A stretch of DNA of 64,000 bases from positions 372,001-436,000 of the forward strand of contig WLWY01000005.1 in the NCBI GenBank assembly GCA_012103325.1, written 5' to 3'. Both the position numbers and the translations under genes were made by a program. The notes beneath the pieces are model-generated. The model was given only the letters and a program-made list of their open reading frames with translations. It did not search any database and was not told the DNA's origin. Source of the DNA: Alphaproteobacteria bacterium. Lineage in GTDB: Bacteria > Pseudomonadota > Alphaproteobacteria > UBA8366 > GCA-2717185. Positions 1-64,000 of the stretch are shown in pieces (the first letter of the stretch is position 1; the number at the start of each line of letters is the position of its first letter).

Positions 1-38
1 CTCGACGACGCTGAGAACCTGCCGCATTAAAAGGTCTG

Positions 39-1496
39 GTGGCATCGCTGGCGTCGGAAGTGAAGTCACAGGCGGTGTTGATCGAGAAGCTCCAACACCA
101 ATTGGCCGGGATGCGCCAGCATCGCTTCGGGTCGCGCTCGGAGGCTCTGGATCAACTGGCGTTGACGCTGGAAGACGAAGAGATTGCGGCGTCCGCGCAG
201 GAGCCCGCGTCAGACGATGCAAATGCAGATCAATCTGCAGCGCCAAAAGACAAGCCCAAACGTAAACCGCTGCCCGGTCATCTCCCACGCAACGAGACAA
301 CACTGTCGCCGGGCGATGCCTGTGGGGAATGCGGCGGTGCGCTCAAAACGCTTGGCGACGATGTCACCGAGGAACTGGAATATGTCCCCGGACGTTTTGT
401 CGTGAACCGGATTGTTCGCCCGCGCATGGCCTGCACCTGCTGTGAGACGTTCCATCAGGCAGCCCTGCCGTCGCGGCCGATTGAGCACGGGCGGCCCGGT
501 CCTGGCCTACTGGCCCATGTGCTGGTCAACAAGTACGCCGATCATTCGCCTTTGTACCGGCAAAGTCAGATATTCCAGCGCGAGGGGATCGATCTGGACC
601 GCTCCACCCTGGCCGATTGGGTTGGCAAATCCACGGCTCTGTTGGAACCTTTGGCGGACGCCGTCGCGCGCCATGTTTTAAAGGGACAGGCCCTCTTCGC
701 CGATGATACGCCGGTAAAAATGCTGACCCCAGGCTCCGGTAAAACCAGGACCGCGCGGCTTTGGGCCTATGTCCGCGATGAACGACCCTGGGCCGGAGAG
801 GCGCATCCTGCCGCATGGTATCAGTTCTCGTCCGACAGGAAGGGCGTTCGCCCGCGCGAACATCTAGCGGACTTCACGGGCTTCATGCATGCCGATGGCT
901 ATGCGGGGGTCAATGACCTGTACCGCACGGGCAAGGTGACGGAAGTGGCCTGCATGGCCCATATCCGACGCAAGTTCGTCGATATCCACAAAGCTCAGGG
1001 ATCGGCGATTGCCGAGGAAGCCATAAAACGTATCGCCACACTCTATGGCGTCGAGAAGGAGGTTCGGGGCCAATCGCCGGATCAACGGGTGAAGATCAGG
1101 CAGCGCCAATCAAAACCAATCTTCGACGACCTGGAATCATGGCTGCATGCCCAATTGACCCGGATATCCGGCAAATCACCCTTAGCCGGTGCTATTCGCT
1201 ACGCCCTGACCCGCATGAAGAAGCTGCGACCATATCTAGATCACGGCTTTCTTGAACTCGACAACAATACCGCAGAGCGATCCATGCGGCCCATCGCCCT
1301 GGGGCGGAAGAATTATCTCTTCATGGGGTCCGAGGCCGGCGGCAAATCAGCCGCCATCGCCTATACGCTGATCGAGACAGCAAAACTCAATGGCGTCGAT
1401 CCGCAGGCCTGGCTAACCGACACGCTAGCCTGTATCGCCGACCATAAAATCAATCGGATCGACGAACTGCTCCCCTGGCGTTACGCTCAAACCTGA
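39..1496 (+). CDS. tnpC: IS66 family transposase (TnpC)
   Basis: 485-aa ORF, GTG start; IS66 TnpC-like features ([60 protein letters not shown]). Element right end reads GTGAGCGTCCGGTAAAGCAGCC in reverse complement, IS66-like. Confidence 0.95.
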
Positions 1497-1663
1497 GCGT
1501 AACAGTCCAACGTCATCATAGGCAGGGCTGCTTTACCGGACGCTCACGTATCGCCGACCATAAAATCAATCGGATCGACGAACTGCTCCCCTGGCGTTAC
1601 GCTCAAACCTGAGCGTAACAGTCCAACGTCATCATAGGCAGGGCTGCTTTACCGGACGCTCAC
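1432..1663. repeat. Exact 116-bp tandem duplication (1432-1547, 1548-1663) of the IS66 right terminus including the 3' end of tnpC
   Basis: gtatcgccgaccataaaatcaatcgg...ggacgctcac occurs twice head-to-tail with no visible mismatch. Confidence 0.95.
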
Positions 1664-1664
1664 T

Positions 1665-2039
1665 GATCAACCCAGGGAGCCGGGTTTTCTTGCAGCCCTT
1701 GGCGACAAACGTATCAATGGTGCGCTCAAATACATTCACCAAGGCGCGGATCGCGACATGACATTGGCCGATATCGCCAAGGCTGTCGGCATGTCCAGAT
1801 CGGGGCTGGCGGTGCGGTTCAAGGAGTTGGTTGGGGATACGCCAATGAACTATTTGACGAATTGGCGCATGCTGAGGGCCAAGGAGTTCTTGAAGTCGGG
1901 AGACTTGCCGTTGATGGCGGTGGCGGAGCAGGTTGGCTATACCTCCGAGGCTGCATTCAGTCGCGCCTTCAAACGGGAGCACAATCAAAGCCCCAGCGCG
2001 TTTCGTCGTTCCGTTAAACATTCGAGAGAGTCGGCATAA
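1665..2039 (+). pseudogene. AraC family transcriptional regulator, 3' remnant truncated by IS66
   Basis: Frame reads DQPREPGFLAALGDKRINGALKYIHQGADRDMTLADIAKAVGMSRSGLAVRFKELVG...AFSRAFKREHNQSPSAFRR: C-terminal AraC HTH immediately after the IS66 end, N-terminal domain missing. Confidence 0.85.
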
Positions 2040-2173
2040 CGCAAGACTTGTCCCTAACATTTATACGGATCCCCAGAGATCAAGGCTACGCCCAACAAGC
2101 CCGGTCGAAGAAACATCGATAGGACGCGCAACCGAAGCCCGGGTCAGCTCACCATGTCCCCATAACTACGGCG

Positions 2174-2467
2174 CTAATCAACGCCTTCGACGATCCTGAA
2201 ATCTCGGACCGCGCCGTCGCCCAGTGCAGTGACGGCGGCTTGGTATTCTGGGCTTTTGTAGGCTTCGAGCGCGTCCTCAAAGCTTGGGAACTCAACCACC
2301 ACTGTGCGTTCGGCGAGGCCGTCTTCGAAAGCCGCCACCCGGCCGTCGCGGACCAGGATGCGTGCGCCGCGCGGTAGCATCGCGCGAGGGGCCAGTTCCG
2401 CGTAGGTCTTGAGTTTGTCCTGATCTCGGATCTCTCGATAGCAAACCACCAGGTAGCCTTTAGCCAT
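2174..2467 (-). CDS. DUF1330 domain-containing protein
   Basis: 97 aa; MAKGYLVVCYREIRDQDKLKTYAELAP...VVVEFPSFEDALEAYKSPEYQAA pattern of DUF1330. Confidence 0.85.
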   Translation of the reverse strand: MAKGYLVVCYREIRDQDKLKTYAELAPRAMLPRGARILVRDGRVAAFEDGLAERTVVVEFPSFEDALEAYKSPEYQAAVTALGDGAVRDFRIVEGVD

Positions 2468-2620
2468 TGTCTCGTGCTCCTTCCTGAGCCGTGATTCGAA
2501 TAATTCCGCGGCAGGATATTCCCAAATCAGCCGAGAATATCTACTGCCTCTCCACGATAGTCCTTTCTAGGGGCCAACAAGGATCCGACGTATTTTGGGC
2601 GTGTCGTTTTATCGCCGTGA

Positions 2621-4201
2621 TCACGCGGACCAGTCGGTATCGCCGATCATGTGATACTTGCGGACATAGGCGCTAAATGTCTCGACCTCGCGGTCGATAT
2701 CGCCTGCATCCCATCCGAGGGTGGGCGCTATGAGTTCCGCCGCTTCGCGCACCTTTGTGTCGGGGATCCGGACATACCAGCCGAGCCCGGTCCGTCTGTA
2801 AAGGATGCCGACGAGGTCGCGAGCGTGTTCTTTCTCGGCGCATCGGACGATGTCGGCGCGCGTCACCTCCGGCCACGAATCCATGAAGGGCGATGACGTT
2901 TCCGCCTGATCCCGCTCTCCTTCGTAGCGTAGCGGCTGCGGCGAACCTCCGGGCCGAACGCGTTTGCTTACCTCTTTTACAATGCGCCGGGCCGTCGGTT
3001 GGTGGAACATGATCGCGTTCCAGGTGACCGTCAGCATATTGGGATAGCCTTCTCGCCCCAGATCGTGAATCACACTGAACGGCATCCGGCGTCCCTTGGG
3101 GCGATCCGGATCGTAGGTGATCGGCCGCACGCCCGCCCAGGCGTGCAGAATTTTGGACCGGTCCATGTTGAAGCCGGGCATGAAGAGATTGATCTCGTGG
3201 ATCAGCTCGTCGATATCCTCATCCTCGGGCTTTACGTCGTCTATATTACCCTCATAGACGGTTTCCGTCGGGCCGATATAGTGCAGCTTGCCCCAAGGCA
3301 TGCACATGATGGCATCGCCCTCGGAGTTAAGCCCGGCAATGCCGACCCCTTCGTAACTTTCCGGCAGTTGGACCGCGAGGGAGACGCCCTTGACGCCGAT
3401 AATCTGACGCTTGGGCGCCTTGCCGGCAGCGGTCATGGCATTGGTACGGTCGGTCCAGGCCCCCGTGAAATTCAACAGGACCTTGCCGGAGACCGTTGCG
3501 TGCGTACCGTCCTTTCCGCGAACCGCAACCTGCCAAAGGTCGTCCTCGCGGGTGATATCCTCCGCCGCGGTGTAATTCAAGACCACCGCGCCCATCCGCT
3601 CCGCATCCATGATGCTGTCGATGCAGATCCGTTCGGGCCAATGGAACTGATGGTCGTCGATCTCGACGACGCTTTCCAGGCGGTTGCCTTCCCGCAGCCA
3701 TTGGATGAAGGGCAGGTTCCGCGCGTCGTCGTGCGACGTACGCACATAGTTGAGCGGTGTCTTCCGACGGCCGATCAGTTTCAGGAAGCGGGCGCCGAGA
3801 TCGATTTGCCAGCCGCGGAATGCCGCGGTCTCGACGATCGGCAAAAGAAGACGCGTCGGACGGATCCTGTTCGGCAGATTGCGCACCAACTCGTCCCCGA
3901 CCATGGCCGATTTACGGGCGGTATCGACACCGGCGAAGAAAGAACTCGGCTTCTTGACGAAGTCCCAGAGCGATTTCGGCGGTGCGAGGTAGCGAAGGCC
4001 ACTATGGAGCAGCCGGCTCGACCGCGACGTCGCGGCGGAAGCGAAATCGCTCTTTTCGACGAGGAGGACGTTGAAACCGGCGGCCGCCAAATGCTGGGCC
4101 GAACTGGCACCGCTGATCCCGCCGCCAATGATGACAACGTCGAATGTCCGGCCGTCGATTCCGCCGAGCGGCCCTTCCGTTGCACTGTCTTCTTGTTTCA
4201 T
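2621..4201 (-). CDS. FAD-dependent glycerol-3-phosphate dehydrogenase/oxidase family protein (GlpD-like)
   Basis: 526 aa; FAD motif FDVVIIGGGISGASSAQHLAAAGFNVLLVEKSDFASAATSRSSRLLHSGLRYL. Confidence 0.88.
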   Translation of the reverse strand: MKQEDSATEGPLGGIDGRTFDVVIIGGGISGASSAQHLAAAGFNVLLVEKSDFASAATSRSSRLLHSGLRYLAPPKSLWDFVKKPSSFFAGVDTARKSAMVGDELVRNLPNRIRPTRLLLPIVETAAFRGWQIDLGARFLKLIGRRKTPLNYVRTSHDDARNLPFIQWLREGNRLESVVEIDDHQFHWPERICIDSIMDAERMGAVVLNYTAAEDITREDDLWQVAVRGKDGTHATVSGKVLLNFTGAWTDRTNAMTAAGKAPKRQIIGVKGVSLAVQLPESYEGVGIAGLNSEGDAIMCMPWGKLHYIGPTETVYEGNIDDVKPEDEDIDELIHEINLFMPGFNMDRSKILHAWAGVRPITYDPDRPKGRRMPFSVIHDLGREGYPNMLTVTWNAIMFHQPTARRIVKEVSKRVRPGGSPQPLRYEGERDQAETSSPFMDSWPEVTRADIVRCAEKEHARDLVGILYRRTGLGWYVRIPDTKVREAAELIAPTLGWDAGDIDREVETFSAYVRKYHMIGDTDWSA

Positions 4202-4296
4202 CGCGCTTCTCCCGAAGGAGCGTGTTGACTATTCCTAACTACGCTAGCCGGCCATTTGCGGTGCGGCTACTCTGTAACGAACATCTCCCACCAATA

Positions 4297-4536
4297 TTAG
4301 TCAGCACTCGAAGGTAACCGAGCCCGAGCCTGCTGGAGCGCCCATTCCACAACTTCTATTGGAATGTTCTCGCGAAACGCCGTCATCGTCATTGTGTGCG
4401 TTTGATCGGAATAGAAGATCTCCAAAATGTCCGTTGGCTCTTTTGTTTCATCTGACAACTCGAGATACATGCCGTCTCGTACTAGATCGCTTCCAATTAC
4501 ATAACTATAGCGACGTCCATTGATGTCAGCGGCCAT
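4297..4536 (-). CDS. Hypothetical protein (79 aa)
   Basis: Short ORF with ATG and non-repetitive composition; no family recognised. Confidence 0.5.
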   Translation of the reverse strand: MAADINGRRYSYVIGSDLVRDGMYLELSDETKEPTDILEIFYSDQTHTMTMTAFRENIPIEVVEWALQQARARLPSSAD

Positions 4537-4606
4537 GGGCTCTTTCCAAATTCGTCTGCCAAAGCTTTGAGCGATGTCGGGGCTCGATCATACAACTAAC
4601 TGGGTT

Positions 4607-4687
4607 TATGGGGACATAATATCTAATTGATTAGCGGTTGGGTTCCTGGTACTCACGATTTCACGAGTTAAGTATTGTGTCCCCCAA
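4607..4687. repeat. Imperfect inverted repeat with GGGGACA(T/C)AATA motif
   Basis: ttatggggacataatatctaa ... gagttaagtattgtgtcccccaa. Confidence 0.6.
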
Positions 4688-4907
4688 ACAGACAGGCTCC
4701 CATGCACCCGGCGCGGTTCGATGAGCGTCCGATAATCAATGTCCGGTCGAATCGATGTCGCGTTCGCATCCATCTGGTCCATCTGAGCTAACTCCTAATA
4801 TATTGGCGCTAATTTATACACGGAACGCCAGAGATCGGAGCTACGATCCATAAGCCCGATAGCGGAAACACCGACAGGACGCGCAACTGAAACACAGGAG
4901 GCCTCCC

Positions 4908-5813
4908 ATGCCGCAAACCAGCAACGACGCTTCATCACCCGCGGATGCCAACACGCCGCCGAACATTTCGGTGCGTCTTTTGGGCACCGGCGGGCCGTGG
5001 GTCGACGGGGAGCGGTTCGGGCCGTCCACGCTGATCAGCTACAATGACGAGTGGCTGTTGTTCGATACGGGGCGCGGCGTCGGTATCCGGCTGGTGCAGG
5101 CGGGCGAGGACCCCGCTGCGGTGAGCCCGATCTTCATCACCCATCATCATCTCGACCACATCAGCGATCTGGCGGACGTGCTAATCACCTCCTGGCTGCG
5201 CGGCCGGGACAAGGAGTTGGTCGTCTACGGGCCGCTCGGCACGGAAACTATTGTCGACGCGCTGATGAACATCGTCTACGCCAAGGACATCGAGTGGCGT
5301 TCGGTCGGCGAGCCTGCTTGGGGCGGCTGGAAACCGGTGCGCGCCGTCGACGTCGAGCCGGGCACGGTCGTCGATATGGGCCGCTGGAAAGTAAGTTGCG
5401 ACTATGTCGTGCACGGTCACAAGCTCGGCTTCCGCAAGGAATTCGTGAAGAACTGGCGTTGTCTCGGCTACCGGTTCGAGGCTGGCGGCAAGTCGATCGT
5501 CGTCAGCGGCGACACGGTGGATTGCGGCGGCATCCGCCGGCTGGCGCAGGATGCGGATGTGCTGGTGCAATGCTGCTTCGAAAACTATTCGCTCTGCGAA
5601 GGCGACGAACATTTGAGCCGCGTTGCGGAATTCACCCTGGCCGACACGAAACAGACCGCCACGATTGCCACGGAATGCGGTGTCGGGCATTTGATGGCGA
5701 CTCACATCCGGCCGAAATCGGACGACGCCATGGCGGTCATGGAGAAAGAAATCCGCGAATTCTACGACGGCCCGCTGACCATCGGCACGGATCTGACGTC
5801 GCTGACCTTGTAA
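4908..5813 (+). CDS. MBL-fold metallo-hydrolase (RNase Z-like)
   Basis: 301 aa; THHHLDHISDLADVL metal motif, GDTVDCGG; RBS aggagg upstream. Confidence 0.88.
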   Translation: MPQTSNDASSPADANTPPNISVRLLGTGGPWVDGERFGPSTLISYNDEWLLFDTGRGVGIRLVQAGEDPAAVSPIFITHHHLDHISDLADVLITSWLRGRDKELVVYGPLGTETIVDALMNIVYAKDIEWRSVGEPAWGGWKPVRAVDVEPGTVVDMGRWKVSCDYVVHGHKLGFRKEFVKNWRCLGYRFEAGGKSIVVSGDTVDCGGIRRLAQDADVLVQCCFENYSLCEGDEHLSRVAEFTLADTKQTATIATECGVGHLMATHIRPKSDDAMAVMEKEIREFYDGPLTIGTDLTSLTL

Positions 5814-5997
5814 CGGGTTTCCGCAAACCGGGTCGGTCCGATAGCGGAGGGGGCTCTGAGAGACCTCTGCGAAATTGTGTTACTGATACCGTTTCACCCC
5901 CCATCCTAACCCTGAAATGCCTGTGATGGACATTTCAGCCCACAAGGGGGGAAGGGATAATTAAAGCGGATCAACGGGATATTCTCCTCCCCCTTGA

Positions 5998-7155
5998 GGA
6001 GACCTCTGCGAAACGGGTTCAGGATCGGAGATAATCGTTGGGTTTGGAGGTTGGTGCATAGGTTTGGCGGTTTTTCGCGTTGGGTTTTGGGACGCTCTTG
6101 ACGAGATCGGCAAGGGACGGTGTCAGGGCATAAGAGTTTCGGCACGTCTCAGGTTCATGGCGATGCACAGGAGATGAAGGTGGGACTGGTTCTTCTGCAT
6201 CCCCCTGTATCGGGCCCGGCGGTATCGGTAAGACCGCTTCAGAGTTCCGAACAGGCGCTCGACATTAGCGCGGATCGGGGAGATCAGGCGGTTGCGGACC
6301 TGTTGCCAGTGCGGCAGCGCCGGTTGGTTCTTATGGCTGCGGTGCATGATCCGGTCCTTGATGCCCCTCGCCTTGAGGCGCCGGCGGCGCTCCTTGTGCT
6401 CATAGGCTTTGTCAGCATAGACCGCCCGCTCGTCGCCCTGGATCAGCGCGTCGGCCACTTCGCTCTCATAGGTTTTGGCCGACGTCATCATCGCATCGCG
6501 GATCAATTCGGAGCCCTGATCGACGGCGATATGCGCCTTGTACCCGAAATAGGCCGTGCGCCCGCGCCGCGTCCAATCGGCATCCGGATCGAGCGCCGAA
6601 CGCCCGCCGGAAACACCGGACGGCCGGCTGACCGAAGCCTCGATCAGGGTGGCATCGATCAGTGTGCCCGTCTTCAGCATCAGCCCGTGACGCTCCAACT
6701 GCCGGTTCGTTTCCGCCAGAAGCTTCGCCGTCAGTTTCCTCTCTGCCAGCGCCGCCCGGAAGCGCACGAACGTCGTCTCGTCCGGTGTCTCGTCGCTCAA
6801 CGAGAACCCGCAGAACCGTCGGAACGACAGACGATCCCCCAACGCCTCCTCCAGGTCCGGGTCGGAAAGACCATACCATTGCTGCAGCAAAACCGCCTTG
6901 TACATCGACAGCGCCGGATACCCTCTGCGCCCCTTCTTCGAGCGAACCGACTTCAGGAGCTTCTCGAAGCGAGACCAGTCGAAAAGACCTTCGATACGCT
7001 CCAGACGTTTATTCGAACCCGCACCCGGCGCCACAAACGCATCCGCAAAGCCACCCTCACCAACCCGCTTCTCACCCATCAAGACCTCCGTCATAGCGAT
7101 CACTCTAAAGAATCACCGTTTCGACAAAGTTGCTACCCATTTCGCAGAGGTCTCC
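5998..7155 (-). mobile_element. IS5-type insertion sequence, copy 1 (1158 bp), TIR GGAGACCTCTGCGAAA, TSD TTGA
   Basis: Inverted ends ggagacctctgcgaaa / tttcgcagaggtctcc; flanked by ttga at 5994-5997 and 7156-7159; contains transposase 6123-7103. Confidence 0.92.
6123..7103 (-). CDS. IS5 family transposase
   Basis: 326 aa; DDE-type IS5 features (LIDATLIEA, YADKAYEHKERR, RANVERLFGTLKRSYRYRRARYRG). Confidence 0.93.
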   Translation of the reverse strand: MIAMTEVLMGEKRVGEGGFADAFVAPGAGSNKRLERIEGLFDWSRFEKLLKSVRSKKGRRGYPALSMYKAVLLQQWYGLSDPDLEEALGDRLSFRRFCGFSLSDETPDETTFVRFRAALAERKLTAKLLAETNRQLERHGLMLKTGTLIDATLIEASVSRPSGVSGGRSALDPDADWTRRGRTAYFGYKAHIAVDQGSELIRDAMMTSAKTYESEVADALIQGDERAVYADKAYEHKERRRRLKARGIKDRIMHRSHKNQPALPHWQQVRNRLISPIRANVERLFGTLKRSYRYRRARYRGMQKNQSHLHLLCIAMNLRRAETLMP

Positions 7156-7454
7156 TTGAGGGGGGAGGACTAAGGTGGGGGTGGACGGCGGCTCCATTCA
7201 CTATTTCGCATAGATCTCTCTGACCCCTTTTAGACCGACCCCGCCGCCGGGCTTACACGCTCGGCCGGTAGCATCGCGACCGGAACGGCAAACACCCTAA
7301 GTATGCGGTCCTCCTATCTTACTAATTTAAATTGTGCTACGTTTTTCTGTCGCGCCCCGAACGGCGCCCGGACCCCGTACCGTCCTGGGATAGCCGCGCC
7401 GCCGCAGACGCAACATCGCAATACCGCGCGCGTGCACAAGCGCCGCCACTATAG

Positions 7455-9602
7455 ATGAGGGATGTGATGGGACAGGCCACACCGCGTAAATTTCGGCAAT
7501 CGGCGGCGGCGTGCGCCGTTGCGTTGATGGGCAGCGGCCTCCTCGCCGGGTGTGCGACGGCGCAGCAGACCGGCGAGCCGCGCCTGTTCGCCAATCCGCC
7601 AGCGCTGACGTCGGCAGCTCCCGCGGCGGTACCGGGGCGTGGCGCCATGCTCGTCAGTCAACCGCCCGCCGGGAACAAGCTGTCCTACGATCTGACGATT
7701 AAGATGACCAGGGGCCATATCTTCGATCCGGCGCACAATCGTGATCAACCCGTTCGCCTGCGCAGTTATGTCGATACGAATCTGCTGCCAGCCAGCAACC
7801 GGCGCGGCAAGAAACGATTCATTGCGCCGCTGATCAACGCAACGCCCGGCGACACGGTCCGCGTCATGTTGCGCAACACGCTTGCGGCGGATCCCAGCTG
7901 CGCCCATGAGGGCCCGTTGCCGGAGACGCCGCATTGCTTCAACGGCACCAATCTCCATACCCATGGCCTGTGGATCAGCCCGACCGGCAACAGCGACAAC
8001 GTGCTGCTCTCGATCAATCCCGGCGTCGATTTTCAGTATGAATACAACATCCCGGTGGATCACCCGGCGGGGACCTTCTGGTATCACCCGCATCGTCACG
8101 GGTCGACGGCGCTGCAGGTCTCGAGCGGCATGGCCGGCGCGCTGATCATCCGGGGCGACCGCAAGCCACGTGGCGTCAAAGGCACGCGAAAGGCGAAGAA
8201 TGGCGATCTCGACACCTTGCTGGTCGCGAAGAACGGCACGCCCTTCAAGGAACGCACGGTTGTGTTCGAACAAATCCAATACGCTTGTCTGGGGCCGGAC
8301 GGCAAACTGAAGTATCGTATCGACAAGGACGGAAACAAGGTTATCGACTGGTCCTGCAAGCCGAGAGAAGTCGGCGTGATTGAATCCTACGATCAGTTCG
8401 GTCCCGGCACCTGGGCGGCGTCGGGCCGCTGGACGAGCATCAACGGCACAGTGCTGCCGACCTTCCACGACGTTAAAACCGGTCAGGTGGAGCGCTGGCG
8501 GCTGATCCATGCCGGGGTGCGCGATACGATTATCATGCAGTTCCGCAAAGCGTCTTCGTCGCTGGCGGTGCCGCAGCGGCTTGCCAAGACGAGCCTGCCG
8601 AAAACGCTGAAGGAAGATTGCAGCGGCGATCCGGTGCCCTATCAGGTGGTTGCCGCGGACGGCCTGACGATGGACCGCACGATCACGACTGACAAGGTCA
8701 CCTTGCAGCCCGGCTACCGCTACGACCTGCTGACGATTTTTCCGGAACCGGGCCTGTATTGCATGATCGAGCCGCCGTCACCCCGGAGCGGAAGCGTGAG
8801 TGACGCCAACGAGGCGCCCAACCTACTGGGTTACGTGAAAGTGTCTGGCGGCAAGGCGATTGCGGTATCGAAGATTACCGAGAAACTGGTTGAGACCCTG
8901 GTCCAATCCGCCGAGGCGCATATGCCTGTCGGCGTCAAAAAGCAAATCGTCCGCGATCTGAAGCGGACCGACCCAAAAAGCCAAAAGCCGACGCCGCACC
9001 TGACGCGCTTCGTGGCGCACCCGACGGTAACCGAGGCGGAGGTGGCAGCGTCGAAGCTGAAAACGGAAGAAATGGTTTTCTTCATCGATGTCGTCAGCGA
9101 TCCGAAGAATGTCGGGTTCTTTGTCGGCAACAGCTTTGACGTTGTTCGGAACCCGCGCGGCAAATATGTGCCGAAAGGGGCCGCACCCTATGGACCGGAC
9201 CGGGTCGACCGCGCGTTGGCCCTGGGAAAAACCCAACAGTGGGAATTGCGCTCCTACAGCGTCAGCCACCCGTTCCACATACACGTCAACCCGTTCCAGA
9301 TCGTCGCCGTATACGACCCCGACGGCAAGGATGTCAGTCTGCCGGGCGTGGTCGAGCATGAGGGCACGAAGGACGAAGACAGCCAGTTCGCCGGCCTGAA
9401 GGGCGTCTGGAAAGATACGCTCTGGGTCAAGACCGACCTCAACCCCGGACAGCTGACCAATCCCCCGAAAGACTATTACCGGATGATCGTCCGCACGCGC
9501 TACCAGCGCTATATCGGGGAATTCGTTCTGCACTGCCACATCCTGGATCACGAAGACCAGGGCATGATGCAGAATGTTTCCGTCGTCCTGCCGCAGCATT
9601 AA
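7455..9602 (+). CDS. Multicopper oxidase, predicted lipoprotein
   Basis: 715 aa; Cu motifs NLHTHGLWISP, GTFWYHPHRHGS, HPFHIHVNPFQI, HCHILDHEDQGMM; N-terminal signal with lipobox-like GLLAGC. Confidence 0.93.
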   Translation: MRDVMGQATPRKFRQSAAACAVALMGSGLLAGCATAQQTGEPRLFANPPALTSAAPAAVPGRGAMLVSQPPAGNKLSYDLTIKMTRGHIFDPAHNRDQPVRLRSYVDTNLLPASNRRGKKRFIAPLINATPGDTVRVMLRNTLAADPSCAHEGPLPETPHCFNGTNLHTHGLWISPTGNSDNVLLSINPGVDFQYEYNIPVDHPAGTFWYHPHRHGSTALQVSSGMAGALIIRGDRKPRGVKGTRKAKNGDLDTLLVAKNGTPFKERTVVFEQIQYACLGPDGKLKYRIDKDGNKVIDWSCKPREVGVIESYDQFGPGTWAASGRWTSINGTVLPTFHDVKTGQVERWRLIHAGVRDTIIMQFRKASSSLAVPQRLAKTSLPKTLKEDCSGDPVPYQVVAADGLTMDRTITTDKVTLQPGYRYDLLTIFPEPGLYCMIEPPSPRSGSVSDANEAPNLLGYVKVSGGKAIAVSKITEKLVETLVQSAEAHMPVGVKKQIVRDLKRTDPKSQKPTPHLTRFVAHPTVTEAEVAASKLKTEEMVFFIDVVSDPKNVGFFVGNSFDVVRNPRGKYVPKGAAPYGPDRVDRALALGKTQQWELRSYSVSHPFHIHVNPFQIVAVYDPDGKDVSLPGVVEHEGTKDEDSQFAGLKGVWKDTLWVKTDLNPGQLTNPPKDYYRMIVRTRYQRYIGEFVLHCHILDHEDQGMMQNVSVVLPQH

Positions 9603-9634
9603 TACCAAGGGTCACTATCAGCGCTCCTTGGTAT
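9602..9634. repeat. 33-bp imperfect palindrome ATACCAAGG-GTCACTATCAGCGCTCCTTGGTAT, collapsed form of the 57026-57288 element
   Basis: Rightmost 24 nt identical to the right end of the element at 57026-57288; first 9 nt identical to its left tip. Confidence 0.8.
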
Positions 9635-9668
9635 AAAGCGCCCGATTTTCTCCCAGGAGGTATCACAC

Positions 9669-11165
9669 ATGGCTGACAAACAAGTTTCCAACCCGACCTA
9701 TATGGCCAACATCCGCCATTTCTTCACCGACGGGGACAAGGGGTGCATGGCGGGACGCGGCATCGATCTGGGGACCTACGAAGGCGTCAAGTTCAACGCG
9801 CTGCGGATCTATTTCAAGGTGCGCGATGGCGAGATGCCGGTAGGCGCCCCGCGCTGGAAGAAGGCGCGCGTGGAGACTTTCTACAACTGGATGAAGAACG
9901 ATTACCCGCGCGGCATCGCGGCGCCGAAGCGTCCGAAAGCCGCACGAAGGACGGACGCGCAGTTCAAGCGCCGGCCCGCGAGACGGGAAGACGCGGCGAC
10001 CTATAGCGGCCGCAAGTTGGCGAAACTCAAGACCGCCTTTCAGGCGCTGATGGACAAACCGGCGACGGATCCGGACAGCTACTTCGCCCTCGCCGGGCTG
10101 CATTGGTTGCCCAAGCCCACCGTGTATTGCCGGCATCACGAAAACGCCTACAACCCCTGGCAGCGCGCCTACATGAACCATTTCGAAGATGCCCTGCGCC
10201 GGGTCCCGGGATGCGCGGACGTGACCCTGCCTTATTGGGACATCACCAGCCGGAGGATCCCCGCCTTTCTGTTCAAGCCGCCCTTCGACAGCTACAAATT
10301 TCCGCAGGATCTGTACGACTTCCAGGGCGAACGCGTCGCGAAGAAAGGCGACCGGACGAAACGCAACGGCGCGCGGCACATTCTGGCGTCACTTGCCTGC
10401 CGAAACGTGACGGAGACCGTCGAGACCGCGCTTACCAGCTCGCGCTGGGAACTCTTCAACGGCTGGGTTTCGGGCAACACTCATGGCGGGATCATTTCGG
10501 CGCACGATAACGGGCACAACGCGTGCGGCGAGACGATGCAGAACCAGGACATCGCGGCCTTCGACCCGATCTTCTGGTTCTTCCACAGCAATTGGGACCG
10601 CGTCTGGTGGAACTGGCAGCGCAATTTCGACGCGATGACGGTCGATAGCTTCAAGAGCCACCTGATCGGGACGCCGGACTGGCTGAGCGATCCAGTGCTG
10701 AACGGTCTGCCGCCTTTTGATGTCGCGGTCCCCGACACGATCAACCTCGCCAATTTCGATGTGAGCTACGGCCCGCCGAAGGCAAAATCGAAAGCGACCG
10801 TCCGGCAGACCCTCAAGGCAGGAAGCGTCGCGGCTTATCGCCCCTTCCACATCGGCACGCCCAACAAGGTGTCCGTGCGCGCCAAGAACGTGGATCGTCT
10901 GAAGATCCCCGGTAGCTTCGACGTGGTCCTGCAGGTAAGGGGCAGGGAGATCGCCAGGACGGGGCTGTTTCAGTCGACGATGCCGTCGCAGTGCTCTACC
11001 TGCCGGATGAAAGCGCTCGCGAACTTCGATTTCGAAGTCGACCTGGCGGCGCTCAACGGACCGGTCTCGCTCAAAATATTGCTGCACCAAAAGGGCAAGG
11101 AGATGAATTTCCCGCTTACCTCCTGTGGCAGCCCCAGCATCAACGCCCGCCTGCTGTTGACATAA
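9669..11165 (+). CDS. Tyrosinase family (type 3 copper) protein
   Basis: 498 aa; CRHHENAYNPWQRAYMNHFE and CuB-type NTHGGIISAHDNGHN...DPIFWFFHSNWDRVWWNWQ; RBS cccaggagg. Confidence 0.9.
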   Translation: MADKQVSNPTYMANIRHFFTDGDKGCMAGRGIDLGTYEGVKFNALRIYFKVRDGEMPVGAPRWKKARVETFYNWMKNDYPRGIAAPKRPKAARRTDAQFKRRPARREDAATYSGRKLAKLKTAFQALMDKPATDPDSYFALAGLHWLPKPTVYCRHHENAYNPWQRAYMNHFEDALRRVPGCADVTLPYWDITSRRIPAFLFKPPFDSYKFPQDLYDFQGERVAKKGDRTKRNGARHILASLACRNVTETVETALTSSRWELFNGWVSGNTHGGIISAHDNGHNACGETMQNQDIAAFDPIFWFFHSNWDRVWWNWQRNFDAMTVDSFKSHLIGTPDWLSDPVLNGLPPFDVAVPDTINLANFDVSYGPPKAKSKATVRQTLKAGSVAAYRPFHIGTPNKVSVRAKNVDRLKIPGSFDVVLQVRGREIARTGLFQSTMPSQCSTCRMKALANFDFEVDLAALNGPVSLKILLHQKGKEMNFPLTSCGSPSINARLLLT

Positions 11166-11242
11166 CTGTCCGCGTTCGCGGCCGTGCCTTTGGGCCCGCT
11201 GACCATCGGCTCTGCTCGTCACGCACGCACCTGACCATGTCA

Positions 11243-11530
11243 CTAAAAACTCTCCGGCCACATCCGTGCGCTGTGATAGACGCGGTAGATGATTATGTCC
11301 CCCTCCCGAACCTGATACGGGATCACAAACGGGGTGCCCGAAACGACGAGCTCGCGGGCTCCGGGAACACGCCCCGGCCGGCCGCTCTCAGGATTAGCGG
11401 GCAGTTGCTCGCGAACGAGCGTCGCAATGCGTTCTACGACCGCTTTTGCAGCCTTCGGATCATCTTGAGAAATAAATGCACGGATATCTCGGAGGTCTTG
11501 TAGGGCCTCCGGCGACCAAATGAGAGTCAT
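11243..11530 (-). CDS. Type II toxin, RelE/ParE family
   Basis: 95 aa; LIWSPEALQDLRDIRAFISQDDPKAAKAVVERI...PFVIPYQVREGDIIIYRVYHSARMWP. Confidence 0.92.
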   Translation of the reverse strand: MTLIWSPEALQDLRDIRAFISQDDPKAAKAVVERIATLVREQLPANPESGRPGRVPGARELVVSGTPFVIPYQVREGDIIIYRVYHSARMWPESF

Positions 11531-11805
11531 ACAGCCTTTGGTGTTGGGTGCTCATCATCGGTGTCCCACGACGCAATCCACGCCGCGACATCGTCGTGCG
11601 GAACGCCAAGACCGTTGTCGATCGAGATCATCGCTTTCTTGATCCCCTCGATTTGACGTTCCTCAAGATCGACAAATGTACCGATGCCCTCGGCCGCCAA
11701 CGACGACTTACTCCGCTTCGTTTCCCGCGCAAGGTTCTCAAGCCGATCCCGCATGCTCTTGCTCACGCGGACAGAGATGGTAGTGCTATCGCCCATGACA
11801 TCCAA
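11527..11805 (-). CDS. CopG/ribbon-helix-helix type antitoxin
   Basis: 92 aa, ISVRVSKSMRDRLENLARETKRSKSSLAAEGIGTFV RHH motif; 4-nt overlap with the downstream ParE-like toxin. Start may be the Met at 11796. Confidence 0.88.
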   Translation of the reverse strand: MDVMGDSTTISVRVSKSMRDRLENLARETKRSKSSLAAEGIGTFVDLEERQIEGIKKAMISIDNGLGVPHDDVAAWIASWDTDDEHPTPKAV

Positions 11806-11824
11806 AACAGTGTTTGTTTTCCAC

Positions 11825-11839
11825 TGTATACATTGTACA
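11825..11839. promoter_or_regulatory. Candidate TA operator/promoter dyad TGTATACATTGTACA
   Basis: Dyad-containing AT-rich sequence 20-40 nt upstream of the antitoxin start. Confidence 0.35.
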
Positions 11840-11905
11840 CAAATCCCTAAAAACTACCAGCCCTGCGGCGGCCAATACCGATCTGCCCCGCAAGTCAGAC
11901 ACAGG

Positions 11906-12508
11906 TTAATGCGTGTTCGCCTTTTTGAGCTGTGCGATCAGGCCGTCGATGCCGCCTCTTGAGATGATGCCTTTCAGTTCCGAGCGTTTTGCGACGAGCA
12001 GACTGACGCCGTTGATCAAAACGTCGTATATCCGCTGCTTGCCGTCCTCCTGCACGACCTTGAAGGCGAGTCTGACTGTCTCTCTGTCGTTGGCGTCACG
12101 AATTTCAGCGGTGACTTCGCTGCCGCCGCGGCCAAACTGCCGCTCTCCTTTGACGAGGAACGCCTCACCGGAATAATCCGCGAACTTCGCGGCATAGAGG
12201 CGCGTCATATGCTGCGCGAACAGGTCGCGATACTCGACGAACTTTTTCCGCGGGACGCCACGTTGATATTTGCCGATGGCAAACGCGCTGATACGGTCCC
12301 AATCGAACGCCTTTTCGAAGTGCGCGCTATACTGTTCGGCACGTTCCTTCGGCGACAAAGCAGGGTTTTCCAGGATATCCACGACGGCTTTCCCCAACGA
12401 TGTGATGAGCGCTGTTGACGTGCCGTCCACCGCTGTCGCGGACGCAGGCGTTACTGCCGTCGTCCAGGTTGCCATGAGAACTGCGATTGCGAAGAAGAAC
12501 TGTTTCAT
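11906..12508 (-). CDS. MlaC/Ttg2D family phospholipid-binding ABC transporter protein
   Basis: 200 aa; signal peptide, YRDLFAQHMTRLYAAKFADYSGEAF, VYDVLINGVSLL-type MlaC pattern. Confidence 0.85.
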   Translation of the reverse strand: MKQFFFAIAVLMATWTTAVTPASATAVDGTSTALITSLGKAVVDILENPALSPKERAEQYSAHFEKAFDWDRISAFAIGKYQRGVPRKKFVEYRDLFAQHMTRLYAAKFADYSGEAFLVKGERQFGRGGSEVTAEIRDANDRETVRLAFKVVQEDGKQRIYDVLINGVSLLVAKRSELKGIISRGGIDGLIAQLKKANTH

Positions 12509-12714
12509 CAGGGGTACCTCGAACCTTGTTGGAGAAATGGTTTTCCGAGCGCCCCACCACGACTTCGGCTGCTTCTCTATATCGCTCCGCAGTTAACCTA
12601 TTGTTAAGAAATGTGACTATTTTATGAAAGTAAGAGATAAATCGTTCCGTCCTGCTGCCGCCAAGCTTATCGTGCGTCCAATCGATTAGGCCGTTTGAAC
12701 GAGGAGGCAGCACG

Positions 12715-14451
12715 ATGAGCGCTTATCGTCCGGTCATCATGGGCACCCGCCACGCCGTGGCCGCGGGGCACTATCTGGCGGCGGAGGCGGGGTTCGACGT
12801 TCTCAATGCCGGGGGGAACGCCATCGATGCCGGCGTTGCGGCGGGGCTCGCGATTGGGGTGCTGCAGAGCGATATCGTCAATATCGCCGGCGTCGCGCCG
12901 ATCATTCTGTGGATCGCCGAAGAGCGAAAGGTCATCAACATCGATGGGCTCGGCCCGTGGCCCAGTGGTCTGCCGGACGGTTACTTTCAGCGCGAGCATG
13001 GCGGTGCCATCCCGGAAGGCATTCTCCGCACTGTACTGCCCGCCGCGCCCGCGGCGTGGCTGTGGGCGCTCGAACGGTACGGCACAATGTCGTTCGGCGA
13101 TGTCGCGCGTTACGCCATCCGGTTCGCGCGGGACGGCTTCCCGATGTATCCGCTGCTGCGGGAAAATATCGCCCTCGATGCCGACAACTACCGGCGTTGG
13201 CCGTCGAGCGCAGCGGTTTATCTACCGGACGGCGAGGTGCCCGAGGTGGGCGATGTTTTCGTCCAGGCGGAACTTGCGCAGTCGCTGCAATACATGGCGG
13301 ACGAGGAGGCAGGCCGCGCCCGAGACGGACGGGCGGCGGGGATACGGGCCGCGCGCGACGCGTTTTACAAGGGCGATATCGCTCGGCACATCGCGCGCTA
13401 TCACGCCGAGAACGACGGCTTCGTGACGTACGAGGATCTGGCAGGCTACGACGTACGGGTCGAGCCGACCGTGCAGACCCGCTTCGGTGACATCGAACTG
13501 CATTGCTGCGGCCCGTGGACGCAAGGCCCCGTGCTGTCGCAGACCTTGCGTCTGCTCGAAGGTGCGGATCTGGCGGCGCTGGGTCATAACAGTCCGGCCT
13601 ATATTCACCTGCTGACCGAGGCGCTCAAGCTGTCCTGCGCCGACCGCGAACGGTACTACGGCGATCCGAATATGGTGGACGTGCCGATGGCCGAATTGCT
13701 GTCGGACGGCTACACCGCGCAACGGCGTGCGCTTATCCGCGCTGACGAGGCCTGGCCGGAAATGCCGCCGCCTGGCGATCCGGTTGGTGGTGCTGCGACG
13801 GCGGTTTCCGGCCCAGCGATTCCGCCGCCGGCGGCACCGCCTCGGGACGTTCGGGAACCGGCGACCCTGGATACGTCTTATGTCTGCGCCGTGGATTTGC
13901 AGGGCAACGCGTTTTCCGCCACGCCGAGCGACGTGTCGCGATCGACGCCCGTCATTCCGGGGACCGGGTTTTGTCCGTCCTCGCGCGGCTCGCAGTCCTG
14001 GGGCGATCCGGCCCATCCGTCCAGCGCGCAAGCCGGCAAGCGGCCGCGGCTCACCCCAAACCCGGCCATGGCGTTCAAGAACGGCAAGCCCTGGCTGCTG
14101 TTCGGCACGCCCGGCGGCGACGTGCAATCGCAGGCCATGCTGCAGGTGCTGCTCAATCAGACGGTGTTCGACATGGACATTCAAACGGCGATCGAGGCGC
14201 CACGCTTCGCGACATTCAGCTTCCCCTCGTCGTTCGAGCCGCACAGCTATTTCCCGGGGCGGCTCAATCTGGAGGGGCGTATCTCGCGGGAAACCGGCGA
14301 CGCGCTCACCGGTCTCGGCCACAAGGTCGAATGGTGGCCGGACATGATCTGGCGCGCCGCGGCGGTATGCGCCATTCGCGTCGACGAGAACAACGGCGTG
14401 TTGCACGCCGGTGCCGACCCTCGCCGGCCGGCCTACGCGCTCGGCTGGTAA
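12715..14451 (+). CDS. Gamma-glutamyltransferase family protein
   Basis: 578 aa; AAEAGFDVLNAGGNAIDAGVAAGLAIGVLQ; LDTSYVCAVDLQGNAFSATPSD; PNPAMAFKNGKPWLLFGTPGGD. Confidence 0.92.
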   Translation: MSAYRPVIMGTRHAVAAGHYLAAEAGFDVLNAGGNAIDAGVAAGLAIGVLQSDIVNIAGVAPIILWIAEERKVINIDGLGPWPSGLPDGYFQREHGGAIPEGILRTVLPAAPAAWLWALERYGTMSFGDVARYAIRFARDGFPMYPLLRENIALDADNYRRWPSSAAVYLPDGEVPEVGDVFVQAELAQSLQYMADEEAGRARDGRAAGIRAARDAFYKGDIARHIARYHAENDGFVTYEDLAGYDVRVEPTVQTRFGDIELHCCGPWTQGPVLSQTLRLLEGADLAALGHNSPAYIHLLTEALKLSCADRERYYGDPNMVDVPMAELLSDGYTAQRRALIRADEAWPEMPPPGDPVGGAATAVSGPAIPPPAAPPRDVREPATLDTSYVCAVDLQGNAFSATPSDVSRSTPVIPGTGFCPSSRGSQSWGDPAHPSSAQAGKRPRLTPNPAMAFKNGKPWLLFGTPGGDVQSQAMLQVLLNQTVFDMDIQTAIEAPRFATFSFPSSFEPHSYFPGRLNLEGRISRETGDALTGLGHKVEWWPDMIWRAAAVCAIRVDENNGVLHAGADPRRPAYALGW

Positions 14452-14492
14452 AACTGCCGCCGCGCTGTGGCCGTTCTATCGGCCAATCAGCC

Positions 14493-14534
14493 AAAAAAAG
14501 GGCGGCAGGCGATCCGTCGATCACGCTGCCGCCC
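14493..14534 (-). terminator. Rho-independent terminator for the minus-strand genes ending at 14615
   Basis: 9-bp stem GGGCGGCAG (14500-14508)/CTGCCGCCC (14526-14534), followed on the minus strand by TTTTTTT. Confidence 0.8.
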
Positions 14535-14614
14535 GAGGGAGGGAGGAGCCTGGGAGGGGTTATCCGGTATCGTTTGACCGGGTTACGCCGCGATAAGGCT
14601 GGTTTCCGGCGGGC

Positions 14615-14932
14615 CTATGTCGGCCCTACGGAGAAATCGGCGGCGTAAACGGTGGAAATGCCGTGCCGCTGTGCGAAAGTTTTGGCCCAGCGCAAGGCAT
14701 CTTCGAAGCTTTCGTCCGCGTTGAAGGGGTTTTTCTGGAACGATATTTCGCTGCCGGCCATGCGGTAGCGGCACATGACGTTGCTGATCTGTTTCTTTGG
14801 GTCTGCCGGGTTCGGCACCGTCAGGACGCACATGAAGTTAATCGGTTTGCACGGCAGTATCTCGGCGAAGTCGAATGTTTGGATGTCCATTTTCGTCTCC
14901 AGAATTTCCAGCCACTTGTTGAAGTTGCTCAT
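14615..14932 (-). CDS. Hypothetical protein (105 aa)
   Basis: ORF with non-GC-biased composition; followed by an intrinsic terminator. Confidence 0.65.
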   Translation of the reverse strand: MSNFNKWLEILETKMDIQTFDFAEILPCKPINFMCVLTVPNPADPKKQISNVMCRYRMAGSEISFQKNPFNADESFEDALRWAKTFAQRHGISTVYAADFSVGPT

Positions 14933-14950
14933 ACTCAGGCTCCCGTTTGC

Positions 14951-15175
14951 TCAACGTTTCGGCGACGCTGCGGCCGGGGCGACGGGTTCCGGCACTTGCG
15001 GTATCGGCAGTTCGTTAACCTGGACCTGCTCCGTCTGCGGCGGAGTTCTGGCCGGTGCGCTGAGGAAGAACGACGCCAGCGTCAGGCACAAAATGCAGTA
15101 GCCGCAAACGACCCAGGCGGAAAACACGTGCTGGGAACGGTTGGTGATGTCGGTGATTTGCATTTCGGTTTTCAT
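14951..15175 (-). CDS. Small single-TM, Pro-rich hypothetical protein
   Basis: MKTEMQITDITNRSQHVFSAWVVCGYCILCLTLASFFLSAPARTPP...; aggac RBS just upstream of this internal Met. Confidence 0.65.
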   Translation of the reverse strand: MKTEMQITDITNRSQHVFSAWVVCGYCILCLTLASFFLSAPARTPPQTEQVQVNELPIPQVPEPVAPAAASPKR

Positions 15176-15380
15176 CTCGCTGTCCTGTTTTGGTTGGTTA
15201 TTGCGTCTTGAACGCCAGGACATCTTTAAAAACCGAACGTGATTCCATCGTGAACGCCCTGTTAGGGCTGGATTCACGCGTTCACGCGGCCAAAAATCTC
15301 GTTCCCGACATGCGATTGCTGGGCAAAGCGGGGGAGGGTGCTATAGTTGTGAAACTTGGCTATCCAGCAGGGACGGGGAC

Positions 15381-17084
15381 ATGGGGAAACATGGGGCGTC
15401 GGGCGGTTTTGAGCCCGCGGACGCTGGCCGCCGCGACGGCAATAAGAATGCGCAGACGGACTACCGGAACATGTTCGGCGATGCAAAAGCGCGCGAGCTG
15501 TATGACGGTTTCGGGCACAGCGCGGCAAACCGGACGAAGACGCGGCGGATGCTGCGGTGGCTGGCGCAATGCATGGTGCGCGACCGCTTCGATGCGTCGG
15601 ATGAGAATCCGAGAATTCCCGCCGGATATACCTATCTGGCGCAACTCGTTTCGCATGATTCGGTGCAAAGCCTGGCGCCCTTGCCGGATATGAGCGGTAA
15701 GCATCTGCTGCGCCGCAATGCGCGGTCCGCCCGGCTTCTGCTCGATACGGTGTATGGCGGCGGACCGGAGGCGGATCCGCTCGCCTACGCGATCGATGGC
15801 CGGACCTGGGAAGACCGCGCCCGGCTGCGGCTGAGCGTGGTGGAGAGCGTCAGGCGCAGCGGCAGCCCGAAGCTGGGCACCCTGCGCGACGTGGCGCGCA
15901 CCGGTTGCCCCTATATCGAGGACCGGGCGAACTTTCCGCCGGGGAACGCGGTGCGCCAGCAGACCGGGAGTCCGGATGCGCTGATCGCCGACCCGCGGAA
16001 CGACGACAATGTCATTCTCTCGCAGCTCACGGTGCTGTTCATCCTGCTGCACAACCAGCTTTGCGCGGCGGTCGAAAAGTTGGATGGTAAGAAGCTCACT
16101 TATCGGCGCTTCAACGATGTGCGCCGGGTCGTCACGCTGGTCTACCGGCGAATCGTGTTCGACGATCTGCTGCGCAAGCTACTGCATCCGGCCGTCTACG
16201 AAGTCTATCGGAAGAAAAACCGCCTGGCGGATTTCGGGGACGGTACGGACGACTGGCGCATGCCGCTCGAATTCTCCCACGCGGTGTACCGTTTCGGTCA
16301 TGCCATGGTCCGGGGGACATATGAGATCAATGACGAATTGCAGAAGCAGGGCCTCATTCAGATGGTCCGGCGCAACTCCGCCATGCGGCCGCAGGACGTG
16401 CCGCTGACGCATGACTGGCTGGTCGACTGGTCGTTCCTGTTCGCGACGGGCAAGGACCGCGAGCAGCCGAGCCGTAAGATCGGACCGGCCTTCAACGAGG
16501 AGTTCGTGAAGGGCTATCTGTTCCCGGTATCGGCGGACGAGGACGCCACGAAACAGCCCGACGACAATGACGGGCTGGTCTATCGCGATCTGGTGCGCGG
16601 GGCGGATGCCGGGTTGCGCACCGTGAAGTCCGTTCTCGATAATCTGGACTCCGCGCTATGCGAACATTCGCCGCTGGTTCGCCGGGGGCGGGTGTCGTCG
16701 CGGAAGATCGCGGCGTGGCTACGCACACGCGCCGGTGATTCCGAAGACGCGCTGGCGGACGACTACATCAAGAACATCTCGCGCGATCCACCGCTGCTGT
16801 TCTTCCTTCTGCTGGAAGCCGGGGAAACCGAGATCACCACCGGACGCGCTGCTGACCGGCGCAGCAAGGGCGAATGTCTCGGGCCGATTGGGTCCGCCCT
16901 GCTGGCGGAGTTCTTCTTCCGCGAACGGGTCCGCAGCTACGACGTCATCGAAGGCGATAAGGCGCTGGGCAAGTTCGCCGCTACGCTTTTCCAAGCGCGC
17001 GGGGTGCCGGGCTCGATGCCCGACCTCGTCGCCGAAGTCGCGGCCGGACAGGACTGGACTGATCCGAAATATCAATTCGTTTGA
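15381..17084 (+). CDS. Animal-type heme peroxidase family protein
   Basis: 567 aa; distal QLVSHDSVQSL, LHNQLCAAVEKL, VTLVYRRIVFDDLLRKLL, proximal AVYRFGHAMVRGTYEIN. Confidence 0.9.
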   Translation: MGKHGASGGFEPADAGRRDGNKNAQTDYRNMFGDAKARELYDGFGHSAANRTKTRRMLRWLAQCMVRDRFDASDENPRIPAGYTYLAQLVSHDSVQSLAPLPDMSGKHLLRRNARSARLLLDTVYGGGPEADPLAYAIDGRTWEDRARLRLSVVESVRRSGSPKLGTLRDVARTGCPYIEDRANFPPGNAVRQQTGSPDALIADPRNDDNVILSQLTVLFILLHNQLCAAVEKLDGKKLTYRRFNDVRRVVTLVYRRIVFDDLLRKLLHPAVYEVYRKKNRLADFGDGTDDWRMPLEFSHAVYRFGHAMVRGTYEINDELQKQGLIQMVRRNSAMRPQDVPLTHDWLVDWSFLFATGKDREQPSRKIGPAFNEEFVKGYLFPVSADEDATKQPDDNDGLVYRDLVRGADAGLRTVKSVLDNLDSALCEHSPLVRRGRVSSRKIAAWLRTRAGDSEDALADDYIKNISRDPPLLFFLLLEAGETEITTGRAADRRSKGECLGPIGSALLAEFFFRERVRSYDVIEGDKALGKFAATLFQARGVPGSMPDLVAEVAAGQDWTDPKYQFV

Positions 17085-17112
17085 ACAAATATCCGTATTC
17101 ATGGAGGCGCGA

Positions 17113-17499
17113 ATGGCGAAAAAACTGAAGAAGAGAGTGGCGATTGTACCGGGCAAGCATGCCATCGTCGGCGCGAAGATGATCGAGTGGGTGATGAACC
17201 CGGAGTCGCGGCCCAAGACGGTTGAGGAACTCCGGGAACAGTTCGGCGATGCCGTAGAGCTGTCCGATACCTTGAAGGCGGTTCAGTTCATCGATACGAA
17301 CATGGAAATCGCGCTGTTCCGGTTGCCGCCCCGGGAGATGGTGGAAGCGTCGTTCAACCGGGCGAAGGATCCGAAGTTCGAACTAACCGACTACAACCTG
17401 CCCGCCTATTACGGGTTGAAGGCGGAAGACCTGCCGATGTCGGCGCTGGAACTGCTGCAATCGCGCGTCGGCGATTACACGACGGGGGAATGCGAATAG
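17113..17499 (+). CDS. Hypothetical protein (128 aa) downstream of the heme peroxidase
   Basis: MAKKLKKRVAIVPGKHAIVGAKMIEWVMNPE...; RBS ggagg at 17103-17107; the longer 254-aa frame overlaps the peroxidase 3' end and is unlikely. Confidence 0.75.
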   Translation: MAKKLKKRVAIVPGKHAIVGAKMIEWVMNPESRPKTVEELREQFGDAVELSDTLKAVQFIDTNMEIALFRLPPREMVEASFNRAKDPKFELTDYNLPAYYGLKAEDLPMSALELLQSRVGDYTTGECE

Positions 17500-17503
17500 A
17501 CGT

Positions 17504-19630
17504 TTAAGACCCGCTCACGGCGGGAACGGGCACGTCCGCGATCTTGAGCCCGTCCCGCAGCCGTTCCCAGTCCGCCGTATTACGGATCGGGAACGCCTTG
17601 AGCAGCCAATCCGCGATGGCGCCTTCGTCCTGCGGGCGATCTTCTCGCCAGTCCTTGCGGACCAGTTCGACGAAGCGCTGCCATTCCGCCTTGGCGTCCG
17701 AGACGCGCCCGAGATGGGCCAGCGCCGCCGCATTCCAGGCCGCGAAATTGTAGACCGCGTCCTCGCTGCGGACCGCGGCCTCCACGCAGCCTTCGTAGTC
17801 GTTGCAAAGGAAGCGGATCACCGCCTGATAGCCCCAATGCAGCGGCTGCACGGTGAGACCGACCTCGAGCGCCTGATCGGCGCGGCCGCGGGCGATGTCC
17901 TGCCGGCCGCAGAAGCTCAGTCCGAGCGTCGAGGAGACCAGCGTCCAGGGATCGTTCTCGTTCAACTCGAACGCCATCTCGTAGGACAGTTCGGCTTGAT
18001 CGAAATGGCCGTCGAGGGCGTAGGACCACGCGGCGCAGAGATGGGCGCGGCAATTTGTCGGGTCCAGGCTGACGGCCGACTTCGCCTGGGCCAGCGCCTC
18101 TTTCGTGCGCTCGGCGGTACGGAACGCGCCCGGAAATATGAGATGATATGAGTTGCTGAAATTGGCGAGGCCGAAATGCGCCGGCGCGAAGCTCGGCACG
18201 TCCTCGATGATTTCCTGAAAAATTTCCGCAGCTTTCAGGCGGTTGCCCTTGCGCCAGCGGTTGGTCAGCGCGGCTGCCTGCAGCCAGCGGTCATAGACGG
18301 AAAGCGTGACATCGCTGGGTTCCCAGAGGATACGCTGCATGCGGTCGGCGGAAATCTGCACGTTTAGCGCGATGGCCATCCGCCGGACGACGAGCCGCTG
18401 CGTCATAAACCATTGCTCGAGATCGGTCTCGTGTTCCTCGCTCCACACAAACTCGCCGTTAGATTGGTCATACAGGGTCAGCACGAGCCGGACGCGTTCG
18501 CCGGAGCGGACGCCGCTTGCATCGACGAGATACTGCACCTGGCCCGACGCCGCATTCGGCGCGGCGACGTTGCCGCTCGAGCCGTCGACGACCGACCATT
18601 CGCGGAAGCGGACGAGGCTGGCGATCAGCTGGTGGCGAACACCGTTCAACAGATCATGGTGGACTTCCTCGATCGGCGCGCCGTTCCCGTTGGCGGGGCT
18701 GATGCCGAACGAGCCAACGACGAGGCGTGGCCGCCTTGCCTGTTCGCTGACGCTGCGCGGTTGCGCCGCGACGGTGGCCGGGGATACCGGTGCTGCCGGG
18801 GCGGCTTGCGGTATTTCCAACGCCTTGAACTGCCCGCTCTTGATCTCGGCGACCAGCGCCTGGGTCTCGTCGGACGGCTCCATATCGTATTCGCTGTCGA
18901 GCAGGTCCCAGAGCGCACTGTAGCGGCGGAGCGCGCCGGAAATATCGGCCTCCAGCGCGGACACCTGCATGAGCCGACGGCACGCGCCTTCGTGGGTTGG
19001 GTCGAGGTTCGACAACGCGATAGCGAGGCTTTTGACCTCCTGTATCCGGTTTGGCGGGATTCTCTCGCCGATTTCCGCGAGCTGCGATTCCAGGCTTAGA
19101 ACGACGCGGTCGTGCAGGTTCTGGCGCTGTACCAACAACCAGGATCGCAGAGAGTCATCGAGATCCTCGTACCCGTCGAGCAGCGACTCCATCAGAAATT
19201 TCCGCTGCAGCGCCATCGTATTCGGGGCGGTCCGCTCGACGCTGTCGACGACGTCCCAGACATCGACTTCGAGCTGCGCGCCGTCGAGGCGCACGTCGCT
19301 GCGACTGATCTTCAGGGCAGATGCGCCCAGCGTTTCGAAGACTTTCCGCAGACCTCGCAAGACCTGGCGCAAGGATGCCCGGGCCTGCGCCTCCGGGACA
19401 TCGCTCCACAGAAGCCCCGCGGCCTGCTCACGCGTTGCCCCCAGATTGGGGCTCAACGCGACATAGGCGAGTAGCGCCTGCGCCTTGCGGCTGCCGAGGT
19501 CGACCGGCCGGCCCTGATAGGCGAGCGAGAACCCGCCGAGGAGAGAAAAGGCCAGTTTCCCCCCGGATAAGTCACCCGCAATCGCGCCGTTGCCGGACAA
19601 CCCCCACGCCATACCGTTTGTCACCCCCAT
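17504..19630 (-). CDS. BTAD (SARP-like) transcriptional regulator with TolB-like/TPR region
   Basis: 708 aa; LAFSLLGGFSLAYQGRPVDLGSRKAQALLAYVALSP...ARASLRQVLRGLRKVF plus BTAD helices and TPR-like C-terminus. Confidence 0.87.
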   Translation of the reverse strand: MGVTNGMAWGLSGNGAIAGDLSGGKLAFSLLGGFSLAYQGRPVDLGSRKAQALLAYVALSPNLGATREQAAGLLWSDVPEAQARASLRQVLRGLRKVFETLGASALKISRSDVRLDGAQLEVDVWDVVDSVERTAPNTMALQRKFLMESLLDGYEDLDDSLRSWLLVQRQNLHDRVVLSLESQLAEIGERIPPNRIQEVKSLAIALSNLDPTHEGACRRLMQVSALEADISGALRRYSALWDLLDSEYDMEPSDETQALVAEIKSGQFKALEIPQAAPAAPVSPATVAAQPRSVSEQARRPRLVVGSFGISPANGNGAPIEEVHHDLLNGVRHQLIASLVRFREWSVVDGSSGNVAAPNAASGQVQYLVDASGVRSGERVRLVLTLYDQSNGEFVWSEEHETDLEQWFMTQRLVVRRMAIALNVQISADRMQRILWEPSDVTLSVYDRWLQAAALTNRWRKGNRLKAAEIFQEIIEDVPSFAPAHFGLANFSNSYHLIFPGAFRTAERTKEALAQAKSAVSLDPTNCRAHLCAAWSYALDGHFDQAELSYEMAFELNENDPWTLVSSTLGLSFCGRQDIARGRADQALEVGLTVQPLHWGYQAVIRFLCNDYEGCVEAAVRSEDAVYNFAAWNAAALAHLGRVSDAKAEWQRFVELVRKDWREDRPQDEGAIADWLLKAFPIRNTADWERLRDGLKIADVPVPAVSGS

Positions 19631-19672
19631 CGTTTATTCTGTGTTTAGGTTCAGAGACTTAACTGTAGGAAG

Positions 19673-20911
19673 TCAAAATAGCGGTATCTCGGAACCCTCG
19701 TGTTTCAGGATGTGGTTGCGCGCCGCTTCCGCTGCAAGTCTAGCGGTTGTTATCGTCGAGGGGAACGGCTGCAGACCCGGAGCCAATGCGCGCACCACCG
19801 GCACCCCCAGAAAGGAGCGCGTCAGGTCGACAACCAGCGGCTCTATGCCTAGGCCGTGCAGCCTGCGGACGATGAGATCGATGCCCGCCTCGGGGTCGGA
19901 CTGCTCGGAGGCCAGGAACATCCGTGGGGAACCGGTGGGGTGGAGTCGGTCGTCTCGGTGTGCATCGATCCTCTGGCTCCGCAGCAGCTTTCTGCGGTCG
20001 GCGTCGTTGAGGGCCGCGTCGCCCCGGACCTGCCGTTTCGCGTCGACGATATGGTGCCCGAGCTCGATCTGACAAAGCTCGAGAACCGCCCTGCGAATGG
20101 CGCCCCACGGATCGAGCCCGGCGGCGAGCCCGCTGGCGAAGCCGCGGCCGTCGGCGTTGCAGGAGACAGCCGCAAAACATGGGATTTCCAGTTCCGTGGT
20201 GATGTCCAGGAGCCCGCTCATCCGATTTTCGGAGCCTGCGCGAAGCTGGCTGATAAGCGCGGGCGCGTCCGCCTGGGCTGACGTTTCAAGGGAAACGGCA
20301 CGGGCGCGTCGGCCGCCGTCCCACCACAGGGCCGCAGCATCGCGTTCGACCAGTTCGAGAAGCGCCGCCACTGTGGCTGCCTCGTTGGTTGGCCCGGCGG
20401 CACACCCGGAGCTTATCGCGGAGGGCAATGCGCGCGCGCGAGCACCGGGTGCGCGGCGCAGACAGAGGTCCGCAGGCACCAGAACGGCTTCGCCGTCGGA
20501 TAGACGGGTCGCGTGCATCCAATCCAGTTCGACCGGCACCTCTTCCGGATCGGCGCCCAACAGCTCTAAAAGGGTACTGAGCACGGGCGTATCGTGGCCA
20601 TGAGGCACGGTGTCAGGCGCGCCCTGCGCCAGATCCTCGCTGTGCCATTCCAGCCGCGACAGATGCTCGATGCCCTCGCCGACACAGCCTTCGAACGCTT
20701 CCTTCTTGTTCAACCCCTTACCGGATAGGCTGGCCACCGGCCAATCCGCTTCAGGATGCCCGAAATCGTTGGCGTGAACTTCACCGCCAAAGAAAACGAA
20801 GCCAGGAGCGTCCGGCGCCTCGATTTGCGAAATCCAGCGAAATTTCGTTGCCGCTTTTTCCAAAGCGCCCTGTGTCGCCGAAGGTTCGCGTGCGTCAAGG
20901 TTATCGTTCAA
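19673..20911 (-). CDS. YcaO-like family protein
   Basis: 412 aa, TTG start; SGKGLNKKEAFEGCVGEGIEHLSR, GCAAGPTNEAATVAALLELVERDAAALWW, CFAAVSCNADGRGFASGLAAGLDPWGAIRRAVLELCQ. Confidence 0.9.
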   Translation of the reverse strand: MNDNLDAREPSATQGALEKAATKFRWISQIEAPDAPGFVFFGGEVHANDFGHPEADWPVASLSGKGLNKKEAFEGCVGEGIEHLSRLEWHSEDLAQGAPDTVPHGHDTPVLSTLLELLGADPEEVPVELDWMHATRLSDGEAVLVPADLCLRRAPGARARALPSAISSGCAAGPTNEAATVAALLELVERDAAALWWDGGRRARAVSLETSAQADAPALISQLRAGSENRMSGLLDITTELEIPCFAAVSCNADGRGFASGLAAGLDPWGAIRRAVLELCQIELGHHIVDAKRQVRGDAALNDADRRKLLRSQRIDAHRDDRLHPTGSPRMFLASEQSDPEAGIDLIVRRLHGLGIEPLVVDLTRSFLGVPVVRALAPGLQPFPSTITTARLAAEAARNHILKHEGSEIPLF

Positions 20912-20990
20912 GGGCCGAAGATCTTCTCAATTGTCGATTACGTCCGTTCTGACCTATGAGGCCGGAAAAGTCGAGACGCCGCGCTTTGGG

Positions 20991-21165
20991 GATACCTCAG
21001 CGAAATAGCGGAACGCAGTCGTTTCCTCCCCCCATCCTAGCCTTCCCCCACAAGGGGGGAAGGGATGCGATCGGTAAATCAGCGCGTTAATCCCCTCCCC
21101 CTTGAGGGAGGAGGGCCAGGGCGGGGGTGGACGGCAGTGATGTCGATTATTTCCGAGAGGTCTCT
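20991..21165. repeat. MITE-like palindromic extragenic element (copy b) with IS5-like terminal inverted repeats
   Basis: Ends GATACCTCAGCGAAAT / ATTTCCGAGAGGTCTCT resemble IS5 ends; core ccccatcctagccttcccccacaagggggg...cctcccccttgagggaggagg...gggggtggacgg. Confidence 0.7.
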
Positions 21166-21236
21166 TGGGGGGAGAAGCTGCTGAACTGTAGTATGATGCG
21201 CGCGCACTGTCCCCCTAGCAAAGGCCTGTTCCCTCC

Positions 21237-21719
21237 ATGAATACCTGTCCCTGTGGCTCCGGCACCGAACTCGATCTCTGTTGCGGCCGGTATTTCGAAA
21301 CCCTGACGGCGCCGACGGCGGAAGCGCTGATGCGGTCGCGTTACAGCGCCCACGCGCTCGGCAAGGGCCAGTATCTCTCGGACACGCTGTCGGCGAAGGA
21401 GCGCGCCGATTTCGACGTCGCCGAATTCGAGGCGGCGTTCGAGCAGCATAAATGGGTCGGTCTGGAGATCCGCGAGACGGCCGGCGGTGGCGAGACGGAC
21501 GATACCGGCACGGTCGAATTCGTCGCCCGCTACAAGGACGGCAGCGGCCCGGCCATTCACCACGAACGCTCCAACTTCATCCGCGAAGAAGGCCGCTGGG
21601 TGTTCGACGGGGCCGTCTTCAACCCAAAGGCGCCGCCTCGGCAGGTCGAAAAGGTCGGCCGCAACGAACCGTGCCCCTGCGGCTCGGGCAAGAAATACAA
21701 GAAATGCTGCGGGGCTTAG
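21237..21719 (+). CDS. YchJ-like SEC-C motif protein
   Basis: 160 aa; N-terminal [14 protein letters not shown] and C-terminal [18 protein letters not shown]. Confidence 0.93.
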
Positions 21720-21819
21720 GGCGGCGGCTACGGGGTGGGTCCCATTGACAGGATACGGTACGCGGTTGGATGCTATTGTTGGAAACGATGTAACCGCTGT
21801 ATGAGGAGGCGTCGCTGCC

Positions 21820-22647
21820 ATGGAAGTGAACCGTCTGGGGCCGGAGATTGGGGCGGAAATTCTCGGGGTGGATATCCGGGATCTTGACGACGCGGCGTTC
21901 GATGCGATTTACCAGACCTGGCTCGACTGCAATGTCATCGCGGTGCGCGATCAGACTCTGGATCTCGACGATTTCTTCCGTTACAGCCGCCGCTTCGGGC
22001 ACCTGCATGAGCATCCGTCGAAGAGTACGCGCCATCCCGACTATCCGGAGCTGACCGTGCTCGGCACCGACAAGTTCGACGCCGACGGGAAGCTGAACAA
22101 GGCGATCTATGGCCGCGGGTCGGAGAATTGGCACACCGACGGCGCCTATGACGAAATCCCGTTCAAGGCGACGCAGCTCTATGCGCTGGCGATCCCGAGC
22201 ACCGGCGGCGATACGATGTTCGCCAGCATGTACGCGGCCTACGACGCATTACCGGAAGCGGTGAGGCAGCAGCTCGGCGACCGGCGCGGCGCGTTCACCT
22301 ATGGCGGGCGCAAGAAGAGCACCGCGCTGCTCAACCCCGAGGACCGCGACTGGACGCCGGTGATGCATCCGGTCCTGCGCACCCATCCCGAAACGGGACG
22401 CAAAGGGCTGTATTTCGACCCCGGCAAGATCGTTGCCGTCGAAGGGCTGCCGGAAGACGAAAGCGAGGCGCTGATTGAGGAACTGACCGGCTACATGATC
22501 CAGCCGGACGGGCAGTACCGCCACCAGTGGCGCAAGGGCGATGTGGTGATCTGGGACAACCGCTGCACCTACCACCGCGCTGCCGCCGACTACCCGCCGG
22601 AAGAGGACCGCATCCACTGGCGCGTCTCGATCAAGCCGCCGGCATAG
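21820..22647 (+). CDS. TauD/TfdA family Fe(II)/2OG dioxygenase
   Basis: 275 aa; NWHTDGAYDEIP ... VVIWDNRCTYHRA. Confidence 0.92.
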   Translation: MEVNRLGPEIGAEILGVDIRDLDDAAFDAIYQTWLDCNVIAVRDQTLDLDDFFRYSRRFGHLHEHPSKSTRHPDYPELTVLGTDKFDADGKLNKAIYGRGSENWHTDGAYDEIPFKATQLYALAIPSTGGDTMFASMYAAYDALPEAVRQQLGDRRGAFTYGGRKKSTALLNPEDRDWTPVMHPVLRTHPETGRKGLYFDPGKIVAVEGLPEDESEALIEELTGYMIQPDGQYRHQWRKGDVVIWDNRCTYHRAAADYPPEEDRIHWRVSIKPPA

Positions 22648-22689
22648 ATCCGGGCTATCGAAGGTAACGCGGGGTGTATGTACAAATAT

Positions 22690-22836
22690 TGTCCGTCATC
22701 CCGGACTTGATCCGGGATCCAGGCCGAACCGTGCAGCCAAGGCATGGCAATTGTCATAAATCGCCGCGGCATCATGCAGACGGATGGCGCGGCATCGCCA
22801 TGGACCCCCGATCAAGTCGGGGGTGACGGAGTGGAG
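22690..22836. repeat. Paired REP-like palindromes
   Basis: gtcatcccggacttgatccgggatcc ... ggacccccgatcaagtcgggggtgacgg in opposite orientation. Confidence 0.8.
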
Positions 22837-22863
22837 TAACCGCGGAATACCCCGCGTACGACT

Positions 22864-23310
22864 TTAGAGCTTGGCCGGTAGCAGGTGCACCTTGGCGTTT
22901 GGCGTGAAGCGTAGCAGTTCAAGTCGTGTATCCTGCCGCTGCAAAATCAGCGTATAGCGTCCGCGGCGTTCCCGATCGAAGCCCACGATTGTCGGTGGCA
23001 GTATGCCGAAGTCGAACAGCATTTCGACGTCTGCGTACCAGCGAGACGACGCCACGCCCTCCAGCTTGAGCAGTTCGAAATCCTTGAGCTTGGCGTTTCG
23101 GTAAAAGGACGGCACGAAAATACGGTTGTTTGTCAGCGCGTCGCGGAGCAGCGTTTCGATTTGGCTGGCGGTCGGCCTGTCTTCCGCGGCCGCGGCGAGG
23201 CTTGCCAGCAGCATAAATAAACCCGCTGCGAAGGCTGTCAGTGTTCCTGTCCGTAATGTGCTTGTGAACGTCCATTGTGATGCGAGCATGAGAGGGGTCT
23301 CCCTATACAC
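22864..23310 (-). CDS. Hypothetical exported protein
   Basis: 148 aa with N-terminal hydrophobic signal (GTLTAFAAGLFMLLASLAAAAED). Confidence 0.65.
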   Translation of the reverse strand: MYRETPLMLASQWTFTSTLRTGTLTAFAAGLFMLLASLAAAAEDRPTASQIETLLRDALTNNRIFVPSFYRNAKLKDFELLKLEGVASSRWYADVEMLFDFGILPPTIVGFDRERRGRYTLILQRQDTRLELLRFTPNAKVHLLPAKL

Positions 23311-23450
23311 ACTAGTTTCGCGACAATTTTAAGGGGAGCCTGTTTTGCAAGCAAGCGGTTGCTGTGTTTGCGTGCCTCGAATTTCGCGGGCGTTCGCGCC
23401 GACTCGCGTTATAAATCCAGCGGGGTCTTCGAACTTTTCGGGATACGGCC

Positions 23451-24113
23451 ATGCGCATCTTTCTCGTTCGCCACGGCGAGTCGATTTCCAACGTCGACGC
23501 GAGCATCTACGCCGAACTGTCCGACCATGTGATCCCGCTTTCGGACAAGGGGAAAACGCAGGCGGAGGAAGCGGGCGCGTTCCTGCGCGACTATTTCCGC
23601 ACTTTGCCGCGCGATGAGGCTTTTTCACCCGTCCGGCTCTGGACCAGCCCCTACCGGCGCACGCGCGAGACGGCGCACGCGATTGAAACGGTGATCGGCG
23701 ACAGCGTTCCGCTCGACCGGCGCGAACATATCAATCTGTGCGAGCAGCAATTCGGCCTGTTCGACGGCGTTCCCGACGAGGAGCTGCCGGTGCGCTTTCC
23801 CAATGAATACGCGCACTACAAGAAATGCGTCGATCACGAGGGCAAGTTCTGGGCCCGCGTGCCGCTCGGCGAGAGTCGTTTCGATGTGGCCGTGCGGGTG
23901 CGCGAGACCTTCGGCACCTTTCTGCGCGACGCGGAGCGCTGGCGGTACAAGAACATCATCGTCATCTGCCATGGCGTGACCCTGCGGGCCTTCGTTATGC
24001 AATGGCTGCACCTGACCCCGGAATGGTTCGAAGCCGAACCGACGCCCGGCAATTGCTGGATCCGGCTCATCGATGACGCGGGCGATCAGGGCTATATCTA
24101 CCGGAAGGACTAA
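23451..24113 (+). CDS. Histidine phosphatase family protein
   Basis: 220 aa; MRIFLVRHGESISNVD, SPYRRTRETA, VICHGVTLRAF. Confidence 0.93.
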   Translation: MRIFLVRHGESISNVDASIYAELSDHVIPLSDKGKTQAEEAGAFLRDYFRTLPRDEAFSPVRLWTSPYRRTRETAHAIETVIGDSVPLDRREHINLCEQQFGLFDGVPDEELPVRFPNEYAHYKKCVDHEGKFWARVPLGESRFDVAVRVRETFGTFLRDAERWRYKNIIVICHGVTLRAFVMQWLHLTPEWFEAEPTPGNCWIRLIDDAGDQGYIYRKD

Positions 24114-24247
24114 GGCGCAGGCTGCAACGGTTTTCGGCACCGACACCCACAGAATTGCCTTATCCAGTGACGGCGGGATAGCATTGCGGTTATCTCACGC
24201 CGATCGCCCTTCCGTTCGCGGTTCCAGGATTCAAGCCCAAAAGGAAA

Positions 24248-25039
24248 ATGTCCATGCCCACAGCCGGCCTCAGTAAATACGGTCCTGTCCCCAGCCAGTT
24301 CAGTCCCGAAGAATGGGAGGCCCGTTGCGACCTCGCCGCGTGCTATCGCCTTGTCGATCTCTATGGCTGGAGCGATCTGTTCGGGACCCACATCTCGCTC
24401 CGCGTGCCGGGGACCGAGCATTTCCTGCTCAACCCCTACGGCCTGCTCTTCGGCGAGATCACGGCGTCTTCGCTGATCAAGGTCGATCAGGATGGCCAGG
24501 TTGTCGGCGAGGCCGAATACCCCATCAACCCGGCGGGCTTCACGATCCATTCGGCGATCCATATGTCGTCGTATGAACTGAACGCGGTGCTGCACACCCA
24601 TACCCGTGCCGGCAACGCGGTCGCCTGCATGAAGGAAGGCCTGCTGCCCTATCATCAGAAGGCGCTGACGCTCATCGGCTTCGTGTCCTATCACGACTAC
24701 GAGTCGGTTGCCCTCGACCATTCCGAGCGAGAGCGTCTGGTCAAGGACCTCGGCGACGGCCGCATCATGGTGCTGCGCAACCACGGCCTGTTGACGGTTG
24801 GCGAAACCATTGCGGAGGCGTTCTTCTGGATGTACCGGATGGAGATGGCCTGCCAATACCAGGTCGACCTGCTGAGCCTGGGCCGTGAATTACAGCTGCC
24901 ATCGAAGGAAACCCAGGACTACACCATCGAGATGGGCAAGAAACTGTTCGGCAAGGGCGGTAGTGCGTCCAAAAACATGCAGTGGGGTGCGATGACCCGC
25001 AAGCTGGAGCGCGAGGTCGGCACCGACTGGCTGAGCTAG
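24248..25039 (+). CDS. Class II aldolase/adducin family protein
   Basis: 263 aa; GWSDLFGTHISLRVPG, LHTHTRAGNAVAC, LRNHGLLTVGETIAEAF. Confidence 0.92.
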   Translation: MSMPTAGLSKYGPVPSQFSPEEWEARCDLAACYRLVDLYGWSDLFGTHISLRVPGTEHFLLNPYGLLFGEITASSLIKVDQDGQVVGEAEYPINPAGFTIHSAIHMSSYELNAVLHTHTRAGNAVACMKEGLLPYHQKALTLIGFVSYHDYESVALDHSERERLVKDLGDGRIMVLRNHGLLTVGETIAEAFFWMYRMEMACQYQVDLLSLGRELQLPSKETQDYTIEMGKKLFGKGGSASKNMQWGAMTRKLEREVGTDWLS

Positions 25040-25105
25040 CCGTTTTGAAATGCCCCTTTGCTTCGTCTTGAATTTTCAAAAGGCGAAGCGGAATGCAAAC
25101 GCTGC

Positions 25106-25429
25106 CTAATCGTCGTCGCGGTCGTCGTCCCAAATATCGTCGCTGTGCATGCTGTCCATGTCGTCGCGGACGTCGCGCGTGAAGGGCAGATGCTCCTCTG
25201 GGTCGTGATCGCCGGTATCACTGGTCCGTCGTCCGCTGAAGAAAAACACCACGAAGCCCACGACCATGACGATGGCCCCGGGCGTTTCGGCAGGAATCGT
25301 TAAGCCAAACAGATCAAGAGCGAACAGCTCGCTGCTGCCCATGATCAGCAGCAGCACACCGGCTAGGATGATCGTGATCCCGCCGAGCGCGAAGCCGAAC
25401 CGGGCCAGGCGGGATCGCGGCTTTGACAT
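25106..25429 (-). CDS. Small membrane protein with Asp-rich C-terminal tail
   Basis: 107 aa from internal Met: two hydrophobic segments, then DDMDSMHSDDIWDDDRDDD. Confidence 0.7.
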   Translation of the reverse strand: MSKPRSRLARFGFALGGITIILAGVLLLIMGSSELFALDLFGLTIPAETPGAIVMVVGFVVFFFSGRRTSDTGDHDPEEHLPFTRDVRDDMDSMHSDDIWDDDRDDD

Positions 25430-25430
25430 T

Positions 25431-26069
25431 TCACTTCTCCGCTTGGGCGATCCGCACGCCTTGCCCGAAACTTTCCCCGTCCGCCGCCAGGAAGGCGCGT
25501 TCTTCCTCTGTATTCTCCCGGCCCAGCACCTCATTGCGATGCGGGAAGCGGCCGAAACGGGCAACGATGTCGCGGTGGCGGGTCCAGCCGGTGATGCTGC
25601 GCTGGACATAGGCGTGCCATTCCGGTGCCGCGGAATCGTGGAGCTTTTGCAGCAATGCGAGTCCCCGGTCCTGTTCTTCGACCTGCTCCGAATGATGGAA
25701 GGGGTGGTAGAGCCAGATCCGTGCGACCGGATGCAGTTCCTGGTCCAGCTCGTCATCGATGGCACGGTTGACGATTTCGAAGGCGCAGATGTCGCCGCGA
25801 TAGGCATCCGGCGTGTTGCGATACAGGTTCCGGGTGAACTGATCGAGCAGCAGAATGAGCGCCAACGCGCCGTCCGGCGTCGTCTGCCAGTCCATCAAGG
25901 TTCGGGCGCAGGCTTGCGGGACAATCGACCCGAAGCGCGCGCGGATGTCGTCGTCCACTGCGGGTCCACCCTTGTACCACCAGTCGCGGCGTGCGGCGGC
26001 GACCTTTGGCCCGTCGAGGCTCGGGCCGAGCCAGAAGGCAACAATGTCCGCGATGATCGTGCTGCTCAT
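25431..26069 (-). CDS. DUF924 family protein
   Basis: From internal Met: IADIVAFWLGP...LILLLDQFTRNLYRNTPDAY...LYHPFHHSEQVEEQDRGLAL...GRFPHRNEVLGREN. Confidence 0.9.
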   Translation of the reverse strand: MSSTIIADIVAFWLGPSLDGPKVAAARRDWWYKGGPAVDDDIRARFGSIVPQACARTLMDWQTTPDGALALILLLDQFTRNLYRNTPDAYRGDICAFEIVNRAIDDELDQELHPVARIWLYHPFHHSEQVEEQDRGLALLQKLHDSAAPEWHAYVQRSITGWTRHRDIVARFGRFPHRNEVLGRENTEEERAFLAADGESFGQGVRIAQAEK

Positions 26070-26135
26070 GGTAATGTACCTAAAAGAATGGTGAACGCTG
26101 GAATCGGCGGCAACCCTAACCGACGGGAGATTTGC

Positions 26136-26819
26136 ATGTCCACGGCTCTTATTACCGGATGCGATTACGGCATCGGCTTCGAATTTGCGCGGCAATACGC
26201 GGCAGACGGCTGGACCGTGCACGCGATCTGCCTGGACGAGGCGAGCCGGGATAAGGTGAGCGCGCTGTCCGACAACGTGCATTTCCATCATGCGGACGTC
26301 TCCGACCAGGCTGGCGTCGCCGCGCTGGCGGAGGCGTTGAGCGGCGAAGCCATCGATCTGCTGATCAACAATGCGGCGACCTTCGCGCCGGACGGTCCCG
26401 GCACCTTGATGCTGCCCGACATGGATGAATTCACCCGCGTCATGCGGGTCAACGCCGTCGCGCCGATCTACGTTGCCGACGCCTTCGAAAAGCATGTCGC
26501 GCGGAGCGGCACGAAACTGATGGTGTTCATCGGCACGCGATCCGGGTCGATCGGCGACAACGGGTCGGGCGGGCACTATGCCTACCGCTGCAGCAAGACG
26601 GCGCTCAACATGGCGGTAAAAAGCCTGTCCCTCGACTTCGCCGAGCAGGGCGTGATCACCGCCGTGTTGCATCCGGGCTCGGTCGCCACGGAAACCCGCA
26701 AGGGCGGCCAGATCCCCGTGACCGAGAGCGTGACCGGTATGCGCGGCATTATCAGCGGGCTGACGCTGGAACAGTCCGGTTCGTTCCTGCGCTACGACGG
26801 CGGCACTATCGAGTGGTGA
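26136..26819 (+). CDS. SDR family oxidoreductase
   Basis: From Met at 26136: STALITGCDYGIGFEFARQ; NNAA; YRCSKTALNM. Confidence 0.88.
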   Translation: MSTALITGCDYGIGFEFARQYAADGWTVHAICLDEASRDKVSALSDNVHFHHADVSDQAGVAALAEALSGEAIDLLINNAATFAPDGPGTLMLPDMDEFTRVMRVNAVAPIYVADAFEKHVARSGTKLMVFIGTRSGSIGDNGSGGHYAYRCSKTALNMAVKSLSLDFAEQGVITAVLHPGSVATETRKGGQIPVTESVTGMRGIISGLTLEQSGSFLRYDGGTIEW

Positions 26820-26823
26820 GAGC

Positions 26824-27228
26824 ATGAAAGTCACGACCGTTGCACCCGGCGACGATGTGTATGCGGAACTGAACAAGCGGCTCGTCGCTTTCAACCGCGA
26901 CCATGTCGATTGGGACGCAGACATATTTACGGTTTGTCTGCGCGACGATACCGGTACGCTACGCGGCGGCGGCCGCGGTATCGTGCGCATGGGTGCGTTG
27001 GAGGTGCGCAGTCTGTGGCTTGACCAGGATCAGCGTCGTGGCGGGTTCGGCCGCGAGATCGTTGAGGAAATCGAAAGCGAAGCCCGCCTGCGCGGTGCGA
27101 CGAAGGCGTTTCTCGACACTTACGATTTTCAGGCGAAGGAATTCTACGAGGGGCTGGGATACGCCGTCTTTGGATCGTTCGAATTTCCAAACGACACGGC
27201 ACGGTTCTATCTCGGCAAGGTGTTGTAG
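26824..27228 (+). CDS. GNAT family N-acetyltransferase
   Basis: 134 aa; LEVRSLWLDQDQRRGGFGREIVEEIESEARLRGATKAFLDTYDFQAKEFYEGLGYAVFG. Confidence 0.9.
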   Translation: MKVTTVAPGDDVYAELNKRLVAFNRDHVDWDADIFTVCLRDDTGTLRGGGRGIVRMGALEVRSLWLDQDQRRGGFGREIVEEIESEARLRGATKAFLDTYDFQAKEFYEGLGYAVFGSFEFPNDTARFYLGKVL

Positions 27229-27275
27229 TATGACCGAAGCCAATTTTCGTCCGTGCCTATTATTCGGAGGGTCCG

Positions 27276-27671
27276 ATGTCCGTCTTTGAACCGATCGTGC
27301 CGCCGGCACTCGATATCCTGCGCGCTAAACGCGGCTATTCGCCAGGCGTGCGCGTCGGCAATTTGCTGTTGATCTCTGGCATGTTGGGCCGCGATTCCGA
27401 TCTTGCCATTGTCGCCGACCCCGAGGCGCAGTTGGTGCAGATGTTCGATAATATGGGCCTCGTGCTCGATGAGGCCGGATGCGGATGGACGGAGTTGGTC
27501 GAAATGACCGCCTATTGCACGCATCTGCAGCGCGACTTCGAGCTGTTCATGACGGTCCGCAAACGCTATCTCGGCGAACCCTACCCGGCCATGACCATGA
27601 TTGGTGTCGCCGAACTGGCGCAGCCGGGCCTGATCTGCGAACTCAAGGGCATGGCCGCAATTCCCGGCTGA
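27276..27671 (+). CDS. RidA family protein (copy 1)
   Basis: 131 aa; YSPGVRVGNLLLISGMLGRDSD...YPAMTMIGVAELAQPGLICELKGMAAIPG. Confidence 0.9.
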   Translation: MSVFEPIVPPALDILRAKRGYSPGVRVGNLLLISGMLGRDSDLAIVADPEAQLVQMFDNMGLVLDEAGCGWTELVEMTAYCTHLQRDFELFMTVRKRYLGEPYPAMTMIGVAELAQPGLICELKGMAAIPG

Positions 27672-27730
27672 GGGCGCGCGCCTGCACACTCGCGATCAGT
27701 GGTGGATCGAATCAAAGCAAGGAGTTCTGA

Positions 27731-28114
27731 ATGAAAATCGTCAATCCCGATACGGTCATCAAACCGCTGTCGAATTACGCCCAAGGCGTCGTGCATGCCG
27801 CCAGCGCGGAGCGCATTGTGATTTCCGGCCAGCTCGGTGTCCATTCGGACGGCACGCTGGAAGACGGTCTGGAAGCGCAGATGGAGCAGTCCTGGCGCAA
27901 CGTGCTCGCCGTTTTGGCTGCGGCCGGCTTCGAGCGGGAGCATCTCGTCAAGGCGATCATCTATGTCACGGTGCCGGGACAGGTGCTGGTCTATCGCCGA
28001 GTCCGCGACAAGATGCTGGAAGGTCATCTTTGCGCCAACACCTATCTCGAAATCGCCGGTCTGGCGGGGCCGGACAACCTTGTCGAGATCGAAGCGGAAG
28101 CCGTCAAGGATTGA
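27731..28114 (+). CDS. RidA family protein (copy 2)
   Basis: 127 aa; YAQGVVHAASAERIVISGQLGVHSDGTLEDGLEAQMEQSWRNVLAVLAAAGFEREHLVKAIIYVT. Confidence 0.9.
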   Translation: MKIVNPDTVIKPLSNYAQGVVHAASAERIVISGQLGVHSDGTLEDGLEAQMEQSWRNVLAVLAAAGFEREHLVKAIIYVTVPGQVLVYRRVRDKMLEGHLCANTYLEIAGLAGPDNLVEIEAEAVKD

Positions 28115-28129
28115 CGCGGACGAGGGAAA

Positions 28130-28621
28130 ATGGAGACGCGAGGGTTTACAATTCGGCCTATGCAGGACGCGGATGCGACTGGGATGCATGACGTGCATAC
28201 GCGAGCCGTACAGCAGGTTTGCGCGCGGATGGTGGAACCGCGCATCGTCGAGGCGTGGTTGTATGGGCGGACACCGGAAGGTTATCTGCGGGCCACCGAC
28301 GAGGGCGGCGAGGCGTTTTGGATCGCCGCGTTGGATAACGGGGAAATCGCCGGCTTCGCCTCCTGGCGGGAAGATGAGCTGGTGAGCTTGTTCGTCGATC
28401 CGGAATTGGAGAAGCGCGGTCTCGGTCGCAAGCTGTTCGCCGCCTGTGAGGAAGATGCCGCCAAGAACGGCCACACGATCGGTCGCTTGATCTCGACGCG
28501 CAACGCGCAAACATTCTATGAGTCTCTGGCGTTCATCTCAGAGCGCGAAGGCTATACCGAAAAGCGCGGTGTGCGGATCCCGCATATCGAAATGCGGCGG
28601 CTTTCAGAACCATCACACTAG
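28130..28621 (+). CDS. GNAT family N-acetyltransferase
   Basis: 163 aa; FTIRPMQDADATGMHDVHTRAV...LFVDPELEKRGLGRKLFAACEEDA. Confidence 0.9.
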   Translation: METRGFTIRPMQDADATGMHDVHTRAVQQVCARMVEPRIVEAWLYGRTPEGYLRATDEGGEAFWIAALDNGEIAGFASWREDELVSLFVDPELEKRGLGRKLFAACEEDAAKNGHTIGRLISTRNAQTFYESLAFISEREGYTEKRGVRIPHIEMRRLSEPSH

Positions 28622-28667
28622 GTCATGTATGATATTCCGGAAACTGAATGAAGCGGGGACTCCAGGC

Positions 28668-29441
28668 ATGGCTTTCGAATTCATTGAACTGGACGTTCGG
28701 GCGTCGGTGGGCTGGTTCCGGTTCAACCGGCCGCCGGTAAACGCCGTCCATTGGGAGATGCTGGACGAGTTTGTGCCCGCACTTCAGGAACTCGCGGCGC
28801 GCCCGGACGTGAAAGTCGTGGTGATCGCGAGCGCGCTCGAGCGCTATTTCAGTTCGGGCGCCGACATATCGGCATTCAAGGACACCGAGCCCGGACGCAT
28901 GCAGCATTGGATCGAGAAGACGCATCATCTGGCGCGGGTGATCCGCGCCTTGGATAAACCCGTCCTCGCGGCGATTAGGGGCGTTGCGGTCGGCGGCGGA
29001 CTGGAGATGACGTTGCACGCCGATCTCCGCTTCGCGGCCGAAGACGCGCGGCTGGGGCAGCCGGAAATCAATATCGGCTTCATTCCGCCGATTGCCGGAA
29101 CGCAGAGCCTGGTGCGGCTCATCGGTCGAAGCGAGGCGTTCCGGATGCTTTATGGCGGCGACCTCATGGACGCGGCGGCGGCGTTGCGGATCGGCTTGGT
29201 CGATTCCGTATCGCCGTCCGAGCAGTTGATCGACGACGTCCAAGCGTTTGGGGAAATGCTGGCCAGCAAGCCCGCGAATGCTCTGGCGGCAATCCGCCGC
29301 TGTCTCATCGACGGCGGCGGTCAGACATTCGATGCGGGGATGGAGATCGAGAAAAAGCAGGCCGTCGATTTGGCGGCCCACCCGAACTTCGAAGAAGGCA
29401 TTGCCGCGTTCCTGGACAAAAGAAAACCAAACTGGGTGTGA
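28668..29441 (+). CDS. Enoyl-CoA hydratase/isomerase family protein
   Basis: From Met at 28668: NRPPVNAVHWEMLDE, SSGADISAFKD, AIRGVAVGGGLEMTLHADLRFAAEDARLGQPEINIGFIPP. Confidence 0.93.
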   Translation: MAFEFIELDVRASVGWFRFNRPPVNAVHWEMLDEFVPALQELAARPDVKVVVIASALERYFSSGADISAFKDTEPGRMQHWIEKTHHLARVIRALDKPVLAAIRGVAVGGGLEMTLHADLRFAAEDARLGQPEINIGFIPPIAGTQSLVRLIGRSEAFRMLYGGDLMDAAAALRIGLVDSVSPSEQLIDDVQAFGEMLASKPANALAAIRRCLIDGGGQTFDAGMEIEKKQAVDLAAHPNFEEGIAAFLDKRKPNWV

Positions 29442-29546
29442 CGGAGCACGCTCTACCGGCCTCCACCGCTACTCTCTCGTCGATACGTGCCGTGTCGCTG
29501 ACGCGGAAAACCGCGCTGCACATTGAGCCGCGAGGTTAAGCCAGGC

Positions 29547-31112
29547 TCAGTTTCCCGGGAGGGCTTCGTTGATCGTGGCGACGACTTCGCGCATTCGGAA
29601 TGGTTTTGTGAGGTACGCGCAAAATCCTGCCGCAATGCCTCCCTCAACATCATGCTGCATTGCCGCACCGCTGACCGCCACAACCGGAATGCCGCAGGTG
29701 AGGGGGCCGTTCCTTAATTTGCGCAAGGCATCGAGACCATTCATGCCCGGCAAGTTTATATCCATCAGGATGATGTCAGGCACCACCTCTTCCGCGAGAA
29801 ACAGCCCTGTTTCCGCGTTGTGAGCTGAGATCATGTCCATGTCTGGCTCACGGTTCAGAATATTTTCCATGAGTTGAATGAGATCCGGATTGTCTTCGAT
29901 ATACAGGACCATACGGACAGCGGATTGTATCTGAGAGGGTGCCTGGAGATTTTTTGCGACGCGCGTGTCCGGTTCCGACTCGGCACAATCGGGTGCATCT
30001 GCTGGGGCAATTGGAAGATCAACAAAAAACTTGCTGCCTTTCCCTAGCTCACTGTTAAAGGTGAGCTTCCCGTCCATTTTCTCGACCAGGCTTCGGCTGA
30101 CGGCGAGGCCGATGCCGGCGCCCTCAATCGAACCTTTCTCCATTCCTAGCCGATGAAACGGGGCAAATAGTTGCTCCTGGTCCTGTTGAGAGATGCCGCT
30201 CCCGGTGTCGGAGACCGTGAAGCGCATCATCCCGTCAGGTGTCGGCTCGCAAGCCAGGGAGGCAGCACCGTCTTTTCGATTATATTTTATGGCATTTGCA
30301 AGCAGGTTGATGAGAACCTGCTGTAATCGTGTCTGGTCGCCGCGGATCGCGGGAAATTGTTGTCCCACTGTCCGGTCTGTCAGGGTAATGCCGTTCCGGT
30401 TGGCCAGAGGCTGGGCTATTTCCAGACTTCGCGCAATTACGGCGTCCGGTGCAAAGTTTTCGATCGCAAGCGATATGTTGCCACGCTCGATTCGGGTCAA
30501 GTCCAGGACCGTATCAATGAGATTCAAGAGGTGGTCGCCGCTGCGCAGAATACGATCGACATATTTCTGCTGAACTTCATCCAGAGCACGCTCTTGATCT
30601 GTTGCGAGAAGTTCCGCAAAACCGAGAAGTGCATGAAGCGGCGTCCTCAGCTCATGGCTTATGCTCGATAGGAAATCCGACTTCGCGTTGTTTGCCGTCT
30701 CTGCTTCTTCCTTTGCGTCGACGAGAAGGTTCTGGACGTTCTTTATTTCGGAAATATCGGTCCATAGTCCAATTGACGCGACTTTTTCACCGCGCGAATT
30801 CAAAACGGGGGTCGCATTGTTCAAGCACGGTACATTGGTTCCGTCTGGCCGGCGGAGCGCTATTTCATAGCTACCCAGTTTTCCCGACTTGCGCGCTTCA
30901 ATCTCGTGATGGAACGTCGCTGTATTCGTTTCGTCAACGAACTCGAAAATCGATCGCCCGATGATCTCTTCCTTCGGTAGACCCAATATCCTGCACATTG
31001 CCGGATTGACATCGATCGTTAGAGTGTCGTTATCGATATGCCAGTAGCCTTCCTGCGTTGTTTGCAGCAAATGTTGGAACAACAGGTTATTTTCGCCGGC
31101 CCTGTCGGGCAT
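29547..31112 (-). CDS. PAS-containing hybrid histidine kinase/response regulator
   Basis: PAS (GYWHIDNDTLTIDVNPAMCRILG), HisKA SSISHELRTPLHALLGFAELL, HATPase GSGISQQDQEQLFAPF, REC VPDIILMDINLPGMNGLDALRKL; start could be 31154. Confidence 0.93.
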   Translation of the reverse strand: MPDRAGENNLLFQHLLQTTQEGYWHIDNDTLTIDVNPAMCRILGLPKEEIIGRSIFEFVDETNTATFHHEIEARKSGKLGSYEIALRRPDGTNVPCLNNATPVLNSRGEKVASIGLWTDISEIKNVQNLLVDAKEEAETANNAKSDFLSSISHELRTPLHALLGFAELLATDQERALDEVQQKYVDRILRSGDHLLNLIDTVLDLTRIERGNISLAIENFAPDAVIARSLEIAQPLANRNGITLTDRTVGQQFPAIRGDQTRLQQVLINLLANAIKYNRKDGAASLACEPTPDGMMRFTVSDTGSGISQQDQEQLFAPFHRLGMEKGSIEGAGIGLAVSRSLVEKMDGKLTFNSELGKGSKFFVDLPIAPADAPDCAESEPDTRVAKNLQAPSQIQSAVRMVLYIEDNPDLIQLMENILNREPDMDMISAHNAETGLFLAEEVVPDIILMDINLPGMNGLDALRKLRNGPLTCGIPVVAVSGAAMQHDVEGGIAAGFCAYLTKPFRMREVVATINEALPGN

Positions 31113-31245
31113 TTTTACGTCTCCAATACCGATTGGCGCGCGTGCCGCCGCCAACCGTCACAAGCGAGGATACTTAATCGAATGAACTCTCCGGTAATGA
31201 TCGAAAATCCTTAATTGAAGGGAAAAATGTAGGAAAATTTTTCTC

Positions 31246-31287
31246 GTTAGCGCTTTCCTTATACCGGTTAGTGCTTTCCTTATACCG
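31246..31287. repeat. Two tandem 21-bp direct repeats upstream of the hybrid kinase
   Basis: gttagcgctttccttataccg / gttagtgctttccttataccg, one mismatch. Confidence 0.85.
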
Positions 31288-31333
31288 GAATGTGTTTGGC
31301 TTTATTCCCAATCTCGGGTTACGGCTCACAAGG

Positions 31334-32173
31334 CTAAAAATTGCTCGTTTTGGGAGAGACGGGGAGGTGCCTTGCGTCATTCGGTGGCGCCACGTCCAAC
31401 CGTGCGACGATGCCTTCCAGTTCCGGCGACGGCGCAGGGTAGCGTTGCAGCACCATCGGGTCGTGGCCGGGGACGATGTGGGCGTCGCTGGGGGCAAGTT
31501 TGCGCAGGCGGCGGAAGCCTTCGAGCATTTGGAACATGTTCTCGTGCGTCAGGAACGGCGTGCCGACTTCCAGGCTTTCGTAATAATGCGCCGCGTCTGA
31601 CGCGAGCACGACCCAGCCGCGCCCCGTGTGCACCTTGACCGACTGCATGCCGCGCGTGTGGCCTGGGACGTGGTGCAGGCTGATGCCGGGCGCCAAGTCC
31701 TCGTCGCCGTCATGGAAGACGACGCGGTCGCCATACAGCATAGCAATCATCTGCTGCACGTCGTCCAGCACGAAGGAATGGCGCAGCGCCTTGTGGGTCA
31801 TGGCGCGGCCGGTGATGAAGGACATTTCGCTGTCCTGAATATGGAAGTTCGCCTTGGGGAACAGTGCCAGATTGCCCGCATGATCGTAATGCATATGCGT
31901 GATCACGACGTCCTGCACCGTGTCGGGGTCGGCGCCGACGAGCTTGATGCTTTCTGCCGGGCAGCGCAGGAAGCTGCGGCCGCGCCGCTCACCTTCTTCC
32001 TGGCCGTAGCCGACATCGACGACGATGGTGCGTTCGTCGTTCTTGATGACCCAGACGAAATAATCCATCGCCAGCGGCGCGTCGTGCGGGTCGCCATGCA
32101 CGAAGATCGTCCCGCGCGACCCGACCCGGTCGCCATATTTGATCGCATAGACTTCGTAGACCGGTAGCGTCAT
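31334..32173 (-). CDS. MBL-fold hydrolase, N-acyl homoserine lactonase-like
   Basis: 279 aa; VITHMHYDHAGNLALFPKANFHIQDSEM, LHHVPGHTRGMQSVKV, VLASDAAHYYES. Confidence 0.88.
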   Translation of the reverse strand: MTLPVYEVYAIKYGDRVGSRGTIFVHGDPHDAPLAMDYFVWVIKNDERTIVVDVGYGQEEGERRGRSFLRCPAESIKLVGADPDTVQDVVITHMHYDHAGNLALFPKANFHIQDSEMSFITGRAMTHKALRHSFVLDDVQQMIAMLYGDRVVFHDGDEDLAPGISLHHVPGHTRGMQSVKVHTGRGWVVLASDAAHYYESLEVGTPFLTHENMFQMLEGFRRLRKLAPSDAHIVPGHDPMVLQRYPAPSPELEGIVARLDVAPPNDARHLPVSPKTSNF

Positions 32174-32195
32174 GTCGGTTCCTCCCTCGATTGAC

Positions 32196-33065
32196 CTATG
32201 GCGCCAGCGCTTCGAGCGCCTTCATGTCGTAGGGCGCTTCGCCGTCAGGGTCGAAAGGCTGGATGCAGACATGGGTCGCTCCGGCGTCTTTGTGCGCCTT
32301 GAGGCGCGCGCGAATGTCGTCCGCGCTGCCCCAGGCGACCATGCCGTCGAGGAAGCGGTCGGATCCGCGGCCGGTGATGTCTTCCTCGCTGAAGCCGGTG
32401 CGCAGCCAGTTGTTGCGGTAATTGGGCAGGGCCATATAGCGCTGCAGCTGCTTCGAGGCGACGTCGCGGGCCTTGGCGGTGTCGGTGGTCAGGCAGATCT
32501 TCTGCTCGACGCACAGCCACTTGTCGGGGCCGAGGATGTCCTTGGCGATGGCGGTGTGTTCCGGCGTTACGCAATAGGGATGCGCGCCTTCCGCCATGTC
32601 GCGCGACAGGGCCAGCATGTTCGGGCCGAGCGCGGCGAGCACGACGTTGCGTGCCGGTGGATCGAGCGCGATGTTCGCCGCTGCCATGCCTTCCAGATAG
32701 GCGCGCATTGTCGCGACCGGCTTGCCGTAGGTGTGGCCGCGCTGATTGACGACCAGCGGCACATGGGAAACGCCGAGCCCAAAGATGAAGCGGTCGTCAT
32801 AGAGGCTGTTCAGGGTGTCGTGACCGGCCCGTGCGGTAACCGGATCGCGGGCGTAGATATTGGCAATACCGCTGGCTAAGCAGAGTTTCGAGGTTTCGCC
32901 AAGCAGGAATCCGCCGAGCGCCAGCGACTCATACGCCAGCGATTCCGGATACCACAGCACGTCGTAGTTCAGCCGCTCAACACGCTGCGCCAATTCGGCA
33001 AGTTCCGCCTGTGATAGCCCGTTTGTCGAGACCCAAACGCCGTATTTACCCGGTTGCATGCGCAT
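32196..33065 (-). CDS. LLM class (F420-dependent-like) oxidoreductase
   Basis: 289 aa; YDVLWYPESLAYESLALGGFLLGETSKLCLASGIANIYARDPVTARAGHDTLN. Confidence 0.85.
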   Translation of the reverse strand: MRMQPGKYGVWVSTNGLSQAELAELAQRVERLNYDVLWYPESLAYESLALGGFLLGETSKLCLASGIANIYARDPVTARAGHDTLNSLYDDRFIFGLGVSHVPLVVNQRGHTYGKPVATMRAYLEGMAAANIALDPPARNVVLAALGPNMLALSRDMAEGAHPYCVTPEHTAIAKDILGPDKWLCVEQKICLTTDTAKARDVASKQLQRYMALPNYRNNWLRTGFSEEDITGRGSDRFLDGMVAWGSADDIRARLKAHKDAGATHVCIQPFDPDGEAPYDMKALEALAP

Positions 33066-33160
33066 ATCCTTCCAAACTCAGTGCCCAATTTTGCGTAAGG
33101 CTACACATCGAAGGCCATGAGGGCCAATATCGGGCACATCGAAAACGTTTGGGAAGCGCC

Positions 33161-34300
33161 ATGACCGAGTTCACCGATGATCAGATCGCGATCCGCGATA
33201 TGACCCGCGACTTCATTCAGAAGGAAGTCGCGCCGTTCGCGGCGGAATGGGATCGTTTAGCAACAGTTCCGAAGGAGGTTGTGCGTAAGGCGGGCGCGCT
33301 CGGCCTGTTCGGGGTAACGATGCCGACGGACTACGCTGGCGCCGGTGCGGACTTCCTGTCCTACGTGCTGGTTACCGAGGAAATCGCCGCCGGTGACGCC
33401 GGTTTCGCCAACCTGATCAACGGCACCAATTCCTACGGCTTCAAGGTTCGGGACTACGGCACAGCCGAACAAAAGGAAAAGTATCTGGCGCCGGTCGCGC
33501 GGGGTGACGCGCTCGCCTGCATGATGCTGACCGAACCGCATACCGGGTCCGACGCCGCCAATATCCGGACCCGAGCCGAGCGCCACGACGACCGCTACGT
33601 GATCAATGGAACGAAGGCCTTCATCACCAACGGCGAGTCCTCCGGCTACGCTTGCGTCATTGCCGTGACCGACCCCGAGGCCGGCAAGAAGGGCATCTCC
33701 GCCTTTCTCATTTCGACGGATCAGCCGGGTTACAAGGTCCTGCGCCACGAGTCGAAACTCGGTCACCGCACCAACGAAACCTGCCAGGTCCTTTTGGAGG
33801 ACCTGGAAGTGCCTGCCTCGGACATACTTGGCGAACCGGGGCAGGGCCTGAAGATTGCCCTATCGGGTCTCGACAGCGGCCGGGTTGCGGTCGCCGCGCA
33901 GGCGATCGGCGTGGCGCGGGCGGCACTGGATGCGGCGCTTGCCTATGCGCGGGAGCGCGAGGCGTTCGGCAAGAAGATTTTCGAGCATCAGGCGGTCGCC
34001 TTTCAATTGGCGGAAATGGCCATGCGGATCGAGGTCGCACGCGCCATGTGCCACCGCGCGGCGGCGCTGAAGGAGACTGGCGTCCGCTGCATCAAGGAAT
34101 CATCGATTGCAAAGCTGTACGCCTCCGTTATGGCGGAGAAAGTGTGCTCCGCCGCAATCCAGGTGCATGGCGGCTACGGCTTCATCAACGATTATCCGGT
34201 CGAAAAATACTACCGCGACGCCCGCGTCTTTCAGATTTACGATGGCACCAACGAGGTTCAGAAGATCTTGATTTCCCGGGAGCTGGCGGCGGGGTACTGA
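33161..34300 (+). CDS. Acyl-CoA dehydrogenase
   Basis: From Met at 33161: MLTEPHTGSDAANIRTRAERHDDRYVINGTKAFITNGE, QAIGVARAALDAALAYAREREAFGKKI, QVHGGYGFINDYPVEKYYRDARVFQIYDGTNEVQ. Confidence 0.95.
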   Translation: MTEFTDDQIAIRDMTRDFIQKEVAPFAAEWDRLATVPKEVVRKAGALGLFGVTMPTDYAGAGADFLSYVLVTEEIAAGDAGFANLINGTNSYGFKVRDYGTAEQKEKYLAPVARGDALACMMLTEPHTGSDAANIRTRAERHDDRYVINGTKAFITNGESSGYACVIAVTDPEAGKKGISAFLISTDQPGYKVLRHESKLGHRTNETCQVLLEDLEVPASDILGEPGQGLKIALSGLDSGRVAVAAQAIGVARAALDAALAYAREREAFGKKIFEHQAVAFQLAEMAMRIEVARAMCHRAAALKETGVRCIKESSIAKLYASVMAEKVCSAAIQVHGGYGFINDYPVEKYYRDARVFQIYDGTNEVQKILISRELAAGY

Positions 34301-34828
34301 TTACGTTCCGGCGCGTTCTATCGCCTGCTCGATCAGTCTTGCCGCATCGTCCGGGCCGCCCCAGCGGTCCAGCTTGACCCATTTGTTGGGCTCTAGGTCC
34401 TTGTAGTGCAGAAAGAAGTGGGAGATCTGTTCGCGCAGGATTTCCGGCAGGTCCTCGTAGCTGTCGACGCCGGTGTAGTAAGGGTGCAGCGCGTCGACGG
34501 GAACCGACAAGATCTTCTCGTCGGGTCCGGCTTCGTCCGTCATGAACAAAACGCCGACGGGGCGCACGCGGACGACGCAGCCCGGGAACAGCGAAACGTC
34601 GCTGGCGATCAGCACATCGATGGGGTCGCCGTCTTCGGACAGCGTGTGCGGCACGAAGCCGTAATTGCACGGGTAGCGCATCGCGGTGTGCATGATCCGG
34701 TCGACATAGAGCGCGCCGGACTTCTTATCCAACTCGTACTTCACCGGTTCGCCGCCTTTGGGTACTTCGACGATGACGTTGATGTCCCAGGGCGGCTGAA
34801 CGCCCGTGGGGATTTCTTCGATTCTCAT
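34301..34828 (-). CDS. ppa: Inorganic diphosphatase
   Basis: VIVEVPKGGEPVKYELDKKSGALYVDRIMHTAMRYPCNYGFVPHTLSEDGDPIDVLI. Confidence 0.95.
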   Translation of the reverse strand: MRIEEIPTGVQPPWDINVIVEVPKGGEPVKYELDKKSGALYVDRIMHTAMRYPCNYGFVPHTLSEDGDPIDVLIASDVSLFPGCVVRVRPVGVLFMTDEAGPDEKILSVPVDALHPYYTGVDSYEDLPEILREQISHFFLHYKDLEPNKWVKLDRWGGPDDAARLIEQAIERAGT

Positions 34829-34838
34829 ATCGCTGGAT

Positions 34839-35687
34839 CTATGCCGTTGCATCGGAAAGGTAGTCGATCAGCTGCTGCAGCGGTTTCGTCGGCGCGCGGT
34901 CCTGCCGCCAGACGAGGTAGGTGCGGCAGTCTCCGAGAGGCGCGGGCAGGTCTTCGATGTCGAAGCCGTCGCGGTGGACGCTGGCTTCGGCGGAGATGCG
35001 CGGCACGACGGCGATCCCGACGCCGGCTTTGACGCAACCCAGCATGCCGTCGAGCGTGCCCATCTCGATGATCGGCACGGGGACGGCGCCGATATCGCGC
35101 AGCCATTGTTCGGCCAGCGCGCGGTAGGAGCAGCCCTGGCGGAAGGCGATCAGCGGGGCCAGGGCATTCTGGCCCTTCGGGCTGACGCATACCATCGTCT
35201 CGCGGAACGCCTCCCTACTGTCCAGCGCATCATGGTCGACCCGGCCGGCGACGAATGCCGCGTCGACCTGCCGGTCCAGCACGGCCGTAACCAGCTCGTC
35301 GGTCGTCGCGGTCATCAGGGACAGCGGCGCATCGGGGAACCGTTCATGCAGGCGCTTGATCAGCGCCGGCAGGCGTGTCGCCGTCGCGTTCTCCAGTCCG
35401 CCGAGCCGCAGCCCGGCGCGCTCGCCATCCGCGTCCGCGACCACGGTTTCCGCTTCCTCGATCAGGGAAACGATCTGCTCGGCATAGGCTTCCAGCCGGG
35501 TGCCAGCCGTGGTCAGTTTCGTGGCGCGACCGTCCCGCTCGAACAGGGCGACGCCGAGCCGCTCCTCCAGCTTGCGGATGCGCGCGGTCACGTTGGACTG
35601 CACGCAGCCCAACTCGTCCGCCGCATGGGTGAAACTGCCGCTTCGAGCGATGGCGCGAAAGGTCTGGAGATGTCGGGTATCGATCAT
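34839..35687 (-). CDS. LysR family transcriptional regulator
   Basis: 282 aa; LQTFRAIARSGSFTHAADELGCVQSNVTARIRKLEERLGVALFERDGR. Confidence 0.95.
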   Translation of the reverse strand: MIDTRHLQTFRAIARSGSFTHAADELGCVQSNVTARIRKLEERLGVALFERDGRATKLTTAGTRLEAYAEQIVSLIEEAETVVADADGERAGLRLGGLENATATRLPALIKRLHERFPDAPLSLMTATTDELVTAVLDRQVDAAFVAGRVDHDALDSREAFRETMVCVSPKGQNALAPLIAFRQGCSYRALAEQWLRDIGAVPVPIIEMGTLDGMLGCVKAGVGIAVVPRISAEASVHRDGFDIEDLPAPLGDCRTYLVWRQDRAPTKPLQQLIDYLSDATA

Positions 35688-35710
35688 AATTAATCACTAT
35701 AATTGATTAT
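35686..35710. promoter_or_regulatory. Candidate LysR-type operator dyad ATAATTAATCACTATAATTGATTAT
   Basis: 25-bp near-palindrome at the LysR start and in the divergent interval to the cupin gene. Confidence 0.55.
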
Positions 35711-35817
35711 TTGTGGGAATCTAGATCATCTTTTTAGAAACGTTCGCGAGCCACCGGATTGCGGGGTGGTGCATGCTGTCCTAACCTGATCGGATCGGGA
35801 AACGAGGGAGAGCAATC

Positions 35818-36234
35818 ATGGACATCAAACGCGCAAACGACCGGCCGACCAAAATGGCGCCGGAAGATAACTTTACGGGGCAGGTCTGGCAGGATCCGGT
35901 GATCGTGGGAGAGGCGCCGTCGCGGATGCGCGCCACCAACGTGTCCTTCACACCCGGCGCGCGGACGGCCTGGCATTCCCACCCGGTTGGCCAGACGCTG
36001 TATTGCGTGACCGGCATCGGCCGGGTTCAGCTCGAAGGCGAGCAGGTGCAGGAACTGCACCCCGGCGACACTGCCGTCATCCCGCCGAACACGCGGCATT
36101 GGCATGGGGCGGCGTCCGACCGGCTGTTCATCCATCTCGCGATGTCGGAAACGAGCGACACGGGCGAAGGTACGGAGTGGTTCGAGAAGGTCAGCGACGA
36201 GGATTACACCAAGCCGCCCGCGCCGGTGGTGTAG
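35818..36234 (+). CDS. Cupin domain-containing protein
   Basis: 138 aa; FTPGARTAWHSHPVGQTLYCVTGIGRVQLEGEQVQELHPGDTAVIPPNTRHWHGA. Confidence 0.92.
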   Translation: MDIKRANDRPTKMAPEDNFTGQVWQDPVIVGEAPSRMRATNVSFTPGARTAWHSHPVGQTLYCVTGIGRVQLEGEQVQELHPGDTAVIPPNTRHWHGAASDRLFIHLAMSETSDTGEGTEWFEKVSDEDYTKPPAPVV

Positions 36235-36591
36235 AAGCCATTGCTGCATACAGGAGCCGTTATCCTGAACAAGGCGAGAAGCGCCGCAGATTCCGGGTGA
36301 TAAGTTGGTGAGGTTGCTGTCGACAACGCGATATGGGCCTGCTATTCGCACTGTTCCCCAATTTATAGCGCGAGGTGGATCGCCTTAGGCGCCGTAACGG
36401 GTGTCGAAAAATCTTACAATGGCGAAGATGTTTCTTGCGGACCTATAAACTTTTGTAAATAAATATAAAATTTGGTTCGTGTCGATTTTTTTCGTCAAAA
36501 TGTCCGCAGACTGTGTCGGAATAGTTTACAGTTTTTGCGATCGTTATGGGGCGGACCTTCTAAGCCATTGAATCTATGTTACTTTGGAATT

Positions 36592-36607
36592 TGGCACGAA
36601 TTTTGCT
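36592..36607 (+). promoter_or_regulatory. Sigma-54 (RpoN) -24/-12 promoter TGGCACG-AATT-TTGCT
   Basis: Matches consensus TGGCACG-N4-TTGCW exactly; 68 nt upstream of the PEP-CTERM gene start. Confidence 0.75.
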
Positions 36608-36674
36608 TCAGATAGTTTGGGTTGGTGGTGGTATGGCCTAGCGTCAACCGTCGAAAACTGAAAGGAAAAGGCAT

Positions 36675-37268
36675 ATGAAACGCAACTTGTTTGGGGGAAC
36701 GCTCGGTTTCGTGCTGCTCGCCGCGGCAGGGACGGCAAACGCCGGCGTGATACTTCAAGATCTCGGTCCCAGTAACACACAAATAAATTCTGCTGAGCGG
36801 ATTGGCCAATCATTCACGGCCGAAGACTCATTTGTCAGTTTCGCCTTTTCTTTTGAAGAAATAAATCCGAGTTTCCCCAACGATTCCCTAGCGTTCTCTC
36901 TCCATGATGGCTCCGGTTTTGGAGGGGCTACCCTATTCTCGACCAACTTTTCGCTCGCGGACGGGTTCGTGGGTTTCTTTGATTTTGATATTTCTTCCGT
37001 CGCACTTGCGGTTGGTCAGGTTTATACGGCTGAGGTGGAAGCGCCCGCGCCCGGAAACAGTCCGCGCTGGGGGATCAACAGCACGAGCGGCAATCCCTAC
37101 GCCGGGGGAGAGTTTTTCAGTCAAAGCAGCGCTGTTGTCAATCGGGACGCCAGGTTCCGTGTGACTCCCCAGACAGTGAACTCGGTCCCGGAACCCTCGG
37201 CGTTGCTCCTATTCGGAGTGGGCTTAGCGGGTTTGGCGGGGTACGGGCGCCGCCGTCGGAGTGATTAG
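36675..37268 (+). CDS. PEP-CTERM sorting domain-containing exported protein
   Basis: 197 aa; Sec signal (LGFVLLAAAGTANA) and C-terminal VPEPSALLLFGVGLAGLAGYGRRRRSD. Confidence 0.92.
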   Translation: MKRNLFGGTLGFVLLAAAGTANAGVILQDLGPSNTQINSAERIGQSFTAEDSFVSFAFSFEEINPSFPNDSLAFSLHDGSGFGGATLFSTNFSLADGFVGFFDFDISSVALAVGQVYTAEVEAPAPGNSPRWGINSTSGNPYAGGEFFSQSSAVVNRDARFRVTPQTVNSVPEPSALLLFGVGLAGLAGYGRRRRSD

Positions 37269-37328
37269 CCGGATCGAAAGCGCGAGTTCTCCCGCAGTGC
37301 CATTGACCCGCCAGACCCGGCGTCTGAC

Positions 37329-38030
37329 CTACGTACCACCCAGATATTGCCGAAAATGCGCCAGCGTGCGGTCCCGCGCGATGGCGGCCTGCGCTTCGTT
37401 GTACGGGTCGTAGCCGAAGCGGTTGAAGCCGTGCTCCGTGCCGGGATAGATGTGGATCTGCACATTGTCCATGTCGCCCATCCGGGCCCGGATCGTCTCG
37501 ACGGTGTCGGCGGGGACATGCGGGTCGTTCTCGGCGAAGTTCATGATGAGCGGGCAGTTCAGCCCGTCGGCCTCGTCGAGATGCTCGTGGATCTGCACAC
37601 CGTAATAGCTGACCGCCGCGTCGATCTTGTGCCGCACGCTCGACAGATAGGTGAACTTGCCGCCGAGGCAGAAGCCCATGACGCCGACCTTGCCGGTGCA
37701 CGCATCGTGCTCTCTCAGCTCCGCCACGGTATCGCCGAGGTCGCGGGCGAATTGGTCGGTGTCCATTTGCGCCCGCAGCGCCTGCGCCTTGGCGCGGCCG
37801 TCGTCGGTATAGGGCAGGTAGCAGCCCGCCTCCTGCCGCCAATAGACGTCGGGCGCGAGGGCGACGAACCCGTCTTCCGCATAGCCGTCGGCGACGGACC
37901 GGATGTGCCGGTTCGTGTTGAAGACCTCCGGCAGGACGACGATGCCCGGCGCCGGGGTTGTCTTCGGCAGGGCTAAATAGCCTGCGAAGATCTCGCCGTC
38001 GGCGGCCGTAATTTCGATTTCCATTCCCAT
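37329..38030 (-). CDS. Dienelactone hydrolase family protein
   Basis: APGIVVLPEVFNTNRHIRSVADGYAEDGFVALAPDVYWR; GFCLGGKFTYL; HGFNR. Confidence 0.92.
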   Translation of the reverse strand: MGMEIEITAADGEIFAGYLALPKTTPAPGIVVLPEVFNTNRHIRSVADGYAEDGFVALAPDVYWRQEAGCYLPYTDDGRAKAQALRAQMDTDQFARDLGDTVAELREHDACTGKVGVMGFCLGGKFTYLSSVRHKIDAAVSYYGVQIHEHLDEADGLNCPLIMNFAENDPHVPADTVETIRARMGDMDNVQIHIYPGTEHGFNRFGYDPYNEAQAAIARDRTLAHFRQYLGGT

Positions 38031-38043
38031 CTGTTCTCTCGAT

Positions 38044-39075
38044 TCAGTGTAATTCGTTACGGATGATGGCAGCACCTTCGGCCAGCGCCTTGAGTTTACC
38101 GAATGCCACGCCGCGCGGCAGATATTTCATGCCGCAGTCGGGCGCGGCGATGAGGCGGTCGGCCGGGATATGCTTGAGCGCACCGCGCAGCCGCTCGGCG
38201 ACCAGCGCCGGCGTCTCCACTTCTTCGGTGCCGAGATTGATGACGCCGAACAGCACCTTCTTGTTCGGCAGTTTTTCCAGAATCGCCGGATCGAGCTTCG
38301 GCTGCGCCGCTTCGATGGAGATCGCGCCGGCACAGCAGGCGTCCAGTTGCGGCAGATAGGAATACCCCTCGGGCTTCTCGCTGACGACATAGGCGTAGCC
38401 GAAACAGAGATGCACGACCGTGGGACCGTCGACGCCATCCAGCGCCCGGTCGATGGCGGCGACGCCGAATTTTTCCGCTTCGATCGGGTTGGCCTGCATG
38501 TAGGGCTCGTCGATCTGGATCACGTCCGCCCCCGCAGCCTTTAATTCGCGGACTTCTTCGTTCAGCGCGTCGGCGTAGGCCATGATCAGGGTTTCCTGAT
38601 CGCCGTAATGCTCGTCGAGCGCCAGCTTCGCCATTGTGAAGGCGCCGGGGATGGTGATCTTGATCGGCTTGTCGGTATGGGCGCGTAGGAATTCGACATC
38701 GCGAACCTGCACCGGTTTCGCGCGGCGGATCGGCCCGACGACACGCGGCACCTGCGTCGGCCGGCCGCTGCGGCTCGGCACGATGCCCGGGGTTTCAAGG
38801 TCGATTCCGTCGAGCGCATTGGCGAAGCGGTTGAAATAACTCTCACGCCGGACCTCGCCGTCGCTGACGATATCGATCCCGGCGCGTTCCTGATCGTGCA
38901 GCGCGGCCAAGGTGGCGTCGTCCTGCGCTTCTTCGAGCAGATCGTCAGCGACCCGCCAGACCTCCCGCATGCGCACGCGCGGCGGACCGCTGCCGAGCAG
39001 CTTTTCCTTGTCGACCAGCCAGGCCGGCTGCGGATAACTGCCCACCAGGGTTGTCGGGATCAGGGTGTCGAACAT
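38044..39075 (-). CDS. Cobalamin-independent methionine synthase (MetE C-terminal)-like protein
   Basis: 343 aa; TTLVGSYPQPAWLVD, DGEVRRESYFNRF, VIQIDEPYMQ, GVINLGTEEVETP, PDCGMKYLPR. Confidence 0.9.
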   Translation of the reverse strand: MFDTLIPTTLVGSYPQPAWLVDKEKLLGSGPPRVRMREVWRVADDLLEEAQDDATLAALHDQERAGIDIVSDGEVRRESYFNRFANALDGIDLETPGIVPSRSGRPTQVPRVVGPIRRAKPVQVRDVEFLRAHTDKPIKITIPGAFTMAKLALDEHYGDQETLIMAYADALNEEVRELKAAGADVIQIDEPYMQANPIEAEKFGVAAIDRALDGVDGPTVVHLCFGYAYVVSEKPEGYSYLPQLDACCAGAISIEAAQPKLDPAILEKLPNKKVLFGVINLGTEEVETPALVAERLRGALKHIPADRLIAAPDCGMKYLPRGVAFGKLKALAEGAAIIRNELH

Positions 39076-39154
39076 GGCGGTCTCGCGTGCCTTGAATTAG
39101 TTTGGACACACCAAATGGAGGTCCCTGCGGCGCAACGAAGCGTTGGCGCATTCC

Positions 39155-39283
39155 CCCCATCCTAACCTTCCCTCACAAGGGGGGAAGGGAATATTTAAAT
39201 AAGGTGACGTCGCGGTTCCCCTCCCCCTTGAGGGGCTGAACGGCTTTGGTGACCGTTCAGGGATAGGGTGGGGGTGGACGGCG
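39155..39283. repeat. Palindromic extragenic element (copy c) with nested CTGAACGG/CCGTTCAG hairpin
   Basis: ccccccatcctaaccttccctcacaaggggggaaggg...cccctcccccttgaggggctgaacggctttggtgaccgttcagggatagggtgggggtggacggcg. Confidence 0.85.
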
Positions 39284-39332
39284 GCGTCCCAAGTTCTAAG
39301 ATTGATCGTTGCCACTACACGGAGGTTCCGAG

Positions 39333-40214
39333 ATGCCGATCAACATTCGTCAAGTCGGCCCCTGTTTCGCGGGGGAGGTCGAGGGAGTCGACATGACCAA
39401 GCCGCTATCGGCGGAAGAGGCGGCGGCGATCCATGCTGGCATGGACGAATACGCCTTGCTGGTGTTTCGCGGTCCGGTCCTCACCGGCGACCAGCAGATG
39501 GCCTTTACGCTCAGCCTCGGCGAGATCGAACCGCCCTCGAAAGCGAGCCTGCGCGCCAAGGACGATTACCGCCTGCCGGACACTTTTGCCGACGTGTCGA
39601 ACCTGGATAAGGAAAACAAACCCATGGCGCGCGACGATCGGCGGCGGCTGTTTGCGATTGGCAACCGGCTGTGGCATTCCGACAGTTCGTTCAAGAAGGT
39701 GCCGGCGAAATACTCGCTGCTGCACGCGCACAGCGTGACCTCGAAGGGCGGGAATACGGAATTCGCCGATATGCGCGCGGCGTACGATGCGCTGGACGAC
39801 GACACCAAGGCGGAAGTCGAGGGGCTCGTCTGCGAACATTCGCAGATCTACTCGCGCCAGCAATGCGGCTTCTTCGATCTCTCCGATGTGGAGCGCGAGC
39901 GGTTTGCGCCGGTACGCCAGACACTGGTGCGGACGCATCCAGTGACGGGGCGCAAATCACTCTATCTGGCGTCGCATGCCGGCGGCATCGTCGGTTGGCC
40001 GGTGCCGGAAGCGCGCCTGTTTCTGCGCGATTTGATCGAACACGCCACGCAGCCGCAGTTCGTGTACTCCCATAAATGGGGCGTCGGCGATTTGGTGATG
40101 TACGACAACCGCCAGACGATGCACCGGGCGCGGCCCTTCCCAGAGAATGAGGTCCGCGATATGCGCCGCACCACCCTGGCCGGCGATGTGCCGACGGTCG
40201 AACAGGTTGCCTAA
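39333..40214 (+). CDS. TauD/TfdA family Fe(II)/2OG dioxygenase
   Basis: Met at 39333 with ggagg RBS; RLWHSDSSFKKVPAKYSLLHA, LVMYDNRQTMHRARPF. Confidence 0.93.
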   Translation: MPINIRQVGPCFAGEVEGVDMTKPLSAEEAAAIHAGMDEYALLVFRGPVLTGDQQMAFTLSLGEIEPPSKASLRAKDDYRLPDTFADVSNLDKENKPMARDDRRRLFAIGNRLWHSDSSFKKVPAKYSLLHAHSVTSKGGNTEFADMRAAYDALDDDTKAEVEGLVCEHSQIYSRQQCGFFDLSDVERERFAPVRQTLVRTHPVTGRKSLYLASHAGGIVGWPVPEARLFLRDLIEHATQPQFVYSHKWGVGDLVMYDNRQTMHRARPFPENEVRDMRRTTLAGDVPTVEQVA

Positions 40215-41419
40215 AGCCGTCTGGACAGCTTCCGTGCCGCGGTGATCGAGCAGAGCGCGATTGCCATGAACGCGGCGGCGATGACGAACACCATATGCGG
40301 CATGCCCGCGTCGAGTAGCCAGCCGAAGAACAAGGGCGTGAGGCCGGAGCCGACCGCGAAACCGACGAAAACAAACCCGAAGACCTTGCCGGTCTGACCG
40401 GGCGGGGTCATCTCGCGGACCATCAAATCGCGCGGCGGCAACACGAGGCCGAGGCCAATTCCCACGACAATCATAATCGCAATAAGGGCGATGTGCGGCA
40501 GCCCGGCGACGAGGGGGAGGAGGACGAACGCCGTCGCGAGGATCATCGCGCCTGCGGCGGTGATGCCGTGCCGGTTGAACCGGTCGACGATCAAACCGGC
40601 GAAGAAGATGCCGCCGACCACGCCGAACAAATGGCCCGTGAGTGCCGTATTCGCGAGATCGACACTCAGGCCGTGCAGATTGATCAGGCTACTGGCCGTG
40701 AAGGCGACCAACCCGCCGCTGGCCATGCCATAGAAGATAAAAAATCCCAGAAACAGGAGGACCGGTGCGGTCATGAGCAGACGCATGCCGCGCTTGTCCG
40801 TCGTGCCATTCGGGGCGGTTTTCTTGGTGCTTGCACTTTCACCGACGAACATGTCGCTGCGGACCAGCATCACCGCCCAGACCGCGACCCCGACGAGCCC
40901 GGTGGCAATGAAGGCCGTCCGCCAATCGCTGAACCCGGCGATGGCCAGCATCGTTAAGGGGGCACAGGCGCCGCCGAGGAAGCCGGAGAAGGTGTGTATC
41001 GAAAAGGCGCGCCCGAGGCGTCCTTCGCTGATCGAGCCGGACAGGATCGAATAGTCCGCCGGATGGAACACGCTGTTGCCCAGGCCGGCAATCACGGCGA
41101 GGACGAGCAAAATCCAGTAGGCGTCGGCGAAGCCGATCAGACTGACCGCCACGGCATTCAGACCCAGGCCGACCAGAAGCACCCGGCGCGGCCCGAAATG
41201 ATCGACCATGAAGCCGACCGGCGCTTGTACGAGCCCGCCCAGCAAGCTGTAGGCGGTCATCGCCAGGCCAAGTTCCGCATAGCTGACGCCGAACTCTTCC
41301 TTGAGGAAGAGGAACATCGCCGGCAGGGCCAGATAATAGAAGTGACTGAGGAAATGCCCCGTACTGATCAGCCCGATAATCCAGCTGTCGTGCCGTGGCC
41401 GCTCGACAACGGCCTCCAT
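40211..41419 (-). CDS. MFS transporter
   Basis: 402 aa, about 12 hydrophobic segments; FGVSYAELGLAMTAYSLLGGLVQAPVGFMVDHFGPRRVLLVGL. Confidence 0.92.
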   Translation of the reverse strand: MEAVVERPRHDSWIIGLISTGHFLSHFYYLALPAMFLFLKEEFGVSYAELGLAMTAYSLLGGLVQAPVGFMVDHFGPRRVLLVGLGLNAVAVSLIGFADAYWILLVLAVIAGLGNSVFHPADYSILSGSISEGRLGRAFSIHTFSGFLGGACAPLTMLAIAGFSDWRTAFIATGLVGVAVWAVMLVRSDMFVGESASTKKTAPNGTTDKRGMRLLMTAPVLLFLGFFIFYGMASGGLVAFTASSLINLHGLSVDLANTALTGHLFGVVGGIFFAGLIVDRFNRHGITAAGAMILATAFVLLPLVAGLPHIALIAIMIVVGIGLGLVLPPRDLMVREMTPPGQTGKVFGFVFVGFAVGSGLTPLFFGWLLDAGMPHMVFVIAAAFMAIALCSITAARKLSRRL

Positions 41420-41507
41420 TTTTCCTCCTGCAAGCGATCCGCGTATTGGCGCGACTGTGCGCTGTCAATTGCGGTGGCGCAAGCTTAAACGGTGTTTTTT
41501 ATCAATA

Positions 41508-41540
41508 TGGTATGGGCTAACCATAAGCCGAACCATACCA
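41508..41540. promoter_or_regulatory. 33-bp dyad TGGTATGGGCTAACCATAAGCCGAACCATACCA upstream of the MFS gene
   Basis: TGGTATGG (41508-41515) / CCATACCA (41533-41540) with inner GGCT/AGCC. Confidence 0.5.
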
Positions 41541-41582
41541 ATCGGATTGCACCTCCCCCTTAACCGTCATGCTTGAGCTTGA

Positions 41583-42856
41583 CCCACTGTTGTCCGGTTT
41601 AATTCAGTGGACGGTTTGCATGGCATTGATTCTACTGGTGACCAATCGTTTGGCGACGTTTTGGACACGGGAAAGGATCAACACCATGCGGCATGAGAAT
41701 AGCGTATTTCATGATCTGATGAAGCGTGTTCCTTGGGATCGTTTTGCGGCTTTGGTGGAACGGCATGAAGCCGACAAACACGTTCGCCGCCTGAGCACGA
41801 AGGACCAGTTCATCGCCCTGCTATATGCTCAGCTTTCCGGTGCGGTGAGCTTGCGCGAGATCGTCGGCGGTCTACAGAGCCATCGTGCCCGGCTCTATCA
41901 TGTCGGCGGTCGCCTTGTGACGCGTTCGACGCTGGCCGATGCGAACGCGACGCGGCCGAGCGCGGTGTTCTCGGAGCTGTTCACGGCGTTGGTTGGGCGC
42001 GCCGGGCGCGGGTTGCGGCGGACGCTTGGCGAGGCGACCTACCTGATCGATGCCAGTCCGCTTGCCTTGAGTGGCCGGGGATCGCAGTGGGCGTATTTTT
42101 CGGCCAGGGCCTGTGGCGCGAAACTGCATGTGGTTTACGATGCGGGCGCCGAACACCCGGTCTACGCGGCGGTGACGCCGGCAAAGACCGCCGATATCAA
42201 GGTGGCGCAGGAGATGCCGATCGAGGCGGGCGCGACCTATGTCTTTGATCTGGCTTACTACGATTACGCCTGGTGGGCGAAGCTCGACGCCGCGGGTTGC
42301 CGCATTGTCACCCGTTTCAAGTCGCACACGCCGCTAACAGAGGCCACCGATCGGGCGGTGCCCGAGGGCGAAGACATCTTGTCCGACCGGGTCGGCCTGC
42401 TGCCCAAACGGCAAAGGATGAGCCGCAAAAACCCCTTCTCCAAGCCCGTGCGCGAAGTCACGGTGCGGATCGATACCGGCAAGACCCTCCGGATCCTGTC
42501 CAACGATCTGGACGCCTCGGCCCGGCAAATCGCCGACCTCTATAAGCGCCGCTGGGCGATCGAGCTGTTCTTTCGCTGGGTCAAACAGAACCTCAAAATC
42601 CGGCACTTCCTCGGCCGGTCCGAGAATGCCGTGCGCATTCAGATCACCGTTGCCCTGATCGCCTATCTCTTGCTTCACCTCGCAAAAGCCGATCAGAAAA
42701 CCGTCAAATCCCCGCTCGCATTCGCTCGCCTCGTCCGAACAAACCTCATGCATCGAAAGCGCATTGACCGTCTGCTCGAACCTGAACCAAACACACCTCA
42801 ATGCCAAAATCAGTTGGCCTTCATATGTTAGAGAAATTAAACCGGACAACAGTGGG
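41583..42856 (+). mobile_element. IS4-type insertion sequence with TIR CCCACTGTTGTCCGGTTTAATT
   Basis: cccactgttgtccggtttaatt (41583-41604) and its reverse complement (42835-42856) flank the transposase. Confidence 0.9.
41686..42831 (+). CDS. IS4 family transposase
   Basis: From MRHENSVFHDLMKRVPWDRF; YLIDASPLAL, YVFDLAYYDYAWW, LYKRRWAIELFFRWVKQNLKIRHFLGRSENAV. Confidence 0.93.
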   Translation: MRHENSVFHDLMKRVPWDRFAALVERHEADKHVRRLSTKDQFIALLYAQLSGAVSLREIVGGLQSHRARLYHVGGRLVTRSTLADANATRPSAVFSELFTALVGRAGRGLRRTLGEATYLIDASPLALSGRGSQWAYFSARACGAKLHVVYDAGAEHPVYAAVTPAKTADIKVAQEMPIEAGATYVFDLAYYDYAWWAKLDAAGCRIVTRFKSHTPLTEATDRAVPEGEDILSDRVGLLPKRQRMSRKNPFSKPVREVTVRIDTGKTLRILSNDLDASARQIADLYKRRWAIELFFRWVKQNLKIRHFLGRSENAVRIQITVALIAYLLLHLAKADQKTVKSPLAFARLVRTNLMHRKRIDRLLEPEPNTPQCQNQLAFIC

Positions 42857-42944
42857 CTTGGCCCGAGGGTCCATACTTCAACGAGGACGCTTGCCATCGG
42901 CATGGATACTCGGATCAAGTCCGAGTATGACAAAGGAGGGCTTC

Positions 42945-44159
42945 TCAAAGCCCTAGCTGCGCCTTGGCGATGATGTTGTGCTGGATTTCGTTCGAGCCGG
43001 AATAGATCGTCACCTTGCGGAAATGCAGATAGCCGGGCGTGATCCCGTTGGCGTATTCGGCGCCGATCGGCGGTTCGTTCCAGCCGTGGCTGAGCGCGGA
43101 GATCAGATACGGATTGGCGTAGTAGCCGATCGCTTTCATCTTCAGCTCGGTCAGCCGCTGATGGATTTCCGTGTTGCGGATCTTGAAGATGTTGGCCTCG
43201 ACGCCGAGCGCCTTGCCGCCCAGCTCGCCATCCTTGGAGAGCTTGTCCAGCGCGCGCAGATTGAAAGCCTCCAGAGTCCGCATCTCGATCTCGATCTTGG
43301 CGATCTCGTGCGCGAAGTCCGGATCCTCCGCCAGTGGACGGCCGCCGCTGACTTCGTCGTCGGTGGCGATCTGCTTGAGCTGGCGTAGCAACGTCTTGTG
43401 GGTGCCCAGCGACCCGCCGGACATGCGCTCATGCGCCAGCAGGTACTTGCCGATCGACCAGCCCTTGTCGATCTCGCCGATCGTATTCTCCACGGGCACC
43501 CGAACGTCGGTGAAGAAAACCATGTTCGTCTCGTGCAGCCCGTCCATCAGGATGATCGGCTTGATTTCGATGCCGGGCGACTTGAGGTCGACGAGCACGA
43601 AGGTAATGCCTTCCTGCTTTTTGCCTTCGCTGGAGGTGCGCACGAGCATGAAGCACCAGTCCGCCCAGTGTGCCTTCGTGGTCCAGGTCTTGGTCCCGTT
43701 GATGACCCATTCATCGCCGTCGCGCACGGCGCGCGTCTGCAGGGATGCTAGGTCCGAACCCGAACCCGGCTCGGAATATCCTTGGCACCAGACCTCTTCG
43801 CCGGACAGCATCGGTGGCAGGAAACGTTCGCGCTGCGCTTCCGTGCCGAAGCCGATTAGCACCGGACCGCACATGTTGATCCCGAAGGTGACGAGCCGCG
43901 GCGCACCGGCGAACCCGAGCTCCTCATCGAAGATGTATTTCTGCGTCAGCGTCCAGCCCGGGCCGCCATATTCCTCCGGCCAGTTTGGCGCGACCCAGCC
44001 CTTCTTGTAGAGGATCTTGTGCCAGCCGATAACGTCGTCGCGCTTCATCTCGATGCCGTTCTCGACCTTGTATTTCAGTTCGGGTGGCGTCGCCTCGCGC
44101 AAATAGGTCCGGACTTCGTCGCGGAAGACCTCGTCTTCGGCGGTAAAGGCGGCATCCAT
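42945..44159 (-). CDS. Acyl-CoA dehydrogenase
   Basis: From MDAAFTAEDEVFRDEVRTYL; GYSEPGSGSDLASLQTRAVRDGDEWVINGTKTWTT; IYSGSNEIQHNIIAKAQLGL. Confidence 0.94.
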   Translation of the reverse strand: MDAAFTAEDEVFRDEVRTYLREATPPELKYKVENGIEMKRDDVIGWHKILYKKGWVAPNWPEEYGGPGWTLTQKYIFDEELGFAGAPRLVTFGINMCGPVLIGFGTEAQRERFLPPMLSGEEVWCQGYSEPGSGSDLASLQTRAVRDGDEWVINGTKTWTTKAHWADWCFMLVRTSSEGKKQEGITFVLVDLKSPGIEIKPIILMDGLHETNMVFFTDVRVPVENTIGEIDKGWSIGKYLLAHERMSGGSLGTHKTLLRQLKQIATDDEVSGGRPLAEDPDFAHEIAKIEIEMRTLEAFNLRALDKLSKDGELGGKALGVEANIFKIRNTEIHQRLTELKMKAIGYYANPYLISALSHGWNEPPIGAEYANGITPGYLHFRKVTIYSGSNEIQHNIIAKAQLGL

Positions 44160-44251
44160 GGTTGGTTCCCTTCGTGATTGTCGCGGCGGGGTGATTATCT
44201 TGCCCCGTATTGGGCGAGGGGACAAATCGCACGTTGTTGGAAGATTGGGGG

Positions 44252-44392
44252 AAACACCGCCGTCCACCCCCACCCTAGCCCTGAACGGTCATCCAAACCG
44301 TTCAGCCCCTCAAGGGGGAGGGGATCCAAAGAGGAGTTCAGAAGCTGCTTTTCCCTTCCCCCCATGTGGGGGAAGGATAGGATGGGGGGTAA
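44252..44392. repeat. Palindromic extragenic element (copy d, reverse orientation) with nested CTGAACGG/CCGTTCAG hairpin
   Basis: gtccacccccaccctagccctgaacggtcatccaaaccgttcagcccctcaagggggagggg...cccttccccccatgtgggggaaggataggatgggggg. Confidence 0.85.
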
Positions 44393-44453
44393 GCGCATCG
44401 TTAAATACGCCGCAAACAGTTTGGAAGTTGGAAATAATTTCAGGAGACTCGCC

Positions 44454-45104
44454 ATGACCACATTCGATCTAGCCACGACCGACGAACTGCTGTCGACGAC
44501 GCGGGCGGTACGCAAGCGGCTTGACTTTGACCGGCCCGTCGAAAGGTCCGTCATCACCGACTGCATCGACCTGTCGCAGCAGGCGCCGACCGGGTCGAAC
44601 AAGCAGGGCTGGCGCTGGATCGTCGTGACGGATGCGGACAAGCGCAAAACCCTTGGCGATCTCTATCGCAAGGGCGTTGGCAATTATCTGGAAACGGCGA
44701 AGCAGGCGGCGGAAGAACGCGGCGCAACGCAAGACACGCGCGTCTTCGACTCGGCGCAGTATCTTGCCGAGCGCATGCAGGACGCGCCCGTGCATGTGAT
44801 TCCCTGCATCGAAGCGGGTCACATTGCCGCCGACGCGCCACGGCGAGCTTGGATCGGGCTGGGCGGCTCGATTTTCCCCGCGATCTGGAGCTTCCAGCTG
44901 GCACTGCGGGCACGCGGTCTGGGGTCTTGTCTCACGACCTTGCATCTGGCGCATGAGACGGAAGCGGCGGCGCTTCTTGGGATACCAGACAACATGGTGC
45001 AGATGGCGCTACTGCCGGTCGCCTATACGAAGGGCACAGACTTCAAACCGGCGAAGCGAGGCCCGGCCGACGACATCATCCATTGGGAGGGGTGGGAAGA
45101 CTAG
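44454..45104 (+). CDS. Nitroreductase family protein
   Basis: From Met at 44454: STTRAVRKRLDFDRPVERSVITDCIDLSQQAPTGSNKQGWRW; LGIPDNMVQMALLPVAYTKG. Confidence 0.92.
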   Translation: MTTFDLATTDELLSTTRAVRKRLDFDRPVERSVITDCIDLSQQAPTGSNKQGWRWIVVTDADKRKTLGDLYRKGVGNYLETAKQAAEERGATQDTRVFDSAQYLAERMQDAPVHVIPCIEAGHIAADAPRRAWIGLGGSIFPAIWSFQLALRARGLGSCLTTLHLAHETEAAALLGIPDNMVQMALLPVAYTKGTDFKPAKRGPADDIIHWEGWED

Positions 45105-45144
45105 GGTTCGGGTGTGCAGACCAGTTGGACTTCCTAAATCCCGT

Positions 45145-45241
45145 CACCCCGGACTTTGATCCGGGGTCCAGCCCCGATGCAAATACCTGCGCAGCCTGGT
45201 TCCCGGATCGGCGGCGCTGCGCGCCTTGTCCGGGATGACGG
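45145..45241. repeat. REP-like palindromic element
   Basis: cgtcaccccggactttgatccggggtcc ... cccggatcggcggcgctgcgcgccttgtccgggatgacgg. Confidence 0.75.
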
Positions 45242-45367
45242 TTGTTGCTGTTATGAATGTGGTCAGAAACATCGGAATGTGTGGACGGGATCGACAGCCG
45301 GGGGCTCGGAGGCTATTGAATCACGGTTGCGCGCGCGATTGCACGGAATACAGGGAGACGACGGGAT

Positions 45368-46300
45368 ATGGAAAAGAGACGACTGGGCCGGACAGGCCTC
45401 GAGGTGTCGGCGCTGGGCTTCGGCGGCGGACCTGTCGGTTTCCTCGGTACCGAGCAGGACCGTGTCGCGGAAATCCTCAACTATTTGCTCGATAACGGCG
45501 TCAATTTCGTCGACACGGCGGCGGGTTATCCGGGGTCTGAGGAGGCCATCGGCAATGCCGTGAGCCACCGGCGCGACGAGTATGTGCTGGTCTCGAAATG
45601 CGGGCAGGCGTTCGACGATCTCGACGGCGAGGCCTGGTCGGCGACGGTCATCGAACAGACGGTCGACCGGGCGCTGCGGCGGCTGAAGACCGATCATCTC
45701 GACGTCATGCTGCTGCATTCCTGCGATCAGGAAGTGCTGGAAAAGGGTGAGGCGGTCGAGGCGCTGGTCAAGGCGCGCGACGCCGGGAAGATCCGCCATG
45801 CCGGCTATTCGGGCGATAATGAGGCCGCACTTTACGCGGCCGGCCTCGACGCCATCGACGTGATCGAAACCTCAGTCAATATTTGCGATCAGGCCAATAT
45901 CGACACGCTGCTGCCGGAAGCGCAGCGCCGCGATATCGGCATCATTGTCAAGCGGCCGGTTGCCAATGCGGCCTGGTTGGGGGTGGGCGAGCAGCCGGGC
46001 TTCTATGCCAACTACACGACGACCTATGCGGAACGGTTCGCCGCTATGGGCCTGAGCCCCGGCGATCTTGGGTTCACTGGCGGCCCTATAGATCCTTGGC
46101 CGATGATTGCATTGCGGTTCACCCTGTCTCAGGCGGGCGTCACGACAGCGATTGTCGGCACGACGAACCCGAATAATGCCGCGCGGAATATCGAAGCCGC
46201 CGCGCAAGGACCGTTGCCCGGCGATGCCATCGATGCTATTCGCGCCGCTTTCGCATCTGCGGAATCCGTGTCGGGGACGCAATGGGCTGGTCAACGGTAG
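45368..46300 (+). CDS. Aldo/keto reductase
   Basis: 310 aa; EKRRLGRTGLEVSALGFGGGPVGF, NFVDTAAGYPGSEEAIG, LDVMLLHSCD, TAIVGTTNPNNAARNIEAA. Confidence 0.93.
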   Translation: MEKRRLGRTGLEVSALGFGGGPVGFLGTEQDRVAEILNYLLDNGVNFVDTAAGYPGSEEAIGNAVSHRRDEYVLVSKCGQAFDDLDGEAWSATVIEQTVDRALRRLKTDHLDVMLLHSCDQEVLEKGEAVEALVKARDAGKIRHAGYSGDNEAALYAAGLDAIDVIETSVNICDQANIDTLLPEAQRRDIGIIVKRPVANAAWLGVGEQPGFYANYTTTYAERFAAMGLSPGDLGFTGGPIDPWPMIALRFTLSQAGVTTAIVGTTNPNNAARNIEAAAQGPLPGDAIDAIRAAFASAESVSGTQWAGQR

Positions 46301-46361
46301 CCCGGCGGATATTATTGGTTGAAATGAACAAAAGACACTTGTTGCGTAAGGGAGAATTAGG

Positions 46362-47570
46362 TTGCCAGGTCCGCTCGATGGAATTCGCATAATCGATATC
46401 ACTACGGTCCTGCTCGGCCCGTATGGAACCCAGGCGCTTGCCGATGCCGGCGCCGACGTGATCAAGGTCGAAGCCCCGCCGACCGGCGACATCGCGCGCA
46501 ATATGGGCGCCGTGAAGAACGTCAACATGGGCGGCATCTTCCTCAACGCCAACCGTAACAAGCGTTCGCTGGCGCTGAACCTCAAGGAGGAGTCGGCGAA
46601 AGAGGTGCTGCGCAAGCTGATCCCGACGGCGGACGTGTTCATACACAATATGCGCCCGCAGGCGATGGCCGGACTGGGCTTCGACTATGACGCGGTCGCG
46701 GCGATCAAGCCGGACATCATCTATGTCGGCGCTTACGGGTTCGGCCAGGACGGGCCCTACAAGTCCAAGCCGGCCTATGACGACGCGATCCAGGCGTCGT
46801 CCGGGCTCGCCAGCATGTTCAAGCGGCAGGATGGCGCGGCACGCTACGTGCCGGCAGCGATTGCGGACAAGGTCACCGGGCTGACCATGAGCCAGGCCGT
46901 CGCCTTCGCGCTACTGCACAAGGTGCGGACCGGCGAAGGCCAGTTCGTCGAAGTGCCGATGCTGGAGACCATGGTGAGCTTCAACCTGGTTGAGCACATC
47001 AACGGTTGCGCCTACGAGCCGCCGATCAGCGAGCTGGGTTACGCGCGGGTCATGACGAACGCCCGCCGGCCGTTTCCGACCAAGGACGGATTTGTTTGCA
47101 TGCTGCCCTATAGCGACAAGCACTGGCTGAACTTCTTCACCGCCGTCGGCCGGCCGGAGCTGATGGACGATCCACGCTTTTCGAACTATCGCGCCCGCAT
47201 CGGCAGCGTCGACGATCTGTACGGGTTCGTCGGCGAATGCACGCCGGAACGGACCACGGCGGAGTGGGTCGCGGTCTGCGAGGAACAGCAGATCCCTTGC
47301 ATGCCGATCGCCGATCTCGACGACCTCATGGAGGACGAACATCTCAAGGCCGTCGGCATGTTCGAGAAACACCAACACCCGACCGAAGGGGAAACCCTGC
47401 TGGTGCGGGCGCCGGTAAATTACGCCAAGACGCCGAACAGCATCCGCACCCACGCGCCGCGCTTCGGCGAACACGGGCCCGAGGTGCTGCGCGAAATCGG
47501 GTACGATGAGGGGGCTATCGAAGAACTGATGAGCGGCGGCGCGGTGCTGCGCGATTCGGAACTGGAGTAG
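46362..47570 (+). CDS. CaiB/BaiF CoA-transferase family protein
   Basis: 402 aa, TTG start; PLDGIRIIDITTVLLGPYGTQALADAGADVIKVEAPPTGD; NRNKRSLALNLKEESAKEVL. Confidence 0.94.
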   Translation: MPGPLDGIRIIDITTVLLGPYGTQALADAGADVIKVEAPPTGDIARNMGAVKNVNMGGIFLNANRNKRSLALNLKEESAKEVLRKLIPTADVFIHNMRPQAMAGLGFDYDAVAAIKPDIIYVGAYGFGQDGPYKSKPAYDDAIQASSGLASMFKRQDGAARYVPAAIADKVTGLTMSQAVAFALLHKVRTGEGQFVEVPMLETMVSFNLVEHINGCAYEPPISELGYARVMTNARRPFPTKDGFVCMLPYSDKHWLNFFTAVGRPELMDDPRFSNYRARIGSVDDLYGFVGECTPERTTAEWVAVCEEQQIPCMPIADLDDLMEDEHLKAVGMFEKHQHPTEGETLLVRAPVNYAKTPNSIRTHAPRFGEHGPEVLREIGYDEGAIEELMSGGAVLRDSELE

Positions 47571-47602
47571 CAAGGCACTCCCATCCTAACCTTCCCCCAC
47601 AA

Positions 47603-48760
47603 GGAGACCTCTGCGAAACGGGTTCAGGATCGGAGATAATCGTTGGGTTTGGAGGTTGGTGCATAGGTTTGGCGGTTTTTCGCGTTGGGTTTTGGGACGC
47701 TCTTGACGAGATCGGCAAGGGACGGTGTCAGGGCATAAGAGTTTCGGCACGTCTCAGGTTCATGGCGATGCACAGGAGATGAAGGTGGGACTGGTTCTTC
47801 TGCATCCCCCTGTATCGGGCCCGGCGGTATCGGTAAGACCGCTTCAGAGTTCCGAACAGGCGCTCGACATTAGCGCGGATCGGGGAGATCAGGCGGTTGC
47901 GGACCTGTTGCCAGTGCGGCAGCGCCGGTTGGTTCTTATGGCTGCGGTGCATGATCCGGTCCTTGATGCCCCTCGCCTTGAGGCGCCGGCGGCGCTCCTT
48001 GTGCTCATAGGCTTTGTCAGCATAGACCGCCCGCTCGTCGCCCTGGATCAGCGCGTCGGCCACTTCGCTCTCATAGGTTTTGGCCGACGTCATCATCGCA
48101 TCGCGGATCAATTCGGAGCCCTGATCGACGGCGATATGCGCCTTGTACCCGAAATAGGCCGTGCGCCCGCGCCGCGTCCAATCGGCATCCGGATCGAGCG
48201 CCGAACGCTCGCCGGAAACACCGGACGGCCGGCTGACCGAAGCCTCGATCAGGGTGGCATCGATCAGTGTGCCCGTCTTCAGCATCAGCCCGTGACGCTC
48301 CAACTGCCGGTTCGTTTCCGCCAGAAGCTTCGCCGTCAGTTTCCTCTCTGCCAGCGCCGCCCGGAAGCGCACGAACGTCGTCTCGTCCGGTGTCTCGTCG
48401 CTCAACGAGAACCCGCAGAACCGTCGGAACGACAGACGATCCCCCAACGCCTCCTCCAGGTCCGGGTCGGAAAGACCATACCATTGCTGCAGCAAAACCG
48501 CCTTGTACATCGACAGCGCCGGATACCCTCTGCGCCCCTTCTTCGAGCGAACCGACTTCAGGAGCTTCTCGAAGCGAGACCAGTCGAAAAGACCTTCGAT
48601 ACGCTCCAGACGTTTATTCGAACCCGCACCCGGCGCCACAAACGCATCCGCAAAGCCACCCTCACCAACCCGCTTCTCACCCATCAAGACCTCCGTCATA
48701 GCGATCACTCTAAAGAATCACCGTTTCGACAAAGTTGCTACCCATTTCGCAGAGGTCTCC
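47603..48760 (-). mobile_element. IS5-type insertion sequence, copy 2 (1158 bp), no matching TSD (ACAA left, TTGA right)
   Basis: Same ends and length as copy 1; only a Gly/Glu difference seen in the transposase translations (6604 vs 48209). Confidence 0.92.
47728..48708 (-). CDS. IS5 family transposase
   Basis: 326 aa, differs from copy 1 only at SGGRSALD vs SGERSALD. Confidence 0.93.
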   Translation of the reverse strand: MIAMTEVLMGEKRVGEGGFADAFVAPGAGSNKRLERIEGLFDWSRFEKLLKSVRSKKGRRGYPALSMYKAVLLQQWYGLSDPDLEEALGDRLSFRRFCGFSLSDETPDETTFVRFRAALAERKLTAKLLAETNRQLERHGLMLKTGTLIDATLIEASVSRPSGVSGERSALDPDADWTRRGRTAYFGYKAHIAVDQGSELIRDAMMTSAKTYESEVADALIQGDERAVYADKAYEHKERRRRLKARGIKDRIMHRSHKNQPALPHWQQVRNRLISPIRANVERLFGTLKRSYRYRRARYRGMQKNQSHLHLLCIAMNLRRAETLMP

Positions 48761-48841
48761 TTGAGGGGGGAGGACTAAGGTGGGGGTGGACGACGGCGAA
48801 GTTTTGCCCTTATGCGCTTGCCACCCGAATGAAAGCGACTC

Positions 48842-49783
48842 ATGGAGCAGGTTCCCGTCGTCGATTTTGCGCCTTTCCTTTCGGGCAGCTCCGCGGATAA
48901 GCAGACCGTTGCGGACGCCATCGGCGCGGCCTGCGAAGGCATCGGCTTCTTCTATCTGACGAACCACGGCATATCGCCGGAAACGATACGCGGAATTTTC
49001 GATGCCGCGCGGCGCTTTTTCGATGTGCCACTCGAACAACGCATGGATCCGGCGCTGCTGATTTCGCCCGAACACAGCCGAGGCTATCAGCCTGTTGGCG
49101 CGCGGCTTTATCCCGACACAGCGGCCCCTGACGTGATGGAGGCGTTCAAGTACCAGCGCGAATTGCCGCTGGACGACCCGGACATCCTGGCGGGCGACCG
49201 AATCCAGCAGTCGAACAAGTGGCCGCGCGGGCTGCCCGGCTGGCGCGAGACGCTACTTGGTTATTTCGAAGCCGTCGACGGCGTGGCGGCGAACCTGCTG
49301 CGCACCTTCGCGCTGACGCTGGATGTCGAAGAAGATTACTTCCTGGGCTTTTACGAAAAGCCTTTAACGCAGGTGTCACTCTTGCATTACCCGCCGGCAC
49401 CGCCGACGGATGGCCTTTACGGCAACCGGCCGCACGCGGACGCGACAGCCTTCACGATCGTGCTGCAGGGCGACGTACCGGGCCTGGAAGTACAAACCCC
49501 GTCCGGCCGCTGGGCGACGGTGCCGCCAATCGAAGGCAGCTTCGTGATCAATATCGGCGACTACATGGCGCGCTGGACCAACGACCGCTTTCGCTCGACG
49601 AAGCACCGCGTGGTCAACCGCACGGGGCAGGAGCGGTTTTCCGTGCCCTACTTCGCGATCCCCGATTACGACGCGGTGGTGGAATGTGTGCCCACTTGCC
49701 AGGGGCCCGGCGACCCGCCGAAATACGACCCGTTGCATGTCGGCCGATCGATCCAGCAGAAATTTTCCGGCGATTACGTCTGA
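48842..49783 (+). CDS. Isopenicillin N synthase-like Fe(II)/2OG oxygenase
   Basis: 313 aa; VVDFAPFLSGSSADKQTVADAIGAACEGIGFFYLTNHGI; PHADATAFTIVLQGDVPGLEVQTPSGRWATVPPIEGSFVINIGDYMARWTNDRFRSTKHRV. Confidence 0.94.
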   Translation: MEQVPVVDFAPFLSGSSADKQTVADAIGAACEGIGFFYLTNHGISPETIRGIFDAARRFFDVPLEQRMDPALLISPEHSRGYQPVGARLYPDTAAPDVMEAFKYQRELPLDDPDILAGDRIQQSNKWPRGLPGWRETLLGYFEAVDGVAANLLRTFALTLDVEEDYFLGFYEKPLTQVSLLHYPPAPPTDGLYGNRPHADATAFTIVLQGDVPGLEVQTPSGRWATVPPIEGSFVINIGDYMARWTNDRFRSTKHRVVNRTGQERFSVPYFAIPDYDAVVECVPTCQGPGDPPKYDPLHVGRSIQQKFSGDYV

Positions 49784-49804
49784 GGATCGGTATACGGCAC
49801 GGCG

Positions 49805-50128
49805 TTAGCCAGCACCGGCGTGCCTGACGCCCCAGTCGCGCATCGCGCCGACAATTTTGCCGAGGCTTTTGCCTTTCTGAGTGAGGCTGTATTCGGCACG
49901 CGGTGGGTGGTTGGAATATAGCCGGCTTTCAATGATATCGCTCGCCTGCAGGGTCTTGAGCCGCGCCGACAAGGTGGTTGGCGCGATGCCGGGCATGGAT
50001 TTCTCGAAGTCCTGAAATTTCCGCGGCCCGTCAATGAGCAGGTCGCGGAGAATAAGGATGGTCCATTTCTCGCCGATGACGTCGAGTGTACGCGCGACCG
50101 GACACATCTGATTATAGCCTTTGGTCAT
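49805..50128 (-). CDS. HxlR family winged-helix transcriptional regulator
   Basis: 107 aa; CPVARTLDVIGEKWTILILRDLLIDGPRKFQDFEKSMPGIAPTTLSARLKTL. Confidence 0.94.
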   Translation of the reverse strand: MTKGYNQMCPVARTLDVIGEKWTILILRDLLIDGPRKFQDFEKSMPGIAPTTLSARLKTLQASDIIESRLYSNHPPRAEYSLTQKGKSLGKIVGAMRDWGVRHAGAG

Positions 50129-50179
50129 TGGAGGAAAATGTACCGGATTAATAATTATTGCAAGTTGCTATAAAAAAAA

Positions 50180-50206
50180 TAGTGACTATATAATAAATAA
50201 TCACTA
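50180..50206. promoter_or_regulatory. 27-bp AT-rich dyad TAGTGACTATATAATAAATAATCACTA
   Basis: TAGTGA/TCACTA arms in the divergent interval between the HxlR and alpha/beta hydrolase genes. Confidence 0.5.
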
Positions 50207-50228
50207 AACAACTGGCGGACTGAAGCTC

Positions 50229-51212
50229 ATGCTCTCGAAGCGATTTTGGCAACCCGGCACAGCCGCTCTGTTCGCGATGGTTGTCGCGGGCTGCGGTGTT
50301 GCCGATTATGGCGATGCGGTCGAAGCTTATGATCGGGACTATGCTGATCAACACAGGTACACGGCGCATTCGGTGCCACGTGGCGAGTTGAAACTGTACG
50401 CTCGTGCCTTTGGTTCCAGTGAAAAGAATGGTAAGCCGCCCTTCATACTGTTGCATGGATTTCCAGACAATCTTCATCTCTATGACCGGCTTTCACCCTT
50501 GTTGGGCGCCGACCGGCAAACCATTGCCTTCGACTTTTTAGGGTGGGGACGATCCGACAAACCCGACGGGCATCGCTATGACGCGGCGAGTTTGCGTACC
50601 GATCTGGAGGCGGTCATCGATTACTTCAAGCTCGACCGCGTCATCCTCGTTGCGCATGACGCCTCCGGCTTTCCTGTTATCGATTGGACGCTGGACAATC
50701 CGGAACGAACCGCCGGCCTTGTTCTTTTGAATACCGTCTATAGCCCGTCCGAAGCGGTAAAGGCACCGGATGCGATCGAGCGGTTTTCGTCGACCGGGAT
50801 CAAACGGGACATCGCGGTATTCGTCGCCAGCCTGTTCGATGGGATATGGCAGTCGGGACATACCGAGCAGCTGGGCAAATTCTATTGCGACGCGGACGTA
50901 AAAGACCAGCACCTCAAAATTCTCTCCTATTATTCCTTTGCCATGAGACCCGCCTTTTTCGGGTTGAACGAGGTTCTGCGGGAGGAAATTGCCAGCCGGG
51001 CGAAAAATTTGCCGCGGATGAAAAGGTTTGCGCCGCCCGTGCTCGTGCTTTTCGGTGCTGAAGACCAGGATCTCAACAGCGGCGTGGCGCGCGAATTTCA
51101 TGACATCTTTCCGAACTCGACGCTGCACCTCCTGGAAGGTGCGTGCCACTATGTGCAACTCGACGCTCCAGCCGCAGTCGCAAAGCTCATCCTGACAGCA
51201 AAAATGCGGTAA
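50229..51212 (+). CDS. Alpha/beta hydrolase, predicted lipoprotein
   Basis: 327 aa; VVAGCG lipobox-like, FILLHGFPDNLHLYDRLSPLL, VAHDASGFPVIDWTL, ACHYVQLDAP. Confidence 0.9.
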   Translation: MLSKRFWQPGTAALFAMVVAGCGVADYGDAVEAYDRDYADQHRYTAHSVPRGELKLYARAFGSSEKNGKPPFILLHGFPDNLHLYDRLSPLLGADRQTIAFDFLGWGRSDKPDGHRYDAASLRTDLEAVIDYFKLDRVILVAHDASGFPVIDWTLDNPERTAGLVLLNTVYSPSEAVKAPDAIERFSSTGIKRDIAVFVASLFDGIWQSGHTEQLGKFYCDADVKDQHLKILSYYSFAMRPAFFGLNEVLREEIASRAKNLPRMKRFAPPVLVLFGAEDQDLNSGVAREFHDIFPNSTLHLLEGACHYVQLDAPAAVAKLILTAKMR

Positions 51213-51262
51213 GCTTGCTTCCCATCACCGGCTTTCGGTTCGGTCAAGGTGGAGGGAGGCGA

Positions 51263-51664
51263 ATGGACATCACGGTTACCGCCATTACGGCGGGATTGCT
51301 CGCGTTGACGCTTATCGTTCTCAGCGTCAATGTCATCAGGTTGCGGGGACAGAACAAAGTTTCGCTTGGCGATGGCGGCAACGAGGCGCTGCAGCGCGCC
51401 ATCCGCGGGCAGGCCAATTGTGCGGAATATGCGCCGATCGGCGTCCTGCTACTGCTTGTCGCCGAACTGCAGTCAGCCAATTTCTACCTGTTGATCGTGC
51501 TTGGCGCCGCGCTGCTTATCGGCCGGCTGATGCACGGCTACGCCTTCGGCTTTACGAGCGGCAATATTCCGTTGCGGCGGGGCGGCATGATGCTGACGTT
51601 CATCGCCATCGTTTCGCTTGCGGTGGTCGATGTGGCGATGCCGATGATCGGTTGGCTGAGCTAA
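51263..51664 (+). CDS. MAPEG family membrane protein
   Basis: From MDITVTAITAGLL; VIRLRGQNKVSLGDGGNEALQRAIRGQANCAEYAPIGVLLLL. Confidence 0.92.
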   Translation: MDITVTAITAGLLALTLIVLSVNVIRLRGQNKVSLGDGGNEALQRAIRGQANCAEYAPIGVLLLLVAELQSANFYLLIVLGAALLIGRLMHGYAFGFTSGNIPLRRGGMMLTFIAIVSLAVVDVAMPMIGWLS

Positions 51665-52440
51665 TTCGGCACCAGGCCGCCATCGACGTTGTAGGCTTGG
51701 CCAGTAATGTTGCGCGCGCCGGGCGAGGCGAGGAAGACAGCCAAAGCAGCGATATCTTCCGGCTGATTGGCGCGGCCAATCGGGATCGGCTTGAGGTGAT
51801 TGGCCAACGCTTCTTCGAGGCTGACGCCCTGCTCCTCGGCCCGGACGACCAGGTTGCGGTCGCTCAGCGGCGTGCGGGTCACGCCGGGGCAGATCGCATT
51901 GACGTTGATATTGTGTTGGCCGAGCTGTTGCGCCGCCGTCTTGGTCAGCGCGATGACTGCGCCCTTGCTGGCCGCATAGGCCGCGTTCGAGGTGCCGGCA
52001 TAGCCGCGCCCGGCGATGGAGGCGGTGTTGATGATGCAGCCATGCCCTTGTTCGATCATTTGCCGCGCCGCGCGCTGCAGGCAGAAGAAGACGCCTTTCG
52101 CGTTGACCCGGTGGATGCGGTCCCAGTCCTCTTCCGTCAAATCCATGATGTAGGCGCGTCGCGTGACACCGGCATTGTTGACGATGACGTCCAGCTGGCC
52201 GAATTCGGCGACCGCGGCCTCAACCATGCGGTCGATGTCGCCGACATCGCCGACGTCGGCTTGCACCGCGAGTGTCTTGACCTGAAACTCGCCGGCCTTG
52301 TTGGCGGCTTTTTGCGCCGCGTCGCCGTCGATATCCACCGATACGACATGCGCGCCGGCTTCGGCCATGGCCACCGCAATCGCTTCTCCGATGCCCGCAC
52401 CCGACCCGGTGACCAGCACGACCTTGTCTTTCAGGATCAT
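51661..52440 (-). CDS. SDR family oxidoreductase
   Basis: 259 aa; VVLVTGSGAGIGEAIAVAMAEAGAHVVSVDID; NNAG; YAASKGAVIALTKTAAQQLG. Confidence 0.94.
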   Translation of the reverse strand: MILKDKVVLVTGSGAGIGEAIAVAMAEAGAHVVSVDIDGDAAQKAANKAGEFQVKTLAVQADVGDVGDIDRMVEAAVAEFGQLDVIVNNAGVTRRAYIMDLTEEDWDRIHRVNAKGVFFCLQRAARQMIEQGHGCIINTASIAGRGYAGTSNAAYAASKGAVIALTKTAAQQLGQHNINVNAICPGVTRTPLSDRNLVVRAEEQGVSLEEALANHLKPIPIGRANQPEDIAALAVFLASPGARNITGQAYNVDGGLVPN

Positions 52441-52460
52441 CGCATCCTCCTCCGTGTGCG

Positions 52461-53543
52461 TTAAATCGGGTCCAGCGGCGCCTTGAATTCGGTGCCGGGG
52501 CAGACGATGCCGCCGCGGTCGCCGATATCGATATTGCCGTATCGCTCCGCATAGCTGGGTGGGAGCGGTCTCCCGTTCGGCGGGCAGACCCAGAGCCGCA
52601 GCAGATAGCGCCGCTTTGCCGGGTCTTCCCAGTCGCGGTAGTCGGCACGGCCATGCAGGATCTCATGATTGTTGAGCAGCTGTATGTCGCCTTCCTTGAA
52701 CTCGATGGCGAGATGGTTCGCCGGGTCCTCGGCGATTTCCTCGATCAGATCGAAGGTTTCGAACTGGGCATCGGTGAAACGCGGCACGGCTTCAAAGCGC
52801 TGGGAGGACCGAATGTAGAGGCCCGAAAAATGACTGTTCAGACGGCCTTCGTACCATTGGAAGATCGGCATAACCCACCACGGGTCCTTGCCTTCGGGCA
52901 CTTCGCCGCGCCGGTCGCGGTGGATCGGGCGATACAATTCCTTGACCAGTTCGGGCCGGCGTTTGAGCATCTCATTGTGAATGGTCGAGGCAGAGATGAT
53001 CGTGCTCTCGCCGCCTTCCATCGCCGCGCGCAGGCACAGCAGGCCGACGATATCGACGGAATCGGTGTGAAACCGCAGCGGACCGCCACCGCGATAGCCG
53101 CGAAGATTGGCGTCGTTCACGAAATCATGGCCAAGATCGCAGACATGGCCCAGAACGTGGCCCTCGGCATTTTGCGAGCGCGGCGTGCCCATATGCGCAC
53201 CGATCCCGAAATAGACGCGCGCCGCCTCTTCCTTTGAATAGCCGCCGACCGGGATGCCGCGGATCTGCACGAAGCCGCGGCCATCCATAATATCGCGCCG
53301 CAGCTCCCGAAGGCGGTCGCCGAAGGTCGGCAACGGGAAGTTCGACTGATCGATTTCGATGATCTCCAAGCCGTTCGCCACGGTCGATCGCATGGCATCG
53401 TCCAGCTCCTGTATTTCCGTGTCGGAGAGGATGTACTGCCAGCTTAAATCCTTTTGCATGTCCTGCGCGCGCCACGCGGCAGGGCCTTCCAGCATGCCTT
53501 CGGGCACCGGCGGCAATTCAGATAACGTCGTTTGCTCAATCAT
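52461..53543 (-). CDS. TauD/TfdA family Fe(II)/2OG dioxygenase
   Basis: 360 aa; LRFHTDSVDIVGLLCLRAAMEGGESTIISASTIHNEM; IQLLNNHEILHGRADYRDWED. Confidence 0.92.
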   Translation of the reverse strand: MIEQTTLSELPPVPEGMLEGPAAWRAQDMQKDLSWQYILSDTEIQELDDAMRSTVANGLEIIEIDQSNFPLPTFGDRLRELRRDIMDGRGFVQIRGIPVGGYSKEEAARVYFGIGAHMGTPRSQNAEGHVLGHVCDLGHDFVNDANLRGYRGGGPLRFHTDSVDIVGLLCLRAAMEGGESTIISASTIHNEMLKRRPELVKELYRPIHRDRRGEVPEGKDPWWVMPIFQWYEGRLNSHFSGLYIRSSQRFEAVPRFTDAQFETFDLIEEIAEDPANHLAIEFKEGDIQLLNNHEILHGRADYRDWEDPAKRRYLLRLWVCPPNGRPLPPSYAERYGNIDIGDRGGIVCPGTEFKAPLDPI

Positions 53544-53684
53544 GATTTTCGTTCCGCAACATTCGATTGGTCCGTTGAACCGTTCTCCGCTTCTTTCATT
53601 CTGCTTCGACAGACCGTTTAATATCCAGTCCTACTTGCCGGGCACGCCTGTGCCATGTGTCAACGCAACGCAAAGGAGCATCTC

Positions 53685-54077
53685 ATGACGGATCAAACCG
53701 CTGAACTCACGCTTGCGGATCTTGACTACATCAACGACGCCTACCGGTCCCGCGATGTCGACGCCGTCGTCGATACCTTCACCGACGACGCGGTTTTCAT
53801 GATCTCTCGCGGCGCCGATTCCTGGGGCACGAAATTCGAGGGCAAGGATGAGATCCGAAAACTGTTCGAGAAGCGTTTCACAAGCAAGAGAAATATGCGT
53901 TGGGAACACCAGGGCAAATGGATTTGCGGCGACCGCGTCGTGCTGCAATTCATCGTCGTCGCGACCTTGGACAATGGTGAGGAAATCCGCCTGCACGGCT
54001 GCGATCTGATGCAGATGCGCGGCAACAAGGTTGCGGTCAAGGATACCTACTGGAAGTCTCACGAACCGCCGCTGTAA
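53685..54077 (+). CDS. NTF2-like/SnoaL-like protein
   Basis: From MTDQTAELTLADLDYINDAYRSRDVDAVVDTFTDDAVF with aaaggag RBS. Confidence 0.87.
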   Translation: MTDQTAELTLADLDYINDAYRSRDVDAVVDTFTDDAVFMISRGADSWGTKFEGKDEIRKLFEKRFTSKRNMRWEHQGKWICGDRVVLQFIVVATLDNGEEIRLHGCDLMQMRGNKVAVKDTYWKSHEPPL

Positions 54078-54087
54078 TTCGTTAAAA

Positions 54088-54945
54088 CTACGTGGCCGCG
54101 TAGCGGCAGACCGCTTCGATCACGTGATCCATCGTTTCCTTGACCGCCGCGAAGCCATCCGTCCGTTTGAACGTTTCGGTGTCGATGAACATCCGTTTGT
54201 TGATTTCGACAAAGACGCTCTCGACGCCATTTGCCGGGTCGCAGTGCCGGCGCGTGAGATAACCGCCATAGTAAGGAAAGTTGATGCTCACCGAATGCCC
54301 CCGATCTTCCAGCGTCTTGGTCACGAACTGCAAAAATTCGGGGGTACAGGTCGTCCCGTGCACATCGCCAAGATTGAAATCGGCGCGCGGTTTGCCCGGA
54401 TCGGCGTGGGTCGGCGCGCCGACCGCGGACATGCAGTGGCAAGAGAACTGAAACGCACGGCCATGCGCCGCCTTCATTCCGGTGAGGATTCGCGACAGCT
54501 CTTGATGATAAGGCTCGTGGTAATCGTCGAGCCGCGCCTGAACCTCTTCGACGGTCAACTTGCGCTCCTGCATCTCCTCGCCGTAACGGGACAAGCGCTT
54601 GATCAGACCGAGGCCGCGCTCTGTGAAATCGCTCTGCTCGGTCGGACCCGGCCATTCGCCTTCGATCTGACGCTCGTCGATATCCGCAGCACTGCGGTTG
54701 GTATCGACGTAGGTGTTGGGGAAACTGGCGTAGAGCATGGTCGCGCCGAGACCCGGGGCCGCGCCGCATAGTTCTTCGACATACATCGAGACGTTGTCAT
54801 GCAGCACCGAGAACGGGATCGGCGAGCGAAAATCATGAGGATACTCGCGGCCGCTGCGCGAGACGTCGACGAGCACCGGAACCGGCGCGCCGGCCGGTTC
54901 GTAGCGCAGAAAGACTCCCGGGCGCGTGTCGATAAGGCCTGTCAT
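54088..54945 (-). CDS. N-formylglutamate amidohydrolase family protein
   Basis: 285 aa; VPVLVDVSRSGREYPHDF, DTNRSAADID, QFSCHCMSAVG. Confidence 0.85.
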   Translation of the reverse strand: MTGLIDTRPGVFLRYEPAGAPVPVLVDVSRSGREYPHDFRSPIPFSVLHDNVSMYVEELCGAAPGLGATMLYASFPNTYVDTNRSAADIDERQIEGEWPGPTEQSDFTERGLGLIKRLSRYGEEMQERKLTVEEVQARLDDYHEPYHQELSRILTGMKAAHGRAFQFSCHCMSAVGAPTHADPGKPRADFNLGDVHGTTCTPEFLQFVTKTLEDRGHSVSINFPYYGGYLTRRHCDPANGVESVFVEINKRMFIDTETFKRTDGFAAVKETMDHVIEAVCRYAAT

Positions 54946-55156
54946 GCACCAATCCCCCTTGGATATAATTTGGGCGATTTACGATGGTAACGCCGCCGGC
55001 AACGGGCTCCAACGCTATTGTGCGGGGTAAGCCCTCTTGTGCGCCGGCCTTTGCTGGAGGCGCGCGTAATAGGCTTCCGCGCAGGCGAGGACGCTCCATT
55101 GATAATAGAGTGCGCGCTCCGGGCTGCCGGGTGCGCACGCCAAATTCTTCCCCGGA

Positions 55157-55211
55157 TGCTGTCCAGACTAATCGAACCACGGCGCCACCGGTTCGATTAG
55201 TCTGGACAGCA
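55157..55211. repeat. 22-bp perfect inverted repeat, 11-nt loop
   Basis: tgctgtccagactaatcgaacc-acggcgccacc-ggttcgattagtctggacagca. Confidence 0.95.
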
Positions 55212-55306
55212 CCCGGGTGCAGCCGGTACCCCTTTAGGAAGGTGCTTCCAGTCGAGTTCCCCATGACAACCTACACTTGCCATTCCCCCGAGAGAGGGGC
55301 GACCTC

Positions 55307-56503
55307 ATGACACGCCAGGCCTGGATCATGGTCGTTTGCGGTGTCTTGATCGTCATGGTGGGTGGCGGTCTGCGTCAGGCCTTCGGTGTCTTCCTGCGGC
55401 CTGTGGCACTCGATTTGGATATCGGCCGGCAGCTGTTCGGTCTGGTCATCGCGGCGCAGGCGCTCATCTACGGCGTATCTCAACCTGCGGCGGGCCTGCT
55501 CGCCGACCGCTACGGCTCGATCCGGATCATCATTGCCGGAGTCGTGCTCTATGCCGCCGGCCTTTGGATGGCGAGTTTCGCCACCGACGCTGTCGATCTG
55601 TTCATTTCGCTCGGCGTTCTGGTCGGGTTGGGGCTCAGTGGCCCGACACAGGTTCTAGTACTCGGCGCGGTGGGCAAGGTCGTTCCCAATGAGAAGCGCA
55701 GCCTCGTATTCGGGACGGTGATCGCTTCCACATCGCTCGGCATGTTCTTCTTCGTGCCGGGTGTGCAGCAATTGCTCGATACGCTGGGGTGGCGGGAAAC
55801 ATTCGTGATTCTGGCGCTGATGATCGCGGTGCTGCCGCTGTTCACGATTGGATTGCGCACCGGCTCTACCGTGCAGGCCAGCGGTCCCAGCCAGTCATTG
55901 CGGGAGGCGATTGGTGAGGCGAGTTCCCATTCGGGCTATCTTTTTCTGACAGCCGGTTTCTTCGTCTGCGGCTTTCACGTGACCTTTATCGCGACGCACC
56001 TGCCGGCCTTCCTGATCGACAACGGTGTGTCTTCGACCGCCGCCGCCTATTCGCTGGGTCTGATCGGGCTGTGCAACGTCGCGGGTGCCTACATCTTTGG
56101 CGCGCTGGGTGACCGGTTCAGCAAGAAAAACCTTTTGTGCTGGATCTACTTCGGGCGCGCGGTGTTGATGGGAATGGTCCTGATCGTGCCGATCAACGAT
56201 GTGACGGCGCTGATCTTCGGCGTCTTCATGGGGTTGCTGTGGCTCGCCACCGTACCGCTCACGAGCGGGATCGTCGCCCAGGTGTTCGGGACACGCTATT
56301 TCTCGATGCTGTTCGGCGTCGTCATGATGAGCCACCAGTTCGGCAGCTTCGCCGGCGCGTGGCTCGGCGGCTACATTTACGACACGACGGGGACCTACGA
56401 CCTGATGTGGGCGGCCTCGGTCGGCGTCGGATTGCTTGCCACCGCGCTGCACTGGCCGATCCGCGAGCAGCCGCTTGCGCGGCTGTCGCAAGAAACGGCC
56501 TAG
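55307..56503 (+). CDS. MFS transporter
   Basis: From MTRQAWIMVVCGVLIVMVGGGLRQAFGVFLRPVALDL; GVSQPAAGLLADRYGSIRIIIAGVVLYAAGLWMAS. Confidence 0.93.
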   Translation: MTRQAWIMVVCGVLIVMVGGGLRQAFGVFLRPVALDLDIGRQLFGLVIAAQALIYGVSQPAAGLLADRYGSIRIIIAGVVLYAAGLWMASFATDAVDLFISLGVLVGLGLSGPTQVLVLGAVGKVVPNEKRSLVFGTVIASTSLGMFFFVPGVQQLLDTLGWRETFVILALMIAVLPLFTIGLRTGSTVQASGPSQSLREAIGEASSHSGYLFLTAGFFVCGFHVTFIATHLPAFLIDNGVSSTAAAYSLGLIGLCNVAGAYIFGALGDRFSKKNLLCWIYFGRAVLMGMVLIVPINDVTALIFGVFMGLLWLATVPLTSGIVAQVFGTRYFSMLFGVVMMSHQFGSFAGAWLGGYIYDTTGTYDLMWAASVGVGLLATALHWPIREQPLARLSQETA

Positions 56504-56513
56504 CCGACGTTTC

Positions 56514-56954
56514 CTACCAGTTTCCCGTGTTTTCCATCGACGCCCAGGGCTCCTGGTCCGGCAAGCGCTCGCCGTTCTGCAGCAGTTCGATGGAGATGTT
56601 ATCCGGCGTGCGGATGAACGCCATATAACCGTCGCGCGGCGGCCGGTTGATAGTGATGCCCGCATCCATCAGCTTCTGGCAGGTGTCGTAGATGTTGTCG
56701 ACCTGATAAGCGAGATGGCCGAAATTGCGGCCGCCGGCATAATCTTCCGGGTCCCAATTGTAGGTGAGTTCGAGAACCGGCGCCTTGTTCGCTCGGGCCG
56801 CTTCCTCATCTTCCTTGGCGGCGAGAAAAAGGTTGGTATAGCGGCCCTTTTCGCTTTCGGTACGGCGCATCTCGACCATGCCAAGCATGTTGCAGAAAAA
56901 ATCCAGCGTCTTATCGAGATCCGTAACGCGCACCATGGTGTGAAGATATCGCAT
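56514..56954 (-). CDS. VOC family protein, lactoylglutathione lyase-like
   Basis: [45 protein letters not shown]...[27 protein letters not shown]. Confidence 0.94.
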
Positions 56955-57025
56955 AGGAAGCACTCCCTCCGTTCGAATTGATTTGGCCAATTCGTAACAT
57001 GCGCCGGGAGTTGCGCAAATGCCTG

Positions 57026-57288
57026 ATACCAAGGAGCGCTGATAGTGACCCCTAGAGACGGGTTATCCAGGTTTTCGGCAAGGAGCGCGCGGCGCAGCGA
57101 TGCGGGGTATCGGAAGCCGGGCGCGACGCTGTCCGAAAGCCTGGATAACCCGCCCTTCGGGTCGCGTATGCGGTCCGTCGGAGAGCGTCGGAACGGCTTG
57201 ACGATGCCCCGCATCGACTGCGCCGCCCCTCCTACCCGACGGACCGCATACGCGATCTCTAGGGGTCACTATCAGCGCTCCTTGGTAT
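57026..57288. mobile_element. 263-bp MITE-like structured element with 33-bp perfect terminal inverted repeats
   Basis: ATACCAAGGAGCGCTGATAGTGACCCCTAGAGA (57026-57058) and its exact reverse complement (57256-57288); several further internal inverted repeats. Confidence 0.85.
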
Positions 57289-57292
57289 GAGT

Positions 57293-58132
57293 TCAACGGA
57301 CCAGCAGAACCGTGCAGGTGATTGAGTCGAGCAACCCGGCAACGTCGCCCGCCGGTAGCAAGGGGCTGTCGGCGCTCATGACGACCAACCCCGTATCCGG
57401 CCGTCCGACATGCGCGCAAAGTCCGGCGAGCGTGTTTGCCGAGAATGACTCCATCGTCACATCTCCGGCTTCTCCGCTAAGCAATCCTTGGGCCTGTTCT
57501 TTGAGTTGCTGGGGATCCTTGTCCTTCGTTTCCGGAAGGAGAACGGTGAGGGCGCCATTGCCATGGGTTAGGGCGGACGCCATTTGCAGGGCTTTTTCGC
57601 TCTGTTCGCCGCCGTCGAAGACGACGAATATCCGGCCCTCGACGCGGCGGCCGTCGCGCAGAATAAGAACGGACCGCGTCACGCGTTTAACCGTGGCGCT
57701 GGCGGGTAGGCCAAGGCGGGCATGCGCCGGGCCGCCGTGATGTCCGCCTTCGACGATAACCAGATCGGCGCCTTCCGCAGCGCTGGCAACCTCGTGGGCG
57801 ATGCGGCCGCGCACCGTGCGGAAGGACCATGCAACGCGGTCTCGTTCCGCGATTGTGGCCAGCTGCCGCTGAGCCGCCGCGGCGAGCCTTGCCATTTGCG
57901 ATTCCAGTTCCGACGGTTCGAGCGGTTGGCGCCCGCCGGTCGTCAGGTTGACTTGCGTCGTGAACGGCAGGGCGGCGAGTTGCAGAAGCTCGTCGTCTTC
58001 GACGAAGAGGCCCTGCAGTTCGGCGCGCAGGCGACGCGCCAACCCGGCGGCGACTTCCACGCTATTCGGTGTCGAGGCGCTTGAATCGAGCGCGATCAGG
58101 ATGCGCCGGATACGCGAAGCGGGGCTGTTCAT
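57293..58132 (-). CDS. Universal stress protein family protein
   Basis: 279 aa; RRILIALDSSASTPNSVEVAAGLARRLRAELQGLFVEDDELLQLA. Confidence 0.82.
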   Translation of the reverse strand: MNSPASRIRRILIALDSSASTPNSVEVAAGLARRLRAELQGLFVEDDELLQLAALPFTTQVNLTTGGRQPLEPSELESQMARLAAAAQRQLATIAERDRVAWSFRTVRGRIAHEVASAAEGADLVIVEGGHHGGPAHARLGLPASATVKRVTRSVLILRDGRRVEGRIFVVFDGGEQSEKALQMASALTHGNGALTVLLPETKDKDPQQLKEQAQGLLSGEAGDVTMESFSANTLAGLCAHVGRPDTGLVVMSADSPLLPAGDVAGLLDSITCTVLLVR

Positions 58133-60546
58133 TCCGAATTCTCCGACTTGTCCTTATGGCCGAAGCGGCGAACGATTTCCGATAAGGCTTCCAGCCGTTT
58201 TTCGACGCGGCCATTTATGCTGTCGGGCGGGAACTTGCCGGACTTGTCGCGTTCGCCGGCCGGGATGCCGGTCAGGATTTCGATGCCCTGGTCGATCGTT
58301 TCGACCGGATAGATGCGAAACTTGCCGGCTGCTGCCGCCTCGACGACATCGTCGCGCAGCATCAGATGTTTCACATTGGAAGCGGGAATGAGAACGCCCT
58401 GGTCGCCGGTTAGGCCCGATTGGCGGCAGATATCGAAGAAGCCCTCGATCTTCTCATTCGCGCCGCCGATGGCCTGGACCTGGCCATGCTGATTGACCGA
58501 ACCGGTGACAGCGTAGGATTGTTTGATCGGCGCGTCGGCAAGCGCGGACAAAAGTGCGTAAAGCTCGGTCGACGATGCGCTGTCGCCGTCCACACCACCA
58601 TAGGATTGTTCGAAGGCCAGGCTCGCCTTGAGCGCCAAGGGACGATCCTTCGCGTAGCGCGCGCCGAGGAAGCCGGAAAGGATCATGACGCCTTTTGAGT
58701 GGGTCGGGCCGCCAAGCTCGACCTGCCGTTCGATATCGATTACATCGCCCTTGCCGAGTTGGATGCTGGCGGTGATGCGCGATGGTTTGCCGAAAGCGAA
58801 ACCGCCAAGTTGCAAGACGGCGAGCCCATTGACCTGGCCGACGGCTTCGCCTTGCGTGTCGATTAGGATTGTGCCGCGGCGGATTGCATCCTGCGACCGT
58901 TCCCGCACCCGGTCGGCCCGATGGATTTGCGCGTCGATCGAGCGCTGAACGTCTTCCGCCAGGACCGTCTCGCGGCCGGCTTGTCCGGCCCAGTAGTCGG
59001 ACTCCTGCAGAATGTCCGAGATGTTTTCCGCGTGGCAGGACAGCCTCTCCGAGTCGCCGGCCAGCCGGGCGGCATGATCGACGACCCGCGCCACGGCGTG
59101 CGCATCGAGTGGCTTGAGCGATTCCCGTTTCGCCAACTGGGCGACGAACTGCGCAAACAGGGCGGTCGATTCCGCATTCCGTTCGACGTCCTCTTCGACA
59201 TCCACGGCGACTTTGAAGATTTCCTGGAACTCGGGGTCGTACGCGGCAAGCATGTAATACAGCATGCGGTCGCCGAGCAGCACGACCTTGACGTCGAGCG
59301 GGATCGGTTCCGGTTCGAGCGATACCGTGCTGATCAGGCTCATGGCCTGGCCGATACTCTCGATGCGTATTTCTCGCGCCTTGATCGCGCGTTTCAGTTC
59401 TTCCCAGGCGAGCGGCTGCATCAGCACCTTGCGCGCTTCGAGAATCAGGTAGCCGCCATTGGCGCGATGCAGTGCGCCAGGCTTGATCAAGGTGAAGTCG
59501 GTCATCAGCGCGCCGAATTGGGAGATATGCTCGACGCGCCCGATCAGATTGCCGTGCGTCGGGTGGTTCTCGTAGACCACCGGGGCGCCGGCTGCCGGGC
59601 CGGCATGATCGCGCAGCAGATTGACCTGATAACGGCGCAGCATTGCCCCTTCGCCGGCTTCTTGCTGCATCAACGCTTCCGGCTGCGCCGGTTTGGGGGC
59701 GATCAATTGATTGGTATGCTCGACGATGTCCTGTTCGACGGCGTCCAGATAGGCGAGCAGGGCGGGGATGTCCTGATATTTCGACTGGATTTCGTCGATC
59801 AGATGACCGACGGAAAACCGCGTGATGTCATGGGTCAGGTCGCGGATGCGCTCGCGGTGTTCCTGCGCCCAGCGGGGCATTTCGCGCAGGATCTCCTGTA
59901 GTTCCTGCTGCAGCGTTTCGATATCGGCCTGAACCTGTTTCTGCTCGTCTTCCGGCAGCTTCTGGAAGGCTTCCGGGCCGAGCACCTCGCCGTTCCGCAC
60001 CGGCGCCAGCGTCATGCCGACTGGCGTGCGGACCAGGGCGATCGATTTCTCGCCGGCACGCTTCTGCAGATCGCCGAACGCCTTTTCGCTGCGCTGATTG
60101 AACTCGGCTTCGATCGCTTCGATCCGCGCCCGGTTGTCATCGCTTTCGAAGGCCGCGGGGATCGAGACCTTCAGCTCTTCGACCAGCCGCTCCATGTCTT
60201 TCTGGAAAATCAGGCCGCGGCCAGGCGGCAGGCTGAGCGCGATCGGCTTGTGCGGTTCCGTGAAATTCTGGACGTAACACCAGTCGTCCGGGAACGGTTC
60301 GGTTGCGGCCTGTTCGTCGATGAACTTCCGCACCAGCGTGTGCTTGCCCGCACCCGTCGGGCCGAGCGCGAAGAGGTTGTAGCCGGCGCGCTTCATGCCG
60401 ATGCCGAAACGGACCGCTTCGACGGCGCGGCTCTGTCCAAGCCACTCGTCCGGTGCTTCCAGTTCGGCCGTGGTCTTGAAACGGAACGTCGCGGGATCGG
60501 TCTTGCGGCATAGCGCGTCCGTCCCAAGCGGTTCGATTTCGGTCAT
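58129..60546 (-). CDS. Lon-like AAA+ ATP-dependent protease (LonB/Lon-related type)
   Basis: About 805 aa; ALGPTGAGKHTLVRKFI, GVMILSGFLGARYAKDRPLALKASLAFEQSYGGVDGDSASSTELYALLSALAD, SVNQHGQVQAIGGANEKIEGFFD. Confidence 0.93.
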   Translation of the reverse strand: MTEIEPLGTDALCRKTDPATFRFKTTAELEAPDEWLGQSRAVEAVRFGIGMKRAGYNLFALGPTGAGKHTLVRKFIDEQAATEPFPDDWCYVQNFTEPHKPIALSLPPGRGLIFQKDMERLVEELKVSIPAAFESDDNRARIEAIEAEFNQRSEKAFGDLQKRAGEKSIALVRTPVGMTLAPVRNGEVLGPEAFQKLPEDEQKQVQADIETLQQELQEILREMPRWAQEHRERIRDLTHDITRFSVGHLIDEIQSKYQDIPALLAYLDAVEQDIVEHTNQLIAPKPAQPEALMQQEAGEGAMLRRYQVNLLRDHAGPAAGAPVVYENHPTHGNLIGRVEHISQFGALMTDFTLIKPGALHRANGGYLILEARKVLMQPLAWEELKRAIKAREIRIESIGQAMSLISTVSLEPEPIPLDVKVVLLGDRMLYYMLAAYDPEFQEIFKVAVDVEEDVERNAESTALFAQFVAQLAKRESLKPLDAHAVARVVDHAARLAGDSERLSCHAENISDILQESDYWAGQAGRETVLAEDVQRSIDAQIHRADRVRERSQDAIRRGTILIDTQGEAVGQVNGLAVLQLGGFAFGKPSRITASIQLGKGDVIDIERQVELGGPTHSKGVMILSGFLGARYAKDRPLALKASLAFEQSYGGVDGDSASSTELYALLSALADAPIKQSYAVTGSVNQHGQVQAIGGANEKIEGFFDICRQSGLTGDQGVLIPASNVKHLMLRDDVVEAAAAGKFRIYPVETIDQGIEILTGIPAGERDKSGKFPPDSINGRVEKRLEALSEIVRRFGHKDKSENSE

Positions 60547-60681
60547 CACTCACTCCGGTATTCCTTATCCGAATTGCGTAACCGATTGCGCGCGTGGAAA
60601 CCTTGATCTGGCTCAATTGCTTGCCGTTGGTGATGCAGAGCCATATATCGGTTCGTAATCATCGAAGAGAGAAAGTCCGCC

Positions 60682-62295
60682 ATGCCGGCCGATACCGAAA
60701 TGGAGCAACAGGAAGCGAGGAAGGCCAAGCGCGATGCGTTGGTCGCCGTCGTCGTTGCCGTCGGGGTCGCCGTTCTTGGCTGGTATGGCTTTGAGCGGAT
60801 GTCGAATGTTGCCGAAAAGGCTGGCATCAAGCCGAAACCGGTCGCCTTGGCGCCAGCGGAGAAGCCTAAAAGAAAACCGATTGAGATCGCGCCACGAGCG
60901 GTAGAGACCGAGCAAGAGCCCACAGAAGAAACAGTGCCGCCGGTGGAACGCGAAGTGGCTGCGCCGTCGATCGCGCCAACACAGTCCATTCTGCCGCCCT
61001 TGGCGGTGCTGATGGACATGGCACGCCAGAAGATCGCCGCGGGCGATCCGGTCACGGGCGCGCTTTTGGTGCTGGCCGGCCTGCCAAAAGATACTGACAC
61101 GCTCAAAGAAGACGAAAAGGCGACGGCCTATCGCGTCCTGCATCGAGCCTATTGGGACCGGCGGGAAATGTCTGTGTTCCGTGGTCACTACCGGTTCGTG
61201 CGGCTGGCCGCGTTCAACGCTGACGGCACGCTTGCGGTCACGGCGTCGTCGGACAAGTCCGCCCGCCTATGGAATGTCGCCACGGGGACGGAGATTGCGG
61301 CGCTCGAAGGTCATGAGGCGGAGGTGTGGTCGGCGGCGTTCAGTCCGGACAGCCGCCGGGTCATGACGGTTTCCTTCGACAACACGGCGCGGCTTTGGGA
61401 TGTGGAGAGCGGCGAAACGCTCGCCGTCCTGCGTGGCCACCAGGCGGAGGTGAATGCCGCCGCGTTCAGCCCCGACGGCAGCCGCATGCTCACGGCCTCG
61501 CACGACAACACCGCACGTGTTTGGGATACCGAAACCGCCACCACGATTGCGGAGTTGAGCGGACATGAGAGCCTGATCCGCACCGCCGCCTTTAGCGCCG
61601 ACGGCACCCGTGTCGTCACGGCCTCGCACGATACGACGGCCAGGATTTGGAATGCCGAAACCGGTGAGGAACTCCTGGTGCTCCGCGGCCATAAACGGCT
61701 CGTCCGGTTGGCCGCGTTCAGCCCCGATGGCAGCCGTGTCGCGACCGCCTCAGCGGATGGGACGGCGCGGCTCTGGGATGCGAAGACCGGCGCGGTTGTC
61801 GCCGTTCTGAGCGGTCACGACCAATACGTGACCGCCGCCTATTTTAGCCCGGACGGACGCCGGGTCGTGACGTCGGCCTGGGGCGACAACAATGCGCGGC
61901 TGTGGAACGCCGATACGGGTGCGGCCATTGCGGTTCTGCGCGGCCATCGCGGCGAGGTCAATTCGGCCGCCTTTAGTGCGGACAGCCGGCGGGTCGTCAC
62001 TGCGGCGGGGGACCATACCGCACGGCTTTGGGACGCAAATACTGGGGCGGTCCAGGGCGTGCTGGGCGGACACGCCAATGCCATCTATACGGCGGTGTTC
62101 AGCCCGGACGGTACGCGGATACTGACGGCGTCGGCGGACGGGACGGCGCGGCTCTGGGATGCACATGTCGGCGTGGAGAGCAAGACGATTGCGTCCCTGA
62201 AAGACCTCGTCGCTCATCTGGAAGCCGTCCTTCCGCGCGCGCTGACCCGCGACGACCGGCGCGAGCTGACCCGAATTGCAAATGTGACCAGATAG
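60682..62295 (+). CDS. Membrane-anchored WD40 repeat protein
   Basis: 537 aa; N-terminal TM (ALVAVVVAVGVAVLGWYGF), then eight GH...WD-type repeats. Confidence 0.93.
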   Translation: MPADTEMEQQEARKAKRDALVAVVVAVGVAVLGWYGFERMSNVAEKAGIKPKPVALAPAEKPKRKPIEIAPRAVETEQEPTEETVPPVEREVAAPSIAPTQSILPPLAVLMDMARQKIAAGDPVTGALLVLAGLPKDTDTLKEDEKATAYRVLHRAYWDRREMSVFRGHYRFVRLAAFNADGTLAVTASSDKSARLWNVATGTEIAALEGHEAEVWSAAFSPDSRRVMTVSFDNTARLWDVESGETLAVLRGHQAEVNAAAFSPDGSRMLTASHDNTARVWDTETATTIAELSGHESLIRTAAFSADGTRVVTASHDTTARIWNAETGEELLVLRGHKRLVRLAAFSPDGSRVATASADGTARLWDAKTGAVVAVLSGHDQYVTAAYFSPDGRRVVTSAWGDNNARLWNADTGAAIAVLRGHRGEVNSAAFSADSRRVVTAAGDHTARLWDANTGAVQGVLGGHANAIYTAVFSPDGTRILTASADGTARLWDAHVGVESKTIASLKDLVAHLEAVLPRALTRDDRRELTRIANVTR

Positions 62296-62363
62296 CGCAT
62301 CCGGTTGCCAAGCTGGCGGCGACGCGCGAAACTTGCCCGGAAATCAATGCGGGAGAGTACAGC

Positions 62364-64000
62364 GTGATTGTAGGAATCGAGGTCGGTGGGACCTTTACCG
62401 ACCTGGTTATGGTTGACGAGTCGGGTCAACTATCCATCCATAAGCTGCCTTCGACGCCAAGCGACCCGAGCGTCGCGGCGGTCGACGGTCTGCGGGAAAT
62501 CCTGGATGCGGCGAACGCGTCCGGCAGTGCGGTATCGGAACTGCTGCACGGGTCGACGATTGCGGCGAACGCACTGATTCAGCGGCGCGGTGCGCGTACG
62601 GCGCTGATCACGACGCGCGGATTCCGCGACGTTCTGTTCATCCAGCGTCAGGACAAGACTGTCGTCTACGATATGTTCTACCAGAAGGCCGAGCCGCTGA
62701 TTTCGCGTGCCGCGGTGCACGAAGTCACCGAGCGGGTGGGCGCCGATGGGGAGGTCGTGACGCCGCTCGATGCGCGCGAGGCGGAAGCTCTGGTCGACGA
62801 TCTCGTCGGCGGTCAGGATGTCGAGTCGGTCGCCGTGTGCCTGCTGCACGCCTATGCCAATCCCAGCCATGAACAGGCGATCGGCGACATCATCAAGCGG
62901 AAATACCCGAATGTCCGGGTTTCGTTGTCGTCAGAGGTGGCGCCGGAGCACCGCGAGTACGAGCGCACCAGCACGGCAGTGATCGACGCCTATATCGGCC
63001 CGGCGGTGGAGAAATATCTGACCAAGTTCGGCGATTCCGTGCGCGAGGTTGGGTTCGACGGCACGCCGCTCATCATGCAGTCCAACGGCGGTGCGGTGCC
63101 GCTGGAAACGGCGCGGCGGCTTACCGCCAACATGTTCGTGTCCGGTCCGGCAGCCGCCGTAACCGCGGCGTCGGAAGTGGCCCAGGCGACGGGGATTTCC
63201 GATGTCATCTCCATCGATGTCGGCGGTACGAGCTGCGATGTCTGCCTGATCACCAACGGCATGCCGCAGACGACGGTCAAAGGCACGGCGGAATTCAGCG
63301 TCGACGGCCTGCCGCTCAATGTTGTCATGACCGATATCGTCACCATCGGCGCCGGAGGCGGGAGTATCGCCCATATCGATGCTGGCGGCATGCTGCAGGT
63401 CGGGCCGCAGAGCGCGGGCGCCGATCCGGGGCCGGCCTGCTACGGCCATGGTGGTGAATTCTTTACGTTGACCGATGCGATGCTGTTGCTGGGTCTGCTC
63501 GACCCGGAGGCGGTGCTGCCGGGTGGGATCAAGCTGCAATCGGATCTGTCGGAAAAGGCGGCGGCGGACCTCTGTGGCCGGCTCGATCTGGAGCCCTTGG
63601 CGCTGGCGGAACGGGTGTACCGGATCGCCATTGTCAACATGGCGCAGGCCTTGCGCCGCGTCAGCGTCAAGCGCGGCTATGATCCGCGCCAGTTCGCGCT
63701 GCTGCCCTGCGGCGGTGCCGGCGCTTTGATCGCTGGACCGCTGGCGGTCGAGATGGGCATGGATCAGATCCTCGTGCCGCCGCATCCTGGAATTTTCTCG
63801 GCGTATGGATTGGCGGTGGCCGATGTCCGCATCGACTATGTGCGGGCGGACGGCGCGGTGCGGACCGATACGCTGACCAAGGAAGGGTTTGCCGAGCGGA
63901 TTGAGGATCTGCGCAACCGGGCTAAAACGGAGTTTTCGGCGCTCGGCTATGATCCGGATGCTCTGACTCTGAGCTTCGCCGTCGACGCCCGTTATGTCGG
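62364..64000 (+). CDS. Hydantoinase/oxoprolinase (HyuA) family protein, truncated by window end
   Basis: GTG start after ggagag; IVGIEVGGTFTDLVMVDESGQLSIHKLPSTPSDPS...; open to window end, absent from the ORF track. Confidence 0.88.
   Translation, partial: MIVGIEVGGTFTDLVMVDESGQLSIHKLPSTPSDPSVAAVDGLREILDAANASGSAVSELLHGSTIAANALIQRRGARTALITTRGFRDVLFIQRQDKTVVYDMFYQKAEPLISRAAVHEVTERVGADGEVVTPLDAREAEALVDDLVGGQDVESVAVCLLHAYANPSHEQAIGDIIKRKYPNVRVSLSSEVAPEHREYERTSTAVIDAYIGPAVEKYLTKFGDSVREVGFDGTPLIMQSNGGAVPLETARRLTANMFVSGPAAAVTAASEVAQATGISDVISIDVGGTSCDVCLITNGMPQTTVKGTAEFSVDGLPLNVVMTDIVTIGAGGGSIAHIDAGGMLQVGPQSAGADPGPACYGHGGEFFTLTDAMLLLGLLDPEAVLPGGIKLQSDLSEKAAADLCGRLDLEPLALAERVYRIAIVNMAQALRRVSVKRGYDPRQFALLPCGGAGALIAGPLAVEMGMDQILVPPHPGIFSAYGLAVADVRIDYVRADGAVRTDTLTKEGFAERIEDLRNRAKTEFSALGYDPDALTLSFAVDARYV

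Follow-up and report, generated by a model that had tools for sequence, protein, structure and literature searches.

The element lay at positions 57026–57288 of the window, that is, the whole 64,000-nt stretch of DNA analysed. Its neighbours were a glyoxalase-domain gene and a universal-stress-protein gene (usp), both on the minus strand, and the usp stop codon was 2 bp from the right target duplication. The element was 263 bp long, with a GC content of 64% (61% for the window), and was delimited by 33-bp perfect palindromic ends, exactly as an earlier note on this DNA had described. These ends were made up of the terminal inverted repeat (TIR) and one base of each target duplication. The flanks of 28 copies, together with the single TGA at an empty site in the congener G004, placed the TGA target-site duplications at 57024–57026 and 57288–57290. 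The TIRs proper spanned 57027–57058 on the plus strand (TACCAAGGAGCGCTGATAGTGACCCCTAGAGA) and, on the same basis, 57256–57287 on the minus strand. Double changes were seen in 7 of the 33 terminal pairs among the 28 copies in the same genome.

Both strands of the element folded into a three-way junction (a T-shape) composed of the terminal stem and two long hairpins. Hairpin A (57059–57152, plus strand) consisted of a basal stem of about 18 bp and an apical unit, and hairpin B (57162–57255, minus strand) was its inverted homologue; both were defined by the fold and by double changes among copies. Each contained a copy of a conserved 62-nt hairpin unit, at 57075–57136 on the plus strand (covariance model R1, 72.4 bits, E 1.3e-16) and at 57178–57239 on the minus strand (same model, 72.1 bits, E 1.5e-16). 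A small linker hairpin (CCCTTCGGG, 57153–57161) sat at the junction, with double changes in 1 of its 3 pairs. The minimum free energy was −196.6 kcal/mol for the plus strand (z −16.1) and −190.3 kcal/mol for the minus strand (z −15.8), and an equally stable fold was found in 0 of 200 shuffles of each strand. The folding check proposed in the earlier note thus gave a z of about −16 on both strands.

The three internal pairs listed there as nested inverted repeats were all present, at 57059–57071/57140–57152, at 57164–57181/57236–57253 and, imperfectly matched, at 57092–57107/57207–57223. The third was not a nested stem. It reflected the likeness of the two hairpin tips, the hairpins being inverted copies of one unit.

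The element has no coding role. In agreement with the previous remark that it held no convincing ORF, the frames crossing it looked like chance, with a coding signal that carried no conviction. The focal region gave no Rfam match at E ≤ 1, eight loci of other subfamilies gave none above the gathering score, and no tRNA-like match was found for the element. No outward sigma-70 promoter was found at the ends of the focal element in a promoter scan. In copies with a TAA duplication (e.g. L007), the TIR and duplication at the right end read TTGGTATAAT, an outward-facing string resembling an extended −10 promoter; the focal copy, with its TGA duplication, had no string of this type. A separate intergenic hairpin was noticed at 55157–55211 of the window, a near-perfect inverted repeat (ctgtccagactaatcgaacc / ggttcgattagtctggacag) with no second copy among the loci fetched from the same genome.

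The genome (6.3 Mb in 24 contigs) contained 28 full-length copies of the element, 86–100% identical, and about ten truncated ones. Most copies were flanked as TAA/TACC...GGTA/TAA, or by TTA or TGA on both sides. This indicated that the TIR proper begins at TACC (TACCAAGG... in the focal type) and that the duplication is 3 bp long, of the form TNA. Identical 3-mer duplications were present in 18 of the 28 copies, and all were TAA, TTA or TGA. In G004 the flanks were joined by a single TGA at the same position, as expected of an empty site. Occurrence within the genus was patchy, with 102 units in G000 and 0 in G003. Multiple copies, duplications, the empty site and patchy presence together point to transposition: the element is a mobile, MITE-like non-autonomous transposable element, below 500 bp, non-coding, bounded by TIRs and dispersed in many copies with target-site duplication. 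The orthologous site in G003 (L347) read CTCCCTTTTGGTAT, possibly a TIR-end remnant of an older insertion there.

A 31-bp remnant of a second copy was found in the window at 9603–9633 (minus strand), with TTA on either side; it contained 23 nt of one TIR and 8 nt of the other. About eight loci held such 31–32 bp remnants, TACCAAGGAGCGCTGATAGTGAC joined to CCTTGGTA (the window copy and L070, L072, L074, L076, L077, L079, L083 and L084). They always joined about 23 nt of one TIR to 8–9 nt of the other and mostly had target duplications, a recurrent deletion footprint with a microhomology of just 2 bp.

The hairpin pair was not confined to this TIR. A covariance-model scan found 109 units in the same genome, and these formed elements of at least six TIR types: TACCAAGG (28 full copies), GGAGCCTGTCCGAGTAATGC (about 14 copies), GTGGACACAATC (4 copies), and GTGTCCTGG, GTACACTCTATC and AGAGCCTGCCTCG (one copy each). 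Further types occurred in other genomes. Over all fetched loci, 152 pairs of units were inverted and 2 were on the same strand. TIRs were detectable in 120 pairs, and lengths were mostly 260–273 bp. The geometry was constant across unrelated TIRs, with a TIR of about 33 bp, a gap of 42–43 bp between units and a total of about 263 bp; several TIR types thus enclose one core. The core tracked the TIR type between genomes in 35 of 35 TACCA elements, as expected from old subfamilies, and frequent swapping of TIRs was rejected on this ground. The two same-strand pairs (L170:4166-4330 and L225:2956-3120) had one hairpin arm inverted relative to the usual mirror arrangement, recalling arm flips by recombination across a stem. 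Elements of 317–334 bp (L164, L182, L204, L213 and L222) carried an extra GC-rich hairpin of about 55–60 bp nested in one hairpin arm.

The family was present in 20 of 44 genomes of the order and, by a strict pattern, in 8 of 385 genomes of the class. The matches listed included MAGs labelled Rhodospirillaceae and Kiloniellaceae, Pelagibius and Hwanghaeella; no Caulobacter was among those listed. Three odd matches outside Proteobacteria, with different spacing, were probably due to chance. No match was found in viral contigs, plasmids or phages, and an origin from a phage or plasmid was rejected on that account. No published account of the family was found in the open-access literature searched.

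Nearly all copies were intergenic. When empty sites were rebuilt in silico for 43 copies from the same genome, a called ORF spanned the junction by more than 30 bp in 3; genes were called with a basic codon-usage method that had been trained on the window, and the insertion-site figures are accordingly approximate. In 10 of the 28 copies the duplicated triplet coincided exactly with the stop codon of the adjoining gene; among the window's TWA sites at which insertion would be non-disruptive, this was so for 6.9% (p = 1e-5, ignoring relatedness of the copies). Neighbours were co-directional for 71 of 108 elements, and several copies lay between the stop and start of co-directional genes. Only a weak bias in placement relative to transcription was seen, at 23:9 for the tight co-directional sites and 35:23 for all sites.

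The 3-bp TNA rule is that of the IS1031 group of the IS5 family (PMC12016507), and the TAA, TTA and TGA duplications of the focal type agree with it. The non-TACCA types were mostly flanked by TA or CTAG, assigned by eye; several of them, with an apparent 2-bp TA duplication, likewise resembled the IS427 group of the same family, whose members make 2-bp repeats (PMC3281130), and the TA and CTAG flanks are compatible with such repeats. By eye, the GGAGCCTGTCC TIR also resembled a cited IS1031-group end, GAACCTGTCT (PMC12016507, PMC3281130). In contrast to both groups, the genomes tested yielded no transposase with these TIRs. The element inserts in the manner of the IS1031 group; since the searches brought up no matching transposase, we do not assign it to that group.

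The earlier note had suggested searching for a full-length element that combines this TIR with a transposase; none was found. No transposase with the TIRs of the element was found in the genome, either among the TIR matches or among PF01609, PF13340, PF13586 and PF13359 genes, and this is the main gap in the mechanism. Two multi-copy PF01609 insertion sequences were rejected as parents, as their TIRs (...CCCACTGTTGTCCGGTTTA and GGAGACCTCTGCGAAACGGG) were unrelated. No PF13340 transposase had a matching TIR, PF13586 and PF13359 gave nothing matching, and the IS5-like transposases of relatives had no matching TIR pair. The parent may have been lost or may belong to another family. It would be recognizable as a transposase gene with inverted TACCAAGGNNCGNTGAT flanks at TNA sites. 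One of the rejected elements, a 329-aa DDE_Tnp_1 insertion sequence with the TIR GGAGACCTCTGCGAAACGGG, had 29 copies in the same genome (L097–L114), mostly flanked by palindromes of the CCCCCTTGAGG/CCTCAAGGGGG type; it seems to target another repeat.

The consensus of the hairpin unit was CGG.TAGGAG-(8-bp variable helix)-..GGCGATG.GGGGCATCG..AAG-(helix')-CGACGC..TCCG. Among 37 divergent units, the 8-bp helix varied at every position yet remained paired. In these units 129 double-change cells were counted across families, against 43 in shuffles, and 90% of cells were paired, against 27–41% when the pairing was slid. The full-length copies of the same genome gave 109 against 39 in shuffles, with 96% paired against 32–41%, and they covaried in the junction hairpin as well as in the terminal stem and the two long hairpins. 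Conservation without pairing was seen across families in AGGAG/GACGC and in the NNAAG side. Between AGGA and GACG, both unpaired, tandem G·A pairs could form. The earlier note had set a single copy with unconserved arms against its own proposal. Instead there were 28 full copies, with compensatory change in the arms. Its statement that the symmetry goes beyond a simple MITE was also upheld, as elements with unrelated TIRs have in common two inverted hairpins built on one conserved, covarying unit.

The wobble pairs were distributed asymmetrically between strands. In the unit's own orientation, the apical helix showed G·T and A·C in a ratio of 91:5 among 86 units at 90% redundancy (p = 1.6e-21) and 18:1 at 75% redundancy (p = 8e-5), relatedness being ignored in both. 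The 18-bp basal stems showed no clear asymmetry (32 against 21–25); some other process may maintain their pairing. Both marks of a structured RNA or single-stranded DNA were present, namely compensatory changes and a tolerance of wobbles specific to one strand. Since G·T on one strand becomes A·C on the opposite strand, strand-neutral processes are not expected to give such a bias, and the simplest explanation of these sequence patterns is selection on the folded single strand in the unit's own orientation. The structured nucleic acid proposed earlier was thus favored by the strand-asymmetric wobbles. The other proposal, a plain double-stranded array of transposase or recombinase binding sites, became less likely, because it gives no reason for covarying stems around conserved unpaired loop bases.

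The element shares with the prokaryotic MITEs (Correia/NEMIS, ERIC, RUP, QMITE and Chunjie; PMC10969869) a size below 500 bp, TIRs, a short target duplication, many intergenic copies, stable stem-loops and the lack of a transposase gene. It differs from them in being GC-rich (64%), in its fixed three-arm architecture, in having no parent insertion sequence found, and in the inverted covarying unit pair across subfamilies with unrelated TIRs. The Caulobacter CIR elements named in the same source are likewise alphaproteobacterial and strictly intergenic; they were compared with the element by description.

We interpreted the element as a MITE moved in trans by an IS5-type transposase, whose hairpin-pair cargo works in the folded state, most likely in a transcript. 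We consider this reading somewhat better than even (about 0.55). An IS5-type DDE transposase (IS1031-like, with a TNA target) would recognize the 32-bp TIRs in trans and insert the element at TWA/TNA sites, where it would be tolerated mainly between genes, in many cases precisely at a stop codon. The inverted pair of hairpin units that forms its cargo would work as a folded single strand. The hairpins would most likely act in the transcript of the host operon, with a putative role in shielding, processing or translation insulation, and such action may lower the cost of insertion. Whichever strand is read, the mirror symmetry of the pair places one unit in the correct orientation close to the 5' side of that strand, and the function would thus be independent of orientation. 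The transposase class, the movement in trans and the RNA-level role are what we infer here. The family as a whole is best read as a new MITE superfamily, mobilized in trans by several IS5-like transposases.

G·T wobbles are among the best-tolerated mismatches in single-stranded DNA as well, and RNA is for that reason not proven as the acting form. The hairpins of the same MITE might function in single-stranded DNA form, exposed during lagging-strand replication or by cruciform extrusion. There they would be recognized by a protein of the host or of the transposition machinery that stimulates copying or strand transfer, with RNA irrelevant. The constant geometry through unrelated TIRs would be easier to explain by such a nucleoprotein complex, the mirror arrangement would serve either replication strand, and the near-perfect basal stems without clear wobble bias are as expected for DNA. 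On the other hand, the wobble share of the apical helix was high (91 of about 680 cells), as in RNA, and no protein candidate is known. We regard this alternative as possible but tentative. Doubtful, and already disfavored, is an ordinary MITE with a functionless interior, in which complementarity is a by-product of template-switch repair between inverted repeats and the core is common to all subfamilies through descent. Template switching is known to make compensatory changes in inverted repeats, and common descent is clear from the co-segregation of cores with TIR type (35/35 TACCA elements). However, it should erase internal loops, whereas AGGAG/GACGC and the NNAAG side stayed unpaired, and the 91:5 ratio in the unit's own orientation is not expected from it.

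An inverted pair of extragenic hairpins in an alphaproteobacterium also recalls the GTAG- and CGTC-tagged REPs, their HH dimers and REPINs, which a Y1 (RAYT) transposase mobilizes through their hairpins (PMC3733652, PMC3116915). CGTC-type REPs are common in alphaproteobacteria, and the unit carries GACG, the reverse complement of CGTC, in a loop. REPs are palindromes of 20–40 bp with an unpaired end tag (GTAG in REPINs) and no TIRs, whereas the unit is about 62 nt long, has three helices and internal loops, and lies inside long TIRs with a 3-bp target duplication. The terminal unpaired CGTC tag, A-T first stem pairs, 4–5 nt loop and CCA tail of CGTC-REPs (PMC3733652) were not seen in it. Y1_Tnp was found in just 7 of 16 carrier genomes, the 9 without a match including the single-contig G039, and no unit was near any Y1 gene. 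These observations largely refuted the RAYT/REPIN reading, which we consider highly improbable.

A further, quite unlikely reading is that the machinery or an RNA step reads the T-shape and hairpin unit and not the TIR sequence, so that TIRs and stems drift while pairing holds. If true, this would be a structure-addressed mobile element, recognized by shape and loop bases; to our knowledge, no bacterial element with TIRs and target duplications has been so described.

The sequence between the ends of a MITE is usually regarded as junk. In this family it is the interior that is conserved and the ends that vary, with dozens of copies per genome and carriers in several families of marine Alphaproteobacteria. 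The covariance model is a ready detector for this repeat family, which has no Rfam match. A conserved interior of this type allows a test of whether selection can act on a nucleic-acid structure carried by a non-autonomous element, and of whether RNA folding, together with insertion at stop codons, lets such an element live inside operons.
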